A stretch of DNA of 64,000 nt. Origin: Ignavibacteria bacterium (lineage in GTDB: Bacteria; Bacteroidota; Ignavibacteria; Kapaibacteriales; Kapaibacteriaceae). Position 1 is the first letter of the stretch; every line of letters begins with the position of its first letter. Positions 1 to 64,000 of this stretch are shown piece after piece. Location: NCBI GenBank assembly GCA_015709655.1, contig CP054181.1, positions 1,043,262 to 1,107,261 on the forward strand, written 5' to 3'. The position numbers and the translations under genes are program-made. The notes under the pieces were generated by a model. The model was not told where the DNA came from and did not search any database. It saw only the letters and a list, made by a program, of their open reading frames with translations.

Positions 1-1
1 T

Positions 2-802
2 GAAGGATGGATTAATATTGGCGAAACTGTTAATCTTGGTTACTTTGCACAGGAAGTGGAACCACTACCGTCAACAGCAACAGTCCTAAGCTCCGTTCGG
101 GAAATTGCGGAATACATCGACGTAGGCGTTGGCCGTGAACGCTATATCAGTGCACGGGAACTCTGCAACAGGTTTGGCTTTTCTGCCAAACAGCAAAACG
201 CATACGTGCAAACATTATCGGGTGGTGAACGCCGGCGTCTGGCACTGCTTCGGGTGCTGATGAGCAACCCCAATGTATTGTTCCTGGACGAACCAACAAA
301 TGATTTTGACATCGTTACCCTGAATGCCCTTGAAGACTATTTGCAGTACTTTAAAGGCGTACTGCTTATTGTAAGCCACGATCGCGCGTTTCTGGATAAA
401 ACAGTCACTACGATCTGGAGCTTCGAAGCAAACCAGCGCATCAGAGAATTTCCCGGCAATTACTCCGACTATCTTGAGAAAACTGAAATCAGGAATGGCA
501 ACAAGTCCGAGCCCAGAGCTGCACAGGAACAGGATAGGAAACCACGCGCTACCGGTACCAGCACTGACTCATCCTACCCTGCCGGGAAACGGAAAAGAAC
601 ACCCTGGGATGAGAAAAAAATGCTCGAACTCGAAGAAAAAATCACCATCCTGGAAACCGAGAAAGCCGAACTCGAGCAGCAACTGGCAAGCCCCCTTACA
701 CATTACACCCTGGCCGAACACCTTGCCGGTCAGCTCGCTGCTCTCAGCGGGCAAATCGAACGTCTGACCGAGCAGTGGCTTGCCCTGAGTGATAGTGAAT
801 AG
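2..802 (+). CDS. ABC-F family ATPase, C-terminal part (5' end outside window)
   Basis: This is the 3' part of a soluble duplicated ABC ATPase of the ABC-F (Uup/EttA-like) family, which acts on ribosomes or on DNA/RNA processes and not in membrane transport. The frame is open from base 2 with no start, so the gene begins upstream. Visible are the ABC signature LSGGERRRLALL, Walker B VLFLDEPTND and the switch region VSHDRAFLD of the second ATPase domain. A charged linker and a Lys/Glu-rich coiled coil (roughly the last 65 residues) follow; a C-terminal coiled coil of this type is characteristic of Uup. No membrane segments are seen. The exact subfamily cannot be fixed from half a protein. Confidence 0.93.
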   Translation, partial: EGWINIGETVNLGYFAQEVEPLPSTATVLSSVREIAEYIDVGVGRERYISARELCNRFGFSAKQQNAYVQTLSGGERRRLALLRVLMSNPNVLFLDEPTNDFDIVTLNALEDYLQYFKGVLLIVSHDRAFLDKTVTTIWSFEANQRIREFPGNYSDYLEKTEIRNGNKSEPRAAQEQDRKPRATGTSTDSSYPAGKRKRTPWDEKKMLELEEKITILETEKAELEQQLASPLTHYTLAEHLAGQLAALSGQIERLTEQWLALSDSE

Positions 803-938
803 CTGCCCTTTCAGGCCTTGGTTGCAGACCCCCATCGTTATTCGGGAAACCATTCTCACAGTCGGTGTCTTTTTGTGCTAAACCGTGGCAAGCCAAGGAA
901 TTGAGTTTGTGAAACCAATGGTAAGTCATTGATTTCTC

Positions 939-969
939 TTTGTTTCCACAAAAAACAAGTTTATATTCG
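939..969 (+). promoter_or_regulatory. Candidate Bacteroidota-type promoter for the SIS-domain isomerase gene
   Basis: TTTG at 939-942 and TATATTCG at 962-969 are separated by 19 bases, matching the -33 TTTG / -7 TAnnTTTG architecture of Bacteroidota sigma factors except for one T-to-C change in the -7 element. Transcription would start near 975, which supports the ATG at 991 over an upstream TTG at 940 that lies inside the promoter. Confidence 0.5.
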
Positions 970-990
970 TCACAATTGTTTATTTCGAAT

Positions 991-2076
991 ATGAGTAAAA
1001 ACATGGCTAAAACCTCAGCCTCAAACCTTGATTCCTCGAAGATGGCGGACGTGCTGTACGGCTTTCCCGACCAAATAAGGCAAGCAATCAGTATCGGTGA
1101 ATCGGGCCCCATTTGGCGGCAAACTGCGGTATCAAACCGCTACGCCCTATTTGGTCTTGGCGGATCGGCAATTGGCGGCGACCTTCTACGCAGCTACCTT
1201 GCCGCTACCGATGGAAGTACGCACCTTGACTTTTCCGTTCACCGCAGTTACGAAACACCACACTGGCTTGACAGTGATACCAATGTTATCTGCAGTTCGT
1301 ATTCCGGTGAAACCGAGGAAACGCTCTCCGCTTTCGATCAGGCCAGGAAACGCACAATGCGTATCGTTTGCATCACAACGGGCGGAACCCTTGGTCAGCG
1401 TGCCGTAACGTTTGGAACACCCGTCATCAATATCCCGCCCGGTTTCCAGCCCAGATGTGCCCTGGCCTACAGCTTCTTTCCCTTGCTTACCATCCTGGGC
1501 AGGTACGGTGCCATCGAGTCACGGTCAATGCGCACCCTTACCCGCTCGATAAACGAAACCGTTCGGAACCTTGAAGCGCTCCGTGACGAATACGCGTCGA
1601 AAAATGCCAAAAATCCGGCCTACAGCCTGGCCAAAAAGCTGGTTGACAGTGTGCCTGTTTTCTACTCAGCCAATGATCGCCTTGATGCCGTTAACCTGCG
1701 CTGGCGCGGACAAATCCAGGAAAATGCAAAGCAAACCGCCTTTGGAAACGTGCTGCCCGAAATGAACCATAACGAGATCAACGGTTGGCAGTTCCCGCCT
1801 AACCTCGTGAAGAACTTCCAGATCGTCCTGCTCCGCGATCCGGATGACCACACCCGCGTGAAAGCTCGCTTCGATGTTATGAGGGATATCCTGAAATCAT
1901 CGGTGGGTGGAATTACCGAACTTCAGGGCGTTGGTAAGTCTCTTCTGTCACGAATGTTTACGCTAACCTACCTTGCCGACTGGACCAGCTATCACCTGGC
2001 ACTCCTCAACGGAACTGACCCAACACCGGTTCCAGTTATTCAAAAATTGAAGGGGGCTTTGGCCAAGGTTCGGTAG
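991..2076 (+). CDS. SIS-domain sugar isomerase (bifunctional phosphoglucose/phosphomannose isomerase family)
   Basis: This is a cytoplasmic enzyme of about 361 residues with two SIS folds. It probably interconverts glucose 6-phosphate and fructose 6-phosphate, and mannose 6-phosphate. Supporting motifs are the glycine-rich FGLGGSAIGGD near the N-terminus, SSYSGETEET (the phosphosugar-binding SYSGxTxET loop) and PEMNHNEINGW near residue 250, with the catalytic Glu/His of the PGI/PMI family. Its length matches that family. An ATG at 1003 is an alternative start. No neighbouring gene shares a pathway with it. Confidence 0.88.
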   Translation: MSKNMAKTSASNLDSSKMADVLYGFPDQIRQAISIGESGPIWRQTAVSNRYALFGLGGSAIGGDLLRSYLAATDGSTHLDFSVHRSYETPHWLDSDTNVICSSYSGETEETLSAFDQARKRTMRIVCITTGGTLGQRAVTFGTPVINIPPGFQPRCALAYSFFPLLTILGRYGAIESRSMRTLTRSINETVRNLEALRDEYASKNAKNPAYSLAKKLVDSVPVFYSANDRLDAVNLRWRGQIQENAKQTAFGNVLPEMNHNEINGWQFPPNLVKNFQIVLLRDPDDHTRVKARFDVMRDILKSSVGGITELQGVGKSLLSRMFTLTYLADWTSYHLALLNGTDPTPVPVIQKLKGALAKVR

Positions 2077-2092
2077 TTTGCCATTTTTACCG

Positions 2093-2100
2093 TATCTTTG
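2093..2100 (+). promoter_or_regulatory. -7 promoter element (TATCTTTG) upstream of the gene at 2132
   Basis: TATCTTTG fits the Bacteroidota -7 consensus TAnnTTTG and sits 31 bases before the ATG at 2132, giving a short leader. I see no -33 TTTG at proper spacing. The same octamer precedes tRNA-Arg at 23909 and lies on the minus strand at 50675-50682. Confidence 0.5.
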
Positions 2101-2131
2101 CAGTTCATACCTATCACTTTGTAGGAAAATT

Positions 2132-2596
2132 ATGGCTGCAGCAAAGAAGTCAGCAAAGGCAAAAGTTGTAGAGCCGGCTGACGAAGAAATCGACGTAAAA
2201 CCAAAGAAATCAAAGAGAAAGGCCAAATACATTACCGTGTATTCGCCCTTCCTGATGAAGGAAACCAAGCACGAGCTCATCGGTGAACCAATCGAAACCG
2301 AGAACGGCAGAAAGCAGTGGGCACGGTGCAACGTAAGCCATCACAGCCAGTTGATCAACCTGGATACCCAGGAAGAAGTAGCCGAAAAAGCATCAGGTCC
2401 GTTTAAGCTGGATCGTGCCGACTCAAAAGAGTATTCGCCCAAGGCCGAATATCAGATTGGCGACGTGATCTACCACAAACCATGGGATGATGTCGGCATC
2501 GTACGGTCAAAAGAAATTATGTCAAACGGCCGCGCTTCGCTGCTTGTTCAGTTCGAAAAGAACAAGGAACGCAGGCTGGTTGAGAATTTTAAATAA
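2132..2596 (+). CDS. Small protein with Lys-rich N-terminus and UvrD/PcrA-C-terminal-like (tudor-like) domain
   Basis: A 154-residue protein of unknown function. The first 35 residues are Lys/Ala-rich and probably disordered. The last 50 (YQIGDVIYHKPWDDVGIVRS..., ending in FEKNKERRLVENFK) resemble the small beta-barrel at the C-terminus of PcrA/UvrD helicases and related stand-alone domains, with the pattern GDxIxHxxxxxGxV...VxFxxxxxxxLV. In PcrA that barrel contacts RNA polymerase. The ATG at 2132 is chosen over an in-frame upstream ATG because a -7 element lies at 2093-2100. It is followed after 43 bases by rpsU, so the two may be cotranscribed. The domain match is by eye. Confidence 0.72.
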   Translation: MAAAKKSAKAKVVEPADEEIDVKPKKSKRKAKYITVYSPFLMKETKHELIGEPIETENGRKQWARCNVSHHSQLINLDTQEEVAEKASGPFKLDRADSKEYSPKAEYQIGDVIYHKPWDDVGIVRSKEIMSNGRASLLVQFEKNKERRLVENFK

Positions 2597-2639
2597 TAAC
2601 AATTCCAATTTTCCATTTTCATTTCAGTTTAAACAGTTT

Positions 2640-2840
2640 ATGCCGGTAATCGGAGTTACAATCCAAAGCAACGAGAATATCGACCGCGCCCTGCGCCGCT
2701 TTAAAAAGAAGTACGAGCGTTCGGGTGTTCTGCGTGAATACAAAAAGCGGGCATTCTTTACCAAGCCCAGCGTTGAACGCAGAATGGCTCGCTTAAAGGC
2801 AGCCCGCCGTCAGCATCGTGTGCAGTTAGAACAAGATTAA
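2640..2840 (+). CDS. rpsU: 30S ribosomal protein S21
   Basis: A 66-residue basic protein beginning MPVIGVTIQSNENIDRALRR. It has the S21 core RRFKKKYERSGVLREYKKR and a basic tail, and its length is normal. S21 is a late-assembling protein of the 30S platform near the anti-Shine-Dalgarno end of 16S rRNA, which matters in Bacteroidota where Shine-Dalgarno use is weak. The upstream 43 bases are AT-rich with no Shine-Dalgarno. A hairpin at 2897-2923 follows. Confidence 0.97.
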   Translation: MPVIGVTIQSNENIDRALRRFKKKYERSGVLREYKKRAFFTKPSVERRMARLKAARRQHRVQLEQD

Positions 2841-2896
2841 CAGAGTCGATTTTTTCACTCCGGTTTTCGGGTTCTTTTTAGGTTCTTGACAATTAC

Positions 2897-2923
2897 ACCC
2901 ATTGGCTTGCAAAGCCAGTGGGT
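2897..2923 (+). terminator. Hairpin between rpsU and the convergent murE
   Basis: A 12-bp stem (ACCCATTGGCTT pairing with AAGCCAGTGGGT, one G-T pair) closes a 3-base loop and is followed by a T-rich tract. It lies between the 3' ends of rpsU (+) and murE (-) and could serve both directions. Confidence 0.7.
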
Positions 2924-2946
2924 TTCTGTGTTTTCTGGGCTTCCTG

Positions 2947-4428
2947 CTACACGGTTTCGGGGTTTATGCTGTTACGTACAACATCCCGATCAGAAAATGG
3001 CATCTTCAGTCCTGCAACTTCCTGGTACGCTTCGTGACCTTTTCCGGCTATCAGAATTATCGACTCACTTCCGGAAATACGTAACGCATACCGAATTGCC
3101 CGCTCACGGTCAGGCTCAACGTGAGCCTTGTTGGCCGACGCCATTCCGGACCGCACGTCATCAATAATCGCCAGGGGGTCTTCATCGCGCGGATTATCGC
3201 TTGTGATGATCACAACATCTGCCTGCTGCTCTGCAATACGGCCCATCGGACCCCGCTTGGTGGCATCCCGGTTACCTCCGCAACCAAACACCACAACAAG
3301 ATGGTTGGTAAGCGGACGCAGCGTCTGCAATGCTTTTTCAAGTGCGTCGGGTGTGTGCGCATAATCCACAACGGCAACAGAGCCGTTAGGTAGTTGTATC
3401 TGCTCAAGTCTTCCGGGAGGGGGCTTTAGGTTTGAAGCAATCTCTTCTAGGACATCTGTTTTAGGGGTTAGATGCGTAACAGCTCTGAAGGCAAGGCCTA
3501 CATTTACTGCGTTAAAATCACCCAGGAGTGTTGTATGTAAATGATGAGTCGAGAAGAAGCGGTCCGACCTGCTCTGCACCGTAAACGCGCTGCCCCCCCT
3601 GTCAGCCCGGATATTACCTATACGAACCAATTCAACGTGAGCCCTGCAGTGCTGAACCATGGTTTCGTGGTCCGGCCCCACCGTGCTGATTACTGCCCAC
3701 GACGTCCGGGGCAAGCCGGTAAACAGCTTTTGCTTTGCCATGGCATAGTTCTCCATGGTTCCGTGATAATCCAGATGGTCGTGCGTAAGGTTCGTAAATA
3801 CGGCAACTGCGTAGCTGATACCCGCCACCCGGTGCTGATGCAGTGCATGTGAGCTTACTTCCATCACAACATGGGTAATACCGTTTTTTACGAATTCCAC
3901 CGCAAGGTCATACAAAACCGGTGCGTGGGGTGTGGTGTAACCGGTTGGACGTAGCATTGGCTTTCCTGAAGCATCAACGTAGTCAACACCAATTGTGCCA
4001 ATACAGGCAGCACGCATATTACACTTTCTAAGCATTGTTACTATCAGATTGGCCACTGTGGTTTTCCCGTTTGTCCCTGTTACGCCAATCCAGACCAGAC
4101 TGTCAACGGCATGCCGTACGCTTGCCGATACGTTCTTTGCAAGCACAGCAAGCGCGAGCCTGGTATCGGGTACTTCTACCCAAGCCCCCTGCCAGTAGTT
4201 ATGCGGCTCATAGTTACTGCCGGTCTGCACGCACACAGCTGACGCACCTTTGCGAATAGCTTCTGCGATGCACGAATGCCCGTCGAATTTGGTACCGTGT
4301 ATGGCAATGTACATCATGCCGGGCATCACGTTGCCAACCACGTCCGTGACTCCTGTGATGCTTGTATGCACCGTTCCGCGTATCGTACACTGCCCCAATA
4401 TCTCGTCCAGCCGATCAAGTAACATCAT
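2947..4428 (-). CDS. murE: UDP-N-acetylmuramoyl-L-alanyl-D-glutamate--2,6-diaminopimelate ligase
   Basis: A cytoplasmic peptidoglycan ligase that adds the third stem residue to UDP-MurNAc-L-Ala-D-Glu using ATP. It has 493 residues, the usual length. The P-loop GVTGTNGKTT is at about 115-124, the substrate-binding VMEVSSHAL lies in the middle domain, and DNPR at about 411-414 is the signature of meso-diaminopimelate specificity (Lys-type enzymes differ here). The start is one of two adjacent ATGs at 4428/4425; the frame is open further upstream but that stretch overlaps the divergent Nudix start. A TATTTTCG sequence ends 4 bases before the ATG, so the transcript may be leaderless. It stands apart from any dcw cluster in this window. 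lysA at 41338 acts on the same diaminopimelate. Confidence 0.95.
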   Translation of the reverse strand: MMLLDRLDEILGQCTIRGTVHTSITGVTDVVGNVMPGMMYIAIHGTKFDGHSCIAEAIRKGASAVCVQTGSNYEPHNYWQGAWVEVPDTRLALAVLAKNVSASVRHAVDSLVWIGVTGTNGKTTVANLIVTMLRKCNMRAACIGTIGVDYVDASGKPMLRPTGYTTPHAPVLYDLAVEFVKNGITHVVMEVSSHALHQHRVAGISYAVAVFTNLTHDHLDYHGTMENYAMAKQKLFTGLPRTSWAVISTVGPDHETMVQHCRAHVELVRIGNIRADRGGSAFTVQSRSDRFFSTHHLHTTLLGDFNAVNVGLAFRAVTHLTPKTDVLEEIASNLKPPPGRLEQIQLPNGSVAVVDYAHTPDALEKALQTLRPLTNHLVVVFGCGGNRDATKRGPMGRIAEQQADVVIITSDNPRDEDPLAIIDDVRSGMASANKAHVEPDRERAIRYALRISGSESIILIAGKGHEAYQEVAGLKMPFSDRDVVRNSINPETV

Positions 4429-4470
4429 AATGCGAAAATAGAGTTGTTGCCAGCGTTGTAAGTTCGAACT

Positions 4471-5112
4471 ATGGAACTCATACAATTCTTGCAGGCACGC
4501 CTTGGGAAGGAGTTGCCGGGTGCTGCGGCATACAAGATCATGCTGCCGGACGGCACCGATGTGTCGGAGCGGCTTGCAGCACCGCCACCCACGGCACACC
4601 ACAGCGCTGTATTGGTGCCGCTTGTTCAAGGCCGGGACGATTTGCCCAACGTACTGTTTACCGTACGATCAGAAACTCTGCGCAACCATAAGGGGCAGAT
4701 TTCATTCCCGGGCGGACACCTGGAGTGGGGCGAAACCCCCGAGCAGGCGGCAATTCGCGAGATGTGCGAAGAAACCGGCGTCAGCAGCACCCAGCTCTCG
4801 GTACTGGGCCGGCTAACCCAGATGTACATTCCACCGTCGAACAGTGCGGTCATACCAATAGTGGGCGTGTTAGACGGCTCGTGTACCTTTGTACCCAGCG
4901 CAGATGAAGTTGGTGAAATTTTCCAGGTACCGTTGATGCATTTTCTGGATACCTCACATATCTCGTGGTTTGAGCGCACCCAGAACGGCCGAAAGGTTCA
5001 GTGGCCAATGTGGAACGTTCACCCGCGGATTCCGCTCTGGGGAGCCACGGCAATGATTGTGAGCGAGCTTGCCTACCTCATTAACAATGAATTCATTACT
5101 AAACAAACTTAA
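4471..5112 (+). CDS. Nudix hydrolase, CoA pyrophosphatase (NudL/YeaB-like)
   Basis: 213 residues. The Nudix box occupies residues 82-104 with the G(x5)E(x7)RExxEExG pattern (GHLEWGE ... REMCEETG). It is preceded by LRNHKGQISFPGG, the CoA-specific UPF0035 motif that distinguishes CoA/acyl-CoA diphosphatases from other Nudix enzymes. The expected activity is hydrolysis of CoA to 4'-phosphopantetheine and adenosine 3',5'-bisphosphate, with Mg2+ or Mn2+ bound by the Glu residues of the box. It is divergent from murE with 42 bases between starts. TAAGTTCG ends 4 bases before its ATG, again suggesting a very short leader. Confidence 0.9.
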   Translation: MELIQFLQARLGKELPGAAAYKIMLPDGTDVSERLAAPPPTAHHSAVLVPLVQGRDDLPNVLFTVRSETLRNHKGQISFPGGHLEWGETPEQAAIREMCEETGVSSTQLSVLGRLTQMYIPPSNSAVIPIVGVLDGSCTFVPSADEVGEIFQVPLMHFLDTSHISWFERTQNGRKVQWPMWNVHPRIPLWGATAMIVSELAYLINNEFITKQT

Positions 5113-5119
5113 TGGTGCA

Positions 5120-5434
5120 ATGATACGATTTTTTGGTATCGCCGGTGTGATACTATGCGTCCTTACCGCGTGCGGGCAGTCAGAAATTCCCAACGATAAA
5201 CTGGTGACAGCATATTCCGACTACGTTGTTGCCCGATATCAGATTGCAGACTCAGCGGCGCTGCGGGCGACTTTTGATTCGATTGCCGTTGCACATGGGT
5301 TTACGCCTGATGAAATGCAGAACGAGTTGCGCGCCATGAGCAGCAATGGCAAGCTGATGCGGGCCTTTTACGATAAGGTTGCCGCACGGTTAGACTCTTT
5401 GCGTAAAGCCTCCAGCTCCATCGAGAGCCTTTGA
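5120..5434 (+). CDS. Small lipoprotein of unknown function
   Basis: 104 residues from the ATG at 5120. The N-terminus is a lipoprotein signal (IRFFGIAGVILCVLTACG) with lipobox LTAC and the modified Cys near residue 18. The mature part is helical and charged and resembles no family I know; a DUF4296-like lipoprotein is one possibility because of size and the F(D/E)SIxxxxGxTxxxxxxELR pattern. It starts 8 bases after the Nudix stop. Its 3' end overlaps the convergent dihydroorotate-dehydrogenase-like gene by 67 bases. Confidence 0.7.
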   Translation: MIRFFGIAGVILCVLTACGQSEIPNDKLVTAYSDYVVARYQIADSAALRATFDSIAVAHGFTPDEMQNELRAMSSNGKLMRAFYDKVAARLDSLRKASSSIESL

Positions 5435-6516
5435 TACAGATTGTGGCCGAACTGCGCGAAGCTCTCAAAGTACCCTGTGTACCACTGGTGAAGCATAACA
5501 CCATCGGCCATAAGATCGGCTACATTCCGGGCGGAAACAACACCTCCGCACCGTACAACATGAAATTCATGCCTCGGTGCAATCTCCGAAATCAGCTGTA
5601 CCGCCGCTCTGCACCTCTGTGCCGAGGCATCAGCAACAACACTCCCGCTGAGTCCGCCACCATACTCATTCACAAAATAATCATATAGTTTATGTTCTGA
5701 GTGGTGAAGCATTGTACGCGCATCGGTGTATCGCGTTGATGTGTTGCCCAGAATAATACCATCGAACCCCAAAGAAATAAGCATCCGAAGCAGCTCGGGT
5801 AGCTGATCAATGGCAACATCATTTGAAATTTTCACGACCACCGGCAGACGTCGGTCGCGGTGCGCAAGTACAGTTGTAGCAATTTTCTCTAGGCGCCGCT
5901 GTAATCCTTCATCAATGGCACTGGAATGCCCAGCAACGTTCGGACAACTCTCGTTGAGTTCGATATAGTCAACACCTGCATCAGCATACATGCCAATGCC
6001 CTGTATCAGGCCCGCAGCAGCATCATCCCACGGCATACCCGGATCGGCACTCACGCTGGCACCTACCGGACACCCCGGGCGACGCGGCACCTTTTCAAGA
6101 ACTTTTGCTACCGCAGCATGTCCGGGATTGGGCAACCCCATCCAGTTGGAGGCTGCCGATGACCGCGGGTAGGGCACTGCGGGCCAACGAACACCCCGCA
6201 GCGTATTTCCCTCGCGTGGCAGAAATGTTGTCGTTCCGGCCACAAACCCGCCTGCCCCCTGTGCTGCAACCAGATCGTAGCCCAGACCATGCTTGAACAT
6301 TCCGGCAGCATTCCACAGTGGCAGCCTGAACTCAATTCCCCAGGCGCGCACCGGTACAGGCGTAATGGTGACTTCTACCGGATGCTCCAGTACCAACTGC
6401 TGCATAAACCAGGCACGGCCGGCCGAGAATACCCGCGTTGCAACCGGCGGCGGAAGGTGCACAACAAGCATACGCAGCCTGCGCTCGATCCTGGCAATGA
6501 GTTCAACCGGCGTCAT
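5368..6516 (-). CDS. Dihydroorotate dehydrogenase-like FMN enzyme
   Basis: 382 residues, a TIM-barrel flavoprotein of the dihydroorotate dehydrogenase superfamily (pyrimidine synthesis). Visible are NESCPNVAG (the N-x-S-C-P-N active-site strand with a class 1-like Cys), VVKISND (FMN/substrate Lys strand), GIILGNTSTR and GGGLSGSVVADAS (phosphate-binding loops similar to class 2). The N-terminal third is unusual: the normal GFG/E-x-G-T-V-T region reads GGFVAGTTTFLPREGN. The annotation as a true PyrD is therefore less certain than the superfamily. The start at 6516 is preferred over 6579 because a TAGTTTTG promoter element ends 6 bases before it. Its 3' end overlaps the lipoprotein gene. Confidence 0.8.
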   Translation of the reverse strand: MTPVELIARIERRLRMLVVHLPPPVATRVFSAGRAWFMQQLVLEHPVEVTITPVPVRAWGIEFRLPLWNAAGMFKHGLGYDLVAAQGAGGFVAGTTTFLPREGNTLRGVRWPAVPYPRSSAASNWMGLPNPGHAAVAKVLEKVPRRPGCPVGASVSADPGMPWDDAAAGLIQGIGMYADAGVDYIELNESCPNVAGHSSAIDEGLQRRLEKIATTVLAHRDRRLPVVVKISNDVAIDQLPELLRMLISLGFDGIILGNTSTRYTDARTMLHHSEHKLYDYFVNEYGGGLSGSVVADASAQRCRAAVQLISEIAPRHEFHVVRCGGVVSARNVADLMADGVMLHQWYTGYFESFAQFGHNLYQRLSMELEALRKESNRAATLS

Positions 6517-6521
6517 ATCTG

Positions 6522-6529
6522 CAAAACTA
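6522..6529 (-). promoter_or_regulatory. -7 promoter element (TAGTTTTG) for the dihydroorotate-dehydrogenase-like gene
   Basis: Read on the minus strand this is TAGTTTTG, a match to TAnnTTTG, ending 6 bases before the ATG at 6516. If used, the mRNA would be leaderless or nearly so. No clear -33 TTTG is seen. Confidence 0.45.
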
Positions 6530-6662
6530 CCAGCATTTGCCGTGTGCGGGGTAAAATCACATGATTGGTACCACACCATTGCTACTCAGATGAGATGATG
6601 GCTTATCGCAAAACCAACGGATCTGCGTATGTTACAACAGATTACATCGGGACTGAGTGTTA

Positions 6663-7919
6663 ATGATATGTTCAAGACGTTTTACCGGATTCCTTAGCCG
6701 GGCAGCTACCCGCAACTGTGCAGCGTTCATCATGGCGCTTGGGTTGCTTCAGGGTCTATGCATGAATGCATGGGCTGACGGCAACAGCGTCTGCATCCTG
6801 ATCTCGTTTGACGGGTTCCGACATGACTATATCAGCAGACTGCCCAACGGCGCAATTAAGGAGCTGATAGCCCACGGCTGCACGGCAGATGCCCTAATTC
6901 CGGTTAATCCAACCAAGACGTTTCCAAACCACTGGTCTATCGCTACCGGCCTCTATCCGTCAGACCACGGCATTGTTGACAACCGTTTTTATGATCGTGT
7001 GTTAAATGACACCTTCAACATGACGCGTACAGAACCTGTCTGGTGGCGTGGCGAACCAATCTGGACAACGGTAGAACGCGCCGGGAAAACAGCGTTTACG
7101 TACTTCTGGCCGGGCTCATCAACGCCGATCAACGGTCACCTGCCGTCAAAATGGTTTACATACGAACATAGTCGTGACTATACCAGCCGGGTTGACAGTA
7201 TCGTTACCTGGGCAAGCATGCCCAAGCCCCCTGACCTGATTGTAAGCTACTTTGAATTACTTGATGACGCGGGGCATCGCTACGGACCCAATGCGCCGCA
7301 GGTAGACTCTGCGCTTGCCGTTGCCAACAGTTTGATCAGCAGATTAGTAAAGGGGCTGGAAGCACGCGGGGTTATAAATAACTGTACTATCGTTCTGGTG
7401 TCGGACCACGGCATGGCCGAAATCAACCCAGCTACACCACATGATAAACACTTGTCAGTGGAACAGTTTATGGCTGATCCCACAGTCCGTGTTATCGTCA
7501 GCAACCCCAATATCCTTGTGTATGGACTTCCAGGTACTACAGCGAACACCATCGCTGCCGGGATTAATGCAGATTCGCAAACGTACAGGGCAACCGCAAC
7601 TCCCGTATCAGACTTGGACACTGCCTGGCATATCCAATATCCCGGTCGTACGCCGGACCTGATAGTAACGGCGGAGTATGGGTACGACATCGACGTCGGG
7701 AAACGTCCTGCTCGTAAAAGCACCGGCGGGAATCATGGATACAGTAACAGCATATCTGATATGAACGGCATCTTTGTCGCCTCCGGTGACAAAATCAAAC
7801 CGGGTCGGGTTCAGTCCCTTAGTGTTATTGATGTTTACAATATAATATGCAAGCTAACGAATGTACCACCCGCGCGTAACAGCGGCAATGCAAATCGCGT
7901 ATCTGACGTAGTACACTAA
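6663..7919 (+). CDS. Secreted nucleotide pyrophosphatase/phosphodiesterase (NPP, alkaline phosphatase superfamily)
   Basis: About 418 residues with a cleavable signal peptide (hydrophobic segment to about residue 38, LCMNAWA). The NPP core is clear: the metal ligand Asp in ISFDGFRHDY, the nucleophile Thr in NPTKTFPNHWSIATG, DNRFYD, the metal ligands in YFELLDDAGHRYGP and VSDHGM, and a final His in GGNHGYSN. The enzyme should hydrolyse phosphodiester or pyrophosphate bonds of nucleotides in the periplasm. The ATG at 6663 is taken; a GTG at 6657 is possible. The AMP nucleosidase gene follows with no intergenic base, so the two may form a salvage pair in which a released nucleoside monophosphate is degraded in the cell. 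Confidence 0.9.
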   Translation: MICSRRFTGFLSRAATRNCAAFIMALGLLQGLCMNAWADGNSVCILISFDGFRHDYISRLPNGAIKELIAHGCTADALIPVNPTKTFPNHWSIATGLYPSDHGIVDNRFYDRVLNDTFNMTRTEPVWWRGEPIWTTVERAGKTAFTYFWPGSSTPINGHLPSKWFTYEHSRDYTSRVDSIVTWASMPKPPDLIVSYFELLDDAGHRYGPNAPQVDSALAVANSLISRLVKGLEARGVINNCTIVLVSDHGMAEINPATPHDKHLSVEQFMADPTVRVIVSNPNILVYGLPGTTANTIAAGINADSQTYRATATPVSDLDTAWHIQYPGRTPDLIVTAEYGYDIDVGKRPARKSTGGNHGYSNSISDMNGIFVASGDKIKPGRVQSLSVIDVYNIICKLTNVPPARNSGNANRVSDVVH

Positions 7920-8696
7920 ATGCAGACAAAACTTGAAATAGCCCGCAACTGGCTTCCACGCTACACCGGAATGGAGATTGGCGAAATTGGCGACTATGTT
8001 CTCCTTACGAACTTCCACACCTATATCAACGCATTTGCTCACCGTTTTGGTGTACCAATTCGCGGCACTGACCGTCCGATGCAGGCAGCTACCAATGCTG
8101 ATGGCTTAACAATCATCAACTACGGCATAGGATCGCCCAACGCAGCTCTCATCATGGATTTGCTTATTGCCCGAATGCCAAAAGCTGTTCTGTTTCTTGG
8201 TAAGTGTGGTGGGTTAAAGCCCAGTACGACAATCGGACACTTCATCCTGCCCATAGCTGCAATCCGGGGTGACGGTACAAGCAACGACTATTTCCCTCCT
8301 GAAGTTCCGGCACTTCCATCGTTTAAACTCCACAAGTTTGTCTCCAACAAAATTCAGGCGCGAGGTCAGGAATACCGAACAGGTGTTGTATATACAACAA
8401 ACCGCCGGGTATGGGAATGGGACACACAGTTCCGCGACAGACTCAGGGAGCTGAGCTGTCTGGCAATTGATATGGAGACGGCTACCATCTTTATTGTTGG
8501 GCACAAGAACGGGATCCCGCGTGGTGCCCTGCTGTTGGTCAGTGACGTTCCGGTGGTGCCTGACGGCATTAAAACCGAGTCATCTGACAGAGAAGTCACC
8601 AGGCAATGGGCAGACTTGCATCTGGATATTGGCATTGAAGCCATGACCTATGTTGGAACACATGGCGAAGAGATAAAACACCTTCGATACGAGTGA
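7920..8696 (+). CDS. amn: AMP nucleosidase
   Basis: 258 residues of the nucleoside phosphorylase fold. AMP nucleosidase cleaves AMP to adenine and ribose 5-phosphate. Supporting features are NYGIGSPNAAL and FLGKCGGLKPS (phosphate and ribose binding), IDMETATIF (the MET-containing ribose-binding loop) and VSDVPVVPDGIKT (catalytic Asp region). The short length without the N-terminal domain of the E. coli enzyme matches the Bacteroidota form. The ATG follows the previous TAA directly. A hairpin at 8729-8749 ends the unit. Confidence 0.88.
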   Translation: MQTKLEIARNWLPRYTGMEIGEIGDYVLLTNFHTYINAFAHRFGVPIRGTDRPMQAATNADGLTIINYGIGSPNAALIMDLLIARMPKAVLFLGKCGGLKPSTTIGHFILPIAAIRGDGTSNDYFPPEVPALPSFKLHKFVSNKIQARGQEYRTGVVYTTNRRVWEWDTQFRDRLRELSCLAIDMETATIFIVGHKNGIPRGALLLVSDVPVVPDGIKTESSDREVTRQWADLHLDIGIEAMTYVGTHGEEIKHLRYE

Positions 8697-8728
8697 AACA
8701 ATTTTGTTTTTTTCTTAAAAAAAGCGTA

Positions 8729-8749
8729 GTGGATTTTTGACAAATCCAC
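8729..8749 (+). terminator. Hairpin downstream of AMP nucleosidase
   Basis: A perfect 8-bp stem, GTGGATTT pairing with AAATCCAC around a 5-base loop, 33 bases after the amn stop. The T tract is weak on the plus strand, and a run of A precedes the hairpin, so it would look more canonical on the minus strand where no gene ends. It probably marks the end of the NPP-amn unit. Confidence 0.5.
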
Positions 8750-8810
8750 CTAATTTCGCTCTTCCGGCTCAGATTATAACAGTATTTACTTACTGATTTT
8801 CTGGGGAGAA

Positions 8811-8835
8811 TTTGTTCCGTCTAATGCGGAACAAA
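8811..8835 (+). promoter_or_regulatory. Hairpin in the leader of the large secreted protein gene
   Basis: TTTGTTCCG pairs with CGGAACAAA (9 bp) around loop TCTAATG, about 50 bases before the start codon at 8886 and about 40 before its AGGAGG. It is A-rich, not T-rich, on its 3' side, so it is not a plus-strand terminator. It could stabilise or regulate the leader RNA. Confidence 0.4.
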
Positions 8836-8885
8836 AAATCGGGTACTGACGTATGAAATTTTTCTTGTTCAATTAGGAGGCAGGC

Positions 8886-11800
8886 ATGATGAAAGCTAAA
8901 GTACTTACTTCATTGCCGTTTACTCGTCTGACTCAATCCATTGTTCCGTTACTTTCTGCATTTGTGTTTCTGTTAAGCATGCAGGCAAATGGTCAAACAT
9001 GGGTTGCCGAAGCACAGTCAAACGGCTTCACTCTGAAGAAGGTTGTTTCCGATACATCAATTAATATCGGTCAGCCTTTTTCTTACACCGTTTACTACTC
9101 GATTCCGGCAGGTGCCAGTAATGTTGTTATCTCGGACATGCTGCCACCGAGTGTTGAATTTCTGAGTGCCTCATATACTTCTCCATGCGGTACACCGGTC
9201 GTCTCCGCACCAACAGTAGGAAGCCAGGGTGGAACATACTCTCTAACCTGGGGTTCAGTACCATCGGGATGCTCCGGCTCTTTCACAATAACGGTGCAGT
9301 TTCCCAATGGTATTACGTGTAACGGTACCGGAGCACGCAACAGGGTGTGTTTGATGGGTTACCTGAATAATAAGTCTATTGAGTTCTGTACCCCGTACGT
9401 TAGTACAACAGCCAAGGCTGTGAACCCATGGAACGTCAACAAGTGGGTTTTAGGTGCTGCATACCAGGGCGGACAATGTCAGTATGCTACTGCAGACTCA
9501 ATCATCACCTATCAGGTCTGCGTTATTAAGGATGTTGGCAATACCGGCCAGTTAAACCTTGTGAACGGTGTTGTTACCGATGTGTTGCCTACCGGGGCTG
9601 TTTTACAATCATCAACCTGTGGTGCAGTCCAAACCGGAAATACAATTACGTGGACGCTTCCGGCAAGCATGTCGGCAACCACGATGTACAACTCAACATG
9701 CTGCCAGTTTACCGTTCTGTATCCGCGCTCGCTCTTCCCAAGCGGGTCACAGATCAAGAACACTGCTACTCTTGCCGGAACCCTTGGATCGCCAAATCAG
9801 TCATGTGGTACTGTTGCCGATACCAGTCAGCAAACCTGTGTTGAGATCAAAACAATTCAGAGCGCAACGCTTTCCAAGTGGGTGTACACCAACGGTCAGC
9901 CGGGATGTCCGGGCAAGTATCAGATCTGGGTATGCAATACCGGCACGACAACGATGAATTCCTATACAATCACCGATACCATCCCGGGTGCTTTAAGTGG
10001 TCCGACAGTGACTGCCACTTCAGCCGGGCAAACTGCTTCGGTTGCCGGCAATATCGTCACCATCACCAGTTCAATAGCTCTCGCACCCGGTCAGTGCAGA
10101 TATGTAGAAATATCGTTCACAATACCGGTAACAGCAGTTGTTGGAAGTACAATTACAAACTGCGCATGGCTATCCTCCCCAGGCATGGCACCGGTGAAGG
10201 CATGCGTTTCATTTACGGTTTCTGCAACGGCACCTAAACTCTGTTTGTGGAAGGAAGTTTGCTCAAAGAAAACATCCTATAAACCGGGTGATACGCTTCG
10301 GTACAGATTACGAATTCAGAACGTAGGCGGGCTTGCACTCACTGGAGCCACAATTACTGATAATCTAAACAGTAACCTTTCGTATATCGGCAACCCATCG
10401 TACTATACCGGTAGTGCATGGAATGCACCTTGTCAGCCGGCATCCAACTGGTCTGGCGTTACTCTCAGCCACAACCCGGTCACCAACCAGGTTAGTGCCT
10501 CACTCCCGTCAATCGCGGCCTCGTGTCAGAATATCTTTTACACCAATTGCGGTATGTATGGTACCGGAACTGTTCCGTATTACTTTATCGAGTTTGACGT
10601 TAAGGTTACCGATACCTCAGCATTGGGGAATATCCCGAATCAGTTCACGGTTTCAGGCGGTAATCTGGCGTCACCGGCAACATCGAATGTTGACCTGATT
10701 AACGTTACCGGTACAACAGGCTACACGTTGCTGAAGGATGTAAAGCAGGCCGGCAGTGGTTCGTATGCATCGTCGGCAGCAGTCCCTGCCGGAGGCACTG
10801 CACAGTACCGTCTGCGCCTTTCCGTTGCACCGGGCAGTGTTGGTCTGCGTCATATTACCATGGCCGATCTCCTTCCCAGAAACGATGGTACCAACGATAA
10901 GCTTATCCTGGGACCATGTACACCGCGCGGAAGTCAGTTCGATGTAACCTATGCATCCACAGTTGCAAGCACTCCCACCGCCTCACCATGGAACAATTCA
11001 GCCGTAACGCCGCCGCAGGCCCGGGTTGATAATTTTGCGCCAATTGGCGCTCCCGGACCGATGTTTGCCGGTGGATGCGGATCTGCCGGTACATGGGGAG
11101 CCACGCTCTCTCCGGGAGCACGTAACCTTGGTTACTATTTTGGCGCAACACCCATAGGGGCTGGCGGTAATGCTACTGTTGAATTCACCGGCACTGTATC
11201 TACATCTGCCCTCAGCGATGAAAAAGCATGCAATACGTTTGCAGCAAACGGGGCAGTTCGCCACCTGATTAACAGCTCCATCGTTACTGATCAGAAGGTT
11301 GGTGAACTTGAATCGAATCTGGCCTGCATATCAGTTAAGCAGACAGATCCGCAAGGCTGTCTGGAAAAGATTCAGATTTCATTGAAGTGTGCCGGCAAAG
11401 ATGCTGCCGGCAATCAGCAGTATTCATTTACAATGTCGGGATGGAATGCTGCTACCGCCGCTGTGCTGATGCTGGGTTCGCCCGATGGTGCCTTTATGCC
11501 TGCTACATTCAGCATACCCGCCGGCTCGTTTACAGTCGGAAGTACATTCACCCACCTTCCGCCGTACACCAACCCGGTCACCATTACGTGGCAACTTGTT
11601 GCTAATGGTGTTGTGATTTGCAGGGACAGCGTAAAAGTAGATGTGCCGCCATGTGACGATGAGCCACCGGTGGACTGCTGCAAAGAGTTCATCAGGCGCA
11701 TTGATCATAAGGGACTCACCTACTCGCCCTCCGGAGCAGTTTCACTGTCAGCATTTATCACGGCTGGTCCCGCGCCACTGCAGAAATTTAGCGCAACCAT

Positions 11801-13253
11801 CATCGGCGTTCAGCGCAGAACAGTCTGTGGAACTACTGCTTCAGCATGGCAACGCTGCTTTGGCGATGTAACGTCGGCCTCACTGACAAATCCGCTCTCA
11901 CCCGGTCCTACCATGCTGAGCATCTTTAGTCGTGCTGCTCAGTGGGGCCCCGGGCCGTGCGAGTCGTTCATGACAGGCGCTACGCTGAATCTGAACATGA
12001 TCTTCCCTGCACCACCTGCCAGCTTTAAGTGTCGGGATACCCTGGTATTCGCAATCCAGTACTCGTTTACAGACTGCAAATGCGTCACCTGTAATAAGAT
12101 TGTTTACGACACGGTTGTTCGCAGGCACCGGTTCCTGCCATGGGATCCGGTACTCTGGACAGGTATCTCAGCAATCCGTCCGACAATTGCCAAGCAGTCC
12201 GATCAAACTCAGGCCGACACCGCAGCGTTTACGTCGGTAGTCATGAGTTCACAGTCCGAAGGCACCCTGTGGTTTATCAATCCCAAGGATTCGAATAACA
12301 CCATCACGGTATCAGGGATTGAAATCTCATCGCCTACAGTTCCGCTTATCGGCTTGTCATCCGGCGGTACCGATGGTCTGCTCATGGGCACCACCGGCTT
12401 TATTGGCGTGAATGCTCCGGCTGGTTCTGCCACAGGCGTTGATCTCAAATTTGATAATCCGAACAATGTTCCGAAATGGACACTCAATGTGCGGTACTTG
12501 TATGCTGCCGGTGACGGTGAGTCGCCGGAGTTCTCTGATATTGTTGAGTACGTTGCCCGTGTTCCAAATTCAACTCCCGACAAGGTAGAGGAAGACGTAA
12601 CAAGCCCGCCAGAAAAGGTTCGGACCTACATGCTTACCTTCACCAATGCAAATGGGTATAAGGAGCATGTACGTGAAATCAGCTTCAGTGTTGCCTCACC
12701 GCTGAGTATCCTGGCCGTTGGTCCGTCTGGCACCGACGGCTCTACAGCACGCATAACCCTCCTGGCTGCCGAAGCAGATAAGCATGTTGCAAGCGCAACA
12801 GTACCGGGTATTGCTGGTGTTGAACCGGGTGGTACCGTCAGACCACTGTACCTGACTGTTAGTGGTGTAGAAGACAGCTCTGCAACGGTTGACTTTGTAA
12901 CCTATGATAACTACGGCCAGGTACTCTCAAGCGGTACGCTTACGCTGCAGGATCCAATCGCATCGGTGTCAGGCAGCACTGATCCGTCGGCTGTACGTAT
13001 CCTGGGCGTTGCTCCAAACCCTGCCGGAACATCAATCACCATTTCTGCACTGGCTCCGATTGCAGGTCAGGAATGTGAGATTTCGATTGTTGACCTGACG
13101 GGTACTATAGTCTCCGTCCTCCATCACGGCATACTCTCAGCAGGAAATAATGGTATCTACGCAGATGTCAGTACGCTGCCGCAGGGCCGGTACACACTGG
13201 TACTGCGTACGCCAACCGGCGCAGTATCAACGCCGGTCGTCATCGTCCGCTAA
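8886..13253 (+). CDS. Large secreted DUF11-repeat surface protein with T9SS-type C-terminal domain
   Basis: 1455 residues. A signal peptide (hydrophobic residues about 14-35, ending ANGQ) is followed by at least five DUF11-like immunoglobulin-fold repeats. Each begins with a basic/Trp stretch such as LKKVVSDTSI, NKWVLG, LSKWVY, LWKEVCSKK and LLKDVKQ, then a Y-x-hydrophobic strand and a V-x-D-x-LP motif. A Cys-rich central part follows, and then a C-terminal about 85-residue domain (VAPNPAGTSITIS ... GRYTLVLRTPTG ... VVIVR) of the T9SS type A sorting kind. It is probably exported by the T9SS and attached to the surface as an adhesin or coat protein. A strong AGGAGG (8875-8880) lies 5 bases before the first of two ATGs, unusual for this group. 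A canonical terminator follows at 13275. Confidence 0.85.
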   Translation: MMKAKVLTSLPFTRLTQSIVPLLSAFVFLLSMQANGQTWVAEAQSNGFTLKKVVSDTSINIGQPFSYTVYYSIPAGASNVVISDMLPPSVEFLSASYTSPCGTPVVSAPTVGSQGGTYSLTWGSVPSGCSGSFTITVQFPNGITCNGTGARNRVCLMGYLNNKSIEFCTPYVSTTAKAVNPWNVNKWVLGAAYQGGQCQYATADSIITYQVCVIKDVGNTGQLNLVNGVVTDVLPTGAVLQSSTCGAVQTGNTITWTLPASMSATTMYNSTCCQFTVLYPRSLFPSGSQIKNTATLAGTLGSPNQSCGTVADTSQQTCVEIKTIQSATLSKWVYTNGQPGCPGKYQIWVCNTGTTTMNSYTITDTIPGALSGPTVTATSAGQTASVAGNIVTITSSIALAPGQCRYVEISFTIPVTAVVGSTITNCAWLSSPGMAPVKACVSFTVSATAPKLCLWKEVCSKKTSYKPGDTLRYRLRIQNVGGLALTGATITDNLNSNLSYIGNPSYYTGSAWNAPCQPASNWSGVTLSHNPVTNQVSASLPSIAASCQNIFYTNCGMYGTGTVPYYFIEFDVKVTDTSALGNIPNQFTVSGGNLASPATSNVDLINVTGTTGYTLLKDVKQAGSGSYASSAAVPAGGTAQYRLRLSVAPGSVGLRHITMADLLPRNDGTNDKLILGPCTPRGSQFDVTYASTVASTPTASPWNNSAVTPPQARVDNFAPIGAPGPMFAGGCGSAGTWGATLSPGARNLGYYFGATPIGAGGNATVEFTGTVSTSALSDEKACNTFAANGAVRHLINSSIVTDQKVGELESNLACISVKQTDPQGCLEKIQISLKCAGKDAAGNQQYSFTMSGWNAATAAVLMLGSPDGAFMPATFSIPAGSFTVGSTFTHLPPYTNPVTITWQLVANGVVICRDSVKVDVPPCDDEPPVDCCKEFIRRIDHKGLTYSPSGAVSLSAFITAGPAPLQKFSATIIGVQRRTVCGTTASAWQRCFGDVTSASLTNPLSPGPTMLSIFSRAAQWGPGPCESFMTGATLNLNMIFPAPPASFKCRDTLVFAIQYSFTDCKCVTCNKIVYDTVVRRHRFLPWDPVLWTGISAIRPTIAKQSDQTQADTAAFTSVVMSSQSEGTLWFINPKDSNNTITVSGIEISSPTVPLIGLSSGGTDGLLMGTTGFIGVNAPAGSATGVDLKFDNPNNVPKWTLNVRYLYAAGDGESPEFSDIVEYVARVPNSTPDKVEEDVTSPPEKVRTYMLTFTNANGYKEHVREISFSVASPLSILAVGPSGTDGSTARITLLAAEADKHVASATVPGIAGVEPGGTVRPLYLTVSGVEDSSATVDFVTYDNYGQVLSSGTLTLQDPIASVSGSTDPSAVRILGVAPNPAGTSITISALAPIAGQECEISIVDLTGTIVSVLHHGILSAGNNGIYADVSTLPQGRYTLVLRTPTGAVSTPVVIVR

Positions 13254-13274
13254 TACGCAAACGCATCTCACTTC

Positions 13275-13311
13275 AAAGGGCATTCCCGCAAGGAATGCCC
13301 TTTTCTTTTTT
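13275..13311 (+). terminator. Intrinsic terminator
   Basis: GGGCATTCC pairs with GGAATGCCC around CGCAA, flanked by A and T runs that extend the stem, and is followed by TTTTCTTTTTT. This is the clearest rho-independent terminator in the window and ends the DUF11 surface-protein transcript. Confidence 0.9.
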
Positions 13312-13394
13312 GATCATCACCCAATACCACATTCTGCAGTGTCTGTTGTTAACTTTACATGATTAACAGGTAACGAATATTCAGTGACCAAGCA

Positions 13395-15803
13395 ATGAAT
13401 CACCTTGTCATCCTCCTTTGCGGCATTCTTATCCTTCAACCTTCAGGCATTGCCAAGCCCCTTGAGTTAACATCCTTTGTTATGAATAGTCCGGAGTCGG
13501 TTTCGATTCCAAATTTCCCGGTCAACGAAACTCGGGTTGGAACTGCTGTACTTAGCATGCACAGCTCGGCACGTAACGTTCACACGCGATACCTTGTGGC
13601 TACAGCCAACGGTGACAGCCTGATACCGGCGCCAACGGTTGATCTGTACACCGGAAGCTTTGCTGATATGCCATCATCTACGATCCGCCTGGTGAGTGTT
13701 AACAAGGGAAAAATGATTCTTGCCTTTGTCGAAGATGGTCAGGGTGCGTCGCTGGTAATCGGCCCGCCGATAGCAGGCACAGCATCGCCCGAACAGCCTG
13801 ATCTGCTGGTACAGCCGGCCTTTATGCCATTACCGGCATGTGCAGTATCCGAGATTCACGAGAACCTTCCGCGTACCCAGGGCAGTACGCGTACGCCTAA
13901 GGTCCTGCTGGAAAAGCCAATGCTTGAAGCAGAGTTAGCCGTTGAGACCGACGTTGAATTTTTTAAAGCAGCCGGAGGTACAGTTGATGCGGCAGCACAG
14001 TACATTGCTGCTCTGTACGCAGTAGTCAGTTCGTTCTTCGAGGATGAAACCCGTATCACCCTCAGTCTTGTTCATGTTAAAATCTGGACCACCAATGCAC
14101 CTGACCCGTATCAGGCCAAGGGCGACTGGACGGTTCTGCGCGACAACGCAATCCCATACTGGAAGGAACACAACGCTGCTATTCATCGCGATATTTATCA
14201 ATCTCTGACCGCATCAAAGTATGGAGGAGGGGGCTTTGGTTACTTCGACGCTCTGTGCAATACTCAGGGAACAGGTATGAGCGTGGCATCGGTAACCGGC
14301 ACAAATCTGCTGCCAACATATAACTTTGCTTACGATTCATACATTATTGCTCATGAACTTGGTCATAACTTTAACGCTCCGCATACCCATAGCTGCTACT
14401 GGAATCCGCCGATTGACACGTGCGTGGTAGCCGACGGGATTCAGGACGGCTGTCTGCCGGCCAACCAGAAGATACTCCCAAATCCGGGATCGTTCCTGAG
14501 TTACTGTGGCGGAGCCAATAACAATGCAGGTCTGGGATATTCAGTTCGTATGACGTTCCTGCCAAGAGTGGCGGCCCTCATACGCGAAACGGCTGAAGCT
14601 GCACCGTGTATTGAGCCCCCTTCAGCAAGCAAAATCTGGCTTCTTTCTCCACGTGGCAGTGAATCGTATGCCGCTGAGGTAAACAAAACCATCCTGGTGT
14701 CGTGGGAGTGCACAAATGATATCAACACGGTTTCAATTCGGTACTCCATTCGGCCCGGCGCGCCGTGGGTTACGCTTGCCGACAACGTGCCGGCAGCATT
14801 AAAGATGTACCAGTGGACAACGCCCGGCGAATTGTGCTCGTCGAAAATACGGTTACTGGTATGCGATGCCAGTAACCCTGTGACGGCTGATACAACAAAG
14901 GCACCGTTTGCAATTACTGTCAACGACCCGTCAGGCTTGGTAGCCTGGTACCCGCTAAATGCGACAACGGCAGACTCGGCACTCTGCGGTAACTACCCGG
15001 CTACCGGCGCTATCACGTATGGTGCCGACAGAAATGGTACGGGCAATTCCGCCGGCGTCTTCCAGGGTGCTACGTCACTATCGGTTCCTGACTGGGACTA
15101 TCCGCTACATCACTTTACCATTTCATGGTGGTTCAAACTGAATTCACTGAATGGTGTACAACAGTTTGTTGGACATGACTATACCCAGGGTCCGGGACCC
15201 GCTGTTTATTCCTGGAACGGCACACTCGGTGCAATGATGTACGTACCGGGTCAGTCAGCTCCGTTCCAGTGGTGGGGTCCGTCGCTTGCCGTTGCTACCT
15301 GGTACCACGCTGCAGCATTGTTCAACGGTACCGAAGCACAATTGTTTGTTAACGGTAAACAGGTAAACAATGTTGCCATAACCGCCACAATGCGAATCTC
15401 AGAAGCGCCTCTCTATATCGGGTCACGCCAAAGCTCGGAATATGTAAACGGTATGATTGATGATATACGGATTTATAACCGGGCGCTGACGGCACAGGAA
15501 ATTGAAGAGTTATTCAGAACGGCAGTCCCTGACAACGTTACCGAGAATTCTCGGCCGGCAAACACCCTTAGGGTAATGGTAAGCGGAAGTACTGCTGATA
15601 TTTCGGTTGACTCAGGAGAACCTATTTCTTTCGTACGGGTGGTTAACACTGTTGGTCAGACCGTCCAGACGGTTACTGCAGAATCACCTGAGCCATTCAA
15701 CACGGTATCGGCAGAGATTACCACCAGCGGGTGGTACTACATCGTAGTCACAACGGCTACCGGTCAGGTGTACAGTACGGATGTTGTTATTGGTATCCGG
15801 TAA
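13395..15803 (+). CDS. Secreted reprolysin-like metalloprotease with LamG-like domain and T9SS-type C-terminus
   Basis: 802 residues. A signal peptide covers about residues 1-20 and a propeptide-like region reaches about 170. A metzincin zinc protease domain lies at about 175-410 with HELGHNFNAPH (ligands His320, His324, His330 and catalytic Glu321). A linker follows, then a concanavalin/LamG-like domain at about 510-710 (GLVAWYPLN ... FTISWWFKL ... IDDIRIYNRALTAQEIEEL) and a C-terminal about 80-residue beta domain ending VYSTDVVIGIR, like T9SS sorting domains. In related proteases the zinc site is followed by a Met-turn (xMSYC); here it reads SFLSYC, with Leu at the Met position. It is transcribed separately from the preceding gene because a terminator lies between them. 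Confidence 0.88.
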   Translation: MNHLVILLCGILILQPSGIAKPLELTSFVMNSPESVSIPNFPVNETRVGTAVLSMHSSARNVHTRYLVATANGDSLIPAPTVDLYTGSFADMPSSTIRLVSVNKGKMILAFVEDGQGASLVIGPPIAGTASPEQPDLLVQPAFMPLPACAVSEIHENLPRTQGSTRTPKVLLEKPMLEAELAVETDVEFFKAAGGTVDAAAQYIAALYAVVSSFFEDETRITLSLVHVKIWTTNAPDPYQAKGDWTVLRDNAIPYWKEHNAAIHRDIYQSLTASKYGGGGFGYFDALCNTQGTGMSVASVTGTNLLPTYNFAYDSYIIAHELGHNFNAPHTHSCYWNPPIDTCVVADGIQDGCLPANQKILPNPGSFLSYCGGANNNAGLGYSVRMTFLPRVAALIRETAEAAPCIEPPSASKIWLLSPRGSESYAAEVNKTILVSWECTNDINTVSIRYSIRPGAPWVTLADNVPAALKMYQWTTPGELCSSKIRLLVCDASNPVTADTTKAPFAITVNDPSGLVAWYPLNATTADSALCGNYPATGAITYGADRNGTGNSAGVFQGATSLSVPDWDYPLHHFTISWWFKLNSLNGVQQFVGHDYTQGPGPAVYSWNGTLGAMMYVPGQSAPFQWWGPSLAVATWYHAAALFNGTEAQLFVNGKQVNNVAITATMRISEAPLYIGSRQSSEYVNGMIDDIRIYNRALTAQEIEELFRTAVPDNVTENSRPANTLRVMVSGSTADISVDSGEPISFVRVVNTVGQTVQTVTAESPEPFNTVSAEITTSGWYYIVVTTATGQVYSTDVVIGIR

Positions 15804-15872
15804 GCTGTGAGAAGTCAGACGCTTGTTACCCGGAACCCATGTCAACATTATCGGGACCGGTTCACCTGCCAT

Positions 15873-17504
15873 TTACTCGTATTCGGGATGCCAGCTTATT
15901 TGCCTGATGTATTCAGCCAGATTGTCCGGTTTGGGCACGGTAGCGATCCCTGCCTCATAAAAATATTCGGCAACAGCAGTGGCAACAACGATGGCACTTT
16001 CGCGGATATCTGAAAGTGGCGGATAGAACAGTCCACGCTCAAATAAGTCGGGTGTTACCAGCGAGGCCAGTGTTCGTGCTGCCCTGCTGAACGCCTTGTC
16101 GGGCAAGTGCGTTGGCTTGATTGCCATCACAGCAAGCCCCATTGCAGGGAAGATATAAACATTATTACCTTGTCCGGGAGTATAGGTTTTACCGTTCACC
16201 GTTACCGGCGGGAACGGACTTCCGCTGGCGAAGATCACATTACCATTTGTCCACGTGTAAGCTTGTTCGGCCGTGCATTCACTTTTCGACGTTGGGTTGG
16301 AGAACGAAAAAACTACCGGCTTGGTGGTATTCTCTGTCATCGCAGTTATTACACCTCGGGTAAAACTACCTGGTGTAGTACTGGTTCCGATCAGCACCGT
16401 AGCTTTTACCTTTTTAACAGCATCTTCCAATGAATCACAGGCATCAAACGGCTTGGCAAATCGTTGTTTTGACGGCGTAAGATCTGTACGCTCGCGTGTC
16501 ACAAGCCCCTTGCTGTCTACAAGCCAGCAGCGTTCGCGTGCCTCTTCGATTGTAAGACCATCCCGCAGCATTGCCGTACACAACAGATCTGCAATACCAA
16601 TACCTGCCGAGCCGGCACCAAAGAACACATAGGTTTGATCCTGCAGTCGCTGCTCCTTGTATCGCATGGCAGCAATGATGCCGGCAACACCAACGGCAGC
16701 GGTACCCTGGATGTCATCGTTAAAGGAGCAAATACGGTTACGATACCGTTCCAGTATTTCGCCCGCATTCTGATTGGCAAAATCCTCCCACTGAATCGTA
16801 CAGCCTGGGAAGACTTCCTCTACTGCTTCTACAAACTCCTCAATAAATTCATCATATTCCTTACCGGTAATCCGTTTTTCAGGCAGACCGATATAGAACG
16901 GATCCTCGAGGAGCGACTGATTATTTGTTCCTACGTCCAGGGCTATTGGAAGAGTAAGGTGCGGAGGCACACCGGCGACGGCAGTGTACAATGCAAGTTT
17001 ACCAATCGGGATGCCCATACCCTGGGCTCCCAGATCACCCAGACCAAGTATTCGTTCGCCATCGGTGACGGTGATAAACTGCACGTCTGGTTCATGCCAG
17101 TTGCGAAGAACCTGTTTCATCATTCCACGATGCCGCAAACTGATGTACATACCCTGTGGTCTGCGATAAATCCGGCCAAAGGTCTGGCATGCCTCACCCA
17201 CCGTAGGGGTGTAAATAATCGGCATATACTTAACCGGATCGTGCATCAGGATTCGGTAGTAAATTGTAAGGTTGCGCTCCTGTAAATCCACAAAGTACAC
17301 GTATCTGTCTAAGTCTGTTGGCAACGAATCAATGTGGGCCTCTATCCGCTGCATCTGTCCTTCGGGTGTTGAAACAATATCGGGTAACAACCCCGACAGC
17401 CCGTAGGCAACCCGCTCTTCACGTGTGAATGCTGTTCCTTTATTCCAACGGGGATCTCGTAACAAATCCATTCCCCGCTTTCCGCTAGGATGCTTACTGT
17501 TCAT
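15873..17504 (-). CDS. Malic enzyme (malate dehydrogenase, decarboxylating)
   Basis: About 543 residues, the length of the large NAD(P)-dependent malic enzymes (SfcA/MaeA type). It catalyses oxidative decarboxylation of malate to pyruvate and CO2. Visible are YTPTVGEACQTFG (catalytic Tyr region), VTDGERILGLGDLG (dinucleotide and malate site), QWEDFANQNAGEIL (metal-binding Glu-Asp), FNDDIQGTAAV (metal Asp) and FFGAGSAGIGIADL (Rossmann Gly motif). The ATG at 17504 is chosen because a TAATTTTG promoter element ends 7 bases before it; ATG-like starts at 17513 would lie inside that element. It is monocistronic by position. Confidence 0.93.
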   Translation of the reverse strand: MNSKHPSGKRGMDLLRDPRWNKGTAFTREERVAYGLSGLLPDIVSTPEGQMQRIEAHIDSLPTDLDRYVYFVDLQERNLTIYYRILMHDPVKYMPIIYTPTVGEACQTFGRIYRRPQGMYISLRHRGMMKQVLRNWHEPDVQFITVTDGERILGLGDLGAQGMGIPIGKLALYTAVAGVPPHLTLPIALDVGTNNQSLLEDPFYIGLPEKRITGKEYDEFIEEFVEAVEEVFPGCTIQWEDFANQNAGEILERYRNRICSFNDDIQGTAAVGVAGIIAAMRYKEQRLQDQTYVFFGAGSAGIGIADLLCTAMLRDGLTIEEARERCWLVDSKGLVTRERTDLTPSKQRFAKPFDACDSLEDAVKKVKATVLIGTSTTPGSFTRGVITAMTENTTKPVVFSFSNPTSKSECTAEQAYTWTNGNVIFASGSPFPPVTVNGKTYTPGQGNNVYIFPAMGLAVMAIKPTHLPDKAFSRAARTLASLVTPDLFERGLFYPPLSDIRESAIVVATAVAEYFYEAGIATVPKPDNLAEYIRQISWHPEYE

Positions 17505-17510
17505 AAGCGA

Positions 17511-17518
17511 CAAAATTA
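17511..17518 (-). promoter_or_regulatory. -7 promoter element (TAATTTTG) for malic enzyme
   Basis: On the minus strand this is TAATTTTG, matching TAnnTTTG and ending 7 bases before the ATG at 17504. As for the gene at 6516, the predicted transcript would be nearly leaderless. Confidence 0.4.
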
Positions 17519-17646
17519 ACGTTTATTCATCATGAACCGACACGTGTGGTTTTGCGGGCACCGAATTGCTGCAAACGTTATATCTTGCATCCGTTAGTAG
17601 CTACTCCCCAGCCATTGTTTCCTTACTCATCAACCACAATTCTTCA

Positions 17647-18702
17647 ATGCAATACCTTGCTATTCTTGCATGCTTCTTTCTGATCATCCCGAATTTGTTT
17701 TCGCAGTCCGAAGCAAAAGAACCTCGCCTCTCACATGTGCGTCAGCTAACGTTTGGCGGCGATAATGCTGAAGCATACTTCAGTTTCGACGGCAAGCGTC
17801 TGTCATTTCAAAGCAACAATCCTGCATGGGGTTTACAGTGCGACCAGATCTTTGCAATGGATATCAGCGCAGCAGCAGATGCTCCGTCGTACCGTCCCCC
17901 ACTAATCTCGACCGGGCTGGGACGCACCACCTGCGCGTATTTCATGCCCGACGACAAGCATATCCTGTATGCAAGTACGCACGAGGGTGGTACGGAGTGC
18001 CCGCCACCGCCGCCAGAGCGTACTGACCGGAAATACCTTTGGCAGATCTTCTCCACCTTTGATATTTATGTTGCAGACCTACAGGGCAAGATTGTAAAAA
18101 AACTTACCAATAGTCCCGGCTACGATGCCGAGGGTGTGGTTTCGCCCGACGGAACCAAAATTGTATTTACCAGTGATCGCTCGGGTGATCTTGAGCTGTG
18201 GCTGATGGATATCGACGGATCCAACCAGCGACAGGTTACCAACACTCCGGGCTACGATGGCGGAGCGTTTTTTACCCCCGACAGTAAGGGGCTTGTGTTT
18301 CGTGCGTCACGTCCCAAAACCGACAGCGCGCTGCAAGAGTATCGCGAGCTGCTCAAGCAGGGTCTGGTTGCTCCCACTGAAATGGAAATCTTCACGTGTA
18401 ATCTGGATGGCTCGAACATGAAACAGATTACCAACCTGGGGAAAGCAAACTGGGCTCCATATATGCATCCCAACGGAAAGAAAATCATCTTCAGTTCCAA
18501 CCATCACTCACAGCGGGGGTACGATTTTCAGCTATACACGATTAATACGGATGGGACCGGGCTTGAACAAATTACAAGCGAGAGCATCTTTAATGCGTTT
18601 GCAATGTTTTCTGCCGATGGTAAGAAGATTGTGTTTTCGAGCAATCGGAATAACAAGGGAACCCGCGATACAAATGTCTTTATTGCTGACTGGACTGATT
18701 AG
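17647..18702 (+). CDS. Secreted PD40/TolB-like beta-propeller protein
   Basis: 351 residues from the ATG at 17647. The signal peptide is MQYLAILACFFLIIPNLFSQ. The mature protein is built of WD40-like PD40 repeats, with VSPDGTKIVFTSDRSGDLEL, FTPDSKGLVF, MHPNGKKIIFSSN and FSADGKKIVFSSNRN visible as successive blades, each with the SPDGxxIxFxS pattern of TolB. It is probably periplasmic or on the surface; the binding partner is unknown. The stop overlaps the GTG-ATG start region of the M23 gene, so the two are translationally coupled. Confidence 0.85.
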   Translation: MQYLAILACFFLIIPNLFSQSEAKEPRLSHVRQLTFGGDNAEAYFSFDGKRLSFQSNNPAWGLQCDQIFAMDISAAADAPSYRPPLISTGLGRTTCAYFMPDDKHILYASTHEGGTECPPPPPERTDRKYLWQIFSTFDIYVADLQGKIVKKLTNSPGYDAEGVVSPDGTKIVFTSDRSGDLELWLMDIDGSNQRQVTNTPGYDGGAFFTPDSKGLVFRASRPKTDSALQEYRELLKQGLVAPTEMEIFTCNLDGSNMKQITNLGKANWAPYMHPNGKKIIFSSNHHSQRGYDFQLYTINTDGTGLEQITSESIFNAFAMFSADGKKIVFSSNRNNKGTRDTNVFIADWTD

Positions 18703-18704
18703 TG

Positions 18705-19859
18705 ATGAAATTCTTCGTTTTGGCTGCCTCAGGTATCATGCTTAGCATGCACTGCTGGTCGCTCGATGTTCGTTTTAGCATACCACTCCGGGGAGTGCCG
18801 GGTAAGGATTTTGTTTTTGTTAACCATGTTGACCATGACACAACCAAGGGGAAGTTCCACAGCTTTAACTGCGATGTGCATACCTATGACGGACACGACG
18901 GTACCGACCTCGTTATTCCGTCGTTCCACGCCATGGACAGCGGAGTGGTTGTAGTTGCTGCAGCCGATGGGAAGGTGATATTCTCTGTTGACAGTCTGTA
19001 CGACCGCAATAAAGTAAGTGTCAAGGAACGGGGCTTTGGCAACTATATCGCTATACGGCATGCCGACGGTTTTGTGACCTACTATGCCCATATCCGTGCC
19101 AATAGCTCATTGGTGTCGGCCGGTGAATACGTACAACGTAACCAGCCGATTGCACTGGTTGGAAGCAGCGGCAACAGTAATCTTCCTCACCTGCACTTTG
19201 AAGTGTGGCGCCGAATGGATCCGTTTACCGGACCGTGCGGTGATGATGTTTCGCTTTGGCAGCAGCAGCCCGATGCGTCGGTTAATCATTCTGTACTTGA
19301 TCATGGTATCACAACCTGGCCTCCTGTTCTTGACACGCTGGTGGAACGTCCGCCCAACACACGTGTTGTTGATACAACAGCCAGGACAATTACGGCATGG
19401 TCTGTTCATACCGGTATTAAAGAAGGTGACGAGTTTACAATTACGTGGTATTCTCCGCTCAAAACCGTGTGGTTTGACTATACCATACCATCGGAACTGA
19501 CAACAAACCTGTACTACTGGTGGTCGTATATTGACTACACACGGGCAACCATGCAGCCCGGCCAGTGGACGGTGGTGGTTTCGCTGAACGGTATCGAGGT
19601 TGTCCGCGATACATTCGAACTCCCTGCCATCGTTTCGGTTTCAGACGAGAAGGGCAACCACAAACCACATAGTATGTCCGATGATGCTGATGTGTATTTT
19701 GCCGATGGCAGGTATGCAGGAAGTGACATCGGGAGCCTACCCGACGGCACCTATGTGATCCGCTTGCGGAATCATGCGCATCGGCCACAGTCGTCCCTCA
19801 TCATCATTCGGAACGGGGTTGTTGTAGGAGTATCGGCTGCCGACGGCAGGAATCGTTAG
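18705..19859 (+). CDS. Secreted M23 family metallopeptidase
   Basis: 384 residues with a short signal peptide (ending near MHCWS). The M23/LytM domain lies at about 55-175. GHDGTDL supplies the His-x3-Asp zinc ligands, VTYYAHIRANS is the conserved central strand, and LPHLHFEVW supplies the HxH motif; all ligands are present. M23 enzymes cut peptidoglycan cross-bridges. The C-terminal 200 residues are beta-rich and end with a sorting-like stretch (SLPDGTYVIRLRN...VVG). The first possible codon is GTG at 18702; the adjacent ATG at 18705 is taken. It follows the propeller gene without a gap. Confidence 0.88.
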   Translation: MKFFVLAASGIMLSMHCWSLDVRFSIPLRGVPGKDFVFVNHVDHDTTKGKFHSFNCDVHTYDGHDGTDLVIPSFHAMDSGVVVVAAADGKVIFSVDSLYDRNKVSVKERGFGNYIAIRHADGFVTYYAHIRANSSLVSAGEYVQRNQPIALVGSSGNSNLPHLHFEVWRRMDPFTGPCGDDVSLWQQQPDASVNHSVLDHGITTWPPVLDTLVERPPNTRVVDTTARTITAWSVHTGIKEGDEFTITWYSPLKTVWFDYTIPSELTTNLYYWWSYIDYTRATMQPGQWTVVVSLNGIEVVRDTFELPAIVSVSDEKGNHKPHSMSDDADVYFADGRYAGSDIGSLPDGTYVIRLRNHAHRPQSSLIIIRNGVVVGVSAADGRNR

Positions 19860-19872
19860 GCTGCAGGAATAA

Positions 19873-21582
19873 TCATGCAGCGCCATTGGACTGCATTTGC
19901 AGCAGGGCACTCAGCGTGCGGATCTGCTCACTCAGCTCGGATGGTTTTTCAGGATTGTAGGTAAAGCGTACACTGTTGGACCGTTTGCGATACATCCACC
20001 CCGTGATAATCTTTAGTTCATCCAACTCCGCAAGAGTAAAGGCATCATCCGGCCGGGACTGCATGTAAATGGACCGAAGGTGGGCGTGTAACGTATCATG
20101 CGGACCGTGAACGGGTACAACCTCCTGCAAGCGCAGGCGTCCACCATACAGAGCAAACACCTCCATCAGCGGGTCAGCCGGACCTCGTGCAACCACGACA
20201 ACACTATCCAGAGCATTTACACTCCGTGGCTTGCCATCGTCACCGACGTTCAGTTTTTCAAGCTCCTGAATACTGTCACGATAAAATGCGGCCGTTTCAA
20301 AATCAAGGTCGTGCGATGCAGCGTACATCTTCTCGTGCAGTACCTCGAGCAGCCCCGATCTGCCCGCACATATACTCAGCCGTGCAGCTTCTACCCTTTC
20401 CATATACGAGCTGCGGGACTCCAGCTCTGCGCAGGGTGCCGGACAACGGCCGATGTGATAATCGAAGCAGGGTCGGAAGTCGGCATTAGGTACAAGCGGG
20501 CCATCACAGCTTCGCAGCCGGTACATGCGCTTGAGTACGTTCAGAATACGGTCTGCCACGAGTCTGCTCTTAAACGGACCATAGTATTCGCATCCTGCTC
20601 CGTCAATTGCAGATGCAATATCAATGCGCGGGAAGTCCTCGTTGCTGATAGCGATAAAGTACGGTGCCGCATAGTCACGTCCTGCAACGTTGTATGCAGG
20701 ACGCAGCTCCTTAATCTCTCGGTTTTCAAGCAACAGTGCACCCAGCTCCGACCCGGTCTCGGTCCACGTAAGATGATGAATGTACCGTATCATCTTACTC
20801 ACGCTGTGTCCGTGCAACGGAGTATTGTAAAAGTAGGTTGCCACACGCTTTTGTAAACTTTTAGCCTTTCCTACATATAGCAATCGATTCCGTTTACTGA
20901 AAAAGCGATACACACCAGGTTCGTCCGGCAGGTTAACCAGATATTCATGAAGCTTAAGTTTCGTTAAGGATGCTGTTTTACCGGGTACCCGCTGAGCGTA
21001 CTGCAACGAGAGGAGGTCTGCCAGTGTTTGTGCGCCATGTTCTTCGCGGGCCTGCCTGATCATAGCAAGAAGAACCTGAGCCGTTGCCATTGCATCACCC
21101 AGCGCCCTGTGTCTGTTTTTAATTGTTACAGAATACCGTGCTGTAACCGCATCCAGGTTGTGGCGTCCCTGGGTCCCGTTCAGTCTGCGTGATAGTTTAC
21201 ACGTACACAACCGCTGTACATCGGGCAGATGCATACTGTTTCGTGCAAAACTTTTCCTGATCAGCCCCCAGTCAAACTCAACGTTGTGGGCAACAAACAC
21301 AGCCGACGGATTCCACAGTTCATCTTCGAGCGCAGGTAGTGCTTCGTACTCCTCCGGTGCATCAGCAACCATCTGTGTTGTAATGCCGGTGAGCTTTTCG
21401 ATAAATGGTGACAGAACCTGGTGTGGATTTACCAGTGACGAGAACGAGGCTGTGCAGCGTCCGCCGGTTACAACCACCATTGCAACCTCCGTCAGCCGGT
21501 GTTCGCCGCTCATGCCACCTGTTGACTCTACATCAACAACCACAAAGCGGACTTCATCCAGGGGTAACTCGAGTTCGGACAT
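19873..21582 (-). CDS. Fusion of DEDDh (DnaQ-like) exonuclease and UvrC/Cho-type GIY-YIG endonuclease
   Basis: 569 residues. Residues about 10-180 are a DnaQ/epsilon-type 3'-5' exonuclease with Exo I VVVDVESTGG, Exo II HNVEFDWGL and Exo III HRALGDAMAT. About residues 210-300 form a GIY-YIG nuclease (GVYRFF ... LLYVGKAKSLQKRVATYF, with a downstream Glu in LLLENREIKELRP). The rest follows UvrC, with a Cys cluster RPCFDYHIGRCPAPC and a UVR-like segment. This two-nuclease arrangement is known in actinobacteria and others and is thought to act in DNA repair. No UvrC helix-hairpin-helix end is present. The ATG at 21582 is used instead of a TTG at 21591. It is transcribed alone. Confidence 0.9.
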   Translation of the reverse strand: MSELELPLDEVRFVVVDVESTGGMSGEHRLTEVAMVVVTGGRCTASFSSLVNPHQVLSPFIEKLTGITTQMVADAPEEYEALPALEDELWNPSAVFVAHNVEFDWGLIRKSFARNSMHLPDVQRLCTCKLSRRLNGTQGRHNLDAVTARYSVTIKNRHRALGDAMATAQVLLAMIRQAREEHGAQTLADLLSLQYAQRVPGKTASLTKLKLHEYLVNLPDEPGVYRFFSKRNRLLYVGKAKSLQKRVATYFYNTPLHGHSVSKMIRYIHHLTWTETGSELGALLLENREIKELRPAYNVAGRDYAAPYFIAISNEDFPRIDIASAIDGAGCEYYGPFKSRLVADRILNVLKRMYRLRSCDGPLVPNADFRPCFDYHIGRCPAPCAELESRSSYMERVEAARLSICAGRSGLLEVLHEKMYAASHDLDFETAAFYRDSIQELEKLNVGDDGKPRSVNALDSVVVVARGPADPLMEVFALYGGRLRLQEVVPVHGPHDTLHAHLRSIYMQSRPDDAFTLAELDELKIITGWMYRKRSNSVRFTYNPEKPSELSEQIRTLSALLQMQSNGAA

Positions 21583-21722
21583 CGAATTCAAACTTACTTG
21601 TTTACTACGTCACCACGAACAGGAACACGAAGAACACCGATTCTGTAAACTCTGCAGCCGGCCCGACCCACATGCTGCGCAGGGTTAATTCGAAACCCAA
21701 GCCCCTTTCACCCACTTCTGAC

Positions 21723-21730
21723 TAACTTTG
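21723..21730 (+). promoter_or_regulatory. -7 promoter element (TAACTTTG)
   Basis: TAACTTTG matches TAnnTTTG and is 36 bases before the ATG of the MDR oxidoreductase gene at 21767. No -33 TTTG is visible at 19-20 bases upstream. Confidence 0.4.
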
Positions 21731-21766
21731 TCACTGATTGGTCTGTATTAACCATTGGTAAAAAGT

Positions 21767-22696
21767 ATGCGCGCCGCAGTACTTCGCGAAGACTCATTTA
21801 CAATTGAAGATATTCCGTCACCCGTTTGTGATGGTGGTGCAACCCGCCTGAAGGTACTGGGCTGCGGACTCAACCACCGCGACCTGTTTATTAAGATGGG
21901 GCAGTACGCCAAAATCACGTATCCCGCCGTGCTGGGAAGCGATGTGTGCGGCATTACCGATGACGGTGAGCGGGTGATGGTAGATCCCTCGTTACACTGG
22001 GGACCAGATCCGCGGGCGCAGGGACGGGACTACCAGATTCTGGGTATGCCCACACAGGGTGGTATGGCAGAAGAAGTTTGTGTTCCCACTGAAAACCTGT
22101 ATCCAGTCCCTGAACATTTAAGCGACGAAGAAGCATCGTGCTATTCAATCAGCGGTGTTACTGCTTACCGGGCACTCTTTGTGCGCGGCGATCTACAGCA
22201 GGGACAAACCGTACTGATTACCGGCATCGGTGGTGGTGTTGCCACTCATGCGCTGGTGTTTGCCGCAGCCGCTGGTGCGCGAATCCTTGTCAGCAGTCGG
22301 TCAGAAGCCAAACTCAAACGCGCTGCTGAATACGGAGCTGATCCTGTTGACCTGAAGCGCGACAAGTCAAGCATCGACCTTATCGTGGACGGCATCGGAG
22401 GTAGTACACTTAATGATTATCTGGATCTGGTGGTACCCGGCGGACGTATTGTGGTATATGGGGCTACGGTAGGCGCTGCACCGAACATAAACTTGCATAG
22501 AATTTTCTGGAAGCAGATTAACCTGCTCGGCACAACAATGGGTACACCGCGGAACTTCTCATCAATGGTGGAGTTCATTACCCGTCACCAGATCCGTCCA
22601 ATCGTGGACTCAGTGTATTCTCTCGACAACTTTGCCGACGCTTTTACACGGATGCAGAATGCCGACCAGTTTGGCAAGATTGTCATCCGACCGTAA
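21767..22696 (+). CDS. MDR-superfamily NAD(P)H:quinone oxidoreductase-like protein
   Basis: 309 residues: a GroES-like N-terminal half and a Rossmann C-terminal half. LGCGLNHRDLFIKMGQY and YPAVLGSDVCG are the substrate-domain motifs, and TVLITGIGGGVATHALVFAAAAGARILVSSRS is split over the nucleotide fold. The structural four-Cys zinc site of alcohol dehydrogenases is absent and the catalytic Cys/His are not both evident, so the quinone-oxidoreductase or enoyl-reductase branch is likely. The substrate cannot be told. It is followed by the rRNA methyltransferase gene after 28 bases. Confidence 0.85.
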   Translation: MRAAVLREDSFTIEDIPSPVCDGGATRLKVLGCGLNHRDLFIKMGQYAKITYPAVLGSDVCGITDDGERVMVDPSLHWGPDPRAQGRDYQILGMPTQGGMAEEVCVPTENLYPVPEHLSDEEASCYSISGVTAYRALFVRGDLQQGQTVLITGIGGGVATHALVFAAAAGARILVSSRSEAKLKRAAEYGADPVDLKRDKSSIDLIVDGIGGSTLNDYLDLVVPGGRIVVYGATVGAAPNINLHRIFWKQINLLGTTMGTPRNFSSMVEFITRHQIRPIVDSVYSLDNFADAFTRMQNADQFGKIVIRP

Positions 22697-22724
22697 CGAT
22701 CTCAACCTAACCATGTGGTAAACT

Positions 22725-23852
22725 GTGCAGCTTCAGTCACTTCTTGGTCACTGCACCGAACTTATCCGGGTCATTCGGAAAAGTCCGCAACCTGCCGATG
22801 CCATTGCCAGGGAGTACCTGCGCAGTCGGAAGTACATTGGAGCTGCCGATCGCAGGTTTATCACCTCCACAACATTCCGTGCACTACGCATTTTATTGCT
22901 CGCCGAGGCGTATGCAGCCGAGCACGGCACTGACATTGCCACTGCAGTACACCAGTTAGACTCCGACTCTGACTGGGTGCGCCGTCAGCCCGATGAACTG
23001 CAGATCTGTACCCAGCCATGGCTGCTGCAGTCAACACTGCAACGATGGCCCGACGCAGCGGGTGTCTGGCGGGCAATGATGCAGCCTGCCCCCGTCGGTA
23101 TCCGCGCTAACCTCAGGCGTACAACACGCGAGGCAGTACTCAAAGAGTTTATCAATGAAGGCATCGAGGTGCAGGCGGGGCTACACGCACCTGCCGCTAT
23201 TATCATCAGCCAGCGTATCAACCTTTTGCAGCACCCGCTATATCTAAACGGATTTATCGAAATTCAGGATGAAGGAAGTCAGTGCATCAGCCTTGCGGCT
23301 GGCATCAGTCCCGGCATGCGTGTATTGGACGCCTGTGCAGGTGCCGGTGGGAAAAGCCTGCACCTTGCCGACATCATGAACAATCAGGGGGCTATCGTTT
23401 CGCGCGATATCGAATGGCAGCGTTTAAAGGAAATACCCATACGAGCCCGGCGTGCAGGAATCACCATCATCACCACCGAGCAGATCGCGCCCTCGCGAGG
23501 CAGAATTGACACGCCTGCCAAAGCCCCCTTCGACGTCGTTCTGATTGACGCACCCTGTTCAGGCTTAGGAACAGCCCGACGTAACCCCATGGTAAAGTGG
23601 CGGCTAACACCTGAGCAGACCCGGAAATACGCACGCAAGCAGTTGCAGTTGCTCACACAGTACGCAGCCGAAGCTCGGTTAGGCGGTACCGTTGTGTACG
23701 CCACCTGCAGCATCCTCCCTGAAGAAAACGAGCACGTCGTTGATCGGTTTTTAGGTGAGAACCCCAACTATACCCTGGAGTACCAACAGCAGTACGACCC
23801 GTACCATCACGGTACCGACGGGCTGTACCTTGCGCGGCTGCACCGCGAGTAA
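22725..23852 (+). CDS. 16S rRNA m5C methyltransferase (RsmB/NOL1-NOP2-Sun family)
   Basis: 375 residues from a GTG codon at 22725. Residues about 1-120 resemble the NusB-like RNA-binding domain of RsmB. The catalytic domain has VLDACAGAGGKSLHLAD (SAM motif I), a DIEWQRL acidic loop, VLIDAPCSGLGTARRNP (motif IV with the release Cys) and VVYATCSILPEENE (motif VI with the nucleophilic Cys). Both Cys of the family are present, so an active m5C enzyme is expected. The exact target (967 in E. coli RsmB) is assumed from the family. tRNA-Arg follows 72 bases downstream with its own promoter. Confidence 0.88.
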   Translation: MQLQSLLGHCTELIRVIRKSPQPADAIAREYLRSRKYIGAADRRFITSTTFRALRILLLAEAYAAEHGTDIATAVHQLDSDSDWVRRQPDELQICTQPWLLQSTLQRWPDAAGVWRAMMQPAPVGIRANLRRTTREAVLKEFINEGIEVQAGLHAPAAIIISQRINLLQHPLYLNGFIEIQDEGSQCISLAAGISPGMRVLDACAGAGGKSLHLADIMNNQGAIVSRDIEWQRLKEIPIRARRAGITIITTEQIAPSRGRIDTPAKAPFDVVLIDAPCSGLGTARRNPMVKWRLTPEQTRKYARKQLQLLTQYAAEARLGGTVVYATCSILPEENEHVVDRFLGENPNYTLEYQQQYDPYHHGTDGLYLARLHRE

Positions 23853-23908
23853 CCCCCGATATGCAGGTGTTACCCCCCAACCGAATCAATCAAAAGCATC
23901 AACTACCG

Positions 23909-23916
23909 TATCTTTG
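23909..23916 (+). promoter_or_regulatory. -7 promoter element (TATCTTTG) for tRNA-Arg
   Basis: TATCTTTG lies 7 bases before the first base of the tRNA, the spacing expected for a transcript starting at or next to the mature 5' end. This supports the reading of TAnnTTTG as the local -7 element. Confidence 0.6.
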
Positions 23917-23923
23917 AAATTCT

Positions 23924-23997
23924 GGTCCCGTAGTTCAGCTGGATAGAACGCCAGCCTCCGAAGCTGGAAGTCAGCAGTTCGAATCTGCTCGGGACTA
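23924..23997 (+). tRNA. tRNA-Arg (anticodon CCG)
   Basis: The cloverleaf folds by eye. The acceptor GGTCCCG pairs with CGGGACT (one G-T at the end), the D stem is GTTC/GAAC, the anticodon stem CCAGC/GCTGG closes loop CTCCGAA with anticodon CCG (codon CGG), and the T arm carries GTTCGAATC. CCA is not encoded. An accessory island begins directly downstream. I found no second copy of the tRNA 3' end in the window. Confidence 0.95.
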
Positions 23998-24018
23998 CTG
24001 GTTTTTGTGAAGAATAAC

Positions 24019-24047
24019 GGTGTGTAGAGGTTTGCACCCTACACACC
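24019..24047 (+). terminator. Hairpin downstream of tRNA-Arg
   Basis: GGTGTGTAG pairs with CTACACACC (9 bp) around an 11-base loop, 22 bases after the tRNA. There is no long T tract, so termination efficiency is uncertain. Confidence 0.45.
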
Positions 24048-24066
24048 AATAGGTCACTGTTCGATG

Positions 24067-24102
24067 ATCAACGAAAATCATCAGGAAGTTGTATTCTTCG
24101 GT
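24067..24102. repeat. 36-bp direct repeat, left copy (fragment of the membrane-protein gene at 33307-33807)
   Basis: This 36-base stretch is identical to 33391-33426 except for one base (A versus G at the tenth position). Read on the minus strand it encodes TEEYNFLMIFVD, the same peptide found inside the membrane protein at 33307-33807. The similarity stops abruptly on both sides. Together the copies bracket about 9.3 kb that holds mrr and the type I restriction system. Confidence 0.85.
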
Positions 24103-24230
24103 TAGGCAGTGAGGTAACGATAGTCCTCCGTTGCAAGATAGATTTGATGCCGCATGATCTCATCAGTCGTGGGTGTGGCCGCCAGGATGGTGTACCCTGG
24201 ATGTTTACAAAGTGTATCGCTCCGCGGCAT
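24102..24230 (-). CDS. Possible 42-residue ORF or C-terminal gene remnant
   Basis: A short minus-strand frame, MPRSDTLCKH ... YLATEDYRYLTA, whose composition looks protein-like. It ends at the boundary of the left 36-bp repeat. No family is recognised. It may be the tail of a gene cut during island insertion. No ribosome binding site is seen. Confidence 0.25.
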   Translation of the reverse strand: MPRSDTLCKHPGYTILAATPTTDEIMRHQIYLATEDYRYLTA

Positions 24231-24703
24231 GCTGCACGGAAGGTCACGTACGGGCTAACCCGTTGCCTCCATACACGTTGCGAATATAACTTTTTGTATT
24301 TCCCTCTGCTTACTCAAAGTATCCAACTGATCTCCTGCATACTCTCAGTGAAAACACTCAGATATTCGTAGCTTCGGCTCGCCTGCTTCACCGACTCCAG
24401 CCGCGAGATCACCAATGGCATCAGCCGTCGAGTACCTCGGATTTAGGTGGTCAGACGAAGGCTGAACACAATCATCAGCATGCGCACAATCCCCGGTTCA
24501 GTTGCCACCGCATAACACAGCCTTGACCGGTATGTAATTTTGCACCGCAGACACAAGGCTTTCTGGTGCCTGCAGGCCAACCCGGATTTCATTACGGCAG
24601 GCGGCTTTGTGACCGTTGCGAAGCAATGCCGCAAAGCTGTTGTTGTGCGGCAGCTTATTGAAACCCGTAACTAAACAGAAAGTGATACTGACAGACAAAA
24701 AAT
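24231..24703. other. Non-coding or decayed stretch at the left side of the island
   Basis: No convincing gene. Minus-strand frames around 24290-24660 contain short protein-like runs (for example SRLESVKQASRSYEYLSVF) broken by stops and frame changes. The look is of an eroded coding sequence, but no family can be named. Composition changes to AT-rich at about 24690, where mrr begins. Confidence 0.4.
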
Positions 24704-25624
24704 ATGATACCAGATTACCGAACTTTAATGCTTCCTTTACTAAGACTGGTTTCGGACGGACAAGAACATAAGTTCCGAGATTTAATTGAAAGATTAGCAG
24801 TTGAGTTTGATGTGACAGACGAAGAAAGAAAAGAGCTTCTGGCAAGTGGGAGCCAAGCCATCTTTGACAACAGAGTTGGGTGGGCAAAAACATATTTAAA
24901 AAAGGCTGGACTGCTTGACAATCCCAAAAGAGCCGTAATTACAATTACTGAAACAGGAAGACAAGTATTAGCAGAAAATCCTGACCGAATTGATGCCAAA
25001 TATTTGCGACAGTTCCCTTCGTTTTTGGAGTTTCAAAATGCTTCAAGAAACAACATTGAAACAGATGAAGACGATGCGGTAATTATTGAAACTAACGAGC
25101 AAACACCTGAAGAGAATTTAGACAAAGCATTTCAGAAAATTAGAAAATTATTAGCTTCTGAATTATTAAATAGGGTTATTGACCTCTCGCCCGCGTTTTT
25201 TGAAAGACTCGTAGTTGAACTTTTAGTAAAAATGGGTTACGGAGGTTCAATTAAAGATGCTGGGAAAGCAATGGGGAAAAGTGGAGATGAAGGTATTGAC
25301 GGAACAATCAAGGAAGACAAACTTGGACTTGACATTATTTACATTCAAGCCAAACGCTGGAAACCTGGTAATGTTGTCGGACGCCCTGAACTACAAAAAT
25401 TTGTTGGAGCTCTTGCCGGACAAGGTGCAAAAAAAGGGATTTTTATTACGACATCAAATTTTACAAAAGAGGCAATAGAATACACACCAAGAAACGAAAC
25501 AAAGATAGTATTAATCGATGGTGAACAGTTAGCTCAGCTAATGATTGACTATAATCTTGGTTGTACAACCCACCAAATCTACGAGCTTAAGAAAATTGAT
25601 AGTGACTACTTTGGAGAGGAATAA
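24704..25624 (+). CDS. mrr: Mrr-type (type IV) restriction endonuclease
   Basis: 306 residues. The N-terminal about 90 residues form an Mrr winged-helix DNA-binding domain (IPDYRTLMLPLLRLVSDGQE ... GWAKTYLKKAGLL ... ITETGRQVL). The C-terminal half is a PD-(D/E)xK nuclease of the Mrr_cat kind: FERLVVELLVKMGYGG, GDEGIDG (catalytic Asp), YIQAKRW (the Q-x-K form typical of Mrr) and GIFITTSNFTKEAIEY. Mrr enzymes cut DNA carrying modified bases. The gene is clearly more AT-rich than both the core genes and the GC-rich hsd genes that follow, so it was acquired separately from them. Spacing to hsdM is 126 bases. Confidence 0.92.
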   Translation: MIPDYRTLMLPLLRLVSDGQEHKFRDLIERLAVEFDVTDEERKELLASGSQAIFDNRVGWAKTYLKKAGLLDNPKRAVITITETGRQVLAENPDRIDAKYLRQFPSFLEFQNASRNNIETDEDDAVIIETNEQTPEENLDKAFQKIRKLLASELLNRVIDLSPAFFERLVVELLVKMGYGGSIKDAGKAMGKSGDEGIDGTIKEDKLGLDIIYIQAKRWKPGNVVGRPELQKFVGALAGQGAKKGIFITTSNFTKEAIEYTPRNETKIVLIDGEQLAQLMIDYNLGCTTHQIYELKKIDSDYFGEE

Positions 25625-25750
25625 ACCAACATCAAAGAAAACCGTCTGCCGTAGGACGAGAGCCCTAAGGGATTTTTGTCGAACTGCAAGGTTTGCTGAT
25701 GGCTCCTTCTGGGAGGGGGCTCCAATGACATTCATTTTTAGAATTAAACC

Positions 25751-27307
25751 ATGACAAGCAACGAACAACGCGCAGAACTGCAACGCCGTATTTGGCAAAT
25801 CGCCAATGACGTCCGTGGTGCCGTGGATGGCTGGGATTTCAAGCAATACGTGCTGGGCACATTGTTCTATCGCTTCATCAGCGAGAACTTTGCGGCCTAC
25901 ATCGAAGGCGGTGACGACACCATCCGTTATGCCGAGCTGCCCGACAGCGTCATCACCCCGGACATCAAAGACGACGCCATCAAGACCAAGGGTTATTTCA
26001 TCTACCCCAGCCAGCTGTTTGCCACCATCGCGGCCAGTGCCAATACCAACGAAAGCCTGAATACCGATCTGGCTGCCATCTTTGCCGCCATTGAAAGCTC
26101 GGCCAACGGCTACCCGTCCGAGCACGACATCAAGGGCTTGTTTGCCGATTTCGACACTACAAGCAACCGCCTCGGCAATACTGTCAAAGACAAAAACACC
26201 CGTCTGGCTGCTGTGCTCAAAGGTGTGGCAGAACTGGATTTTGGCGGCTTCGATGCCAGCCACATCGACCTGTTTGGCGATGCCTACGAATTCCTGATCT
26301 CCAACTACGCAGCGAACGCGGGCAAGTCGGGCGGCGAGTTCTTCACGCCGCAGCATGTGTCCAAGCTGATTGCCCAGCTGGCCATGCACAAGCAAACCAG
26401 CGTCAACAAAATTTACGACCCGGCCTGCGGCTCCGGCTCGCTGCTGCTGCAGGCCAAAAAGCATTTTGACGCGTACATCATCGAAGACGGCTTCTTCGGG
26501 CAAGAAATCAACCACACCACCTACAACCTGGCGCGGATGAACATGTTCTTGCACAACATCAACTACGACAAGTTCAATGTCCAGCTTGGCAACACCCTGA
26601 TAGAACCGCATTTTGGCGACGACAAGCCCTTCGATGCCATCGTCTCCAACCCGCCGTATTCGGTGAAGTGGATCGGCAGCGACGACCCGACACTGATCAA
26701 CGACGAACGCTTTGCCCCGGCCGGTGTGCTTGCGCCCAAGTCCAAGGCCGACTTTGCCTTTGTGCTGCACGCGCTCAGCTACCTGTCCAGCAAGGGCCGC
26801 GCCGCCATCGTCTGCTTCCCCGGCATCTTCTACCGCGGCGGGGCGGAAGCCAAAATCCGCCAGTACCTGGTGGACAACAACTATGTGGAAACGGTGATTT
26901 CGCTCGCGCCCAACCTGTTTTACGGCACCACCATCGCCGTGAACATTCTGGTGCTGGCGAAAAACAAAAAAGACACCACCACCCAGTTCATCGACGCCAG
27001 CGGGCTGTTCAAGAAGGAAACCAACAACAACACGCTGCTGGATAGCCATATCGAGCAGATCATGGCCGTGTTCGACAGCAAGGCCAACGTCGACCACTTC
27101 GCCAAGTCCGTGCCGATGGAGCAGGTGGCGGCGAACGAGTACAACCTGTCGGTCAGCAGCTACGTGGAAGCCAAGGACAACCGCGAAGTGGTGGACATCG
27201 CCCAGCTCAATGCCGAGCTGAAGACTACCGTGGCCAGGATCGACCAGCTGCGCAAGGAGATTGATGCCATCGTTGCCGAGATTGAAGGCGAGGAGTTGGA
27301 GGCATGA
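25751..27307 (+). CDS. hsdM: Type I restriction-modification system methyltransferase subunit
   Basis: 518 residues, matching EcoR124I-type HsdM. It transfers methyl from S-adenosylmethionine to N6 of adenine within the M2S complex. An N-terminal helical domain ([23 protein letters not shown] is the start of the HsdM_N fold) is followed by SAM motif [14 protein letters not shown] near residue 222 and the adenine-MTase motif IV NPPYS near residue 302. The C-terminal helix probably contacts HsdS. GC content and codon choice differ strongly from mrr and the core genes and resemble a beta- or gammaproteobacterium. The stop overlaps the hsdS start (ATGA). Confidence 0.95.
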
Positions 27308-28602
27308 GTGGCGTGGACTTTTTGGAAAAGATGTTGAATGGCGTCGAAATAGGGTGGTTGCCACTCGGGAGTATCACAAACTACGAGCAACCAACGAAAT
27401 ACTTGGTGGCGGCGAAAAACTACAGCGACGAATATAAAACTCCCGTTCTGACGGCTGGGAAAACCTTTTTGCTTGGCTACACGGACGAAGAAGATGGCAT
27501 CTATAAGGCTTCCGAAAGCCCCGTAATCATCTTTGACGATTTTACGACTGCCAACAAATGGGTGGACTTTGATTTCAAGGTCAAGTCGTCAGCCATGAAG
27601 ATGATCACATCAAGCGATGAACAGAAGACGTTGCTTAAGTACATTTATTATTGGCTAAACACGCTGCCAAGCGAATTTGTAGATGGCGACCACAAGCGCC
27701 AGTGGATCGGGAGCTACACAAGCAAGAAAGTTCCCATCCCCTGCCCAGACAACCCCAAAAAATCGCTTGAAATCCAGGCCGAAATCGTTCGCATACTGGA
27801 CAGCTTCACCGAGCTGACCGCCGAGCTGACCGCCGAGCTGACCGCCCGCAAAAAACAATACAACTACTATCGCGACAAATTATTGAGTTTTGAAGAGGGA
27901 GATGTGGAGTGGAAAGCGTTGGGAGAGGTGTGTGACTTCAAAAATGGATTCGCCTTTAAAAGTAATTTATTCAGAGAATCAGGACTGTCAATCGTAAGAA
28001 TAACTAATATAAACGGCTCGGTCGTCGATATGGCGGATGTCAAGTATTTCGACCCGTCTGACTATAAAGAGAACACCCAGAACTACATGATCGAAAGTGG
28101 CGACATTCTAATTGCAATGTCTGGCGCAACCACTGGAAAAATCGGTTGCTTTAACAGCAATAGAACAGCCTATCTGAACCAGCGAGTAGGGAAATTTATT
28201 CCCAAAAGCAATGTCTTAAATAATCGATATTTATATCATTTTTTACTTTCAAAGACCGATGCGATATATGATTTGGCCGGCGGCGGCGCACAGCCAAATC
28301 TAAGTTCCAAGGCGCTTATGGAGAGGATTCGGATTCCAGTCCCGTATGCATCCGATTCAACTAAATCGACTGCCGAGCAAAAAAGAATTGCAGACATCCT
28401 GGATAAGCTAGACACGCTGACTAACTCCATCACCGAAGGCTTGCCCCGCGAAATCGAGTTGCGCCAGAAGCAATACGAATACTACCGCGATCTGCTGCTG
28501 AGCTTCCCAAAATTCCTCTCCCTTGGAGGGAAATACCGCGCTGCACCCCTCTACAAATTCCCCTCCTCTGGAGGGGTGCCCGAAGGGCGGGGTGGTTTAT
28601 GA
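27304..28602 (+). CDS. hsdS: Type I restriction-modification system specificity subunit (type IC-like)
   Basis: 432 residues with two target-recognition domains separated by conserved helices. The first conserved region begins [15 protein letters not shown]. The central helix contains three TEL/TAEL units (27811-27846) followed by [15 protein letters not shown]. The second ends [19 protein letters not shown], which is normally almost the end of type IC HsdS. Here another about 25 residues follow, encoded entirely by a double-hairpin repeat (28510-28598), and the stop codon lies at the repeat edge. The DUF559 gene starts on an overlapping ATGA. The AT-rich second recognition domain stands out from the GC-rich frame, as expected when such domains are exchanged. 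Confidence 0.93.
27811..27846 (+). repeat. Three tandem 12-bp units in the hsdS spacer helix (TAEL repeats)
   Basis: GAGCTGACCGCC occurs three times without change and encodes a repeated ELTA/TAEL tetrapeptide between the two recognition domains. In EcoR124I and EcoR124II the number of such units (two or three) sets the length of the non-specific spacer in the target site (6 versus 7 bases). Confidence 0.92.
28510..28598 (+). repeat. Composite double-hairpin repeat, copy A (end of hsdS)
   Basis: 89 bp made of a half unit (28510-28530 and spacer) and a full unit (28555-28598). The full unit has stem 1 CCCCTCC/GGAGGGG, then stem 2 GCCC-GAA-GGGC, then GGGGTGGTTT. It encodes the last residues of HsdS and stops one base before the ATG of the DUF559 gene. 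Its near-identical partner is copy C at 29068-29156 in the same orientation. Confidence 0.9.
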
Positions 28603-29060
28603 GGAATACACAACGCTATCGGTCTCTGCCATTCAACTCCAAGCTAAAACAGCGCGCCAAAGAACTCCGTAAAGCAGGCATGCTGCATGAAGCCTTGCTG
28701 TGGAACCAACTTAAGAGAAAACAATTCAAAGGGCTTGATTTTGATCGGCAGAAAATTATCGGTAATTACATTGTTGATTTTTATTGTGCTGAAAAAAACG
28801 TGGTTATTGAAGCGGATGGCGCTTCTCACGAAGGGCGTCAAGATTACGATGCCAAGCGTGATGCGTACTTGAAGGGTTTGGGACTGACGGTGATTCATAT
28901 CAACGTAAAGGATATTTTGCAGAATATGGACGGTGTTATTGCATTTTTGGAGGGGCACCCGACCTTGTCGGAACCATCTCGTCAGGATATAAAACCACCC
29001 CGTCAGGCTTCGCCTGACACCCCTCCAAAGGAGGGGAATTTCCGCAGACACAATAAATGA
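28599..29060 (+). CDS. DUF559 (Vsr-like PD-(D/E)xK) endonuclease-domain protein
   Basis: 153 residues. About residues 10-115 form the DUF559 domain, related to the very-short-patch-repair nuclease fold. LPFNSKLKQRAKELRKAGMLHEALLW, FDRQKIIGNYIVDFYCAEKNVVIEADG (Asp and Glu of the predicted active site) and the closing LGLTVIHINVKDIL are all typical. Its function is not established in any organism I know. The last about 30 residues (PPRQASPDTPPKEGNF) are encoded by inverted repeat copy B. The start codon lies directly at the end of repeat copy A and overlaps the hsdS stop. The gene sits exactly between two 89-bp direct repeats, which suggests it arrived as part of a repeat-bounded unit. Confidence 0.85.
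   Translation: MRNTQRYRSLPFNSKLKQRAKELRKAGMLHEALLWNQLKRKQFKGLDFDRQKIIGNYIVDFYCAEKNVVIEADGASHEGRQDYDAKRDAYLKGLGLTVIHINVKDILQNMDGVIAFLEGHPTLSEPSRQDIKPPRQASPDTPPKEGNFRRHNK
28992..29041 (-). repeat. Double-hairpin repeat, inverted copy B (3' end of the DUF559 gene)
   Basis: Read on the minus strand it starts AAATTCCCCTCC and ends GGGGTGGTTT like the other copies. The second hairpin is longer: TCAGGC-GAA-GCCTGA instead of GCCC-GAA-GGGC. The outer stems and the GAA loop are kept. It overlaps the last codons of the DUF559 gene. Confidence 0.88.
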
Positions 29061-29067
29061 AGAGTAC

Positions 29068-29156
29068 AAATTCCCCTCCCTTGGAGGAAAATACCGAGCT
29101 GCACTCCTCTACAAATTCCTCTCCCTTGGAGGGGTGCCCGAAGGGCGGGGTGGTTT
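29068..29156 (+). repeat. Composite double-hairpin repeat, copy C
   Basis: 89 bp colinear with copy A (half unit, spacer ATACCG-GCTGCA-CCTCTAC with a few substitutions, full unit). It is intergenic here, directly before the truncated second hsdS start at 29176. Confidence 0.9.
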
Positions 29157-29175
29157 CCATAGGAGAGAAACACCA

Positions 29176-29340
29176 ATGAACTTCTTGGAAAAGCTGCTAG
29201 ATGGCGTGACTGTGGAGTGGATGGCCTCAGACAACACTCACGCTGCGTTATGCCGGCGAACGCCGACATCTCATACAGGCAGCGGAGAGATTGCGGGTCA
29301 AGCCCGCAATGACGCAACCAGCCTGACGGAGGAGGCATAA
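29176..29340 (+). pseudogene. 5' stub of a second hsdS
   Basis: The frame starts MNFLEKLLDGVTVEW, the usual first line of a type I specificity subunit and parallel to [15 protein letters not shown] of the intact hsdS. After 15-16 codons it runs into unrelated sequence with two hairpins: CGGCG/CGCCG near 29252-29262, and ATTGCGGG/CCCGCAAT near 29288-29310, which resembles REP-type elements of proteobacteria. It ends in TAA three bases before the hsdR ATG region. The rest of this specificity gene is missing. An hsdM-hsdS-hsdS-hsdR ancestor, or a duplication followed by deletion, would explain it. Confidence 0.75.
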
Positions 29341-29343
29341 TCA

Positions 29344-32300
29344 ATGACTGACTACAAAACCATCGCAGAATCCAAGAACTTCATCGTTCTGGATAAGTAC
29401 ACAAAGGAATGGCAAGCGAATGAGGGCTACCAGAGCGAATACGATCTGGAGCGCGAATTCATTGCCGATTTGCAAAATCAGGGTTATGAATATTTGCCCG
29501 ACCTTAACACGCCTGATGCCTTGCTGGCCAATGTGCGCACCCAACTGCAAGCGCTCAACTCTGTGCAGTTTCTTGATGGCGAGTGGCGTCGCTTTGTTGA
29601 GGAGTATCTGGACAAACCTAGCGACGGCATTGTCGAGAAAACCCGTAAGATTCACGATGACTACATTCACGACTTTGTCTTCGACGATGGCCGCATCCAG
29701 AACATCTACCTGCTGGATAAAAAGAATATTGCCCGCAACAAGGTGCAGGTGATCAGGCAGTTTGAAACCTCCCCGGCGCTTCGCGCCGCGATAGACAAAT
29801 TCCCCTCCTCTGGAGGGGTGCCCGCAGGGCGGGGTGGTTCCAACCGCTATGACGTGACTATTCTGGTCAACGGCCTGCCGCTGGTACAGGTGGAATTGAA
29901 AAAGCGTGGCGTGGCGATTCGCGAAGCCTTCAACCAGATACACCGCTACAGCAAGGAAAGCTTCAACAGCGAGCAGTCCCTGTTCAAGTATTTGCAGCTC
30001 TTTGTGATTTCCAACGGCACCGATAGCCGTTACTTTGCCAACACCACGCAACGCAACAAGAACAGCTTCGACTTCACCATGAATTGGGCGAAGGCGGACA
30101 ACAGTTTGATCAAGGACCTGAAAGACTTTACCGCTACCTTTTTCCAGAAAAACACACTGCTCAATGTGCTGTTACACTACTCGGTGTTTGATGTCAGCAA
30201 CACGCTGCTGGTGATGCGACCCTACCAGATTGCCGCCACCGAACGCATCCTGTGGAAGATCAAGAGCAGCCATCTGGCAAAGAACTGGAGCAACACGGAA
30301 AGCGGCGGCTACGTATGGCACACCACCGGCTCAGGCAAGACCCTGACCAGCTTCAAGGCAGCGCGCCTGGCCACCGAGCTAGAGTTCATCGACAAGGTGT
30401 TCTTTGTGGTGGACCGCAAGGATCTGGACTACCAGACGATGAAGGAGTACCAGCGCTTTTCGCCGGACAGCGTGAATGGCTCGGACAGCACGGCAGGCCT
30501 GAAGCGCAACCTGGAGAAGGATGACAACAAGATCGTCGTCACCACCATCCAGAAGCTCAACAACCTGATGAAGAGCGAAGCCGACTTGCCAATCTACGGC
30601 AAGCAAGTGGTGTTCATTTTTGATGAGTGCCACCGCAGCCAGTTTGGTGAGGCGCAGAAGAACCTGAAGAAGAAGTTCAAGAAGTTCTATCAGTTTGGTT
30701 TTACCGGTACGCCGATCTTCCCGCAGAACGCGCTGGGCGCCGAAACCACGGCCAGCGTGTTTGGTCGTGAGCTGCACTCCTATGTGATCACCGATGCCAT
30801 CCGCGACGAGAAGGTGCTGAAGTTCAAGGTGGATTACAACGATGTCCGCCCGCAGTTCAAAGACATCGAGACCGAGCAGGATGAGAAAAAGCTGAGTGCG
30901 GCGGAAAACAAGCAGGCCTTGCTGCACCCCGACCGCATCCGCGAGATCACCCAGTACATACTGAACAACTTCCGACAAAAGACCCACCGCCTACACACAG
31001 GCAATAAGGGTTTCAACGCCATGTTTGCCGTCAGCAGTGTGGATGCCGCCAAGCTGTACTACGAGTGCTTCCGGGAACTGCAGAAGACCAGCGACAAGCC
31101 TTTGCGCGTGGCCACCATCTTCTCGTTTGCCGCCAACGAAGAGCAGGACGCGATTGGCGACATCCAGGACGAGAGCTTCGATGTGTCGGCCATGAACAGC
31201 AGCGCCAAGGAGTTCCTGAGCGCAGCCATCGCCGACTACAATGCGCTGTTCAAGACCAATTTCAGCGTGGACAGCAACGGCTTTCAGAACTATTACCGCG
31301 ACCTCGCCAAGCAGGTCAAAGCCGGGGAAATCGACCTGCTGATCGTGGTGGGCATGTTTTTGACCGGCTTTGATGCCCCTACGCTGAACACCTTGTTCGT
31401 GGACAAGGATCTGCGCTACCATGGCCTGATGCAGGCCTACTCGCGCACTAACCGCATTTTTTACGCCACCAAGACCTTCGGCAACATCGTCACCTTCCGC
31501 GATCTGGAGCAGGCAACCATCAATGCCATCACCCTGTTCGGTGATAAGAACACCAAGAACGTGGTGCTGGAGAAAAGCTACAAGGAGTACCTGGAAGGCT
31601 TCACCGATGCGCTAACCGGTGAAGCGCGGCGTGGTTTTGTGGAGGTGGTGAAGGAGCTGGAAACACGCTTCCCCGACCCTGCTGCCATTGAGAAGGAGTT
31701 GGACAAAAAGGCGTTTGCCAAATTGTTTGGTGAATATTTGCGCATAGAGAACGTGCTCCAGAACTATGACGAATTTGCCAGTCTGAAGGCGTTGCAGAGC
31801 GTCGATCTGACGGACCCCGCCGCAGTGGAAGCGTTCAAGGCCAAACATTACCTGAGCGATGAAGATCTGACCGCGCTGCAGGCGATCAAGCTCCCGCCAG
31901 AGCGGAAAATTCAGGACTACCGCTCGACCTACAACGACGTACGTGACTGGCTGCGCCGCCAGAAGGCAGGGGACGAGAAAGATAAATCCACCATCGACTG
32001 GGATGATGTGATCTTTGAAGTGGATCTACTAAAGTCACAGGAAATCAACCTGGACTACATTCTGGAATTGGTTTTCGAGCACAACAAGAAGACCAAGAGC
32101 AAGTCTGAGCTGGTGGATGAGATACGTCGGGTAATCCGTGCAAGCCTGGGCAACCGCGCTAAAGAAAGTCTGGTGGTGGACTTCATCAATCAGACCGACC
32201 TTGACCGGTTAGGTGATAAGGCCAGCGTAATCGAGGCCTTCTTCATCTTTGCCAAAGCTGAACAGAAGCGCGAGGCTCATGAACTAATCCAGGCAGAGCA

Positions 32301-32499
32301 ACTGAACTCCGAGGCGGCCCGGCGCTACATCACCACTTCGCTTAGGCGCGAATATGCGAGCGAGAACGGTACGGAGCTCAATGCCATTCTGCCCAAAATG
32401 AGTCCATTGAACCCGCAATTCCTGACCAGGAAGCAAACTGTTTTCCGGAAAATCGCTGCCTTTGTTGAGAAGTTTAAGGGTGTTGGAGGAGACGTTTGA
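29344..32499 (+). CDS. hsdR: Type I restriction-modification system restriction/translocase subunit
   Basis: 1051 residues, EcoR124I-type HsdR (about 1038 in that enzyme). The nuclease domain carries D170-(13)-E184-L-K186 (YDVTIL ... VELKK), the PD-(D/E)xK triad with the same spacing as D151/E165/K167 of EcoR124I. The motor has Walker [11 protein letters not shown] near 327-336, DECH near 426 and the downstream SF2 motifs FTGTPIF and QAYSRTNRI. The C-terminal helical domain is complete. An in-frame insertion of about 24 codons (about 29770-29839) encodes [17 protein letters not shown] and following residues directly before the catalytic Asp; it consists of a repeat copy plus a small hairpin. 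With HsdM and HsdS it would form an R2M2S complex that cleaves distant from unmethylated sites. Whether cleavage survives the insertion is unknown. Confidence 0.95.
29797..29839 (+). repeat. Double-hairpin repeat, copy D, in frame within hsdR
   Basis: 43 bp matching the full unit of copy A with one loop change (GCCC-GCA-GGGC). It is preceded by a GGCGC-TTC-GCGCC hairpin (about 29775-29787). Both keep the hsdR frame open and lie 4-25 codons before catalytic Asp170. Confidence 0.9.
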
Positions 32500-33306
32500 A
32501 TGATTGAAATACGTTGAACTGGTACGTGGCTGGCGCAGCAACAGGTAAAACCATTGACCTACGTAGTTCGCAACGAAATATGTTTATGATGTCCCCGGCC
32601 CACTTTCATAATTCATTACTGCGTTTTACTCCCACTCAACAATAAGCCCCTTAACAGCACCCTGAGCCAGGAGGATGTTGATTTCTTGTCCCCAGATGCA
32701 GCCGCGAATAGGCACGTTTCCCTAATGACCTCGCATTTAACCAGGCCGGCTATTGTTATCGCAATCTCCACATGCACTCAATCGCGAAATTCGTACAAAC
32801 TGCCCAGGCGTGGACGCTATCTGTCCGGACAACACAAGGCACACTGTGATGCTTTGTAGTGCACCACCACAATGACTAAAGATGTGATTACGGATGTGAT
32901 TTCAATTGTAACGGGTCGAGTGCAACAATGCATAGTGTAACAAGGTGATTTTATACACGCTCAAGAGACTTCTGTAAGGTAGTCCGGCTGCCACAACGAT
33001 GGCTGACGGAGGAGATGCAATCATCATACTACCTTCCATTCGATTGTTAACAAAGACTTGATTACAATCGGACCACATTGATCAATACCATAATACTATT
33101 GACCATATTGCTATCATACCGATAGTTCGTATTGCCAACTATGGCACACAGCGTAATTGTAATGGCAATTATTCTGTGCGATAAACATCATTTACTACAC
33201 CATGTTTCTCCAGGGATGATTTACGTGTTTCACGCCCATGAACAGACTAGGCCTGCTCGAGAGTTTATTTGGCCTTCCATCGGCCTTCGTATGTACCAGA
33301 ACAGTT
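32500..33306. other. Gene-free right part of the island
   Basis: No intact gene. It holds the decayed minus-strand remnant described at 32626-32800. The remainder, including 32800-33300, shows only short random frames. Composition drops from the GC-rich hsdR level within about 50 bases of its stop. Confidence 0.5.
32626..32800 (-). pseudogene. Frameshifted 3' remnant of an unrecognised gene
   Basis: The minus strand carries a protein-like C-terminus, GCIWGQEINILLAQGAV followed by KGLIVEWE and a stop at 32626-32628. Just upstream, another frame continues protein-like (VEIAITIAGLVKCEVIR), and an in-frame stop separates the two, so at least one indel has occurred. The family is not known to me. 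Confidence 0.4.
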
Positions 33307-33807
33307 TTACCTACCCTCCGCCTGCACCGTGCTTACCGGATTCTTATAACTCAAGTACGTTAGCACAGACAGGTTAAAGGCAACAAAGAAATCAACGAAG
33401 ATCATCAGGAAGTTGTATTCTTCGGTGTTACCGGTTTTAACTAAATCAACAACATGACCAATGGCGGCGCCCAGCATGAAGAGAGCCCAGCCTATTGCGG
33501 TGGCGGCACGAAAGCCACCCTTAAACCGGATACATAAAAAACCGAGAAGTCCCCATACGCCATCGTGAATACCCACTTCTATCTGGAACGGACTCCCGGC
33601 CTGCCAACCAATCCGTTCAGCTGTAATATCCGAAAACAAGACGTGTGGTATAAAGCCGAACAGCAGGCCAATCAGGCCTACCTGGAATACCAGCGAATAC
33701 ACGTAATGTAAATCTATAAGGCGTGCTCGACTTCTGGGCACCTTCGAAAGATAGTAGTGCAGGTACACCCCAATGTAGCACAAAGCAATAACAATAATAT
33801 TTGCCAT
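33307..33807 (-). CDS. Four-helix integral membrane protein (DUF6790-like)
   Basis: 166 residues with hydrophobic segments at about 2-20, 38-60, 80-100 and 102-120, and a last one near 130-150. Motifs include WQAGSPFQIEVGIHDGVWGLLGFLC and FMLGAAIGHVVDLVKTGN, which resemble a family of small bacterial membrane proteins (DUF6790) of unknown function. The family assignment is from memory and tentative. Codons for TEEYNFLMIFVD are the 36-bp repeat that recurs at 24067. The 84 bases 3' of the repeat lie on the island side, so the present C-terminus could have come with the island. Confidence 0.75.
   Translation of the reverse strand: MANIIVIALCYIGVYLHYYLSKVPRSRARLIDLHYVYSLVFQVGLIGLLFGFIPHVLFSDITAERIGWQAGSPFQIEVGIHDGVWGLLGFLCIRFKGGFRAATAIGWALFMLGAAIGHVVDLVKTGNTEEYNFLMIFVDFFVAFNLSVLTYLSYKNPVSTVQAEGR
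33391..33426. repeat. 36-bp direct repeat, right copy (inside the membrane-protein gene)
   Basis: Identical in 35 of 36 positions to 24067-24102 and in the same orientation. It encodes TEEYNFLMIFVD of the membrane protein. It may mark the right edge of the island. Confidence 0.85.
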
Positions 33808-34373
33808 AACTTCTCCGATTATACAATTAAAGAAAAACTGAGGTTAGCATTATGCCGTCTCTTTCTTGTAAAGCAATTCTGATACAACTTACATATTTTC
33901 ATGATATTATTGGGCATTACACATCAACTGAAGTGCAGGTATCGGACTCTTGAGCTCCCTTGCCGTACCGCCTATCTCTATTGCCTTTTGATCTTGGCTT
34001 GACTAAATTCAACTGTGTTGCCACAAACAACCGCCTTTATATTTCTCTTCGTTGTGAATCGTTGTCTATGCTCTGAAAGTCACAGGCGTAGATGAGGCAG
34101 CACAAATCAACCCTACGACCTACGCCTTGATCAACGTCAACGCGGTAGGCCACATCCCGGTAAACCACCCGGATGGAACGGTGGGTGCTACCTTCTACAA
34201 TTTTGTAGGGATAGCGGCTCCCCGGCAAGTACACGTGCAAAAGGGCTTTGTACGTATTTCCGTCAAATCATCTGGTCCGGACTAAACGCTGTTGTAATGG
34301 ACAGGGTATTACGGTAATGCGGACACAATTGCCTTAGCCCTGCGACAGTAACGCACAGCCTTTATTCATCATT
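33808..34373. other. Intergenic stretch without a convincing gene
   Basis: A minus-strand frame at 34037-34240 (beginning MHVYLPGSRYPYKIVEGSTH) is the only one with protein-like composition over about 40 residues. It lacks a recognisable start signal and resembles nothing I know. No RNA gene or repeat is seen. Confidence 0.35.
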
Positions 34374-35258
34374 CTAAACAAACTCTCGCCTGTCTGCATG
34401 CATACACTCAACGCTGCATGAACGTCTGGTTTGTTCTTCACAAGACTCGCAAACCGGATGCTGACGGTGACAGTCGATGTTTGCGCAGTTTACTAACCGT
34501 TCTGCGGGCTTACCGCAGTGATAACAGGATGACACTATTCTTCGGTCATCGGTATGGTTGATGTCAACTAATATCCGTTCATCAAATACGTAGCATTTAC
34601 CATCCCATAATGCTCCCTTCACGGTGGGATCCTTACCGTAACTTACTATGCCGCCATCAAGCTGATAAACATTGGTAAAGTTCTCTTCCAGCATATATGC
34701 CGTAAGTTTTTCGCAGCGTATGCCACCGGTGCAGTACGTGATAATGTGTTTGTCCTTAAGGTCACCCAGGTTCTCTTTTATCCACTGCGGGAACTGGCGG
34801 AACGAATCAATGGGCGGACGTATTGCATTGCGGAAGTGCCCGATATCATACTCATAATCGGTCCTTCCGTCGAGCACAACCACATCGTCGTGCTGAAGCA
34901 TCTTGTGAAATTCAACCGGACTTAGCCGTTTTCCGGTTTTTACCGACGGGTTTGTTTGGTGATCCGCATTAAATGTAACGAGCTCGCGCTTAACCCGTAC
35001 AAAGAGCTTCTTAAAGGCATGCTTTTCTACAGTATCAATTTTAAACCAGAGGTCGGCAAATCTTTCGTCGGCATGAACAGCATCCATGTATGCTGCACAC
35101 TGCTCCACCGTCCCTGACACCGTGCCGTTAAGACCCTCATGTGCTACGAGTATCCGGCCCAGAAGACCAAAGTCCCTGCATAACTCATGGTGCTCCCTGG
35201 CAAACAGTTCCGGGTCTTCGATGGGAACGAACTTGTAGTAAAGCAGAACCTGATACAC
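34374..35258 (-). CDS. trhO: tRNA uridine(34) hydroxylase, rhodanese-domain protein
   Basis: 294 residues from a GTG at 35258. TrhO (YceA) makes 5-hydroxyuridine at position 34 of certain tRNAs using O2. It has an N-terminal acylphosphatase-like domain (YYKFVPIEDPELFAREH), a rhodanese domain with VVLDGRTDYEYDIGHF and the active-site loop CTGGIRCEKLTAYM, and a C-terminal Cys-rich zinc-like region (CYHCGKPAERLVNC ... HPVCESCEE). The catalytic Cys is present and the length is standard for the short Bacteroidota form. It stands alone in a gene-poor area. Confidence 0.92.
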   Translation of the reverse strand: MYQVLLYYKFVPIEDPELFAREHHELCRDFGLLGRILVAHEGLNGTVSGTVEQCAAYMDAVHADERFADLWFKIDTVEKHAFKKLFVRVKRELVTFNADHQTNPSVKTGKRLSPVEFHKMLQHDDVVVLDGRTDYEYDIGHFRNAIRPPIDSFRQFPQWIKENLGDLKDKHIITYCTGGIRCEKLTAYMLEENFTNVYQLDGGIVSYGKDPTVKGALWDGKCYVFDERILVDINHTDDRRIVSSCYHCGKPAERLVNCANIDCHRQHPVCESCEEQTRRSCSVECMHADRREFV

Positions 35259-35910
35259 GTTGGTATTGATGGTTTGTGAATGAAACGCAGACCTCGGTAC
35301 TACTGTGTGTAATACCAGTGTACAAAAATACGGACGCAGTATGTATGCCAGACCGTACAGACGTAGCCAACTGTCCGCATCGTCACGCTGTAATGGCTAC
35401 AAAGGCAAGGCATACCGAACAACTCTCTGTAGCAGCGGCTATGGACGCTGCTTGGTCCATTGTCGATTGCCAGGTCAAGAGCAGTTATCTGGCCTAAACG
35501 TTCAGCAGTAACAACTACCGGTTCGAAACAGTTTGACGCCGGAATCCAACATTTCATAATCGAAGCAACATAGGTTTGCGTGATTTTTGCAGTCCGTGGT
35601 TACAGCTGCTATATTACAACTTTTTTTAGGTGTTTGCCTTGTATTTGACTGCCAGTTGCACTCACCGGACCGGCTGTATCTACACATCCAATACGGCAAA
35701 CACTGACAGCACAATTACAATGACTGCCTGATACGACATACAAGGGGAAAAAGAATAGTGAACAAGCAACTTAGTTGCTGCTGAGAACAAATATCGGCTT
35801 GACATAATCCTACATTACCGTTTTGATTATGTACACTTCGTTAGTTACATTCCCATCCACTCATGTGATGCAACCAACGAAGTGACTCCATACCTGACAC
35901 AGCGAGTAAA
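35259..35910. other. Intergenic stretch without a convincing gene
   Basis: A minus-strand frame at 35300-35557 starts protein-like (EPVVVTAERLGQITALDLAI) but degenerates into a Cys/Tyr-rich run. It could be a decayed fragment. The rest is AT-rich with no repeat, RNA gene or promoter that I can support. Confidence 0.35.
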
Positions 35911-36159
35911 CTATTTGGCTGCCTTTGGAGATTGGTATTTTTTAAACCTGCGAATCACCCATAGCAGTGTTATACCAATGGCAAGACTGATTTCCTGTTG
36001 TGAAGACAAACTCGCTCTAGGCTGAGCTCCTAAAATTGGGAAAACATAAACACCAATAAACACTGAGAATCCAAACGTCATGAAAAAGATTCTCACGGTG
36101 CGATACGCAATTCCTAATATGTTCGGAATGTTACATTCTTGAAGTAGACGTGTCTGCAT
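35911..36159 (-). CDS. Small membrane protein of unknown function
   Basis: 82 residues with two hydrophobic helices (YRTVRIFFMTFGFSVFIGVY and SLAIGITLLWVI) and a basic tail RRFKKYQSPKAAK. A GGAG lies 7 bases before the ATG at 36159, within the last codons of the upstream broken gene, so the two were probably one transcription unit. No family is recognised. Expression may be lost if the promoter lay upstream of the IS insertion. Confidence 0.6.
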   Translation of the reverse strand: MQTRLLQECNIPNILGIAYRTVRIFFMTFGFSVFIGVYVFPILGAQPRASLSSQQEISLAIGITLLWVIRRFKKYQSPKAAK

Positions 36160-36161
36160 AA

Positions 36162-36879
36162 TTAAACTCCTACAAGAGGCACCAACATGGCAGCAGCACT
36201 CCATTCTATGCCAGTATTTGTAGCCTTTTCAATTCGTTTCCACTGATTTTTGATATCGAGTTTACCGTTTTGGTCTATCTCCTCTTTAATAGCCCGAAAC
36301 CAACCAAAAATATATCCTGCAGCATCTGCTTGAATAACTTGAACAAAAGCGTCTGCATTTTTTCTGCTGTCACCATTTGGAATCGATGGGTATTTTTCGG
36401 TCCACAATAAAGAGCTACCGTGCATTACTCGTGCTACACCTCCAGCAAGCTCACCGCCTGACTCACCACTGTATGACATCGAGTCCGCAATATTTAGAAA
36501 ATCAAGGGCGACTACCGATAATTCTGAAGCAACAATCTGCCATGTTTTATCACTGGTACTATAAGTTGCGAAAAAACTCTCAAGAGAGTCTAGTATATTT
36601 TTATCTTCCGGTGAAACATAAGGCCATGATGGCATAGATTTTACGGTATCAATCGTTTGTTGTATCACGTCAACATTCCAGTTTGTGTTAAACCATATAT
36701 TCGCCTTATTGATAAGTATAGCAGATGCAAAAGGTGACATATTTGTAGTGTCAATGCCGAATGTTTTTTGTAGAAAGTACATCGCTCGATTGTGGATACA
36801 ATATATGTTCCAGGGTAGTGTTTCACTATAACTCCATTCTATCGAGGAGTACAACGAGTCACATACTAAATTGGAAATT
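36162..36879 (-). pseudogene. 3' part of a lipoprotein gene split by the IS256-like element
   Basis: The minus-strand frame from the IS edge encodes about 238 residues starting near SPISNLVCDSLYSSIEW and ending SAAAMLVPLVGV. The middle has GESGGELAGGVARV and ADAFVQVIQADAAGYIFGWF, a pattern I associate loosely with small exported Bacteroidota proteins of unknown role. The frame runs on into the IS by chance and has no credible start of its own. The N-terminal half is probably at 38268-38453. Rejoining the halves across a single 6-base AAATTG leaves a one-base frame offset, so extra decay must have occurred or the halves are from different genes. Confidence 0.55.
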
Positions 36880-36880
36880 G

Positions 36881-38259
36881 GACTATGTCCGTTTCTTAGT
36901 TGAAAATCTAGAGACTTTGGCTTTGGGCTGATTGGACTGGATTCTATTGTTGACCTCGTCTTTGATCGCCCGTTGCAAAATAGGCAATCGTTTATAGTTG
37001 TGCACTCGCCGCCATGATTGTTCGGCATCAAGAAGAGCTAGTGCTGACCACCGTAGCCGCTGATCACCTGTGGACCATCGCGTAACATGCCTCGTACGAC
37101 GTGCTATGGCAGAGTTCGCCGACTCGATCACATTTGTCGTGCCGAACGAACGGCCGAACACAGATCGTAAGCCGAGTCTTGTCAGGGTCAGTACGTCTTC
37201 GATGCCCTCCTTGAGTGATGCAGCAGCGGCGGGATTGATCTTCTGCAATCGTGCTATGAGTTCATCAGCCATAGTGCGTGCGTGTTTGTAGTCATCGCAG
37301 GAGAACAATTGCTTCAGAAGTTTGCGCCATTCTGGACGTGCGTTCTCCGGCAAGTGGTCAAGCACATTGCGCAACTTGTGCACTTGGCAGCGCTGAATGA
37401 CGGCATATTCGCCAAAGACCTCTTCGATCGCCTTTCGAAGGCCCAGCCCGCCGTCGATCACAAACAACAGGCCGTCATCGAAGCAGAAACCACGGCTGAT
37501 CATCTCGCGAAACATCGTCGTGATCACACCGGCGTTCTCTGTCGTACATTGGGTTAGCCCCAGCGTATACTTCTCCCGGCTTCAGTTACGCCAATAACCG
37601 AGACGATGTTCTGACCCTGTATGCACTTTCCGTCGATGAAGACAGCCACATAGGTTGACTCGTCAAGGCGACGCTGAAGAAACTCTTCCAGGATCGCGGC
37701 GCTGTGCTCAACGAAAAGCTCAGAAACCCGACTCTTTGAGAGTCCAAATGAATCCATCAATGCTTCGGTAACCAGCTCCAGATTGCGGCTGCCGAGTCCA
37801 CGAAACAACGACTCGATCACGTAGGTCGGTGGCCCGCGGCCTGGCGCATTTCATGGTAGATCTGTGGCGAAAACGTCTTCCCGGTTTCGGCATCATACAC
37901 CCTGGGTACTGCCACCGGCAGCTTCTGTCCTCCTACAGCAAGACTGCCAGGATTACGTCCCCAGCGGCTGTACCGGCCCTGGTGAGGCTTGTCATGGCTA
38001 TGGCGCTCCCCGGCTAGGTGCGTCACCTCCCGTTCCATCAGCTGAACGCCAACATGTCTGCTCAGCTCCAGATGATTTAACACGAGTGCCGCGACTTCGT
38101 CGCCTGCCAGCTCCGCTAGTGTTTCGATTGCCGCACTAAGATCTGGGTGCGTATGTTTGGATCGCATGGGGCTCCTTTGTTTGGTGTTTGGTTGTTTAGT
38201 TTCTCCAAATTACCAACCACAAAGCGAGCCTCTTTTTCAACTAACTTCCGGACACTGTC
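36881..38259 (-). mobile_element. IS256-family insertion sequence
   Basis: About 1.38 kb. The ends are imperfect inverted repeats: left GACTATGTCCG then TTAGTTGAAAA, right (reverse complement) GACAGTGTCCG then TTAGTTGAAAA, with a 4-base mismatched stretch between. AAATTG occurs immediately outside both ends, consistent with a partly eroded 8-bp target duplication (GGAAATTG versus CTAAATTG). It encodes a frameshifted transposase on the minus strand. Confidence 0.85.
36883..38167 (-). pseudogene. IS256-family (mutator-type) transposase with two frameshifts
   Basis: Three overlapping minus-strand frames make one transposase of about 425 residues: 38167-37817 (N-terminus, ending PQIYHEMRQAAGHRPT), 37820-37554 (FIDGKCIQGQ, first catalytic Asp) and about 37577-36883 (LLFVIDGGLGL second Asp, GTTNVIESANS Glu). 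The DDE triad is intact. The first shift is near 37820-37835. The second is near 37575-37578, where AGEKYTLGLTQCTTENAG would be restored by one extra base after GCCGG. Two single-base losses in one gene indicate either true inactivation or sequencing error; there is no slippery heptamer typical of programmed shifts. Confidence 0.85.
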
Positions 38260-38267
38260 CTAAATTG

Positions 38268-38453
38268 TGGCATCACCGCAACTGATGCAAATTCACTTTC
38301 AGATATTAGCACTTTATCACTATTCGTACCCGTGTAGGAGTTAATTGCATGATCATGATCATGCTCAGATCCACAGGCTAGAATTAAGAAAGTAGTTAGA
38401 GAAACAAGGAGAAGCCTAAGATTGCTGAGGTTAAAAATAGAAATTGTACACAA
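38268..38453 (-). pseudogene. 5' part of a lipoprotein gene, cut by the IS
   Basis: Reading from a TTG at 38453 (another at 38459), the frame gives a lipoprotein signal NLRLLLVSLTTFLILACG with lipobox LILAC, then EHDHDHAINSYTGTN and VLISESEFASVAVMPQF, where the IS begins. The DNA for HDHDHA is the 18-bp palindrome GCATGATCATGATCATGC (38347-38364). It is the likely N-terminal half of the gene whose 3' part is at 36162-36879. Confidence 0.5.
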
Positions 38454-39003
38454 TGCCAAGTGTTTAAGCGGTAGTCGAATATGTGCCCGGCTACTTAAAC
38501 CGCGAACGTGTGTGGGGGGGGGATCATATGTGCTATCCTTTAAAATAGTAAAAGGAAGTGATTCTAATGTAGAATCCCATTGATTCTGTCGCTTAAAATA
38601 GTAGAAATACAAGTACTATCCAAATATACAGATTGAGTTATTTTGACGTTATTATCTCTATCTCTTTTACACTCTAATTCGTCCGTTTTTAAACCCCTTT
38701 GCACTGTCCGATGTACGGTTCAGGATAATTCAACCTGGAAATCCGTGCACAATTGCAGTGCACCCTAGCAGTTTAATGATGGGGTATCCCGAAAACTGCC
38801 CCCTGCTCCCCCCCTACCTAGAGCGTAAATTCAATGCACTTACACCGCTAGGAGGGGCGTACGGATCTGCGCCGTAATGTCAGATTTGGGTAGATTTTAT
38901 TCGGCAGAAATTGTGCAAACCGATATCTTCGCAGCTAACCATTCTGGAGTATTCGATACTTTGGAATAAACCAAAGCCCCTTTCAATCACTTTTATTGTT
39001 TCA
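38454..39003. other. Intergenic stretch upstream of isocitrate dehydrogenase
   Basis: No gene is supported. It contains a run of G around 38513-38522, pyrimidine-rich stretches near 38800, and TATCTTCG near 38926, a variant of the -7 element that could drive icd about 70 bases downstream. Confidence 0.4.
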
Positions 39004-40233
39004 ATGAAAATCAAAGTTCAAAACCCGGTCGTTGAATTAGACGGCGACGAGATGACCCGGATTATCTGGTCGTTTATTAAAAACAAGCTTATTCTGCCAT
39101 ATCTGGATGTTGACATAAAGTACTTTGATCTGAGTATCGAGCACCGTGATGCAACCAATGACCAGGTTACGGTTGACGCAGCCAACGCAATCAAGCAGTA
39201 CAACGTTGGTATCAAGTGTGCAACCATTACGCCTGACGAAGCACGAGTAAAAGAGTTTAACCTTAAACACATGTGGAAGAGTCCGAACGGGACAATTCGT
39301 AATATTCTTGACGGCACGGTCTTCCGTGAGCCAATTGTTTGCAGCAACGTCCCGCGCTTAGTTCCAAATTGGACAGCGCCGATCTGCATCGGACGTCACG
39401 CCTACGGTGACCAGTATCGTGCTACTGACTTCCGTACCAAGGGCCCGGGCAGGCTTACGATTTCGTTCACCCCCGATGACGGAAGTGAACCAGTTTCACA
39501 CGAGGTGTTCCACTTCCAAGCCGATGGTGTTGCACTTGCAATGTACAACACCGACGAGAGCATACGCGGCTTTGCGCGTGCCTGTATGAATCAGGCTCTC
39601 ATGAAAAAGTGGCCACTCTACCTGAGTACCAAGAACACGATTCTTAAAAAATATGACGGCCGGTTTAAAGATATTTTCCAGGAAGTGTTCGACACCGAAT
39701 TTGCTGCTCAGTTTACGGAGGCCGGAATTACCTACGAGCACAGGCTGATTGATGATATGGTGGCTGCTGCCCTTAAGTGGAACGGCAATTTTGTCTGGGC
39801 ATGCAAGAATTACGACGGAGATGTTCAGAGCGATACCGTGGCACAGGGGTTCGGATCTCTTGGTTTAATGACATCAACGCTTGTTACTCCAGACGGTGGC
39901 ACCATGGAAGCCGAGGCCGCACACGGTACTGTTACGCGCCATTACCGCGAGCACCAAAAAGGTAATCCAACATCGACCAATCCGATTGCTTCCATCTTTG
40001 CGTGGACGCGTGGACTGGAGTTCCGGGGCAAGCTTGACGGCAACCAGGAGCTGATTACCTTCTGCCATACACTTGAGAAAGTCTGCGTTGATGTTGTAGA
40101 AAGCGGACGGATGACCAAGGACCTTGCAGTATGCATCCATGGCAACAAGGTTGAGCACGGCACACACTACCTTTATACCGATGAGTTCTTAGACGCACTC
40201 AACACTGAACTGCAGGCACGATTACGCGGATAA
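39004..40233 (+). CDS. icd: NADP-dependent isocitrate dehydrogenase
   Basis: 409 residues of the dimeric, eukaryote-like NADP-IDH subfamily, converting isocitrate to 2-oxoglutarate with NADPH formation (TCA cycle). Visible are [14 protein letters not shown] at the N-terminus, the substrate loop [20 protein letters not shown] (read in parts), [13 protein letters not shown], the metal site [13 protein letters not shown] and NYDGDVQSD, and [13 protein letters not shown] for NADP binding. The ATG at 39004 is taken; upstream in-frame codons have no signal. Three short genes and lysA follow with short gaps, probably one transcript. Confidence 0.96.
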
Positions 40234-40236
40234 AAC

Positions 40237-40755
40237 GTGTCAGCCAATACCACACCATTTGCAGACCTTAACTTAGTTGAACACCCCGAAGGCGGTCGGT
40301 TTGCCGAATACTACAGGTCGGCCGCCACGGTTACAACTGCCCGTGGCGAACGCCCAGCCGGCACCGCAATCTACTACTCACTTAACCCGTCCGAGATCTC
40401 CGCCTTTCACCGTCTGGCACATGACGAACTTTGGTGCTGGCATGCCGGAGGAGTTATCCGTCTGCATATCATTGCGCCGGACGGCAGCTACCGGACTGTG
40501 GACCTTGGAGAGCGTAAAGGGGCTGAGCAATACGCAACCACCGTCCATGCAGGATGCTGGTTTGGGGCAGAGTGTTTTCAGGCTCCCACCCTTGTAAGCG
40601 CCATTGTTGTCCCCGGCTTTGACTTTTTGGACTTCGAACTGGCAAACAGAGCCACCATGCTAAAGGAATTCCCGCACCTGTCCACGATCGTGGAGCGGTT
40701 AACAGCTCAGGAATACCACGCACCTACCCATAGAAACAACACAGAAGATTCGTAA
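40237..40755 (+). CDS. Cupin family protein (DUF985)
   Basis: 172 residues from GTG 40237, three bases after the icd stop. The DUF985 cupin pattern is clear: LVEHPEGGRFAEYYRS, IYYSLNPSEISAFHRLAHDELWCWHAGG, and CWFGAECFQAPTLVSAIVVPGFDF. Fungal and bacterial relatives bind small molecules, possibly sugars; the reaction is not known. No secretion signal is present. Confidence 0.88.
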   Translation: MSANTTPFADLNLVEHPEGGRFAEYYRSAATVTTARGERPAGTAIYYSLNPSEISAFHRLAHDELWCWHAGGVIRLHIIAPDGSYRTVDLGERKGAEQYATTVHAGCWFGAECFQAPTLVSAIVVPGFDFLDFELANRATMLKEFPHLSTIVERLTAQEYHAPTHRNNTEDS

Positions 40756-40763
40756 TTTGCCGT

Positions 40764-41018
40764 ATGGTAAAAACAAAACCAAAACCTACGAAAAATGTAC
40801 TGTGGCACAACCCGTTTACACAGAAGCAGCTGTACATCATCGCTCTTGGAATAGGGGTCATCATTCTTGGCTTCCTTCTGCTTGCCAGCGGTGTTGGAGG
40901 CAACTGGGACAATCCGCTCGCCGTGGATATTGCGCCGGTTGTACTGGTGCTTGGCTACTGTGTAGTGATACCGTTTGCCATTATGAAGTACGGTAAAAAA
41001 ACTGACGATTCAGAATGA
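40764..41018 (+). CDS. DUF3098 small membrane protein
   Basis: 84 residues: WHNPFTQKQLYIIALGIGVI starts the first of two transmembrane helices, the second is VVLVLGYCVVIPFAIM, and the end is charged. The pattern (Pro/Phe before helix 1, GVGGNWDNPLAVDIAP loop) matches DUF3098, found mainly in Bacteroidota and often next to cell-division or transport genes. Its function is unknown. Its stop overlaps the ATG of the next gene. Confidence 0.78.
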   Translation: MVKTKPKPTKNVLWHNPFTQKQLYIIALGIGVIILGFLLLASGVGGNWDNPLAVDIAPVVLVLGYCVVIPFAIMKYGKKTDDSE

Positions 41019-41350
41019 TGCCTAACGTTCGGCCCGAAGCTGAGCCGGAAATCCTCCGAAAGACTGAGAGCCGCATTCGAAGTGTACGGCTGTTGCGCGC
41101 TGCAGGCAGCCTGGTGGCGAACCTTCGACTGCTTGTTGCAATGTTGCGCGACGGCTCTTTTCACCTTTCATGGCAGACGAAGGCGCTTATCTTATCTGCC
41201 ATGGCCTACTTTTTAATGCCACTCGACTCGGTGCCCGACGTTATACCAATTGTTGGCTTCATCGACGATACCGTTGTTGTTGGTGCGGTTATCAGGCGGC
41301 TGAACGGCGAGATAGAGCGCTATAAAGATCACATTTCATGGAACTCATAA
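41015..41350 (+). CDS. DUF1232 (YkvA) family membrane protein
   Basis: 111 residues. The C-terminal half contains the DUF1232 signature AMAYFLMPLDSVPDVIPIVGFIDDTVVVGAVI, read here as AYFLMPLDSVPDVIP then GFIDD. The family is small and membrane-associated with no proven role. It overlaps the previous gene by 4 bases and lysA by 13. Confidence 0.85.
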   Translation: MMPNVRPEAEPEILRKTESRIRSVRLLRAAGSLVANLRLLVAMLRDGSFHLSWQTKALILSAMAYFLMPLDSVPDVIPIVGFIDDTVVVGAVIRRLNGEIERYKDHISWNS

Positions 41351-42570
41351 ACGGCTCATACCACATAGGTGGCGTACCGGTAAACGATATTGCCGCACTG
41401 GCCGGGCTGCCGGTTTACGTTTACGATGCCTCGATCATCGAACAACAGGTTCAAAGGCTGAACACTGCTTTTTCGAGCTTCCCGCACCGAATTTTGTACG
41501 CAGCCAAGGCATTAACCAATATTAACATCCTGGCGTTTATCCGAAAGCAAGGTGTAGGTCTGGATACGGTGTCGCTGCAGGAAGTTCAGCTTGGTCTTGA
41601 AGCCGGCTTTCAACCGTCAGAAATTCTGTTTACGCCCAACATGGTGCAGTACGAAGAACTTCGGGAAGCAATTTCGCTGGGTGTACAAATTAACATTGAT
41701 GCAATCTCGGTACTCGACAGATTTGGTCATGACTACTGCGGTACCGTTCCGGTGGCCATCAGAATTAACCCTCACATTATGGCCGGTGGTAACGAACGCA
41801 TCAGTACCGGACACATCGACAGTAAGTTTGGTATCTCAATTCACCAGATGAGGCATGTTCAGCGTGTTGTTGCTACCAACGGGATCAACGTGAATGGATT
41901 ACACATGCACACAGGAAGCGATATCCTGGATGCCGAGGTGTTTCTGCAGGGGGCTGAGCTTTTGCTTGATATTGCCGCTGATTATCCTCAGATTTCATTC
42001 CTTGACTTTGGCAGCGGGTTTAAAGTACCGTATAAACCAGACGATATCGGTACTGATATCAACGAACTTGGTAAGCGTCTTGGTGACCGCATTAACGCTT
42101 TCAACGCCTCACGCACCACCCCGGTTGAAGTATGGTTTGAGCCTGGGAAGTTCCTTGTGAGTGAGGCCGGAACCTTGCTCGTACGCGTCAACGTTGTGAA
42201 ACAAACCACGGCAACCGTGTTTGCCGGGGTTGACAGCGGACTAAATCATCTGATTCGGCCAATGCTGTATGGTTCACATCACGAAATCATTAACGTATCG
42301 AATCCTACAGGTACGCCGCGCATTTACACGGTGGTAGGTTATATCTGCGAAACCGACACATTTGGCTGGGACCGTAAACTTAATGAAGTCCGTGAATCTG
42401 ACATCCTTGCGTTTAAGAATGCCGGCGCATACGGTTACAGCATGAGTTCGAATTACAATGCCAGGCTGCGTCCGGCAGAAATCCTTGTACACAACAAACA
42501 GGCACACATAATCCGGCGCCGCGAAACACTTGACGACTTACTCGCAACCCAAATTAGAATACAACTGTAA
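41338..42570 (+). CDS. lysA: Diaminopimelate decarboxylase
   Basis: 410 residues. A PLP enzyme that converts meso-diaminopimelate to lysine, the last lysine-synthesis step. The PLP Lys is in RILYAAKALT (Lys57). Other motifs are MHTGSDI (substrate), FLDFGSGFKVPY (PLP phosphate), EPGKFLVSEAG, and the second-subunit Cys-Glu ICETDTFGWDR and YGYSMSSNYNARLRP. It overlaps DUF1232 by 13 bases; its end overlaps the convergent gene at 42554 by 17 bases. Confidence 0.93.
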   Translation: MELINGSYHIGGVPVNDIAALAGLPVYVYDASIIEQQVQRLNTAFSSFPHRILYAAKALTNINILAFIRKQGVGLDTVSLQEVQLGLEAGFQPSEILFTPNMVQYEELREAISLGVQINIDAISVLDRFGHDYCGTVPVAIRINPHIMAGGNERISTGHIDSKFGISIHQMRHVQRVVATNGINVNGLHMHTGSDILDAEVFLQGAELLLDIAADYPQISFLDFGSGFKVPYKPDDIGTDINELGKRLGDRINAFNASRTTPVEVWFEPGKFLVSEAGTLLVRVNVVKQTTATVFAGVDSGLNHLIRPMLYGSHHEIINVSNPTGTPRIYTVVGYICETDTFGWDRKLNEVRESDILAFKNAGAYGYSMSSNYNARLRPAEILVHNKQAHIIRRRETLDDLLATQIRIQL

Positions 42571-43399
42571 TACTTCCGCCTATGGTAAAAATATTTAGCG
42601 GAGCCGTTGTATTAAACGGCCAGTTCATCTGATTTCGTTTGAGCGCTTTAAACCCCATTGCGATACCATTTCGGATAATGAAATGAACAATGGGCTTTGC
42701 CATTGGCGAGCTTCTGCCTACTGCGTCAACAAAGTACGAGCCGATACCGTCAGCAACCCCGCTGATAATCGAACTCATCGTCCAATACCAAAACAAATGG
42801 CGCTCATAGACCTGTGCCCACTCAACGTTACCCGACAGGGTTACTCCGGGCATCACCCTAATACCAATTCCAGCACCTGAAGACTCACCAAAACGTACAC
42901 CGTCGAATCTGGTTAACCGTTCATTTCGAATTGAATCTGAGCCCAGTGTAGGGAAATCCATAACAAACCAACTAATCGGTTCCTTGGTGTTGATGAACTC
43001 AATACTCTGGTTTCCGCTCTCCGAGAGTTTGTACCCTATGCTTTCCGATCCAACAAAACCAAAGTTCCAAATCCCTGAAGTGTATTGCGATACCGCTGTA
43101 TCGCCATCCATGATCCAGTTCACATAGATACCATTCCTGTTAGAATGCGTAAGCATGTTGTTGGTCTCGGACTCGGGTGTATCGAAGCCAAATCTGAGCC
43201 CCGTGGCAACTGAACTACCAAAATCCGAAAATCCGTCAAATCCAAACGTTGACTGTCCACCAAACGCTTCAATAAAGGGGCTTCCCTGGACACCAAATTT
43301 GACATTAAATGATGTATCGGCAGAAGGCCGTGCAATCATTGCTGTATCTAGAGTTCCAACAGCAATGGCGAGTATTACTGCACAGTGCAGGAATTTCAT
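42554..43399 (-). CDS. Exported protein of unknown function
   Basis: 281 residues from the ATG at 43399. A signal peptide (KFLHCAVILAIAVGTLDTAMIA) is followed by a beta-rich, Gly/Ser/aromatic mature part (SDFGSSVATGLRFGFDT, GIGIRVMPGVTLSGNVEW, IFTIGGSITVVF at the C-terminus) that suggests an outer-membrane or periplasmic barrel-like protein. I recognise no family. It begins one base after the stop of the disordered-protein gene (TAGTATG), so the two are coupled. Confidence 0.65.
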   Translation of the reverse strand: MKFLHCAVILAIAVGTLDTAMIARPSADTSFNVKFGVQGSPFIEAFGGQSTFGFDGFSDFGSSVATGLRFGFDTPESETNNMLTHSNRNGIYVNWIMDGDTAVSQYTSGIWNFGFVGSESIGYKLSESGNQSIEFINTKEPISWFVMDFPTLGSDSIRNERLTRFDGVRFGESSGAGIGIRVMPGVTLSGNVEWAQVYERHLFWYWTMSSIISGVADGIGSYFVDAVGRSSPMAKPIVHFIIRNGIAMGFKALKRNQMNWPFNTTAPLNIFTIGGSITVVF

Positions 43400-43400
43400 A

Positions 43401-44279
43401 CTAATCCTCTGAAGAATTGTTGTCATCGGTTCGTTTTTTTCGACTTCTCATTTTTCGTTCCTTAGGCTTATTAGGATCCAGGTTCTCACGATACAGGAAC
43501 ATGTCGCTGGTATAAACCTTGCTCCGGCTTACTTCGGTGTGGTTCTTTCGTTCGGCAAGCCCCAGCCTTGGTTTTCCCTTACCCTTTGAAAATGTCCGTT
43601 TGTTATTATTACGATTTCTGGCCCCACCCTGTGAACCGTTACCGGAACCATAGGGTTGGGCATTGCCGTTATTCGTAAACTTACGTGTTTTCTTCCATTT
43701 GCCGGGAGTACGTGAACGATTGTCGTCGGAAAAATCGTTAGGGTTACTCTTGGTGCGAAACTGTCTGTCTTCTCTTGGCGGAGTGGCTGGATCTCTGCGT
43801 GAACTTCCGTGTGCTGATCTGCGTTGGCTACCCGGTCGGTTCGGGTCTGCGTTTCTGTGCGCCCCATGCGTCCGACGATCCCTGTAGTTTGTTTTACGCT
43901 GCCCATCCTGCTGCCGGTTACCGTCACTATCGTCATGCTGACGCCTATCGTCATGACGGAATCCAGACCTGTGTGGCTGAGTTTCATCGCGGTGCTGGGC
44001 ATCGTTGTTCCGGAAACGTCTGTCATCCCGCTGTGGGCCGCCTGCAAAGCGGTGCTGCGAGCCATCACGGCGTTTGGGACCTCCGGCCCGGGGATTCCCG
44101 TCGCGACGTTCCTTTCGGCCATGCTGGCCTGAAAATGCATTGGGACCTGCCTTCTTTTTTCTGCCGCTGCCTGGTGTAAAGCCAAGAGCCGATTCATTCG
44201 TGAGCGGCTGTTGCTCATCGTCAGATTCATTATGATCGTGTCCCTTGCGGCCACCATCATGTTTACCGTTGTTAACCAT
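43401..44279 (-). CDS. Disordered basic Arg/Gly/Asn-rich protein, possible RNA binder
   Basis: 292 residues with almost no hydrophobic core. The composition is dominated by R, G, N, D, K, H and Q, in runs such as HRFAGGPQRDDRRFRN and RNRNNNKRTFSKGKGKPR. A short N-terminal element NESALGFTPGSGRKKKAG looks ordered, and the C-terminus (KVYTSDMFLYRENLDPNKPK) is less biased. Such sequences occur as tails of DEAD-box helicases and RNA-binding proteins, but here no folded domain is attached. The overlapping frame at 43529-44260 is rejected because it has no logical end and an uneven composition. Confidence 0.6.
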   Translation of the reverse strand: MVNNGKHDGGRKGHDHNESDDEQQPLTNESALGFTPGSGRKKKAGPNAFSGQHGRKERRDGNPRAGGPKRRDGSQHRFAGGPQRDDRRFRNNDAQHRDETQPHRSGFRHDDRRQHDDSDGNRQQDGQRKTNYRDRRTHGAHRNADPNRPGSQRRSAHGSSRRDPATPPREDRQFRTKSNPNDFSDDNRSRTPGKWKKTRKFTNNGNAQPYGSGNGSQGGARNRNNNKRTFSKGKGKPRLGLAERKNHTEVSRSKVYTSDMFLYRENLDPNKPKERKMRSRKKRTDDNNSSED

Positions 44280-44381
44280 TTGAATTACAAAAGTTCCTGA
44301 TTAGTTCTTGTTTTAGTAAGGGGGCTTACATCCTTCGTTCGAGATGAGAGCCGATAACAAAGAAAGAAGAATAGTAAATTT

Positions 44382-45002
44382 TTATTGTTCTTTCCAGATG
44401 ATTGTACACCCAATTGCCTTCGTTATCGCCTGCCGCGGGGTAGTACCATGTGTTAGATCGGCAATGGCATTCTCCACGAATTTTTGTTCAACAGCCTCGG
44501 CATCGCGTGGATTATCGTCAACCGCTCCGATATATTCCACTACAAACCCGGTTTTGGTGTTGTGCAATAGAAAAACGTGTGGGGTACGGCGCGCTCCGTA
44601 AGCATGAGCAATTGCCTGTGTGGAATCATAAACATATGGAAACGGATACTCTTTTTCCGTAGCGCGCTCCTTCATCTTTTCGAAGCTGTCTTCCGGCTCT
44701 TCAGTGGCATCGCTTGAGCTAATACCAAGAACAGGCCAGCCCTCGGGGGCATATTTTTTATGCAGTGCAATAATACGATCTTCGTATGCTGTGGAGAAGG
44801 GGCAATGATTTGCCATGAACACAATAATCACACCCTTTGCGTTCCGAAACGACGCTAGTGATACCGTCTTACCATCCACGTTCCGGGCTGAAAAGTCAGG
44901 CGCTTTATCGCCAATGGTTACGCCTGGTGGCAGTGTGTCGGCGGCAATCACTCGACCAATAACCAGGAGCATTGTAAACGTGGCTAATGCAAGTCGGATC
45001 AT
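44382..45002 (-). CDS. Exported peroxiredoxin/AhpC-TSA-like thioredoxin-fold protein
   Basis: 206 residues from the ATG at 45002. A signal peptide ends near GRVIAA. The fold begins IGDKAPDFSARNVDGKTVSLASF; the active-site region is FMANHCPFSTAYEDRI with a single Cys, so it looks like the one-Cys TlpA/AhpC-related group often called redoxin-family proteins. GARRTPHVFLL contains the cis-Pro. It is probably periplasmic. The start overlaps the stop of the WCKPC thioredoxin gene (ATGA). Confidence 0.85.
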   Translation of the reverse strand: MIRLALATFTMLLVIGRVIAADTLPPGVTIGDKAPDFSARNVDGKTVSLASFRNAKGVIIVFMANHCPFSTAYEDRIIALHKKYAPEGWPVLGISSSDATEEPEDSFEKMKERATEKEYPFPYVYDSTQAIAHAYGARRTPHVFLLHNTKTGFVVEYIGAVDDNPRDAEAVEQKFVENAIADLTHGTTPRQAITKAIGCTIIWKEQ

Positions 45003-45466
45003 AGCTCTCCCCATCCATTCGCTGAAATTGTATCCCGAAGATCGGAACTCGTAAACGTAGTCTCATAAATTTTTCGAGTGCCAGTACCGCTGCGTACAAA
45101 CAGTGTGGCGGGTATGGCACCGCTCCATTCAGGAGATACCCAGTTTATCCATTCCTGTGGTTTGGATTCGTTCAGCAACACCACTTCGGCAACAAGGTTG
45201 CGTTTGCCGATAAAAGCCTCTGTTTTTGCCCGATCCTTAATATCATCTACGCTTACGAGCAGTACCTTAATCGGCTTGTTGGAAACCATGCGATGGAAAT
45301 CGTCGAATTCGGGAAGCTCTGCAATGCAGGGCTTACACCAGGTTGACCAGAAGTTTACAACAAAGAGTGTATCGGGTGCGGCGGTTATCCGGGCTTCAAG
45401 GTCGTTCAGTTTAACCGAGGGTAGCTGAATCTGCAGTACAGCCAGTGATAGAAATAGCGTTATCAT
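44999..45466 (-). CDS. TlpA-like thioredoxin-fold protein
   Basis: 155 residues with an N-terminal hydrophobic segment (MITLFLSLAVLQI, probably a signal) and VVNFWSTWCKPCIAELPEF, the CxxC active site at residues 44-47. SGAIPATLFV is the cis-Pro loop. It is an extracytoplasmic disulfide reductase by family. It overlaps its neighbours on both sides by 4 bases, making a three-gene unit with the SRAP protein and the redoxin. Confidence 0.85.
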   Translation of the reverse strand: MITLFLSLAVLQIQLPSVKLNDLEARITAAPDTLFVVNFWSTWCKPCIAELPEFDDFHRMVSNKPIKVLLVSVDDIKDRAKTEAFIGKRNLVAEVVLLNESKPQEWINWVSPEWSGAIPATLFVRSGTGTRKIYETTFTSSDLRDTISANGWGEL

Positions 45467-46182
45467 GGTTTGAGGGGAAGAGGTGTGCCTATTGGTTCGA
45501 TAAGGTCCGGATTCGACGTGTTGACTTTAACTGTAGAAATTGTTCTTGATACCGGTACTGCTTCCAGCTGGCCATCGGCCAAGGGTACCATCAGGTTATG
45601 GATTTCCTGTTTCGTGTTGGCCGTAAGCCAGGCCTCCCTGTCATTTGCTGGAATTACTAACGGCATGCGTTGTTTTGAGTTATGAACGTAGCTCAGAAGT
45701 GAATTCGCCTGTGTGGTCAGCAGTGAAAACGTCGTGTGAAGCTCGCCGGTTTCACGGTTTGTCCACTCCTCCCATATACATCCCATTGTAAACATCGGGT
45801 CAGCAATACTTCGGATATAATACGGCTGCTTATACTGCGACTCGTGGCGCCATTCTACAAAACCATTTACCGGCACTAATCCCCGGCGTCGGGCAATAGC
45901 AGCTTTGAATGACGGTTTCTCAAAAACGGTTTCCGAGCGTGCATTTAACGTTTTACCGGCAATAGCCCTGGCATCTTCCCTGGTCTTCGTCCACGATGGA
46001 ATCAAACCCCACTGCAACAAATCTAAACAACCCGGGTTTGAGTTTAGTACAACGGGTAACAATGGATGAGCAAACCCGCTGACATTGTAAAACGTAGTAA
46101 ACCCATCTACATTGTTGAAGACCGCTCCAATTGCTGTTTCAATTTCGTGGGTCTTGCTAAAAACCGAGACAGTAAAACACAT
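45463..46182 (-). CDS. SRAP/HMCES-type abasic-site processing protein (YedK-like)
   Basis: 239 residues. Cys2 after Met1 is the catalytic residue that forms a thiazolidine crosslink with abasic sites in single-stranded DNA. The other conserved features are present: LQWGLIPSW, LNARSETV (Asn and Arg), RRGLVPVNGFVEWR (Glu) and the late QRMPLVI. Length is normal. It is the first gene of the unit; no LexA-type site is visible upstream. Confidence 0.9.
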   Translation of the reverse strand: MCFTVSVFSKTHEIETAIGAVFNNVDGFTTFYNVSGFAHPLLPVVLNSNPGCLDLLQWGLIPSWTKTREDARAIAGKTLNARSETVFEKPSFKAAIARRRGLVPVNGFVEWRHESQYKQPYYIRSIADPMFTMGCIWEEWTNRETGELHTTFSLLTTQANSLLSYVHNSKQRMPLVIPANDREAWLTANTKQEIHNLMVPLADGQLEAVPVSRTISTVKVNTSNPDLIEPIGTPLPLKP

Positions 46183-46487
46183 CTGTTATAGCATGCTTCT
46201 TTCGTGACTCCTCGCCATTCTATTTCTAACAATCATTATAATACAACCGGCAAGAGCCAATATCCGGTGCTACCTTGCCTGACCGGGCTGCACCATCAAC
46301 CGTTAGAAACCGTTGCCAATCAATCCGAGAGGCAAGGTTCCTGGGATCTCATGACCGGGCAGCGGAGCAGCAGTTCAGTATTATCAACATTCGTCCCCCT
46401 CCGGGCAACGATCAACTACTAAGCAAAACTAACGTAATGAACCGGTAGTAAAACCTGCTCTGAAGCAGCACCAGCGTACACCAAGAA
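46183..46487. other. Intergenic region, nothing recognised
   Basis: About 300 bases between the SRAP gene start and the lipoprotein gene end. No promoter match to TAnnTTTG, no hairpin with a T tract and no ORF with protein-like composition. Confidence 0.4.
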
Positions 46488-47012
46488 CTATTGTACGTCA
46501 ACAACCTTAACATCGAACGCACCATCTGTGACCGTCATGGTAACCTTACCGTCGAGCGACACAAAATCTCCGCTAAACGACCCCTTAGCCCAGCCGCCAA
46601 CATCACCAAACTGTTTTACTTCGATTGTACCTGACGAAGCAAACAGCGTGGTTGCGGGCTGTTCACCATATTGAATTGTAATTGCATTCTGAAGCGTACT
46701 GTTAATCTGATACGTACCGGGTTTTGCTTCCTGAACAAGGATCATGCATACAAATGGCTGTTTTAGTATGGTTGTGAGTCCAGCGATATTGATACTTCCA
46801 ACACCGTCAGCAGGGTTGGTTGCCGCAAAGTTCAGGGAATCGGTGATGTAGCCACGCCATTGGGAATTCGTAAATCCCGCACCATTAGCGGTCAGACGGT
46901 TCTTACTGCTCGTGTGCTGCTTGTTGTAATCATCATTAGGGTTTGTTGAGGATGAGCAGCCAAGACCAACAAGCATCACGACAATAAAAAGAAAAGGCAT
47001 GGTGAATTTCAT
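46488..47012 (-). CDS. Lipoprotein of unknown function
   Basis: 174 residues. The signal MKFTMPFLFIVVMLVGLGCS has lipobox GLGC. The mature part begins with a Ser/Asn/Asp-rich linker, then a beta-rich domain (GTYQINSTLQNAITIQYGE, GTIEVKQFGDVGGWAKGSFSG, DGAFDVKVVDVQ) resembling small ligand-binding or calycin-like lipoproteins such as DUF6252, by general pattern only. It follows nuoL by 42 bases in the same direction. Confidence 0.75.
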   Translation of the reverse strand: MKFTMPFLFIVVMLVGLGCSSSTNPNDDYNKQHTSSKNRLTANGAGFTNSQWRGYITDSLNFAATNPADGVGSINIAGLTTILKQPFVCMILVQEAKPGTYQINSTLQNAITIQYGEQPATTLFASSGTIEVKQFGDVGGWAKGSFSGDFVSLDGKVTMTVTDGAFDVKVVDVQ

Positions 47013-47054
47013 ACGGTTCCCACTTTCTGAACAAAAAAGAATCGGTGTTCAATG

Positions 47055-49010
47055 TTAAATAAACGGCAGTATTACCAAGGTCATCAGCAGAAGGATACCC
47101 ACGAACATTACAAGTGCATAATTCTGAACTACACCATCCTGAACACGGCGGAGCGCAGATGCACAGCCCCCTACCACCTTGGCAGACCCATTAACAATTC
47201 CGTCAATGATTATTACATCAAAGAATTTCCACAGCAGGTCTCTGGACATTGCCACTACCGGACCAATGACTGCAGCCTGATATACTTCGTCCACATACCA
47301 TTTGTTCCAAAGGACTTTGTAAACGCCACCCAGTTTCCTGCCCAGCTCGCGAGCCTTATCAAGGCCATTGGCATACAGTGCCCGAGCCATAAGGATACCG
47401 GAGACGGCAAGAACTACCGAGACGCCCATCAGAAGCCAGGCAGTAGTATCACTGGCAGGTGCATGAACGGGCAGCAGGCTCATACCGGGTTCAACAATCG
47501 GGTGTAGCCATGATTCGAGCAGGTTTGGGAAATGCAGCAGGTGGCCAATAACGTGCGGAACGCCCAGGAAGCCGCCAAAGGCCGAAAGTACAGCCAGGAT
47601 AATCAGTGGCACCGTCATCGTTGCAGGTGATTCGTGCGGATGCACATGGTGATGGTCGAAGCGCTCCTCTCCGTGGAACGTTAGCGCCGTCAGCCTCCAC
47701 ATGTAGAATGCCGTGATCAGGGCAGCCACTGCACCCAGGCCCCACAGCCATGGACTTCCATTTACAAAGGCAAACCACAGTATCTCATCTTTCGAAAAGA
47801 AGCCGGCAAAGATGGGAATACCTGCGATAGCAAACGTTCCCACAAGCCAGGTGCGATAGGTTGTAGGCATATACTTGGCCAATCCGCCCATCTTTTGGAT
47901 GTTCTGCTCTTCGTGCATACCGTGAATAACCGAACCCGACCCAAGGAAGAGCAGGGCTTTAAAGAATGCATGGGTCATTACATGAAAGACGCCGGCAACA
48001 AAGGCACCCACACCAAGAGCCGTAAACATAAATCCAAGCTGTGATACGGTAGAATATGCCAAGACCTTTTTTATATCGTTCTGAACCAGACCAATGGTAC
48101 CGGCAATAAAGGCAGTTGCAATACCAATACCTGCTACTACTGCCATGGTTGTTGGCGCCATTGCAAACAGTACATTGGCACGAGCAATCAGGAAAATTCC
48201 CGACGTAACCATTGTTGCAGCGTGGATAAGAGCCGAAACCGGCGTAGGACCCGCCATGGCGTCCGGCAGCCACACACCCAGCGGAATCTGGGCGCTCTTG
48301 CCGGTACAACCAAGGAATAAAAACATGGTGATAAACGTTACAACCGAGCCGCCGGCAACAAGCACCGAAGGCGCCGCCGCCATGACTTCGGTGTAATTCA
48401 GCGTTCCGAAGACATTAAAAATCGTGAACATTGCAACCAGAACGCCAAAGTCGCCAATCCGGTTGGCAATAAAGGCTTTCATGGCAGCGTCACCGGTCCA
48501 CTTAATATTGGTTCCTTCAAATTCCCTGTCGTACCAGAACCCAATCAGCAGGTACGATGCAAGGCCCACCCCTTCCCAGCCCAGGAAGGTGAGCAGGAAG
48601 TTGTCGGCCAGAACCAGGTTAAGCATCATAAACACAAACAGGTTCAGATACGCAAAAAAGCGTGCGTACCCTTTGTCGCCGTGCATATACCCCATGGAAT
48701 ACACATGGATTAAGAAGCCAACGCCGGTAATAATCAGTGAGAACAATATCGAAAGCGGGTCAATAAGGTATGCAATGTTTACCGAAAATGAACCTGTTGC
48801 AATCCAGGTATACAGCGTTGTCACTGATGACCTTTCGACAACCGGTTTACCCAGCATTTCGATGAACAAGGTGCAGGTGACAATGAATGACAGGAGAATG
48901 GCTCCGCTGCCAATAATGCCTATCAGCTTTTCACTTTTTAGTTTTTTACTAAACAACCCGATGATAACAAAGCCAACCAACGGGAAAAGAGTAATAAGTG
49001 CCGGGCTCAT
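47055..49010 (-). CDS. nuoL: NADH-quinone oxidoreductase subunit L-like antiporter subunit
   Basis: 651 residues, polytopic with about 16 transmembrane helices. Recognisable NuoL core: DPLSILFSLIITGVGFLIHVYSMGYM, FVFMMLNLVLADNFLLTFLGWEGVGLASYLLIGFWY (Glu in GWEGVGLASY), PVSALIHAATMVTSGIFLIAR and KKVLAYSTVSQLGFM with the conserved Lys. The C-terminal helix extension typical of NuoL is present. It should pump protons as part of complex I. No other nuo genes are in this window; downstream is a lipoprotein and upstream a class II amidotransferase, with which it shares an ATGA overlap. Confidence 0.92.
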   Translation of the reverse strand: MSPALITLFPLVGFVIIGLFSKKLKSEKLIGIIGSGAILLSFIVTCTLFIEMLGKPVVERSSVTTLYTWIATGSFSVNIAYLIDPLSILFSLIITGVGFLIHVYSMGYMHGDKGYARFFAYLNLFVFMMLNLVLADNFLLTFLGWEGVGLASYLLIGFWYDREFEGTNIKWTGDAAMKAFIANRIGDFGVLVAMFTIFNVFGTLNYTEVMAAAPSVLVAGGSVVTFITMFLFLGCTGKSAQIPLGVWLPDAMAGPTPVSALIHAATMVTSGIFLIARANVLFAMAPTTMAVVAGIGIATAFIAGTIGLVQNDIKKVLAYSTVSQLGFMFTALGVGAFVAGVFHVMTHAFFKALLFLGSGSVIHGMHEEQNIQKMGGLAKYMPTTYRTWLVGTFAIAGIPIFAGFFSKDEILWFAFVNGSPWLWGLGAVAALITAFYMWRLTALTFHGEERFDHHHVHPHESPATMTVPLIILAVLSAFGGFLGVPHVIGHLLHFPNLLESWLHPIVEPGMSLLPVHAPASDTTAWLLMGVSVVLAVSGILMARALYANGLDKARELGRKLGGVYKVLWNKWYVDEVYQAAVIGPVVAMSRDLLWKFFDVIIIDGIVNGSAKVVGGCASALRRVQDGVVQNYALVMFVGILLLMTLVILPFI

Positions 49011-49915
49011 CCAATCTCCGGAGCTATTGATGTAAAGTCTAGTGATTCGATATCCATCTGAACGTTGCGGAACGTTATCCGCATTGTCTCGTCGATTACC
49101 ATCATTGAATTCCGTTCTACCTTCATCCAGTCAGATCTGCGAGCCGTGAACGGTTCGCTGGCAACAACAATGGCGCTGGGAATTCCAAAGGTGGGTTCCA
49201 TAACGCAGGTTTCGCCCCGACAGTGATACTCGTGGCCGTGCATGTAGTACAACGATGCCGGCTGAACATTGGGGTTCGTTGTGTACCGAACGGCAATCAG
49301 GCTGGTACCATTTGTTACTGCCAAATTTAAGTAGCTGTGCTGACGTACCTCTTCTTCCAGGAGCAGTTTGTTAAGATCCTGAAACATCCCCTCCATTGCC
49401 TGTATCATCTGTTCACATGTTACCGTACCGTGCGGTTCGGGCAAATGATTTAAAAACAGACCAAAGAGGTGCTCACTGTCGGTTGATCCCTGGATGGCAT
49501 CGTAGGCTTCGTCTGACAGTTTCCTGAGCAGTTTCCTACGGATCTGCTTATAGCCCCCTAACACTCCGTTATGCATGAACATCAGCTGGCCACACCAAAA
49601 CGGGTGCGAGTTAACCTCTTCGATGGTCAGGCCGGGCGAGGCAGCCCGGATGTGGGCAAACATGCAGGGCGAATAGACCTTTCTGGCCAGATTGCGCAGA
49701 TTGTGATCGCCCCAGGCCGGTTTAATGCTTCTGAATACGCACGGCTCACTGTCAAGCTCTGGTGCGTACCAGCCCAGGCCAAAGCCATCACCATTGACCG
49801 AGACCGACATTTCGCCGGCATTAATACTTTGGGCGGTTACCAGCGAAAACCTCGGTTTATACAACAGATCGTCTGCGAGTATCGGTGGGCCAATGTATGC
49901 GATAAATCTGCACAT
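49007..49915 (-). CDS. Class II glutamine amidotransferase (EgtC/YafJ-like)
   Basis: 302 residues beginning MCRFIAYIG, so Cys2 is the N-terminal nucleophile after Met removal. Other motifs are NGDGFGLGWYAP, FAHIRAASPG (Arg for glutamine carboxylate), NSHPFWCGQLMFMHNG (Asn-Gly oxyanion hole) and STDSEHLFGLFL. The family releases ammonia from glutamine or hydrolyses gamma-glutamyl amides (EgtC); the partner is unknown. It lies 12 bases after the CADD-like gene and overlaps nuoL by 4 bases. No ergothioneine genes are seen nearby. Confidence 0.87.
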   Translation of the reverse strand: MCRFIAYIGPPILADDLLYKPRFSLVTAQSINAGEMSVSVNGDGFGLGWYAPELDSEPCVFRSIKPAWGDHNLRNLARKVYSPCMFAHIRAASPGLTIEEVNSHPFWCGQLMFMHNGVLGGYKQIRRKLLRKLSDEAYDAIQGSTDSEHLFGLFLNHLPEPHGTVTCEQMIQAMEGMFQDLNKLLLEEEVRQHSYLNLAVTNGTSLIAVRYTTNPNVQPASLYYMHGHEYHCRGETCVMEPTFGIPSAIVVASEPFTARRSDWMKVERNSMMVIDETMRITFRNVQMDIESLDFTSIAPEIG

Positions 49916-49927
49916 AACCGTGAATTT

Positions 49928-50620
49928 TTACTGAATCGCCACCGTTTCGGAGCACCAGGTATTGTACACTCCGTCGAGCAGCAGGTTAAAGGCATCGGCC
50001 GCTTCACGCGCTGAATCCAGTGCGGTCTGCTTTTGTTCCGTTGTTTGACAGAACTTCACCAGTGCCTCCCTGGTTACAGTACGGTGAATTTCATCGGCAT
50101 GCTCGTGTACTTCAAAGAAGCCTAAGGCCTGCGGTGTGTTCATGTTATACCAGTTTTTCAGACCGGCAATTTTGGTGGTGCTGATTTCAGGGATTTGTGA
50201 CTCGTAGGCATAGAGAGCAGCAAGCCCTTCGGCCGGGTTGTTGCGGCGGGCAAGTTCCTTGAGGATACGTACCGATGCACGGGTATGCGACAAGTATTTC
50301 CGCTGTTTGATCTGGTCCCGTGTAACACCCAGAGCTTCGGCAAACCTGATCCACAACTCCGGGTGGTTGTTCGGACCGTTTTCTTCTTCGTACAAATTTT
50401 CAAGCAGCATCTGCCGAATTTCCATGTCGTCGCAGTTAGCATGAGTAGCACTTACGTACGTTGGAAAGGCATGCACCTGGTGGTAATACTCCAGGGCATA
50501 CTCGCGGAGCATGTCCAGCGACAGCGCGCCTTCGTTCCACATCTGGTAAAACGGATGCTGAAGCATGTGCCGTTCAGCAATAATACTGTCAAGTTCGTCT
50601 AGAAATTCTTGTGTTGTCAT
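49928..50620 (-). CDS. CADD-family haem-oxygenase-fold protein, probable non-canonical pABA synthase
   Basis: 230 residues. The sequence follows the chlamydial protein CADD (CT610) closely: HMLQHPFYQMW (Tyr25 aligns with the self-sacrificing Tyr27), YALEYYHQVHAFPTYVSATH, CDDMEIRQMLLENLYEEENG, LYAYESQIPEI and a Lys in STTKIAGL that matches the second required residue, then EVHEHADEIH with the metal-binding His/Glu. CADD-like enzymes make p-aminobenzoate for folate by cleaving their own Tyr in a di-metal oxygenase reaction and replace PabABC. It is transcribed from the divergent promoter shared with clpS and heads the amidotransferase-nuoL cluster. Confidence 0.85.
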   Translation of the reverse strand: MTTQEFLDELDSIIAERHMLQHPFYQMWNEGALSLDMLREYALEYYHQVHAFPTYVSATHANCDDMEIRQMLLENLYEEENGPNNHPELWIRFAEALGVTRDQIKQRKYLSHTRASVRILKELARRNNPAEGLAALYAYESQIPEISTTKIAGLKNWYNMNTPQALGFFEVHEHADEIHRTVTREALVKFCQTTEQKQTALDSAREAADAFNLLLDGVYNTWCSETVAIQ

Positions 50621-50674
50621 AACCAGTTCCGGTGTGTTGTGAGAAGAAGCAAAAGGCAGTAGATTTCAAGACTG

Positions 50675-50682
50675 CAAAGATA
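50675..50682 (-). promoter_or_regulatory. -7 promoter element (TATCTTTG) for the CADD-like gene
   Basis: The minus strand reads TATCTTTG, a perfect TAnnTTTG match, 55 bases before the ATG at 50620. It is back to back with the plus-strand element at 50693. Confidence 0.5.
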
Positions 50683-50692
50683 GCGTAATTCT

Positions 50693-50700
50693 TATTTTTG
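50693..50700 (+). promoter_or_regulatory. -7 promoter element (TATTTTTG) for clpS
   Basis: TATTTTTG matches TAnnTTTG and lies 31 bases before the clpS ATG at 50732, the same spacing as the element before the gene at 2132. Confidence 0.45.
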
Positions 50701-50731
50701 AATCCCAGTTGGTTTGTACTCCAGTCCGATT

Positions 50732-51016
50732 ATGCCGTATTTCCCTACCGAACATACCGATACCCTGCTTGCCGAGGATACCGTAACGGGGTTACAGTCA
50801 CACGTGATTTTATATAATGACGATGAGCATACGATTGAAGAAGTTGTTGTTCAAATTGTGCTTGCCACCGGATATTCTTTCCCGTATGCAATGAAGCTGA
50901 CGATGGCGGTGCATACGTCCGGGAAGGAAACCGTGTTTACGGGGACAATTTCTGACTGTTTGCGGGTTGCATCGGTGTTGCAGGAAATTCAGCTGCAAAC
51001 CGAGATCGTATTCTAA
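50732..51016 (+). CDS. clpS: ATP-dependent Clp protease adaptor ClpS
   Basis: 94 residues. HVILYNDDEHTIEEVVVQIV is the N-degron binding strand and helix (Asn-Asp-Asp), and YAMKLTMAVHTSGKETVFTG contains the conserved Met and His that contact the N-terminal residue of substrates. ClpS delivers N-end-rule substrates to ClpAP or ClpCP. The unstructured N-terminus is short. It ends 3 bases before the convergent TPR lipoprotein gene, so the 3' ends nearly touch. Confidence 0.93.
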   Translation: MPYFPTEHTDTLLAEDTVTGLQSHVILYNDDEHTIEEVVVQIVLATGYSFPYAMKLTMAVHTSGKETVFTGTISDCLRVASVLQEIQLQTEIVF

Positions 51017-51019
51017 CAC

Positions 51020-53137
51020 CTAGGGTTTTCGGGGTACCCCTGTTGTGTCGGGCGGTTTAACCGATATTGAATCTGCTCCCGGAAGAACCACGCCCTGAAC
51101 TTTCTTCAGTTGCTGTTGCAGAAGGTCATTCATCGAGCCACCTGGTAGTGCTCCGGGGATGTTAGGCAGTGTGATGCCTGCAGGGCCCGTGATTTGTAGT
51201 GCATCCTTGTTTTTATCGATCATCTGCTCCAACACATCCGTCTCGCCTGCTTTTGCCCGTTTATACAGGTCCTGGTCCAAATCCCGGAGCAGAACGGAGT
51301 CTGCTACGGTGGTGTTGTTACGCTTTGCCAATGCGTATTCTACCGAGGCAAAAACATCGCGTGCATATTCTGACTTTGGATATTTCTCAATAAGCAGGCC
51401 GTAGTAATGCAGGGCACTGTCGGTATTCAACACATCGCGTTCATACATCATGCCCAAGGCGTACAGGGCCTTGGGTGCATATTTGTTTTGCGGGAATTTG
51501 TCAACAATTGACCTGAGTTGCCTTCCGGCATACACGTAATCCGAGATTCTCCTGAAGCTCTGGGCCGATCTGTACAGCTCAAGTGCATCGTCGGGCTGCA
51601 CATCGGAGGCATATCCGAGGGCCAGCCCGGCTTCCTTGCCATACGGACTGTTGGGCCATTTCTCGTTAATGATTTCCATGAGGGAATCGGCCAGGTCAGG
51701 ATCGTCCTTCTGAACCAACCGTACCCGGGAATACAGGTATCGTGCGCGTTCGGGGTCGGCAGCAGCAGTAGAGTCGAATGCCATTGCATAATACGTCAGG
51801 GCACTGTCGGTATTGCCCAGTTGTTCATGCACCCGGGCCATTGAAAACATTTCCCGGGCAGTCATAATTTTTACGGAATCACTCAAGCCGGGTCTGTCAA
51901 CAACCATGGACCTGAAGTTAAACAGTTTGAGGTTTTGATCTTCCCACTGTTTTAACAGCGAATAGTATTTTACAGCTACTTCATAGACGGGAGTACGAAT
52001 TACTTTAGCCTTGGCAAAATACACAAGGGCTTTTTCATATTCATGTTTATTAAAGTACTCCATAGCCTTCTGAAAGTTCTGAGCCATGAGCTCAGGCCTT
52101 CCGATAAACGACGTATCGGCAACTTTCTCCTTTGCAATCAGGGCCGGATTACTCAGGTCAGCACTGCGTGCCCGCTCCAATGCAAGTTTTTCGGCGGCAA
52201 TGTAGCTTGTCCAGTCGGCATAATTCCTGTTATCGTCAAGCTCCTTAAACTTTTGCTCTGCTTCGTCTAACCTGCCCAGTTGTACCATGCAAGCGGCTCT
52301 GTACAGACGGGATTCAAACTGTGCCAGCAGATCGGGTGTATAGTTCTCAACCTTGGCAAAGGCTTCTTCGGCAAGATCGTACTTTCCCATCCGGTAGTAA
52401 ATAGATGCAACCTCAACCTGCCATGCAGCCCGCACCGCGTCGTCTTCACTTTGAGCAATAGCCTGCTTGTAGGGGGCTACAGCCTTATCAAGGTCTCCTT
52501 CCTCCAAGGCAAGCTCTGCCTGAATGCGATACGCCTGACTCAGGATGTCGTACCTGTCCTTGTACCATGCAATATCAACGGTTCTGGACAACATCTGTTT
52601 ACCAAGCGATATTTTCTTCTGTAGCAGATAGTCCTTCGATAACAAGAGGTGGGCGTCCGGACTGTAATCGCCATCAGCAAACGATTCAATGAGTTCGATG
52701 CATTTCTGCTGACTTGGGATCCAGTCCTGACGGAAGAAGTAGGTTTCCGCCATCGAGAATAAGGTACCTTCGATATACTCTGACTTCGGGTGGTTTGCCA
52801 GAATTTTCGATCCTTTTAACAGAACTGAGTCACCCTTGGTTGCCACCGGCTGATATTTTGCTCGTTCAATAGTAAATGCTAACAAAAACTGATATTGCGG
52901 TTGATATATCTTGTTCTCTCGTGCTATCAGTTTTGCACTGTCTAATCCGGGAACAAGCACACGCGGTTTTGTTCGCTTATTCTCATCCTGATACTCAAAC
53001 TCATCCTTCATTTCACCCATGATTCTCTGGATGTTGTAGTAGGTGTTAAAGTACGTGATTCGGTTGTCGTACCACGAGCATGAGCTTGTTATTAAAACAA
53101 GGACGGTAAGGGGCGCTATTAAACGTGACAGTTTCAT
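51020..53137 (-). CDS. Large TPR lipoprotein, similar to SprE/PorW of type IX secretion
   Basis: 705 residues. A lipoprotein signal ends LVLITSSC, followed by YFNTYYNIQRIMGEM, an FNTYYN-type start that resembles the SprE/PorW family. The rest is TPR-like helical repeats: LALEEGDLDKAVAPYKQAI, YRMGKYDLAEEAFAKVE, GRLDEAEQKF, YEKALVYFAKAKV and LLIEKYPKSEYA. The C-terminus is Pro/Gly-rich. SprE/PorW lipoproteins are needed for T9SS function and link to the inner-membrane motor. The assignment rests on architecture and the N-terminal motif, and a general outer-membrane TPR lipoprotein is the alternative. It is last in an operon with 4-base overlaps. Confidence 0.8.
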   Translation of the reverse strand: MKLSRLIAPLTVLVLITSSCSWYDNRITYFNTYYNIQRIMGEMKDEFEYQDENKRTKPRVLVPGLDSAKLIARENKIYQPQYQFLLAFTIERAKYQPVATKGDSVLLKGSKILANHPKSEYIEGTLFSMAETYFFRQDWIPSQQKCIELIESFADGDYSPDAHLLLSKDYLLQKKISLGKQMLSRTVDIAWYKDRYDILSQAYRIQAELALEEGDLDKAVAPYKQAIAQSEDDAVRAAWQVEVASIYYRMGKYDLAEEAFAKVENYTPDLLAQFESRLYRAACMVQLGRLDEAEQKFKELDDNRNYADWTSYIAAEKLALERARSADLSNPALIAKEKVADTSFIGRPELMAQNFQKAMEYFNKHEYEKALVYFAKAKVIRTPVYEVAVKYYSLLKQWEDQNLKLFNFRSMVVDRPGLSDSVKIMTAREMFSMARVHEQLGNTDSALTYYAMAFDSTAAADPERARYLYSRVRLVQKDDPDLADSLMEIINEKWPNSPYGKEAGLALGYASDVQPDDALELYRSAQSFRRISDYVYAGRQLRSIVDKFPQNKYAPKALYALGMMYERDVLNTDSALHYYGLLIEKYPKSEYARDVFASVEYALAKRNNTTVADSVLLRDLDQDLYKRAKAGETDVLEQMIDKNKDALQITGPAGITLPNIPGALPGGSMNDLLQQQLKKVQGVVLPGADSISVKPPDTTGVPRKP

Positions 53138-54975
53138 GATTGTCTGCTCAGCCAGACGGATCGCAGGTGGTTCTGTTGGACGGTACTTTCAGGCAAAATA
53201 GTGAGTTCAACGATTTCTTCGGGTACGGGTTTCAACGTTGTGGCGTACAGCCGTCCGTCACACGTGGCATGTACGGCAATGCTCCCCTCTGCAGAGGCAA
53301 ACAACGAGGTGGCGTGAGCAGTATCCCGTACACGTATGCCGTTCACTGAGAGAATTTCGTCATCAATACCAATTCCCGCATCAAATGCCGGTGAAAAATC
53401 TTCCACGGCACGCACGGTAACGCCTCCCTGCTTGTCAACAAGCGAGAGGCCGGTAAAGGCAGGTGCCGGGAGGCGTACAAAGGGAATACCGTCATTCAAT
53501 TCTTCAGTTGGTAGTGTTTTTACTCTTCGCGTTACCGATATGCCAAACGGTGCTACGATCTCTTCTACTGGCAACTCTGCCGCACCGTCCAGCCATTCAT
53601 ACAATCGGTCACGCAACTGGACACCGGTGGCACGTTCAAACAGGGCAACAACGTCGTCACCGGTAACTCCTACTGCCGGGTTTTCGGAATACCGTACCCA
53701 CAAGGCACGCATCCCGTCATCCAGCGTTTGCTTGCCGTCAGTATGCGATATGATGTATAAATCCAGCAGCCAGAATATGATGCCGCCCTTCAGGTAGTAC
53801 GAGGGGAATCGGTTGGTGCCATCGGCACCTGCCTGGTACAGTTTAACCCAAGCAAGGTAGCTGCTGTCGCGTACCGACATCCGGAATCTGCCCTGAACAC
53901 GGTGCAGCGATGTGAGCTGATCGTTTGCTATTGATTTTAGATATTCATCTTCCTTACAAAAGCCGCACCGGTAGTGGAACAGTTTGTCGTAATACGACGT
54001 AACGCCTTCGGCAAGCCATAGCATCGAGGTGTAGTTTTCAGTGGTATAGTTAAACGGACCCAACTCAATGGGTCGTATCCGTTTAATATTCCAGAGGTGA
54101 AAGTATTCATGACACAACAGCGACAGTAATCTGCCCACCTTACTTTTATCAGTCATCATTGATGGGTCTGCTGCATTCACCGATGAACGGGAATGCTCCA
54201 ATCCGCCGCCGGCATCGGGGTATAGCTGAACGATAAACACATACCTGTCATACGGAACACCGCCAAACATGGCTGCTTCGGTTTCAACAATCACGCGCAG
54301 CTGCTGTGTAAGCCAGTCAACGTTAACCGGCTGAGCCGAAGCCACTGCAACTTCATGTTGTGCTCCCAATGCACGAAACGTCCGTACTTCATGGTTTCCA
54401 ATTTCAATTGGTGAATCGGCAAGGATGTCGTAGTTCAGCGCTCCCAATACCACCATCTCTTGTGAAGGGGCTTTAACAGGCGATAGCTGGGTGGAACACT
54501 GCTGCCAGAGTTTTTGGTCGTGCTTCAGGATTACGTGATGGGGTTCGTCCAAACGACCTTCAACATACATCAGGGTGGCTACCGGCACAATAAAGGCGTG
54601 GTTACGGTTGATATGGTTTGTGCGTACAGATCGCTCCAGGCCGTACACAACGTACGATAGTTCTACCTGGGAGCAGTCTCCGGTTTGTATCTCAATTGAG
54701 CATTTCGAAATCCAGCGCGAAACAGCTTTAGATTTTTCTCCATCTTCAATGCACCATACTTCCATGTTGCCCTGATGAGCACTAAAGTCACGAACCTTGT
54801 ACGATCCCGGTGCCCATACCGGTAGCGTGCACACCACAACGGCAGCATTAATGTTGCTAATCCGCATCGTTACCTGCACCAGGTGCTGGGCTGCCATGTC
54901 AAACTTCAATTCGTATTCAATATCAGCGGAACTTCCCCATACATCCGCGTCCTTTTGTTCAATCGAATAGCTCAT
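53134..54975 (-). CDS. M61 family metallopeptidase (glycyl aminopeptidase-like) with PDZ domain
   Basis: 613 residues. An N-terminal beta domain includes LPVWAPGSYKVRDFSAH, the M61_N signature. The catalytic domain has GGGLEHS (substrate Gly loop), H289-EYFH-293 as HExxH and WLAEGVTSYYD supplying the third zinc ligand Glu. A PDZ domain follows at about 500-580 (GGVTVRAVEDFSPAFDAGI with the IDDEILSVNGIRV core). No signal peptide is visible, so it is likely cytoplasmic, as is common for this family. It overlaps both neighbours by 4 bases. Confidence 0.9.
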   Translation of the reverse strand: MSYSIEQKDADVWGSSADIEYELKFDMAAQHLVQVTMRISNINAAVVVCTLPVWAPGSYKVRDFSAHQGNMEVWCIEDGEKSKAVSRWISKCSIEIQTGDCSQVELSYVVYGLERSVRTNHINRNHAFIVPVATLMYVEGRLDEPHHVILKHDQKLWQQCSTQLSPVKAPSQEMVVLGALNYDILADSPIEIGNHEVRTFRALGAQHEVAVASAQPVNVDWLTQQLRVIVETEAAMFGGVPYDRYVFIVQLYPDAGGGLEHSRSSVNAADPSMMTDKSKVGRLLSLLCHEYFHLWNIKRIRPIELGPFNYTTENYTSMLWLAEGVTSYYDKLFHYRCGFCKEDEYLKSIANDQLTSLHRVQGRFRMSVRDSSYLAWVKLYQAGADGTNRFPSYYLKGGIIFWLLDLYIISHTDGKQTLDDGMRALWVRYSENPAVGVTGDDVVALFERATGVQLRDRLYEWLDGAAELPVEEIVAPFGISVTRRVKTLPTEELNDGIPFVRLPAPAFTGLSLVDKQGGVTVRAVEDFSPAFDAGIGIDDEILSVNGIRVRDTAHATSLFASAEGSIAVHATCDGRLYATTLKPVPEEIVELTILPESTVQQNHLRSVWLSRQS

Positions 54976-55859
54976 CGTCCACCAAAGTACGTATTATCAA
55001 AAAATTCTTTATCAAATTCGGTTGTTGTCGGCTCTACGGTCGGCGTTTTTGTACTTACGCCAACAGTTGATGCGATTTGTGCATAGCTCTGTTCATATTC
55101 TGCTATGGCTGTTTCACAGGTTGCTATCTCTTTTTGGAGTTTCAGCCTGTGTTCGGTAATCCATGTTTCGCTGGATAGTTGATCCCTGAGTGCAAATGGT
55201 TCTTCACTCAGAAGGCGGCGTAGCTTACGCTCCTCAATGCGCCGGCGTGCGGCAAGGCGTGCCTCTGTATCAACAAGGTCCTGGTACGATTCCTGTGCAG
55301 CTTCTAACGCAGCCGGTTCATCAGCCTCCATCAGGGTAAGCAAGGCCCGTAGTCTGCTGGCGTCGCCATGCCTGTAAGCCGTCTGAATATCATGCCACTC
55401 CTGGACCGAATCCGTTTCCCCGGTCACGTCAGGATGGTACTTCTTTGCAAGAGTTCGATACATCGAATTGATCTCTGCGTGCCCTGCCACAGTTGGCTGT
55501 CCTCCTGCATTCCGGGTGGCATTCATCTGTTCTGCCTTGGCAAGCCGACCGTACATTTTTGAAAACTCGCTGTTCACAAGTTCGTTAATACGAGCAAACA
55601 TGCCGGCTGTTAAAGACTCTCCCCGGTTTACCTTAACGTACAACAACTCCAGTCTCCGACGTAACTCAGCACAGCGTAACACAAGGTGCTGACGGTAGAG
55701 TTCCAGATTACCAAACTCCTTGTGGTACTTCTCCAGCAAACACGGTCGCTCCTGCGTGGTAAGTCTGTGCCATTCACCCAAACACTCACGCAGCGCCCGC
55801 CGATGTTCAGCGCACTTGCACCGTAACTCTTCAGTTAGTGGGTGGAGCTGCGGTTTCAC
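54972..55859 (-). CDS. Coiled-coil protein with J-domain-like segment
   Basis: 295 residues from a GTG at 55859. The middle (about 125-165) reads HAEINSMYRTLAKKYHPDVTG, helix II and the HPD motif of a DnaJ J domain, but the rest of the J domain is weakly kept. Both flanks are long Glu/Arg/Leu-rich coiled coils. It might stimulate an Hsp70 ATPase in the cytoplasm. The N-terminal Cys/His pairs (CKCAEHRRALRECLGEWH) are unexplained. It is part of the tightly overlapped operon. Confidence 0.72.
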   Translation of the reverse strand: MKPQLHPLTEELRCKCAEHRRALRECLGEWHRLTTQERPCLLEKYHKEFGNLELYRQHLVLRCAELRRRLELLYVKVNRGESLTAGMFARINELVNSEFSKMYGRLAKAEQMNATRNAGGQPTVAGHAEINSMYRTLAKKYHPDVTGETDSVQEWHDIQTAYRHGDASRLRALLTLMEADEPAALEAAQESYQDLVDTEARLAARRRIEERKLRRLLSEEPFALRDQLSSETWITEHRLKLQKEIATCETAIAEYEQSYAQIASTVGVSTKTPTVEPTTTEFDKEFFDNTYFGGR

Positions 55860-57946
55860 TGGATTACGCTTTCCTGATTTTCCTGTACGCTAAGGCGGGC
55901 TATAACCATCTCCGTAATCGCACAAAACAGGGCGAGTATGATACATAGTGGCCATAGCTCCGACCCAATACGGGCTGATCGAACTGCCTCATGCATGGAA
56001 CGTCCGGTTGCCATGAGTACACGATCGGGATGCACGACAAATCTACCCAGCAGTGAAGTAAATTCCTGTTCCGAGAAGTAACGAAGGATGCTTTCAGCAG
56101 AAGGGCGTACTACTGTAATACCGCCTATAACCGTTCCGGTTGACGTGGCAATCGTAACAATTCCCGGCTGAGACTGCGCTGGTACTGGTATGTGAACGCC
56201 CGACGGCAAACGGACCGGCGCAAGTTCTGCTTTATATCCCTGTGCATCTGTAACAGTGAATGAGGATACCCCCTGATAGCTTCGAGGAATCGGGTACATC
56301 ACAGATTCGTTAATCCGCGCCTGCTGAACCTGTGTGTTGCTGCTCGAAAGATAGAGTGCTGACCGCACCATGAGTGCTGCAAACAACCCGGTCGATCCGA
56401 GGGTACTCTGCTTGCCATCGGCCATGGATGTAAAGAATAATACCTTTCCGGCGCCCACATGGGTCACTGTTAAAAACGGTCCAAGCTCTGATGACGCTAT
56501 GGTTGTTCCGCCGCGAATGCGCACCTGGCTGTATATGACAGGCGACTCGACCGGTGCCGGCGGCCCGGAGGTATTAAAAACGCCCCACAGCAACGGGTGT
56601 CCTTCATCGATGGTTGTTAACCGCGCCGACGAATTATCTGCCATGCCTTCCCATGAAAGGCCACACGACGTACTCCATGCACGCATAGCAGGGTTATCCG
56701 ATATAAAGGTTACTACTCCGCCGCCGTCCTGCACAAACTGCAGTAAGGGTGGAACATCGTTAACACCAATGTTTGCGCCGGCCAGATACAGAACGTCAAA
56801 CTGCTCACCGGCATCTCCGAGCATCCGGAAGTCAGTGTACCGCTGAACACTGCCGATTACTGCCTGTGAAGCCTGAAGGCTAAGAGCAAGCACTGCCAGA
56901 TCTGCAGTAATGCCAGAGCCAATCACTGCAACACGCGCAGGTGGCGGTACCATGACACCCAGGTACTGACTGTTGTCCCGGTTCAGAGCATCATTCTCAA
57001 CATCAACCGATATACTCGCTACCCCTGTATGACTAACCGGTGCTCCCAGCACTACCGAGCGCGTTTGTCCGGCCGGCACATCAATAACACGTTGGGCAGC
57101 CCGTAAACCGCCTACCGACATTGATACGGGGACTTCCTTTGCATCACGCGATGTTCCATTACGGACATACGCTTCCACTTCGATCGGCTTGCCAACCTGT
57201 GGTAGTACCGACCTTAGAGTAACCGAATCAACCGACAGGTTCTGATCAATTCCGGCTACGCCCTGGCCAACAGGCAGAATAAAAACGGATGCATCAATTT
57301 TAAGCCCCCTAACAGCTTCGGTAGCATCGGCAACATCAAGATTTTTCTGTCCGTCACTGATAAAATAAATTTCTTTATGAGGATGCGAGGCATCGGCAAA
57401 TAAGGTACCAAGGATCTCCATCAGGGATTCGGTGTCAGGCAGACCGTCAGACACGTGCAGTGCATTTACGCGGGAATGTGCCTGACTGAATACGCGTGAA
57501 AAACCCGCACCGGCTGCTTCGGGTGTTGGAATGAGCGAAATCACGCTTATTTCATCACCATCGCGCATCATATCGATAACCTGGTGTGCAAACTTCTGAG
57601 CCTGGTGAAACCGCACTCCGTTCTGATCGGCAATGTCCATACTGGCACTATTGTCAACAACAATAACAACACTGGCATGTGTTGTTGACGTTAGTAATGG
57701 CAAATTGGATGGTACAGTTGGCCTGGCAAACGCCAGTACTGCAAAGGCAACAACCAGGGTCCGCAGAATCAGGAGGAGCAGCTGCTGAAGTTTGAGTTTC
57801 CGTACACGAGTCTGCTGTAACTCAAGAATGAACCGCAGGGTACTAAACTCAACTGTCCGCAAACGCCGAAGATTAAAAAGGTGCAACAGCAGCGGTATCC
57901 CCGCTGCTATCATCCCAATCAGTGCCAGTGGATTTAGGAAATTCAC
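55856..57946 (-). CDS. BatA-like membrane protein with VWA domain
   Basis: 696 residues from a GTG at 57946. FLNPLALIGMIAAGIPLLLHLF and LRTVEFSTLRFI are the BatA N-terminal double-membrane domain (TIGR02226-type). A VWA domain follows with a MIDAS VVDNSASMD, then a GATase1-like central part (YLAGANIGVN ... ARLTTIDEGHPLLWGV) and a final transmembrane helix LWPLCIILALFCAITEMVIA. Family members occur with MoxR-type ATPases (the Bat operon), which is not present here. It probably sits in the inner membrane with the VWA domain in the periplasm. It overlaps rluB by one base (TAGTG). Confidence 0.87.
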   Translation of the reverse strand: MNFLNPLALIGMIAAGIPLLLHLFNLRRLRTVEFSTLRFILELQQTRVRKLKLQQLLLLILRTLVVAFAVLAFARPTVPSNLPLLTSTTHASVVIVVDNSASMDIADQNGVRFHQAQKFAHQVIDMMRDGDEISVISLIPTPEAAGAGFSRVFSQAHSRVNALHVSDGLPDTESLMEILGTLFADASHPHKEIYFISDGQKNLDVADATEAVRGLKIDASVFILPVGQGVAGIDQNLSVDSVTLRSVLPQVGKPIEVEAYVRNGTSRDAKEVPVSMSVGGLRAAQRVIDVPAGQTRSVVLGAPVSHTGVASISVDVENDALNRDNSQYLGVMVPPPARVAVIGSGITADLAVLALSLQASQAVIGSVQRYTDFRMLGDAGEQFDVLYLAGANIGVNDVPPLLQFVQDGGGVVTFISDNPAMRAWSTSCGLSWEGMADNSSARLTTIDEGHPLLWGVFNTSGPPAPVESPVIYSQVRIRGGTTIASSELGPFLTVTHVGAGKVLFFTSMADGKQSTLGSTGLFAALMVRSALYLSSSNTQVQQARINESVMYPIPRSYQGVSSFTVTDAQGYKAELAPVRLPSGVHIPVPAQSQPGIVTIATSTGTVIGGITVVRPSAESILRYFSEQEFTSLLGRFVVHPDRVLMATGRSMHEAVRSARIGSELWPLCIILALFCAITEMVIARLSVQENQESVIQ

Positions 57947-59052
57947 TACCGACGGCTCCCCGGCTGGGACTCAAGTCCAACAAGCCGACGCAGTCGGGTT
58001 ACCTCAGAGCGCGTTAGGTGACGGTATTCGCCGCGCGCCAGCCCCTGCGTACTAAGAAAGGCATAATACTTACGGTCGAGCTTTTTAACGTCGTAACCAA
58101 AATGCTCAAACAATCTGCGCACTTCCCGGTTTCTGCCTTCCGTAATTTCGATTTGCACTTTATGTGCATCTTTAGGATTTACAAAAACTTCACATGGCCG
58201 GCTTGGACCATCATCTAACTCTACGCCGGCTGCAATCGCTGCTGCGTGCTTTTCCTGCAGTGGCTTATCAAGGGCTACGTTGTAGGCGCGTACGATACCG
58301 TATCGGGGGTGCATGAGGCGATTGCTCAGATCACCATCGTTGGTTATCAACAATACACCCGTCGTATTCCTGTCAAGTCTGCCAACTGAGAATAGCCGCG
58401 TTCGCAATCTCACAATGTCGAATATCGTAGTCCTGCCTAATTCATCGTTCGAGGTAGAGATTACATCCTTAGGCTTGTTTAATAAAATATAGGTCAGGTG
58501 TTTATATCGCGTAATAATCTCACCGTTTACGGCAACTACATCATGAATGCCAATCTTCCTGCCGAGTTCTGTGCACACTACGCCATTCACAGTAACATTA
58601 CCATTTCGTACTAAGTCGTCAGCAGTTCGCCTGGATGCAACTCCGGCGTCAGCAATTGCTTTATTCAACCGTACTTCATGATCCGGTAACTCTGCTTCGT
58701 TCTTTTTCGAAAACGGTCTCTTCTGACTTCGTTCCTGTACAATACGACGGTTTCCATCACTGCGCATGTCCCTCTCCGACCTGTTATCCCGTCTGCCAAA
58801 CGATCGACTCCCACCCGTGGGACGACTCCCACCCGTGGGACGACTCCCACCCGTGGGACGACTTCCGCCTGTGGGACGACTCCCGCCTGTGGGACGACTC
58901 CCGCCGCTGGGACGACTCCCGCCGCTGGGACGACTCCCGCCTGTGGGACGACTCCCGCCCGTGGGACGACTCCCGCCTGTGCGCCGATCCTTCTTGGATG
59001 ATGCTGCATCTGACTCATCCGGGCGTCTGACTTTTGAACCTGAAAACTTCAT
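57946..59052 (-). CDS. RluB-type 23S rRNA pseudouridine synthase with GGSRPT-repeat N-terminal tail
   Basis: 368 residues from the ATG at 59052. Residues about 1-130 are disordered and basic with ten GGSR(P/S)(T/S) repeats. An S4 domain follows (VRLNKAIADAGVASRRTADDLVRNG) and then the synthase domain with GRLDRNTTGVLLIT (catalytic Asp), MHPRYGIVRAYNV and ITEGRNREVRRLFEHFG, features of the RsuA/RluB/E/F family. The expected product is pseudouridine in 23S rRNA near the peptidyl transferase centre. A basic N-terminal extension occurs in other Bacteroidota members but this one is unusually regular. It heads the overlapped operon. Confidence 0.9.
   Translation of the reverse strand: MKFSGSKVRRPDESDAASSKKDRRTGGSRPTGGSRPTGGSRPSGGSRPSGGSRPTGGSRPTGGSRPTGGSRPTGGSRPTGGSRSFGRRDNRSERDMRSDGNRRIVQERSQKRPFSKKNEAELPDHEVRLNKAIADAGVASRRTADDLVRNGNVTVNGVVCTELGRKIGIHDVVAVNGEIITRYKHLTYILLNKPKDVISTSNDELGRTTIFDIVRLRTRLFSVGRLDRNTTGVLLITNDGDLSNRLMHPRYGIVRAYNVALDKPLQEKHAAAIAAGVELDDGPSRPCEVFVNPKDAHKVQIEITEGRNREVRRLFEHFGYDVKKLDRKYYAFLSTQGLARGEYRHLTRSEVTRLRRLVGLESQPGSRR
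58805..58984 (-). repeat. Ten tandem 18-bp units in rluB
   Basis: Each unit encodes TGGSRP or SGGSRP. The first three units (high identity, CACCCGTGGGACGACTCC on the plus strand) are exact copies; the others vary at two or three positions and the variable codon toggles Thr/Ser. Such a tract can gain or lose units by slippage without a frameshift. Confidence 0.93.
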
Positions 59053-59086
59053 AATTAGTGCCGATTCACATCGTGAAGAAAAAAAC

Positions 59087-59953
59087 CTACATTCGCCAAC
59101 GTCTATGCTGCCAGCTCCACAAATGTGGATTTGCTCGAATTTCTGATTCCAGCATTGCAACATGCCGGTGTGTTAATTCAATGACTGATTCCGGGTTATC
59201 TGACAGATCTGCTGAAGGAACAGGCTGCACATTGACGGAATATTTACCTGTGTCGTGTCGGACAGCCGTCCCTAAAAACATGGGCACATTAAATTTCAAT
59301 GCAAGTGCTGCCGGAGCGCTGTACGTTGGCGTAGGTCTGCCAAAAAACTCAATCTGCGGATCATGGTCTGCCGAAGCATGCTGGTCTGCCAGGAACGCCA
59401 CAATGCCACCTTCCTGAATCGTGCGGACCAAGGTCCGTGCCGCCTTGTGCATTGGGACAACGATGTTACCAAAACGCGTCCTGATGGTATTCAGCTCAGC
59501 ATCCAGATAGGCATTGTGTTGCGGATGGACAACAATGGTAAGGGGCTTGTGCAGGCAAACACCTGCTGCCATCGCCAAATATTCCCAGTTTCCAAAGTGT
59601 CCGGAAAGCAGGATACTTGGCAAACCGTTCCTTGCCCGTTCAGCAACAACGTCAAGACCTGAGAACGTAACCTGGTTTATCAGGTCATCGGCTGACAGAG
59701 CCTTTGAATACAGCATCTCGGCAAACGTAATTCCAAGATTAACGTATGCACCACGTACCAAAGCCCCTTTCCACTCATCTGAGTGTCCGGGGTACGCCTT
59801 GCTGATATTATCGTAGGTTATCATTCTTCGTTTTGTTTGCAGCATCAACAGCAGGCCCAGCATTTTGCCGAATTTGCGCGTACAGCGAAGTCCACATTTC
59901 TGCAGAACAGCCGACAGAATGCTGATTACTGTGTACTGAAACCGGTGTGCCAT
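59087..59953 (-). CDS. Lipid A biosynthesis acyltransferase-like protein (LpxL/HtrB family)
   Basis: 288 residues. An N-terminal hydrophobic anchor (VISILSAVLQKCG; also a second at KMLGLLLMLQ) precedes LLSGHFGNWEYLAMA, the HFxNWE acyltransferase motif (His and Glu), then FLADQHASADHD and WSWQHRRW at the C-terminus, all diagnostic of HtrB/LpxL. It transfers acyl chains from acyl-ACP to lipid A precursors at the inner membrane. It starts three bases after the GWxTD gene stop and is 34 bases from the rluB start. Confidence 0.9.
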   Translation of the reverse strand: MAHRFQYTVISILSAVLQKCGLRCTRKFGKMLGLLLMLQTKRRMITYDNISKAYPGHSDEWKGALVRGAYVNLGITFAEMLYSKALSADDLINQVTFSGLDVVAERARNGLPSILLSGHFGNWEYLAMAAGVCLHKPLTIVVHPQHNAYLDAELNTIRTRFGNIVVPMHKAARTLVRTIQEGGIVAFLADQHASADHDPQIEFFGRPTPTYSAPAALALKFNVPMFLGTAVRHDTGKYSVNVQPVPSADLSDNPESVIELTHRHVAMLESEIRANPHLWSWQHRRWRM

Positions 59954-59956
59954 TAC

Positions 59957-61402
59957 TTACCGTGCCGTAGGAGTAAGCGAGCGCGTAGGCATCGGATCGG
60001 GCTCGAATGCCTTTGCGTAGATTTCAAACCACTTTTCGTTGCGCACTTCGCCAATCATCGTACTATGAACAAGTTTATGATTTGCCTGACCCTGCACATC
60101 CACAAAATAAAAATACACGCCGCCCTGAATTCCCTGATAGAACCATTCCTCGTATGGTTTTGTATCGATGGTTTGAATGTGTTGTGTTGTCTGGGTTGGC
60201 GGACCATATTTCAGCAGTGTACGGCCGCGATCGCTGCGCCATCCATCTTTAAATGCGGGGCTTGCATAAAACGCCTGAGCCCTCTTAAGCATGGATCGGA
60301 ACTCATCCAGGCGTTCATTTACCGGTGTGGACAGATCAGGGTCGCGAGACTGCCAAAAGCGATACAGATATCGTTGCTGAGCGCGAACATCAGTAAGGCC
60401 GGCCAGAGTTTGTTTTTCCGCCTTAGTAGCCAGAACGTCTGACAATTCGAGTTCCAGCTTTAGCTTACTGCCTTCGCATACAGCCCACTCAGACGCAAGG
60501 AAGCGTTGTTCTTCTGTTAGCAGGATGGTTCCCTCGGGCGGGAGTTCAGGGTTAAGAATGTAGAATCGTTCACTGCGAGAAGCAATGGGTGTGTTCCCGC
60601 TGGTTGGATACTGGAATATCCTCACATTGAGCGTATAGACGCCTGTGCGCAGTGCTCCTGCCGGGATAGATTCACTCACAACTAAACCATTGCCACTGCC
60701 AAGAAGTTTAGCATGTTGGTTTAGGACCGGCTGAAGTGCAAAATCCAGGACCTCGAACTCAACGGCAAGTGTATCTGCATGGTTAGCCAGGGCTTGATAG
60801 ACTTCAAAATAAACCGAGATATTGGGGTCTGTGCCTGAGAATTCATGTCGGGGATTAGGAATTGCCACGACACCATTTCTTGTATAGTGCGGGACTACAT
60901 CGCCGGCAGACGGTGCAGTAAACATCAGATCGCTCATCTCTATTTTTTGTCCGAACCCGCGGACATCAAAGTCAAACTGAAGCATTGCAGCACGTTTGGT
61001 ATTAACATAATCCTGCACATTGAGCAATGCGTGGTATCTGCCCGGAGGTAGCTCAAATGACCTGACTCCGGTAAAAAAGCGACTATGTTTAAACACCAAA
61101 CCCGGCAATGGGCCGGCAGCAATCCACCTATCGGTAATTGTATCACCGTCCGGGGTACGTAAGCGAAGCGTGCACAGGAGTTCGCCCTCGTAGTCACCCG
61201 TAGCCGTTCGTGTAGGAGTTAGTGTGGTATCCGGGAACGAATACTGAAACTCCCAGCGCGTGCTTCCCACTGAGGTTCTGAACTGAACAGCATCGGCAAG
61301 GATGTTAATACTCTGTTCAGCCCCTTTCATGAAAGGGGCTATGACAAGTGCGAATCCAAGAACAAATCGCCCGAGAATGTTAGTCGATGAAGAAGGAAAC
61401 AC
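59957..61402 (-). CDS. GWxTD-domain protein, exported
   Basis: 481 residues. The GTG at 61402 is needed to include a signal peptide (FVLGFALVIAPFMKG). The C-terminal domain has FWQSRDPDLSTPVNERLDEF, AFKDGWRSDRGR (the GWxTD box, here GWRSD), LLKYGPPT and YEEWFYQ, as in the GWxTD family of unknown function found in Bacteroidota, Chlorobiota and Gemmatimonadota. The N-terminal part is beta-rich. The 5' end overlaps the PorV-like gene by 23 bases. A perfect palindrome CCCCTTTCATGAAAGGGG lies in codons 22-28. Confidence 0.85.
   Translation of the reverse strand: MFPSSSTNILGRFVLGFALVIAPFMKGAEQSINILADAVQFRTSVGSTRWEFQYSFPDTTLTPTRTATGDYEGELLCTLRLRTPDGDTITDRWIAAGPLPGLVFKHSRFFTGVRSFELPPGRYHALLNVQDYVNTKRAAMLQFDFDVRGFGQKIEMSDLMFTAPSAGDVVPHYTRNGVVAIPNPRHEFSGTDPNISVYFEVYQALANHADTLAVEFEVLDFALQPVLNQHAKLLGSGNGLVVSESIPAGALRTGVYTLNVRIFQYPTSGNTPIASRSERFYILNPELPPEGTILLTEEQRFLASEWAVCEGSKLKLELELSDVLATKAEKQTLAGLTDVRAQQRYLYRFWQSRDPDLSTPVNERLDEFRSMLKRAQAFYASPAFKDGWRSDRGRTLLKYGPPTQTTQHIQTIDTKPYEEWFYQGIQGGVYFYFVDVQGQANHKLVHSTMIGEVRNEKWFEIYAKAFEPDPMPTRSLTPTAR
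61319..61340. repeat. 22-bp perfect palindrome at the 5' end of the GWxTD gene
   Basis: AG-CCCCTTTCATGAAAGGGG-CT is its own reverse complement. It falls in the signal-peptide codons about 60 bases after the GTG start and about 40 bases from the PorV gene stop. It could form a hairpin in mRNA or be a protein-binding site; neither can be decided here. Confidence 0.75.
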
Positions 61403-62465
61403 TTACACGATTTACCATGCCAAGGTTTGCCGACGGGCTGACGGAATAGTCCAGGCGTCCATCGAACGAACCGGTTCGATATACCAGGCCGACACCGCCT
61501 GATAAGCCAAATTCACTCTGACCAAACCGGTAGCCTGCGCGAAGGGAAACAAACTCTCGGAATGTATATTCAGTACCGATAGCAAACTGTTCCGGCACAT
61601 CGGCGAAGGTTTCAAAGTCGGCACCGACCACCCAGTCATGGACAATCGTACCATCGGCGTCCACCTCGTGTTTGTCGGCTATTAAGCCTTCAAACATATT
61701 CACGCCCAAACCTGCCCGGAATGACAGCGGGATATCAAAGCTATTGGTTGCCAGAATAGCGTCAACCTGGCTTGAGTTTAAGCCGGGCGCCGGAAGGACC
61801 GTTTTTGTAAGGTCGGATCCGGTATATGCCTGTGCCGTACCAAGATTATTGATGCTAAAGGCAAGATCCAGGCCCTTAACGCCTGTTTTGTAGCGAGTTC
61901 CAATATCGAATGATACACCCGAGGCCGACATACTGCTGAAGCCATGGTCAACGTAGCGTGCTGTAACACCAAACGAGAATTGTTCGGTAAGGTATCCCGC
62001 AAGCGTGGCCCCCACCGCAATGTCATTTACGCTGTATAGTCCGCCGGCAGAACCGGTTGGGTCGGCCGTAGTTGTAATTGGAATATCTCCACTGCTGAAG
62101 GATACAAAGCTTGCAGCAAATTTAAACTTGTCACTGAGCGGAATAGAAGCAGCAGCAAAGCTATGCGTGGTACCTGCCAGCCAGAACGTCTGGCTGAAGT
62201 CTGCCCCGTAAGACTTGACCTGGGCAAGACCGGCAGGATTCCAGAAAATCGCCGTTAAGTCATTGGAAAGGGCACTGTATGCACCGGCCATAGCAGTTCC
62301 CCGGGCACCAACACCAACTTTTAAGAACTGTCCACCGGACAACCCCACCTTGGTGTATTCGCCGGCAGTCACGGCCACTAACTGGCTCAGGGCTGTAGAG
62401 GTAGCTGTCAGGTAGAGCACTGCAACACTGCATGCCCGCACTAAGTATATCGAGAGGGTATTCAT
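61380..62465 (-). CDS. PorV/PorQ family outer-membrane barrel (T9SS-associated)
   Basis: 361 residues from the ATG at 62465. The signal peptide ends STALSQ. The UPF0164/PorV signature QFLKVGVGARGTAMAGAYSA and AIFWNPAGLAQ is plain, followed by alternating beta strands and a final aromatic strand VSVSFFID. PorV shuttles T9SS cargo from the translocon to the attachment complex. It directly follows the large surface protein at the right edge (12-20 bases), a pairing common for such barrels and their cargo or anchored partner. An AGGAG lies 12 bases upstream; the ATG at 62477 directly abuts it and is less likely. Confidence 0.88.
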   Translation of the reverse strand: MNTLSIYLVRACSVAVLYLTATSTALSQLVAVTAGEYTKVGLSGGQFLKVGVGARGTAMAGAYSALSNDLTAIFWNPAGLAQVKSYGADFSQTFWLAGTTHSFAAASIPLSDKFKFAASFVSFSSGDIPITTTADPTGSAGGLYSVNDIAVGATLAGYLTEQFSFGVTARYVDHGFSSMSASGVSFDIGTRYKTGVKGLDLAFSINNLGTAQAYTGSDLTKTVLPAPGLNSSQVDAILATNSFDIPLSFRAGLGVNMFEGLIADKHEVDADGTIVHDWVVGADFETFADVPEQFAIGTEYTFREFVSLRAGYRFGQSEFGLSGGVGLVYRTGSFDGRLDYSVSPSANLGMVNRVSVSFFID

Positions 62466-62484
62466 AATGTTTAGCATCTCCTGA

Positions 62485-64000
62485 TCACTCTTGGGTTTGA
62501 ATCCGTGCTCCGCCAAGCACGATTGTAAATTTCTTAGTTACCGACGTTCCGTCCGGTGTCTCAATTTTGGCAATTAACATCTGGCTTACCACACGCTGAC
62601 GGTTCTTGCTAAGCAGATCCCATACGTATGTGCCAAAGGTATGCGGATCATCTGATGTTGATTCATCGTGGTTGTACGTTGTTACCAGTTCACCGCTCAG
62701 CGTATAGATTGAAATTTTGGCTTGTCGGGGCAGACGTGTAAAGTACAAACGTCCTTCGTACGGCGAACGCATTCCTTCGTGAGTTACATAGTATGGGTTG
62801 GGAACAACCTGAATCTGTTCAAGTTCGGATTCGGTGTACGGCCGGCCAGAAATATCGGGGCTATCATGACCAATCTTAGCATACACCTTGGTTGAATCCA
62901 TCGGGAAGCCGAAAGCACCGCCAAATGTGTACAGTCTGATTTTATCACCGGGTTTAAAGTCAGTAGCGGGAGGAATCGGTTTTTCGGAACTTGCAGTATT
63001 GCCATGGAACGGAACGTTCACAGGTGCAACACGTAAACCGGCGGCGGCATTCCTGGATCCGAACCGGGAGAAGTCGATTACAAACTGAGCACCTGCAATG
63101 GTAATCACGTGTGTAAAGTCCAGAGTATCCTTGCCTGTTGTAGAGAGGTTACGGCTCAGGTAGTAGCGTCCCATCGTTCCCACGGGGCTGCCACTGTTTG
63201 AATCTGCTGCAAAGTATTTCAGTGTAGCTGTGGTGAAATTGCCATAGCGTGAATTTCTCCAGCCGTAAGCAGCTGTGGAATACGAGCCAACAGGTGTAAG
63301 TTCAGGATTCGGGAAATCAGCGCGCAACTGAATTGAGTCCATTGTAAATTGAGCTGCCTTCAGTTCTGCCGGGTACGACACCGTAACAGAACCAACGGTT
63401 CCATCGGGTCTGGCATCCGATCGGTCAAATGACTCAACATTACGAACGTGCATCGTAAGGTATGGTACGTTTTCAAATGTTGCACGTTTACCGTCATCAC
63501 TGTCATCGCCAATCTTGGTTGACGTAGAAAATCCGGTTGTGATCGTTTCGGTCCCGCCTTCACCAAAGGTGATTTCATAGATTCCGGGGCCGTTATTGTA
63601 ACTAACATCCCAATTGACACCCGGGCTGAGCTGCCATCCTGGGTAGGGTTCTTCGAAGTAGGCCGGCGGACGGTTCAGGTTGCTTTTATCATTGTACACC
63701 TGTGCACTTTTCCGTGCAGCACCAACATAGATGTTGGGGTCACCACCACTAATGATATCGCCTTTGGGGAGGGTACGGTAAACCCCGCCGTACTGTTGTA
63801 TGGCATAGTCAAACCCAATACCAACTGTACCAAGGGCATACTTGTTACCAAAGCACTCAGCACTCGTGATGTACGAACCCGAGCGGACAACTTTTTCCAT
63901 GTTATCGGGCATGTGGAACGAGTTGGTATCAACGCGAATTAGTGTCCCGGTAACAGGATCAAATACCTTCGTAATCATTAACCCGGTAGCTGAATCAAGA
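62485..64000 (-). CDS. Large surface/secreted protein, C-terminal part (5' end outside window)
   Basis: 505 visible codons; the frame stays open through base 64000 on the minus strand, so the start lies beyond the window. The C-terminal 120 residues contain IQVVPNPYYVTHEG, LPRQAKISIYTLSGELV and TYVWDLLSKNRQRVVSQMLIAKIETPDG, resembling the FlgD-Ig/T9SS C-terminal sorting region in Ignavibacteria and relatives. The remainder is beta-rich and Gly/Ser/Tyr-rich with no enzyme motif. It is adjacent to the PorV-like gene, its probable secretion partner. Confidence 0.82.
   Translation of the reverse strand, partial: LDSATGLMITKVFDPVTGTLIRVDTNSFHMPDNMEKVVRSGSYITSAECFGNKYALGTVGIGFDYAIQQYGGVYRTLPKGDIISGGDPNIYVGAARKSAQVYNDKSNLNRPPAYFEEPYPGWQLSPGVNWDVSYNNGPGIYEITFGEGGTETITTGFSTSTKIGDDSDDGKRATFENVPYLTMHVRNVESFDRSDARPDGTVGSVTVSYPAELKAAQFTMDSIQLRADFPNPELTPVGSYSTAAYGWRNSRYGNFTTATLKYFAADSNSGSPVGTMGRYYLSRNLSTTGKDTLDFTHVITIAGAQFVIDFSRFGSRNAAAGLRVAPVNVPFHGNTASSEKPIPPATDFKPGDKIRLYTFGGAFGFPMDSTKVYAKIGHDSPDISGRPYTESELEQIQVVPNPYYVTHEGMRSPYEGRLYFTRLPRQAKISIYTLSGELVTTYNHDESTSDDPHTFGTYVWDLLSKNRQRVVSQMLIAKIETPDGTSVTKKFTIVLGGARIQTQE

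Follow-up and report, generated by a model that had tools for sequence, protein, structure and literature searches.

Two enzymes that make p-aminobenzoate (pABA) from their own residues are the closest described systems for the present locus: CADD (CT610) of Chlamydia trachomatis (PDB 1rcw and 8va9) and NePabS (NE1434) of Nitrosomonas europaea (PDB 9pj4). As described in PMC11965152, Tyr25 and Lys159 of NePabS form a sacrificial pair, in which the former donates the ring and the latter the amine, the metal ligands are three histidines and three carboxylates, Tyr41 is essential, and variants of Tyr45 and Trp99 lose activity. NePabS is active alone in vitro, its lysine being converted into aminoadipate, and as cited in the same paper the gene of this relative outside the Chlamydiae rescued an E. 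coli pabABC mutant; homologues are also mentioned in Wolbachia, Rickettsia, Chloroflexi and Sphingomonas (PMC11965152). The two enzymes differ in metal preference: CADD, with Tyr141 and Tyr170, prefers Mn/Fe, whereas NePabS, with Phe148 and Phe177, prefers Fe/Fe. The F148Y variant of NePabS showed similar activity with Fe/Fe and Mn/Fe, the F177Y variant was switched to Mn/Fe, and changing the same residues in CADD gave cambialism and no full switch in the work of Phan et al., as reported in PMC11965152.

The window analysed here is a whole stretch of 64,000 nucleotides of Ignavibacteria bacterium DNA (contig CP054181.1), and on its minus strand lies an intact ORF with an ATG start, encoding 230 amino acids, whose bounds were exact in the preliminary description. 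This gene, its neighbours and the codons of four key residues are located as follows:

49928..50620, minus strand: probable gene of a CADD-type self-sacrificing pABA synthase, 230 aa (ORF, TIGR04305, structure and residue matches)
49007..49915, minus strand: class-II glutamine amidotransferase-like protein, EgtC-like (188.8 bits, below the EgtC cut-off of 218.65)
47055..49010, minus strand: NuoL-type proton-pumping subunit, with a 4-base overlap with the amidotransferase gene
50714..51016, plus strand: ClpS-like adaptor, divergent neighbour (PF02617, 41.7 bits)
50546..50548, minus strand: codon of Tyr25, equivalent of the sacrificial Tyr27 of CADD and Tyr25 of NePabS (phmmer alignment; Y in 98/98 rows)
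50171..50173, minus strand: codon of Lys150, equivalent of the amine donor Lys152 of CADD and Lys159 of NePabS (phmmer alignment; K in 98/98 rows)
50204..50206, minus strand: codon of Tyr139, metal-choice position (CADD Tyr141, NePabS Phe148; Y in 98/98 rows, seed-biased; role as given in PMC11965152)
50117..50119, minus strand: codon of Phe168, second metal-choice position (CADD Tyr170, NePabS Phe177; F in 85 and Y in 13 of 98 rows)

The encoded protein scored 285.4 bits (E = 2.4e-85) against NCBIfam TIGR04305, for which the curated cut-off is 200 and which is named 'CADD family putative folate metabolism protein'; it is a member of this family with no weighty difference. In phmmer searches it matched CADD (1rcw, E = 1.2e-48) and the 4-aminobenzoate synthases 8va9 (E = 3.9e-48) and 9pj4 (E = 9.3e-48, full length), and the next match was PqqC-type at E = 3.1e-15. 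An AlphaFold model built from a 41-row alignment (mean pLDDT 95.9, pTM 0.90) was searched with Foldseek, and CADD crystals ranked first, with an rmsd of 1.4-1.5 Å, a TM of 0.95 by target length and 38-39% identity. The CADD-type identity proposed in the preliminary description was thus confirmed by profile score and by structural comparison of the predicted model; the resemblance is far beyond chance, but to call it near line-by-line was generous at this level of identity. Its occurrence outside the Chlamydiae also holds but is not new, given the characterised NePabS and the further homologues mentioned in PMC11965152. We regard the window gene as a well-supported member of the CADD/PabS group, a kind already known, also outside Chlamydiae, and beyond membership the points of interest are its genomic setting, its metal-choice state and its compact relatives. 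The CADD loci of Kapaibacteria are 69-83% identical to the window protein; the closest named ones (81-83%) include Candidatus Kapaibacterium and Ignavibacteria MAGs, and the single closest named locus comes from a MAG titled Bradyrhizobiaceae, a label that we take to be wrong.

HDO enzymes have a common fold, and structures of PqqC, BesC and UndA were matched by the predicted model as well. The window protein might then belong to a different pathway, as a PqqC-like or other oxidase of the HDO type, in an organism that imports pABA or folate, and the fact that no folate gene was seen adjoining CADD in Kapaibacteria loci would fit such a role. We consider this very improbable: in the NCBIfam profile search the PqqC, BesC and TenA models were far under their cut-offs (72.1 bits against 240 for the PqqC model TIGR02111), whereas TIGR04305 was well over; in the PqqC row of the phmmer alignment Y25, Y41 and K150 are replaced by H, W and R, so that the sacrificial Tyr and Lys are both missing; and the exclusion between CADD and PF00425 enzymes described below is not expected of an unrelated enzyme.

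Residues were compared over 98 rows, comprising the window and 97 loci; the gene of the window recurs among them as L076, and the named and other genome sets may overlap. The 67 named-genome rows were collected with seed peptides that included YESQIPEI and are biased towards Y139, while the 30 profile-found loci (L070-L099) are free of this bias. Y25, Y41, K150, Y139, E140, H172, D176 and H179 were identical in all rows, and E79, H86, Y45 and W90 in 97 rows, with an X in the remaining one. Hence the tyrosine, lysine and metal ligands picked out from the letters at the outset are present, the ligands being kept in 97-98 rows, and the key Tyr is missing from no row of the alignment. E79, H86, E140, H172, D176 and H179 would supply the three histidines and three carboxylates of a dimetal site, as judged from sequence, where we assume that the corresponding CADD residues, and hence their window equivalents, are the six ligands. 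Window Y41, Y45 and W90 align with Y41, Y45 and W99 of NePabS. The protein thus shares with CADD the fold (in the predicted model), the six ligands, the sacrificial Tyr/Lys pair and a Tyr at the 141 position, but has Phe where CADD has Tyr170; with NePabS it shares Tyr25, Tyr41, Tyr45 and the Lys, but it is without the 9-residue insertion of NePabS and has Tyr139 where that enzyme has Phe148.

With a probability of about 0.9, we read the window gene as encoding a heme-oxygenase-fold dimetal oxidase that turns its own residues into pABA, each protein molecule acting once. If it works as CADD and NePabS do, O2 would meet the reduced dimetal site and a radical would pass via aromatic residues to Tyr25, the C-alpha/C-beta bond of which would be cleaved to leave Gly; the freed ring would be oxidised, oxygen from O2 entering the carboxylate that forms, Lys150 would supply the amine, and the resulting pABA would go to dihydropteroate synthase (DHPS). 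We infer both the chemistry of the window enzyme and its role as the sole pABA source of the cell.

At the metal-choice positions, 85 of the 98 rows had the Tyr/Phe pair (YF) and 13 had Tyr/Tyr (YY), with 67 rows biased towards Y139; by record title, the YY rows include 6 Chlamydiae and 5 Verrucomicrobiota. The Tyr139/Phe168 pair of the window is the state of the NePabS F148Y variant, that is, the cambialistic one as described in PMC11965152. Hence the Kapaibacteria enzymes, including that of the window, are predicted to accept Fe/Fe or Mn/Fe, by extension from single mutants of a different enzyme.

On the minus strand, a gap of 12 bases separates the pABA synthase gene from the amidotransferase gene that follows it. 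The amidotransferase is the same-strand next gene in 44 of 97 CADD loci, all close relatives of the window, to which tblastn adds one more (L070), and families f1 and f2 of the order retain it immediately after CADD; it was not at this place in L028, L033-L037, the f3 loci and the distant loci, some loci ending at contig ends. The NuoL gene is second after CADD in 39 loci and is probably on the same transcript as the gene preceding it. This arrangement raises the alternative that the amidotransferase is a working partner that supplies or recycles the amine, such that the reaction in vivo would not be strictly self-sacrificing at Lys150, and besides the linkage and the short spacing the protein begins with Met-Cys, presumably as class-II amidotransferases do. 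However, no amidotransferase relative adjoins CADD in more distant loci, and NuoL is equally linked to CADD, so that the linkage may be plain synteny. Moreover, NePabS needs no partner in vitro, where aminoadipate is formed from its own Lys (PMC11965152). We therefore find a partnership quite unlikely, and retain Lys150 as the putative amine donor. The ClpS-like gene also adjoins CADD in many of the closest loci and probably has no functional tie to the pABA synthase. By tblastn with one FolE and two DHPS proteins as queries, no folate genes were found beside Kapaibacteria CADD, whereas a FolE relative and a DHPS relative adjoin CADD in the Chlamydia-like locus L061, and chlamydial CADD is encoded in a folate cluster (PMC11965152).

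The genome of the window organism is a single contig of 2,841,677 bases, scored 100% complete, and a search of it for pabABC found no complete set. PF00425, which covers PabB, TrpE and other chorismate-binding enzymes, had no match in it, while all 14 control genomes were positive. No PabA was found over cut-off, and the two TIGR00566 matches, both under cut-off, were rejected as CarA and GuaA; two aminotransferase-IV matches were rejected as PabC, both being branched-chain transaminases. The early guess that this organism is likely to lack pabA, pabB and pabC was therefore supported and can be put more strongly, as chorismate synthase (AroC) also had no match. For EPSP synthase (AroA) there was one match of 63.5 bits, presumably MurA, against a cut-off of 287.25 that was exceeded in 14/14 controls. 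Because AroC is unmatched and AroA is not over cut-off, chorismate itself seems not to be made, and we infer auxotrophy for tryptophan, phenylalanine and tyrosine, with the aromatic amino acids coming from outside. The genome shows no other known pABA route, and it combines this absence of pabABC with two DHPS proteins over cut-off, of which one is a normal FolP (L068) and the other Sul3-like (L069).

The second DHPS (C1:1006757-1007527; L069, L177) is related to Sul3 at 351.5 bits, below the Sul3 cut-off of 475, and as a Sul3-like protein it was rejected as a source of pABA. Its stretch has about 31-40% GC, compared with 50% for the window, and is flanked by parts of GmrSD-type restriction genes; horizontal acquisition of a Sul-like enzyme is the probable explanation. 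The genome encodes a complex-I-type NuoL although it has no AroC match. Quinone precursors normally derive from chorismate, and hence would need another source here. An open-access literature search found no paper on the shikimate pathway of Kapaibacter/OPB56, nothing on folate or aminobenzoate in the passages checked from the Kapabacteria auxotrophy literature, and, among the matches listed, no title on CADD without a shikimate pathway.

The protein could also be a degenerate relative or one of alternative function that makes no pABA in this organism, in line with the second role, in apoptosis, reported for chlamydial CADD (PMC11965152). This is extremely unlikely in view of the full retention of the catalytic residues, the conservation over the Kapaibacteria loci (69-83% identity) and a genome that is without a PF00425 enzyme, and we keep to pABA synthesis as the function.

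We then compared 149 genomes of the class. TIGR04305 was over cut-off in 46 of them (50 matched at E 0.001), PF00425 was present in 94, DHPS in 139 and AroC in 100 (99 over cut-off). CADD over cut-off and PF00425 occurred together in 4 genomes, CADD only in 42, PF00425 only in 90 and neither in 13 (Fisher 6e-21, ignoring the relatedness of the genomes). Put in terms of folate synthesis, of the 51 genomes that have DHPS but are without PF00425, 41 carry CADD, compared with 3 of the 88 that have both DHPS and PF00425. For CADD and AroC the corresponding counts were 14 with both, 32 with CADD only, 86 with AroC only and 17 with neither; thus AroC is missing in 32 of the 46 CADD genomes, and its retention in 14 means that CADD needs no loss of the shikimate route. 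The four double carriers are G115, G136, G143 and G146, and two CADD genomes (G087, G143) had no DHPS match. G143 itself carries CADD and two PF00425 matches in addition to having no DHPS match. Ten genomes have DHPS without PF00425 and without CADD over cut-off. In seven DHPS-positive genomes (G008, G053, G081, G090, G094, G122, G127) PF00425 and, at E 0.001, TIGR04305 are both unmatched, which must reflect import of pABA, genes that were missed (G094 being 67% complete) or a further route.

The G010 family, whose 13 genomes are also counted within the class sample, contains 9 genomes with CADD and without PF00425, 3 with PF00425 and without CADD, and 1 with neither (G094). The three PF00425 carriers (G030, G040, G050) share their genus, g23, with four CADD carriers. 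In G050 (L110) the PF00425 protein scored 435.8 bits against a cut-off of 275 for the aminodeoxychorismate synthase component I equivalog, a TIGR00566 amidotransferase over cut-off adjoins its gene, and at the PabC position lies a 197-aa ORF with no NCBIfam match at E 1e-8, which would be PabC by its place. The same three-gene arrangement is found in G040 (L109), and G030 carries PabA and PabB relatives. Outside g23 the family has CADD in its remaining genera, G094 (67% complete) excepted, so that part of g23 has probably regained its pab genes. Replacement of CADD in place was rejected as a candidate, as no flanking ORFs are common to the pab loci L114 and L115 and the CADD loci L116 and L117. 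As to mobile elements, stretches of viral contigs with the seed patterns (two peptide patterns per query) encode no relative. Plasmid records matched the window protein in 68 cases, all at <60% identity, and the 20 of these that were listed are annotated, where annotated, as PqqC or iron-containing redox enzyme; a plasmid search with a compact protein (below) gave no match.

Three of the 13 genomes with neither enzyme (G064, G091, G147), all DHPS-positive, have TIGR04305 matches below cut-off. Their proteins are compact (184-185 aa) and keep the sacrificial Tyr, the equivalents of Y41 and Y45, and the Lys; the probability that 3 of 3 such carriers fall within these 13 of 149 genomes is 5e-4, ignoring relatedness. 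With 75.2, 73.2 and 95.9 bits against the cut-off of 200 they are not filed as members of the family. A profile made from these three proteins and run on 391 class genomes matched 22 genomes in five families at 183 bits or more, the next match having 84.5 bits; no listed genome has two matches to it, and thus none was seen to carry a compact form alongside a CADD form. All 22 proteins share the six candidate ligands, W72, the Lys, F109 and Y137, and the sacrificial Tyr is present in 20, the other two rows being without that N-terminal part. The ligand set appears rearranged, with the putative motifs E-x2-H and H-x2-E-x2-H, and over the 20 full rows identity falls to 34%, with 31 invariant columns. 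In a tree of 74 rows (50 of the 98 CADD rows, with L171 counted among them, 20 of the 22 compact proteins and 3 outgroup rows) the compact rows form one group with support of 100/99 on a long branch, and CADD plus compact rows split from the outgroup with 82/89, where the tool warns of long branches. A further 212-aa divergent relative in G182 (L171:8000-8638:+) scores 85 bits with the compact profile and has a long branch in the tree; it keeps the sacrificial Tyr and the Lys and has Val at the position of CADD Tyr141.

By its sequence features, this compact sister clade of CADD is a candidate for a second lineage of enzymes that make pABA self-sacrificingly. G064, G091 and G147 are the 3 of 22 compact carriers with known status, being DHPS-positive, PF00425-negative and without CADD over cut-off. 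Genus mates of two other carriers, G286 (G049, G093, G145) and G350 (G013), have two or three PF00425 matches, so that these two carriers may well have PabB. A folE gene was near the compact gene in G064 only (1 of 22, with flanks of up to 8 kb that were often ended by contig ends). The combinations at the metal-choice positions are YY in the chlamydial enzyme, FF in Nitrosomonas, YF in the window and FY in the compact clade. Tentatively, and at somewhat less than even odds, we propose that self-sacrificing pABA synthesis is broader than CADD and includes the compact clade, that together with CADD it lets lineages such as that of the window's organism make folate without chorismate, and that YY, FF, YF and FY are natural settings of metal preference; our confidence in this proposal is lowered by the PF00425 enzymes in the genus mates of two compact carriers.

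These observations describe a bacterium, probably environmental, whose 2.8-Mb genome is apparently without the chorismate branch and which yet keeps folate synthesis at the price of one protein per pABA. It seems that CADD can stand in for PabAB-type genes and vice versa, even among members of a single genus. Thus the question of why a single-use enzyme is retained, which may lie in the uncoupling of folate from the shikimate pathway, becomes testable, and so does the question of what sets metal choice, for which YF and FY are natural variants. Should the compact proteins prove active, the features common to two very divergent clades would show the minimum needed for cleavage of the Tyr and transfer of the Lys amine.
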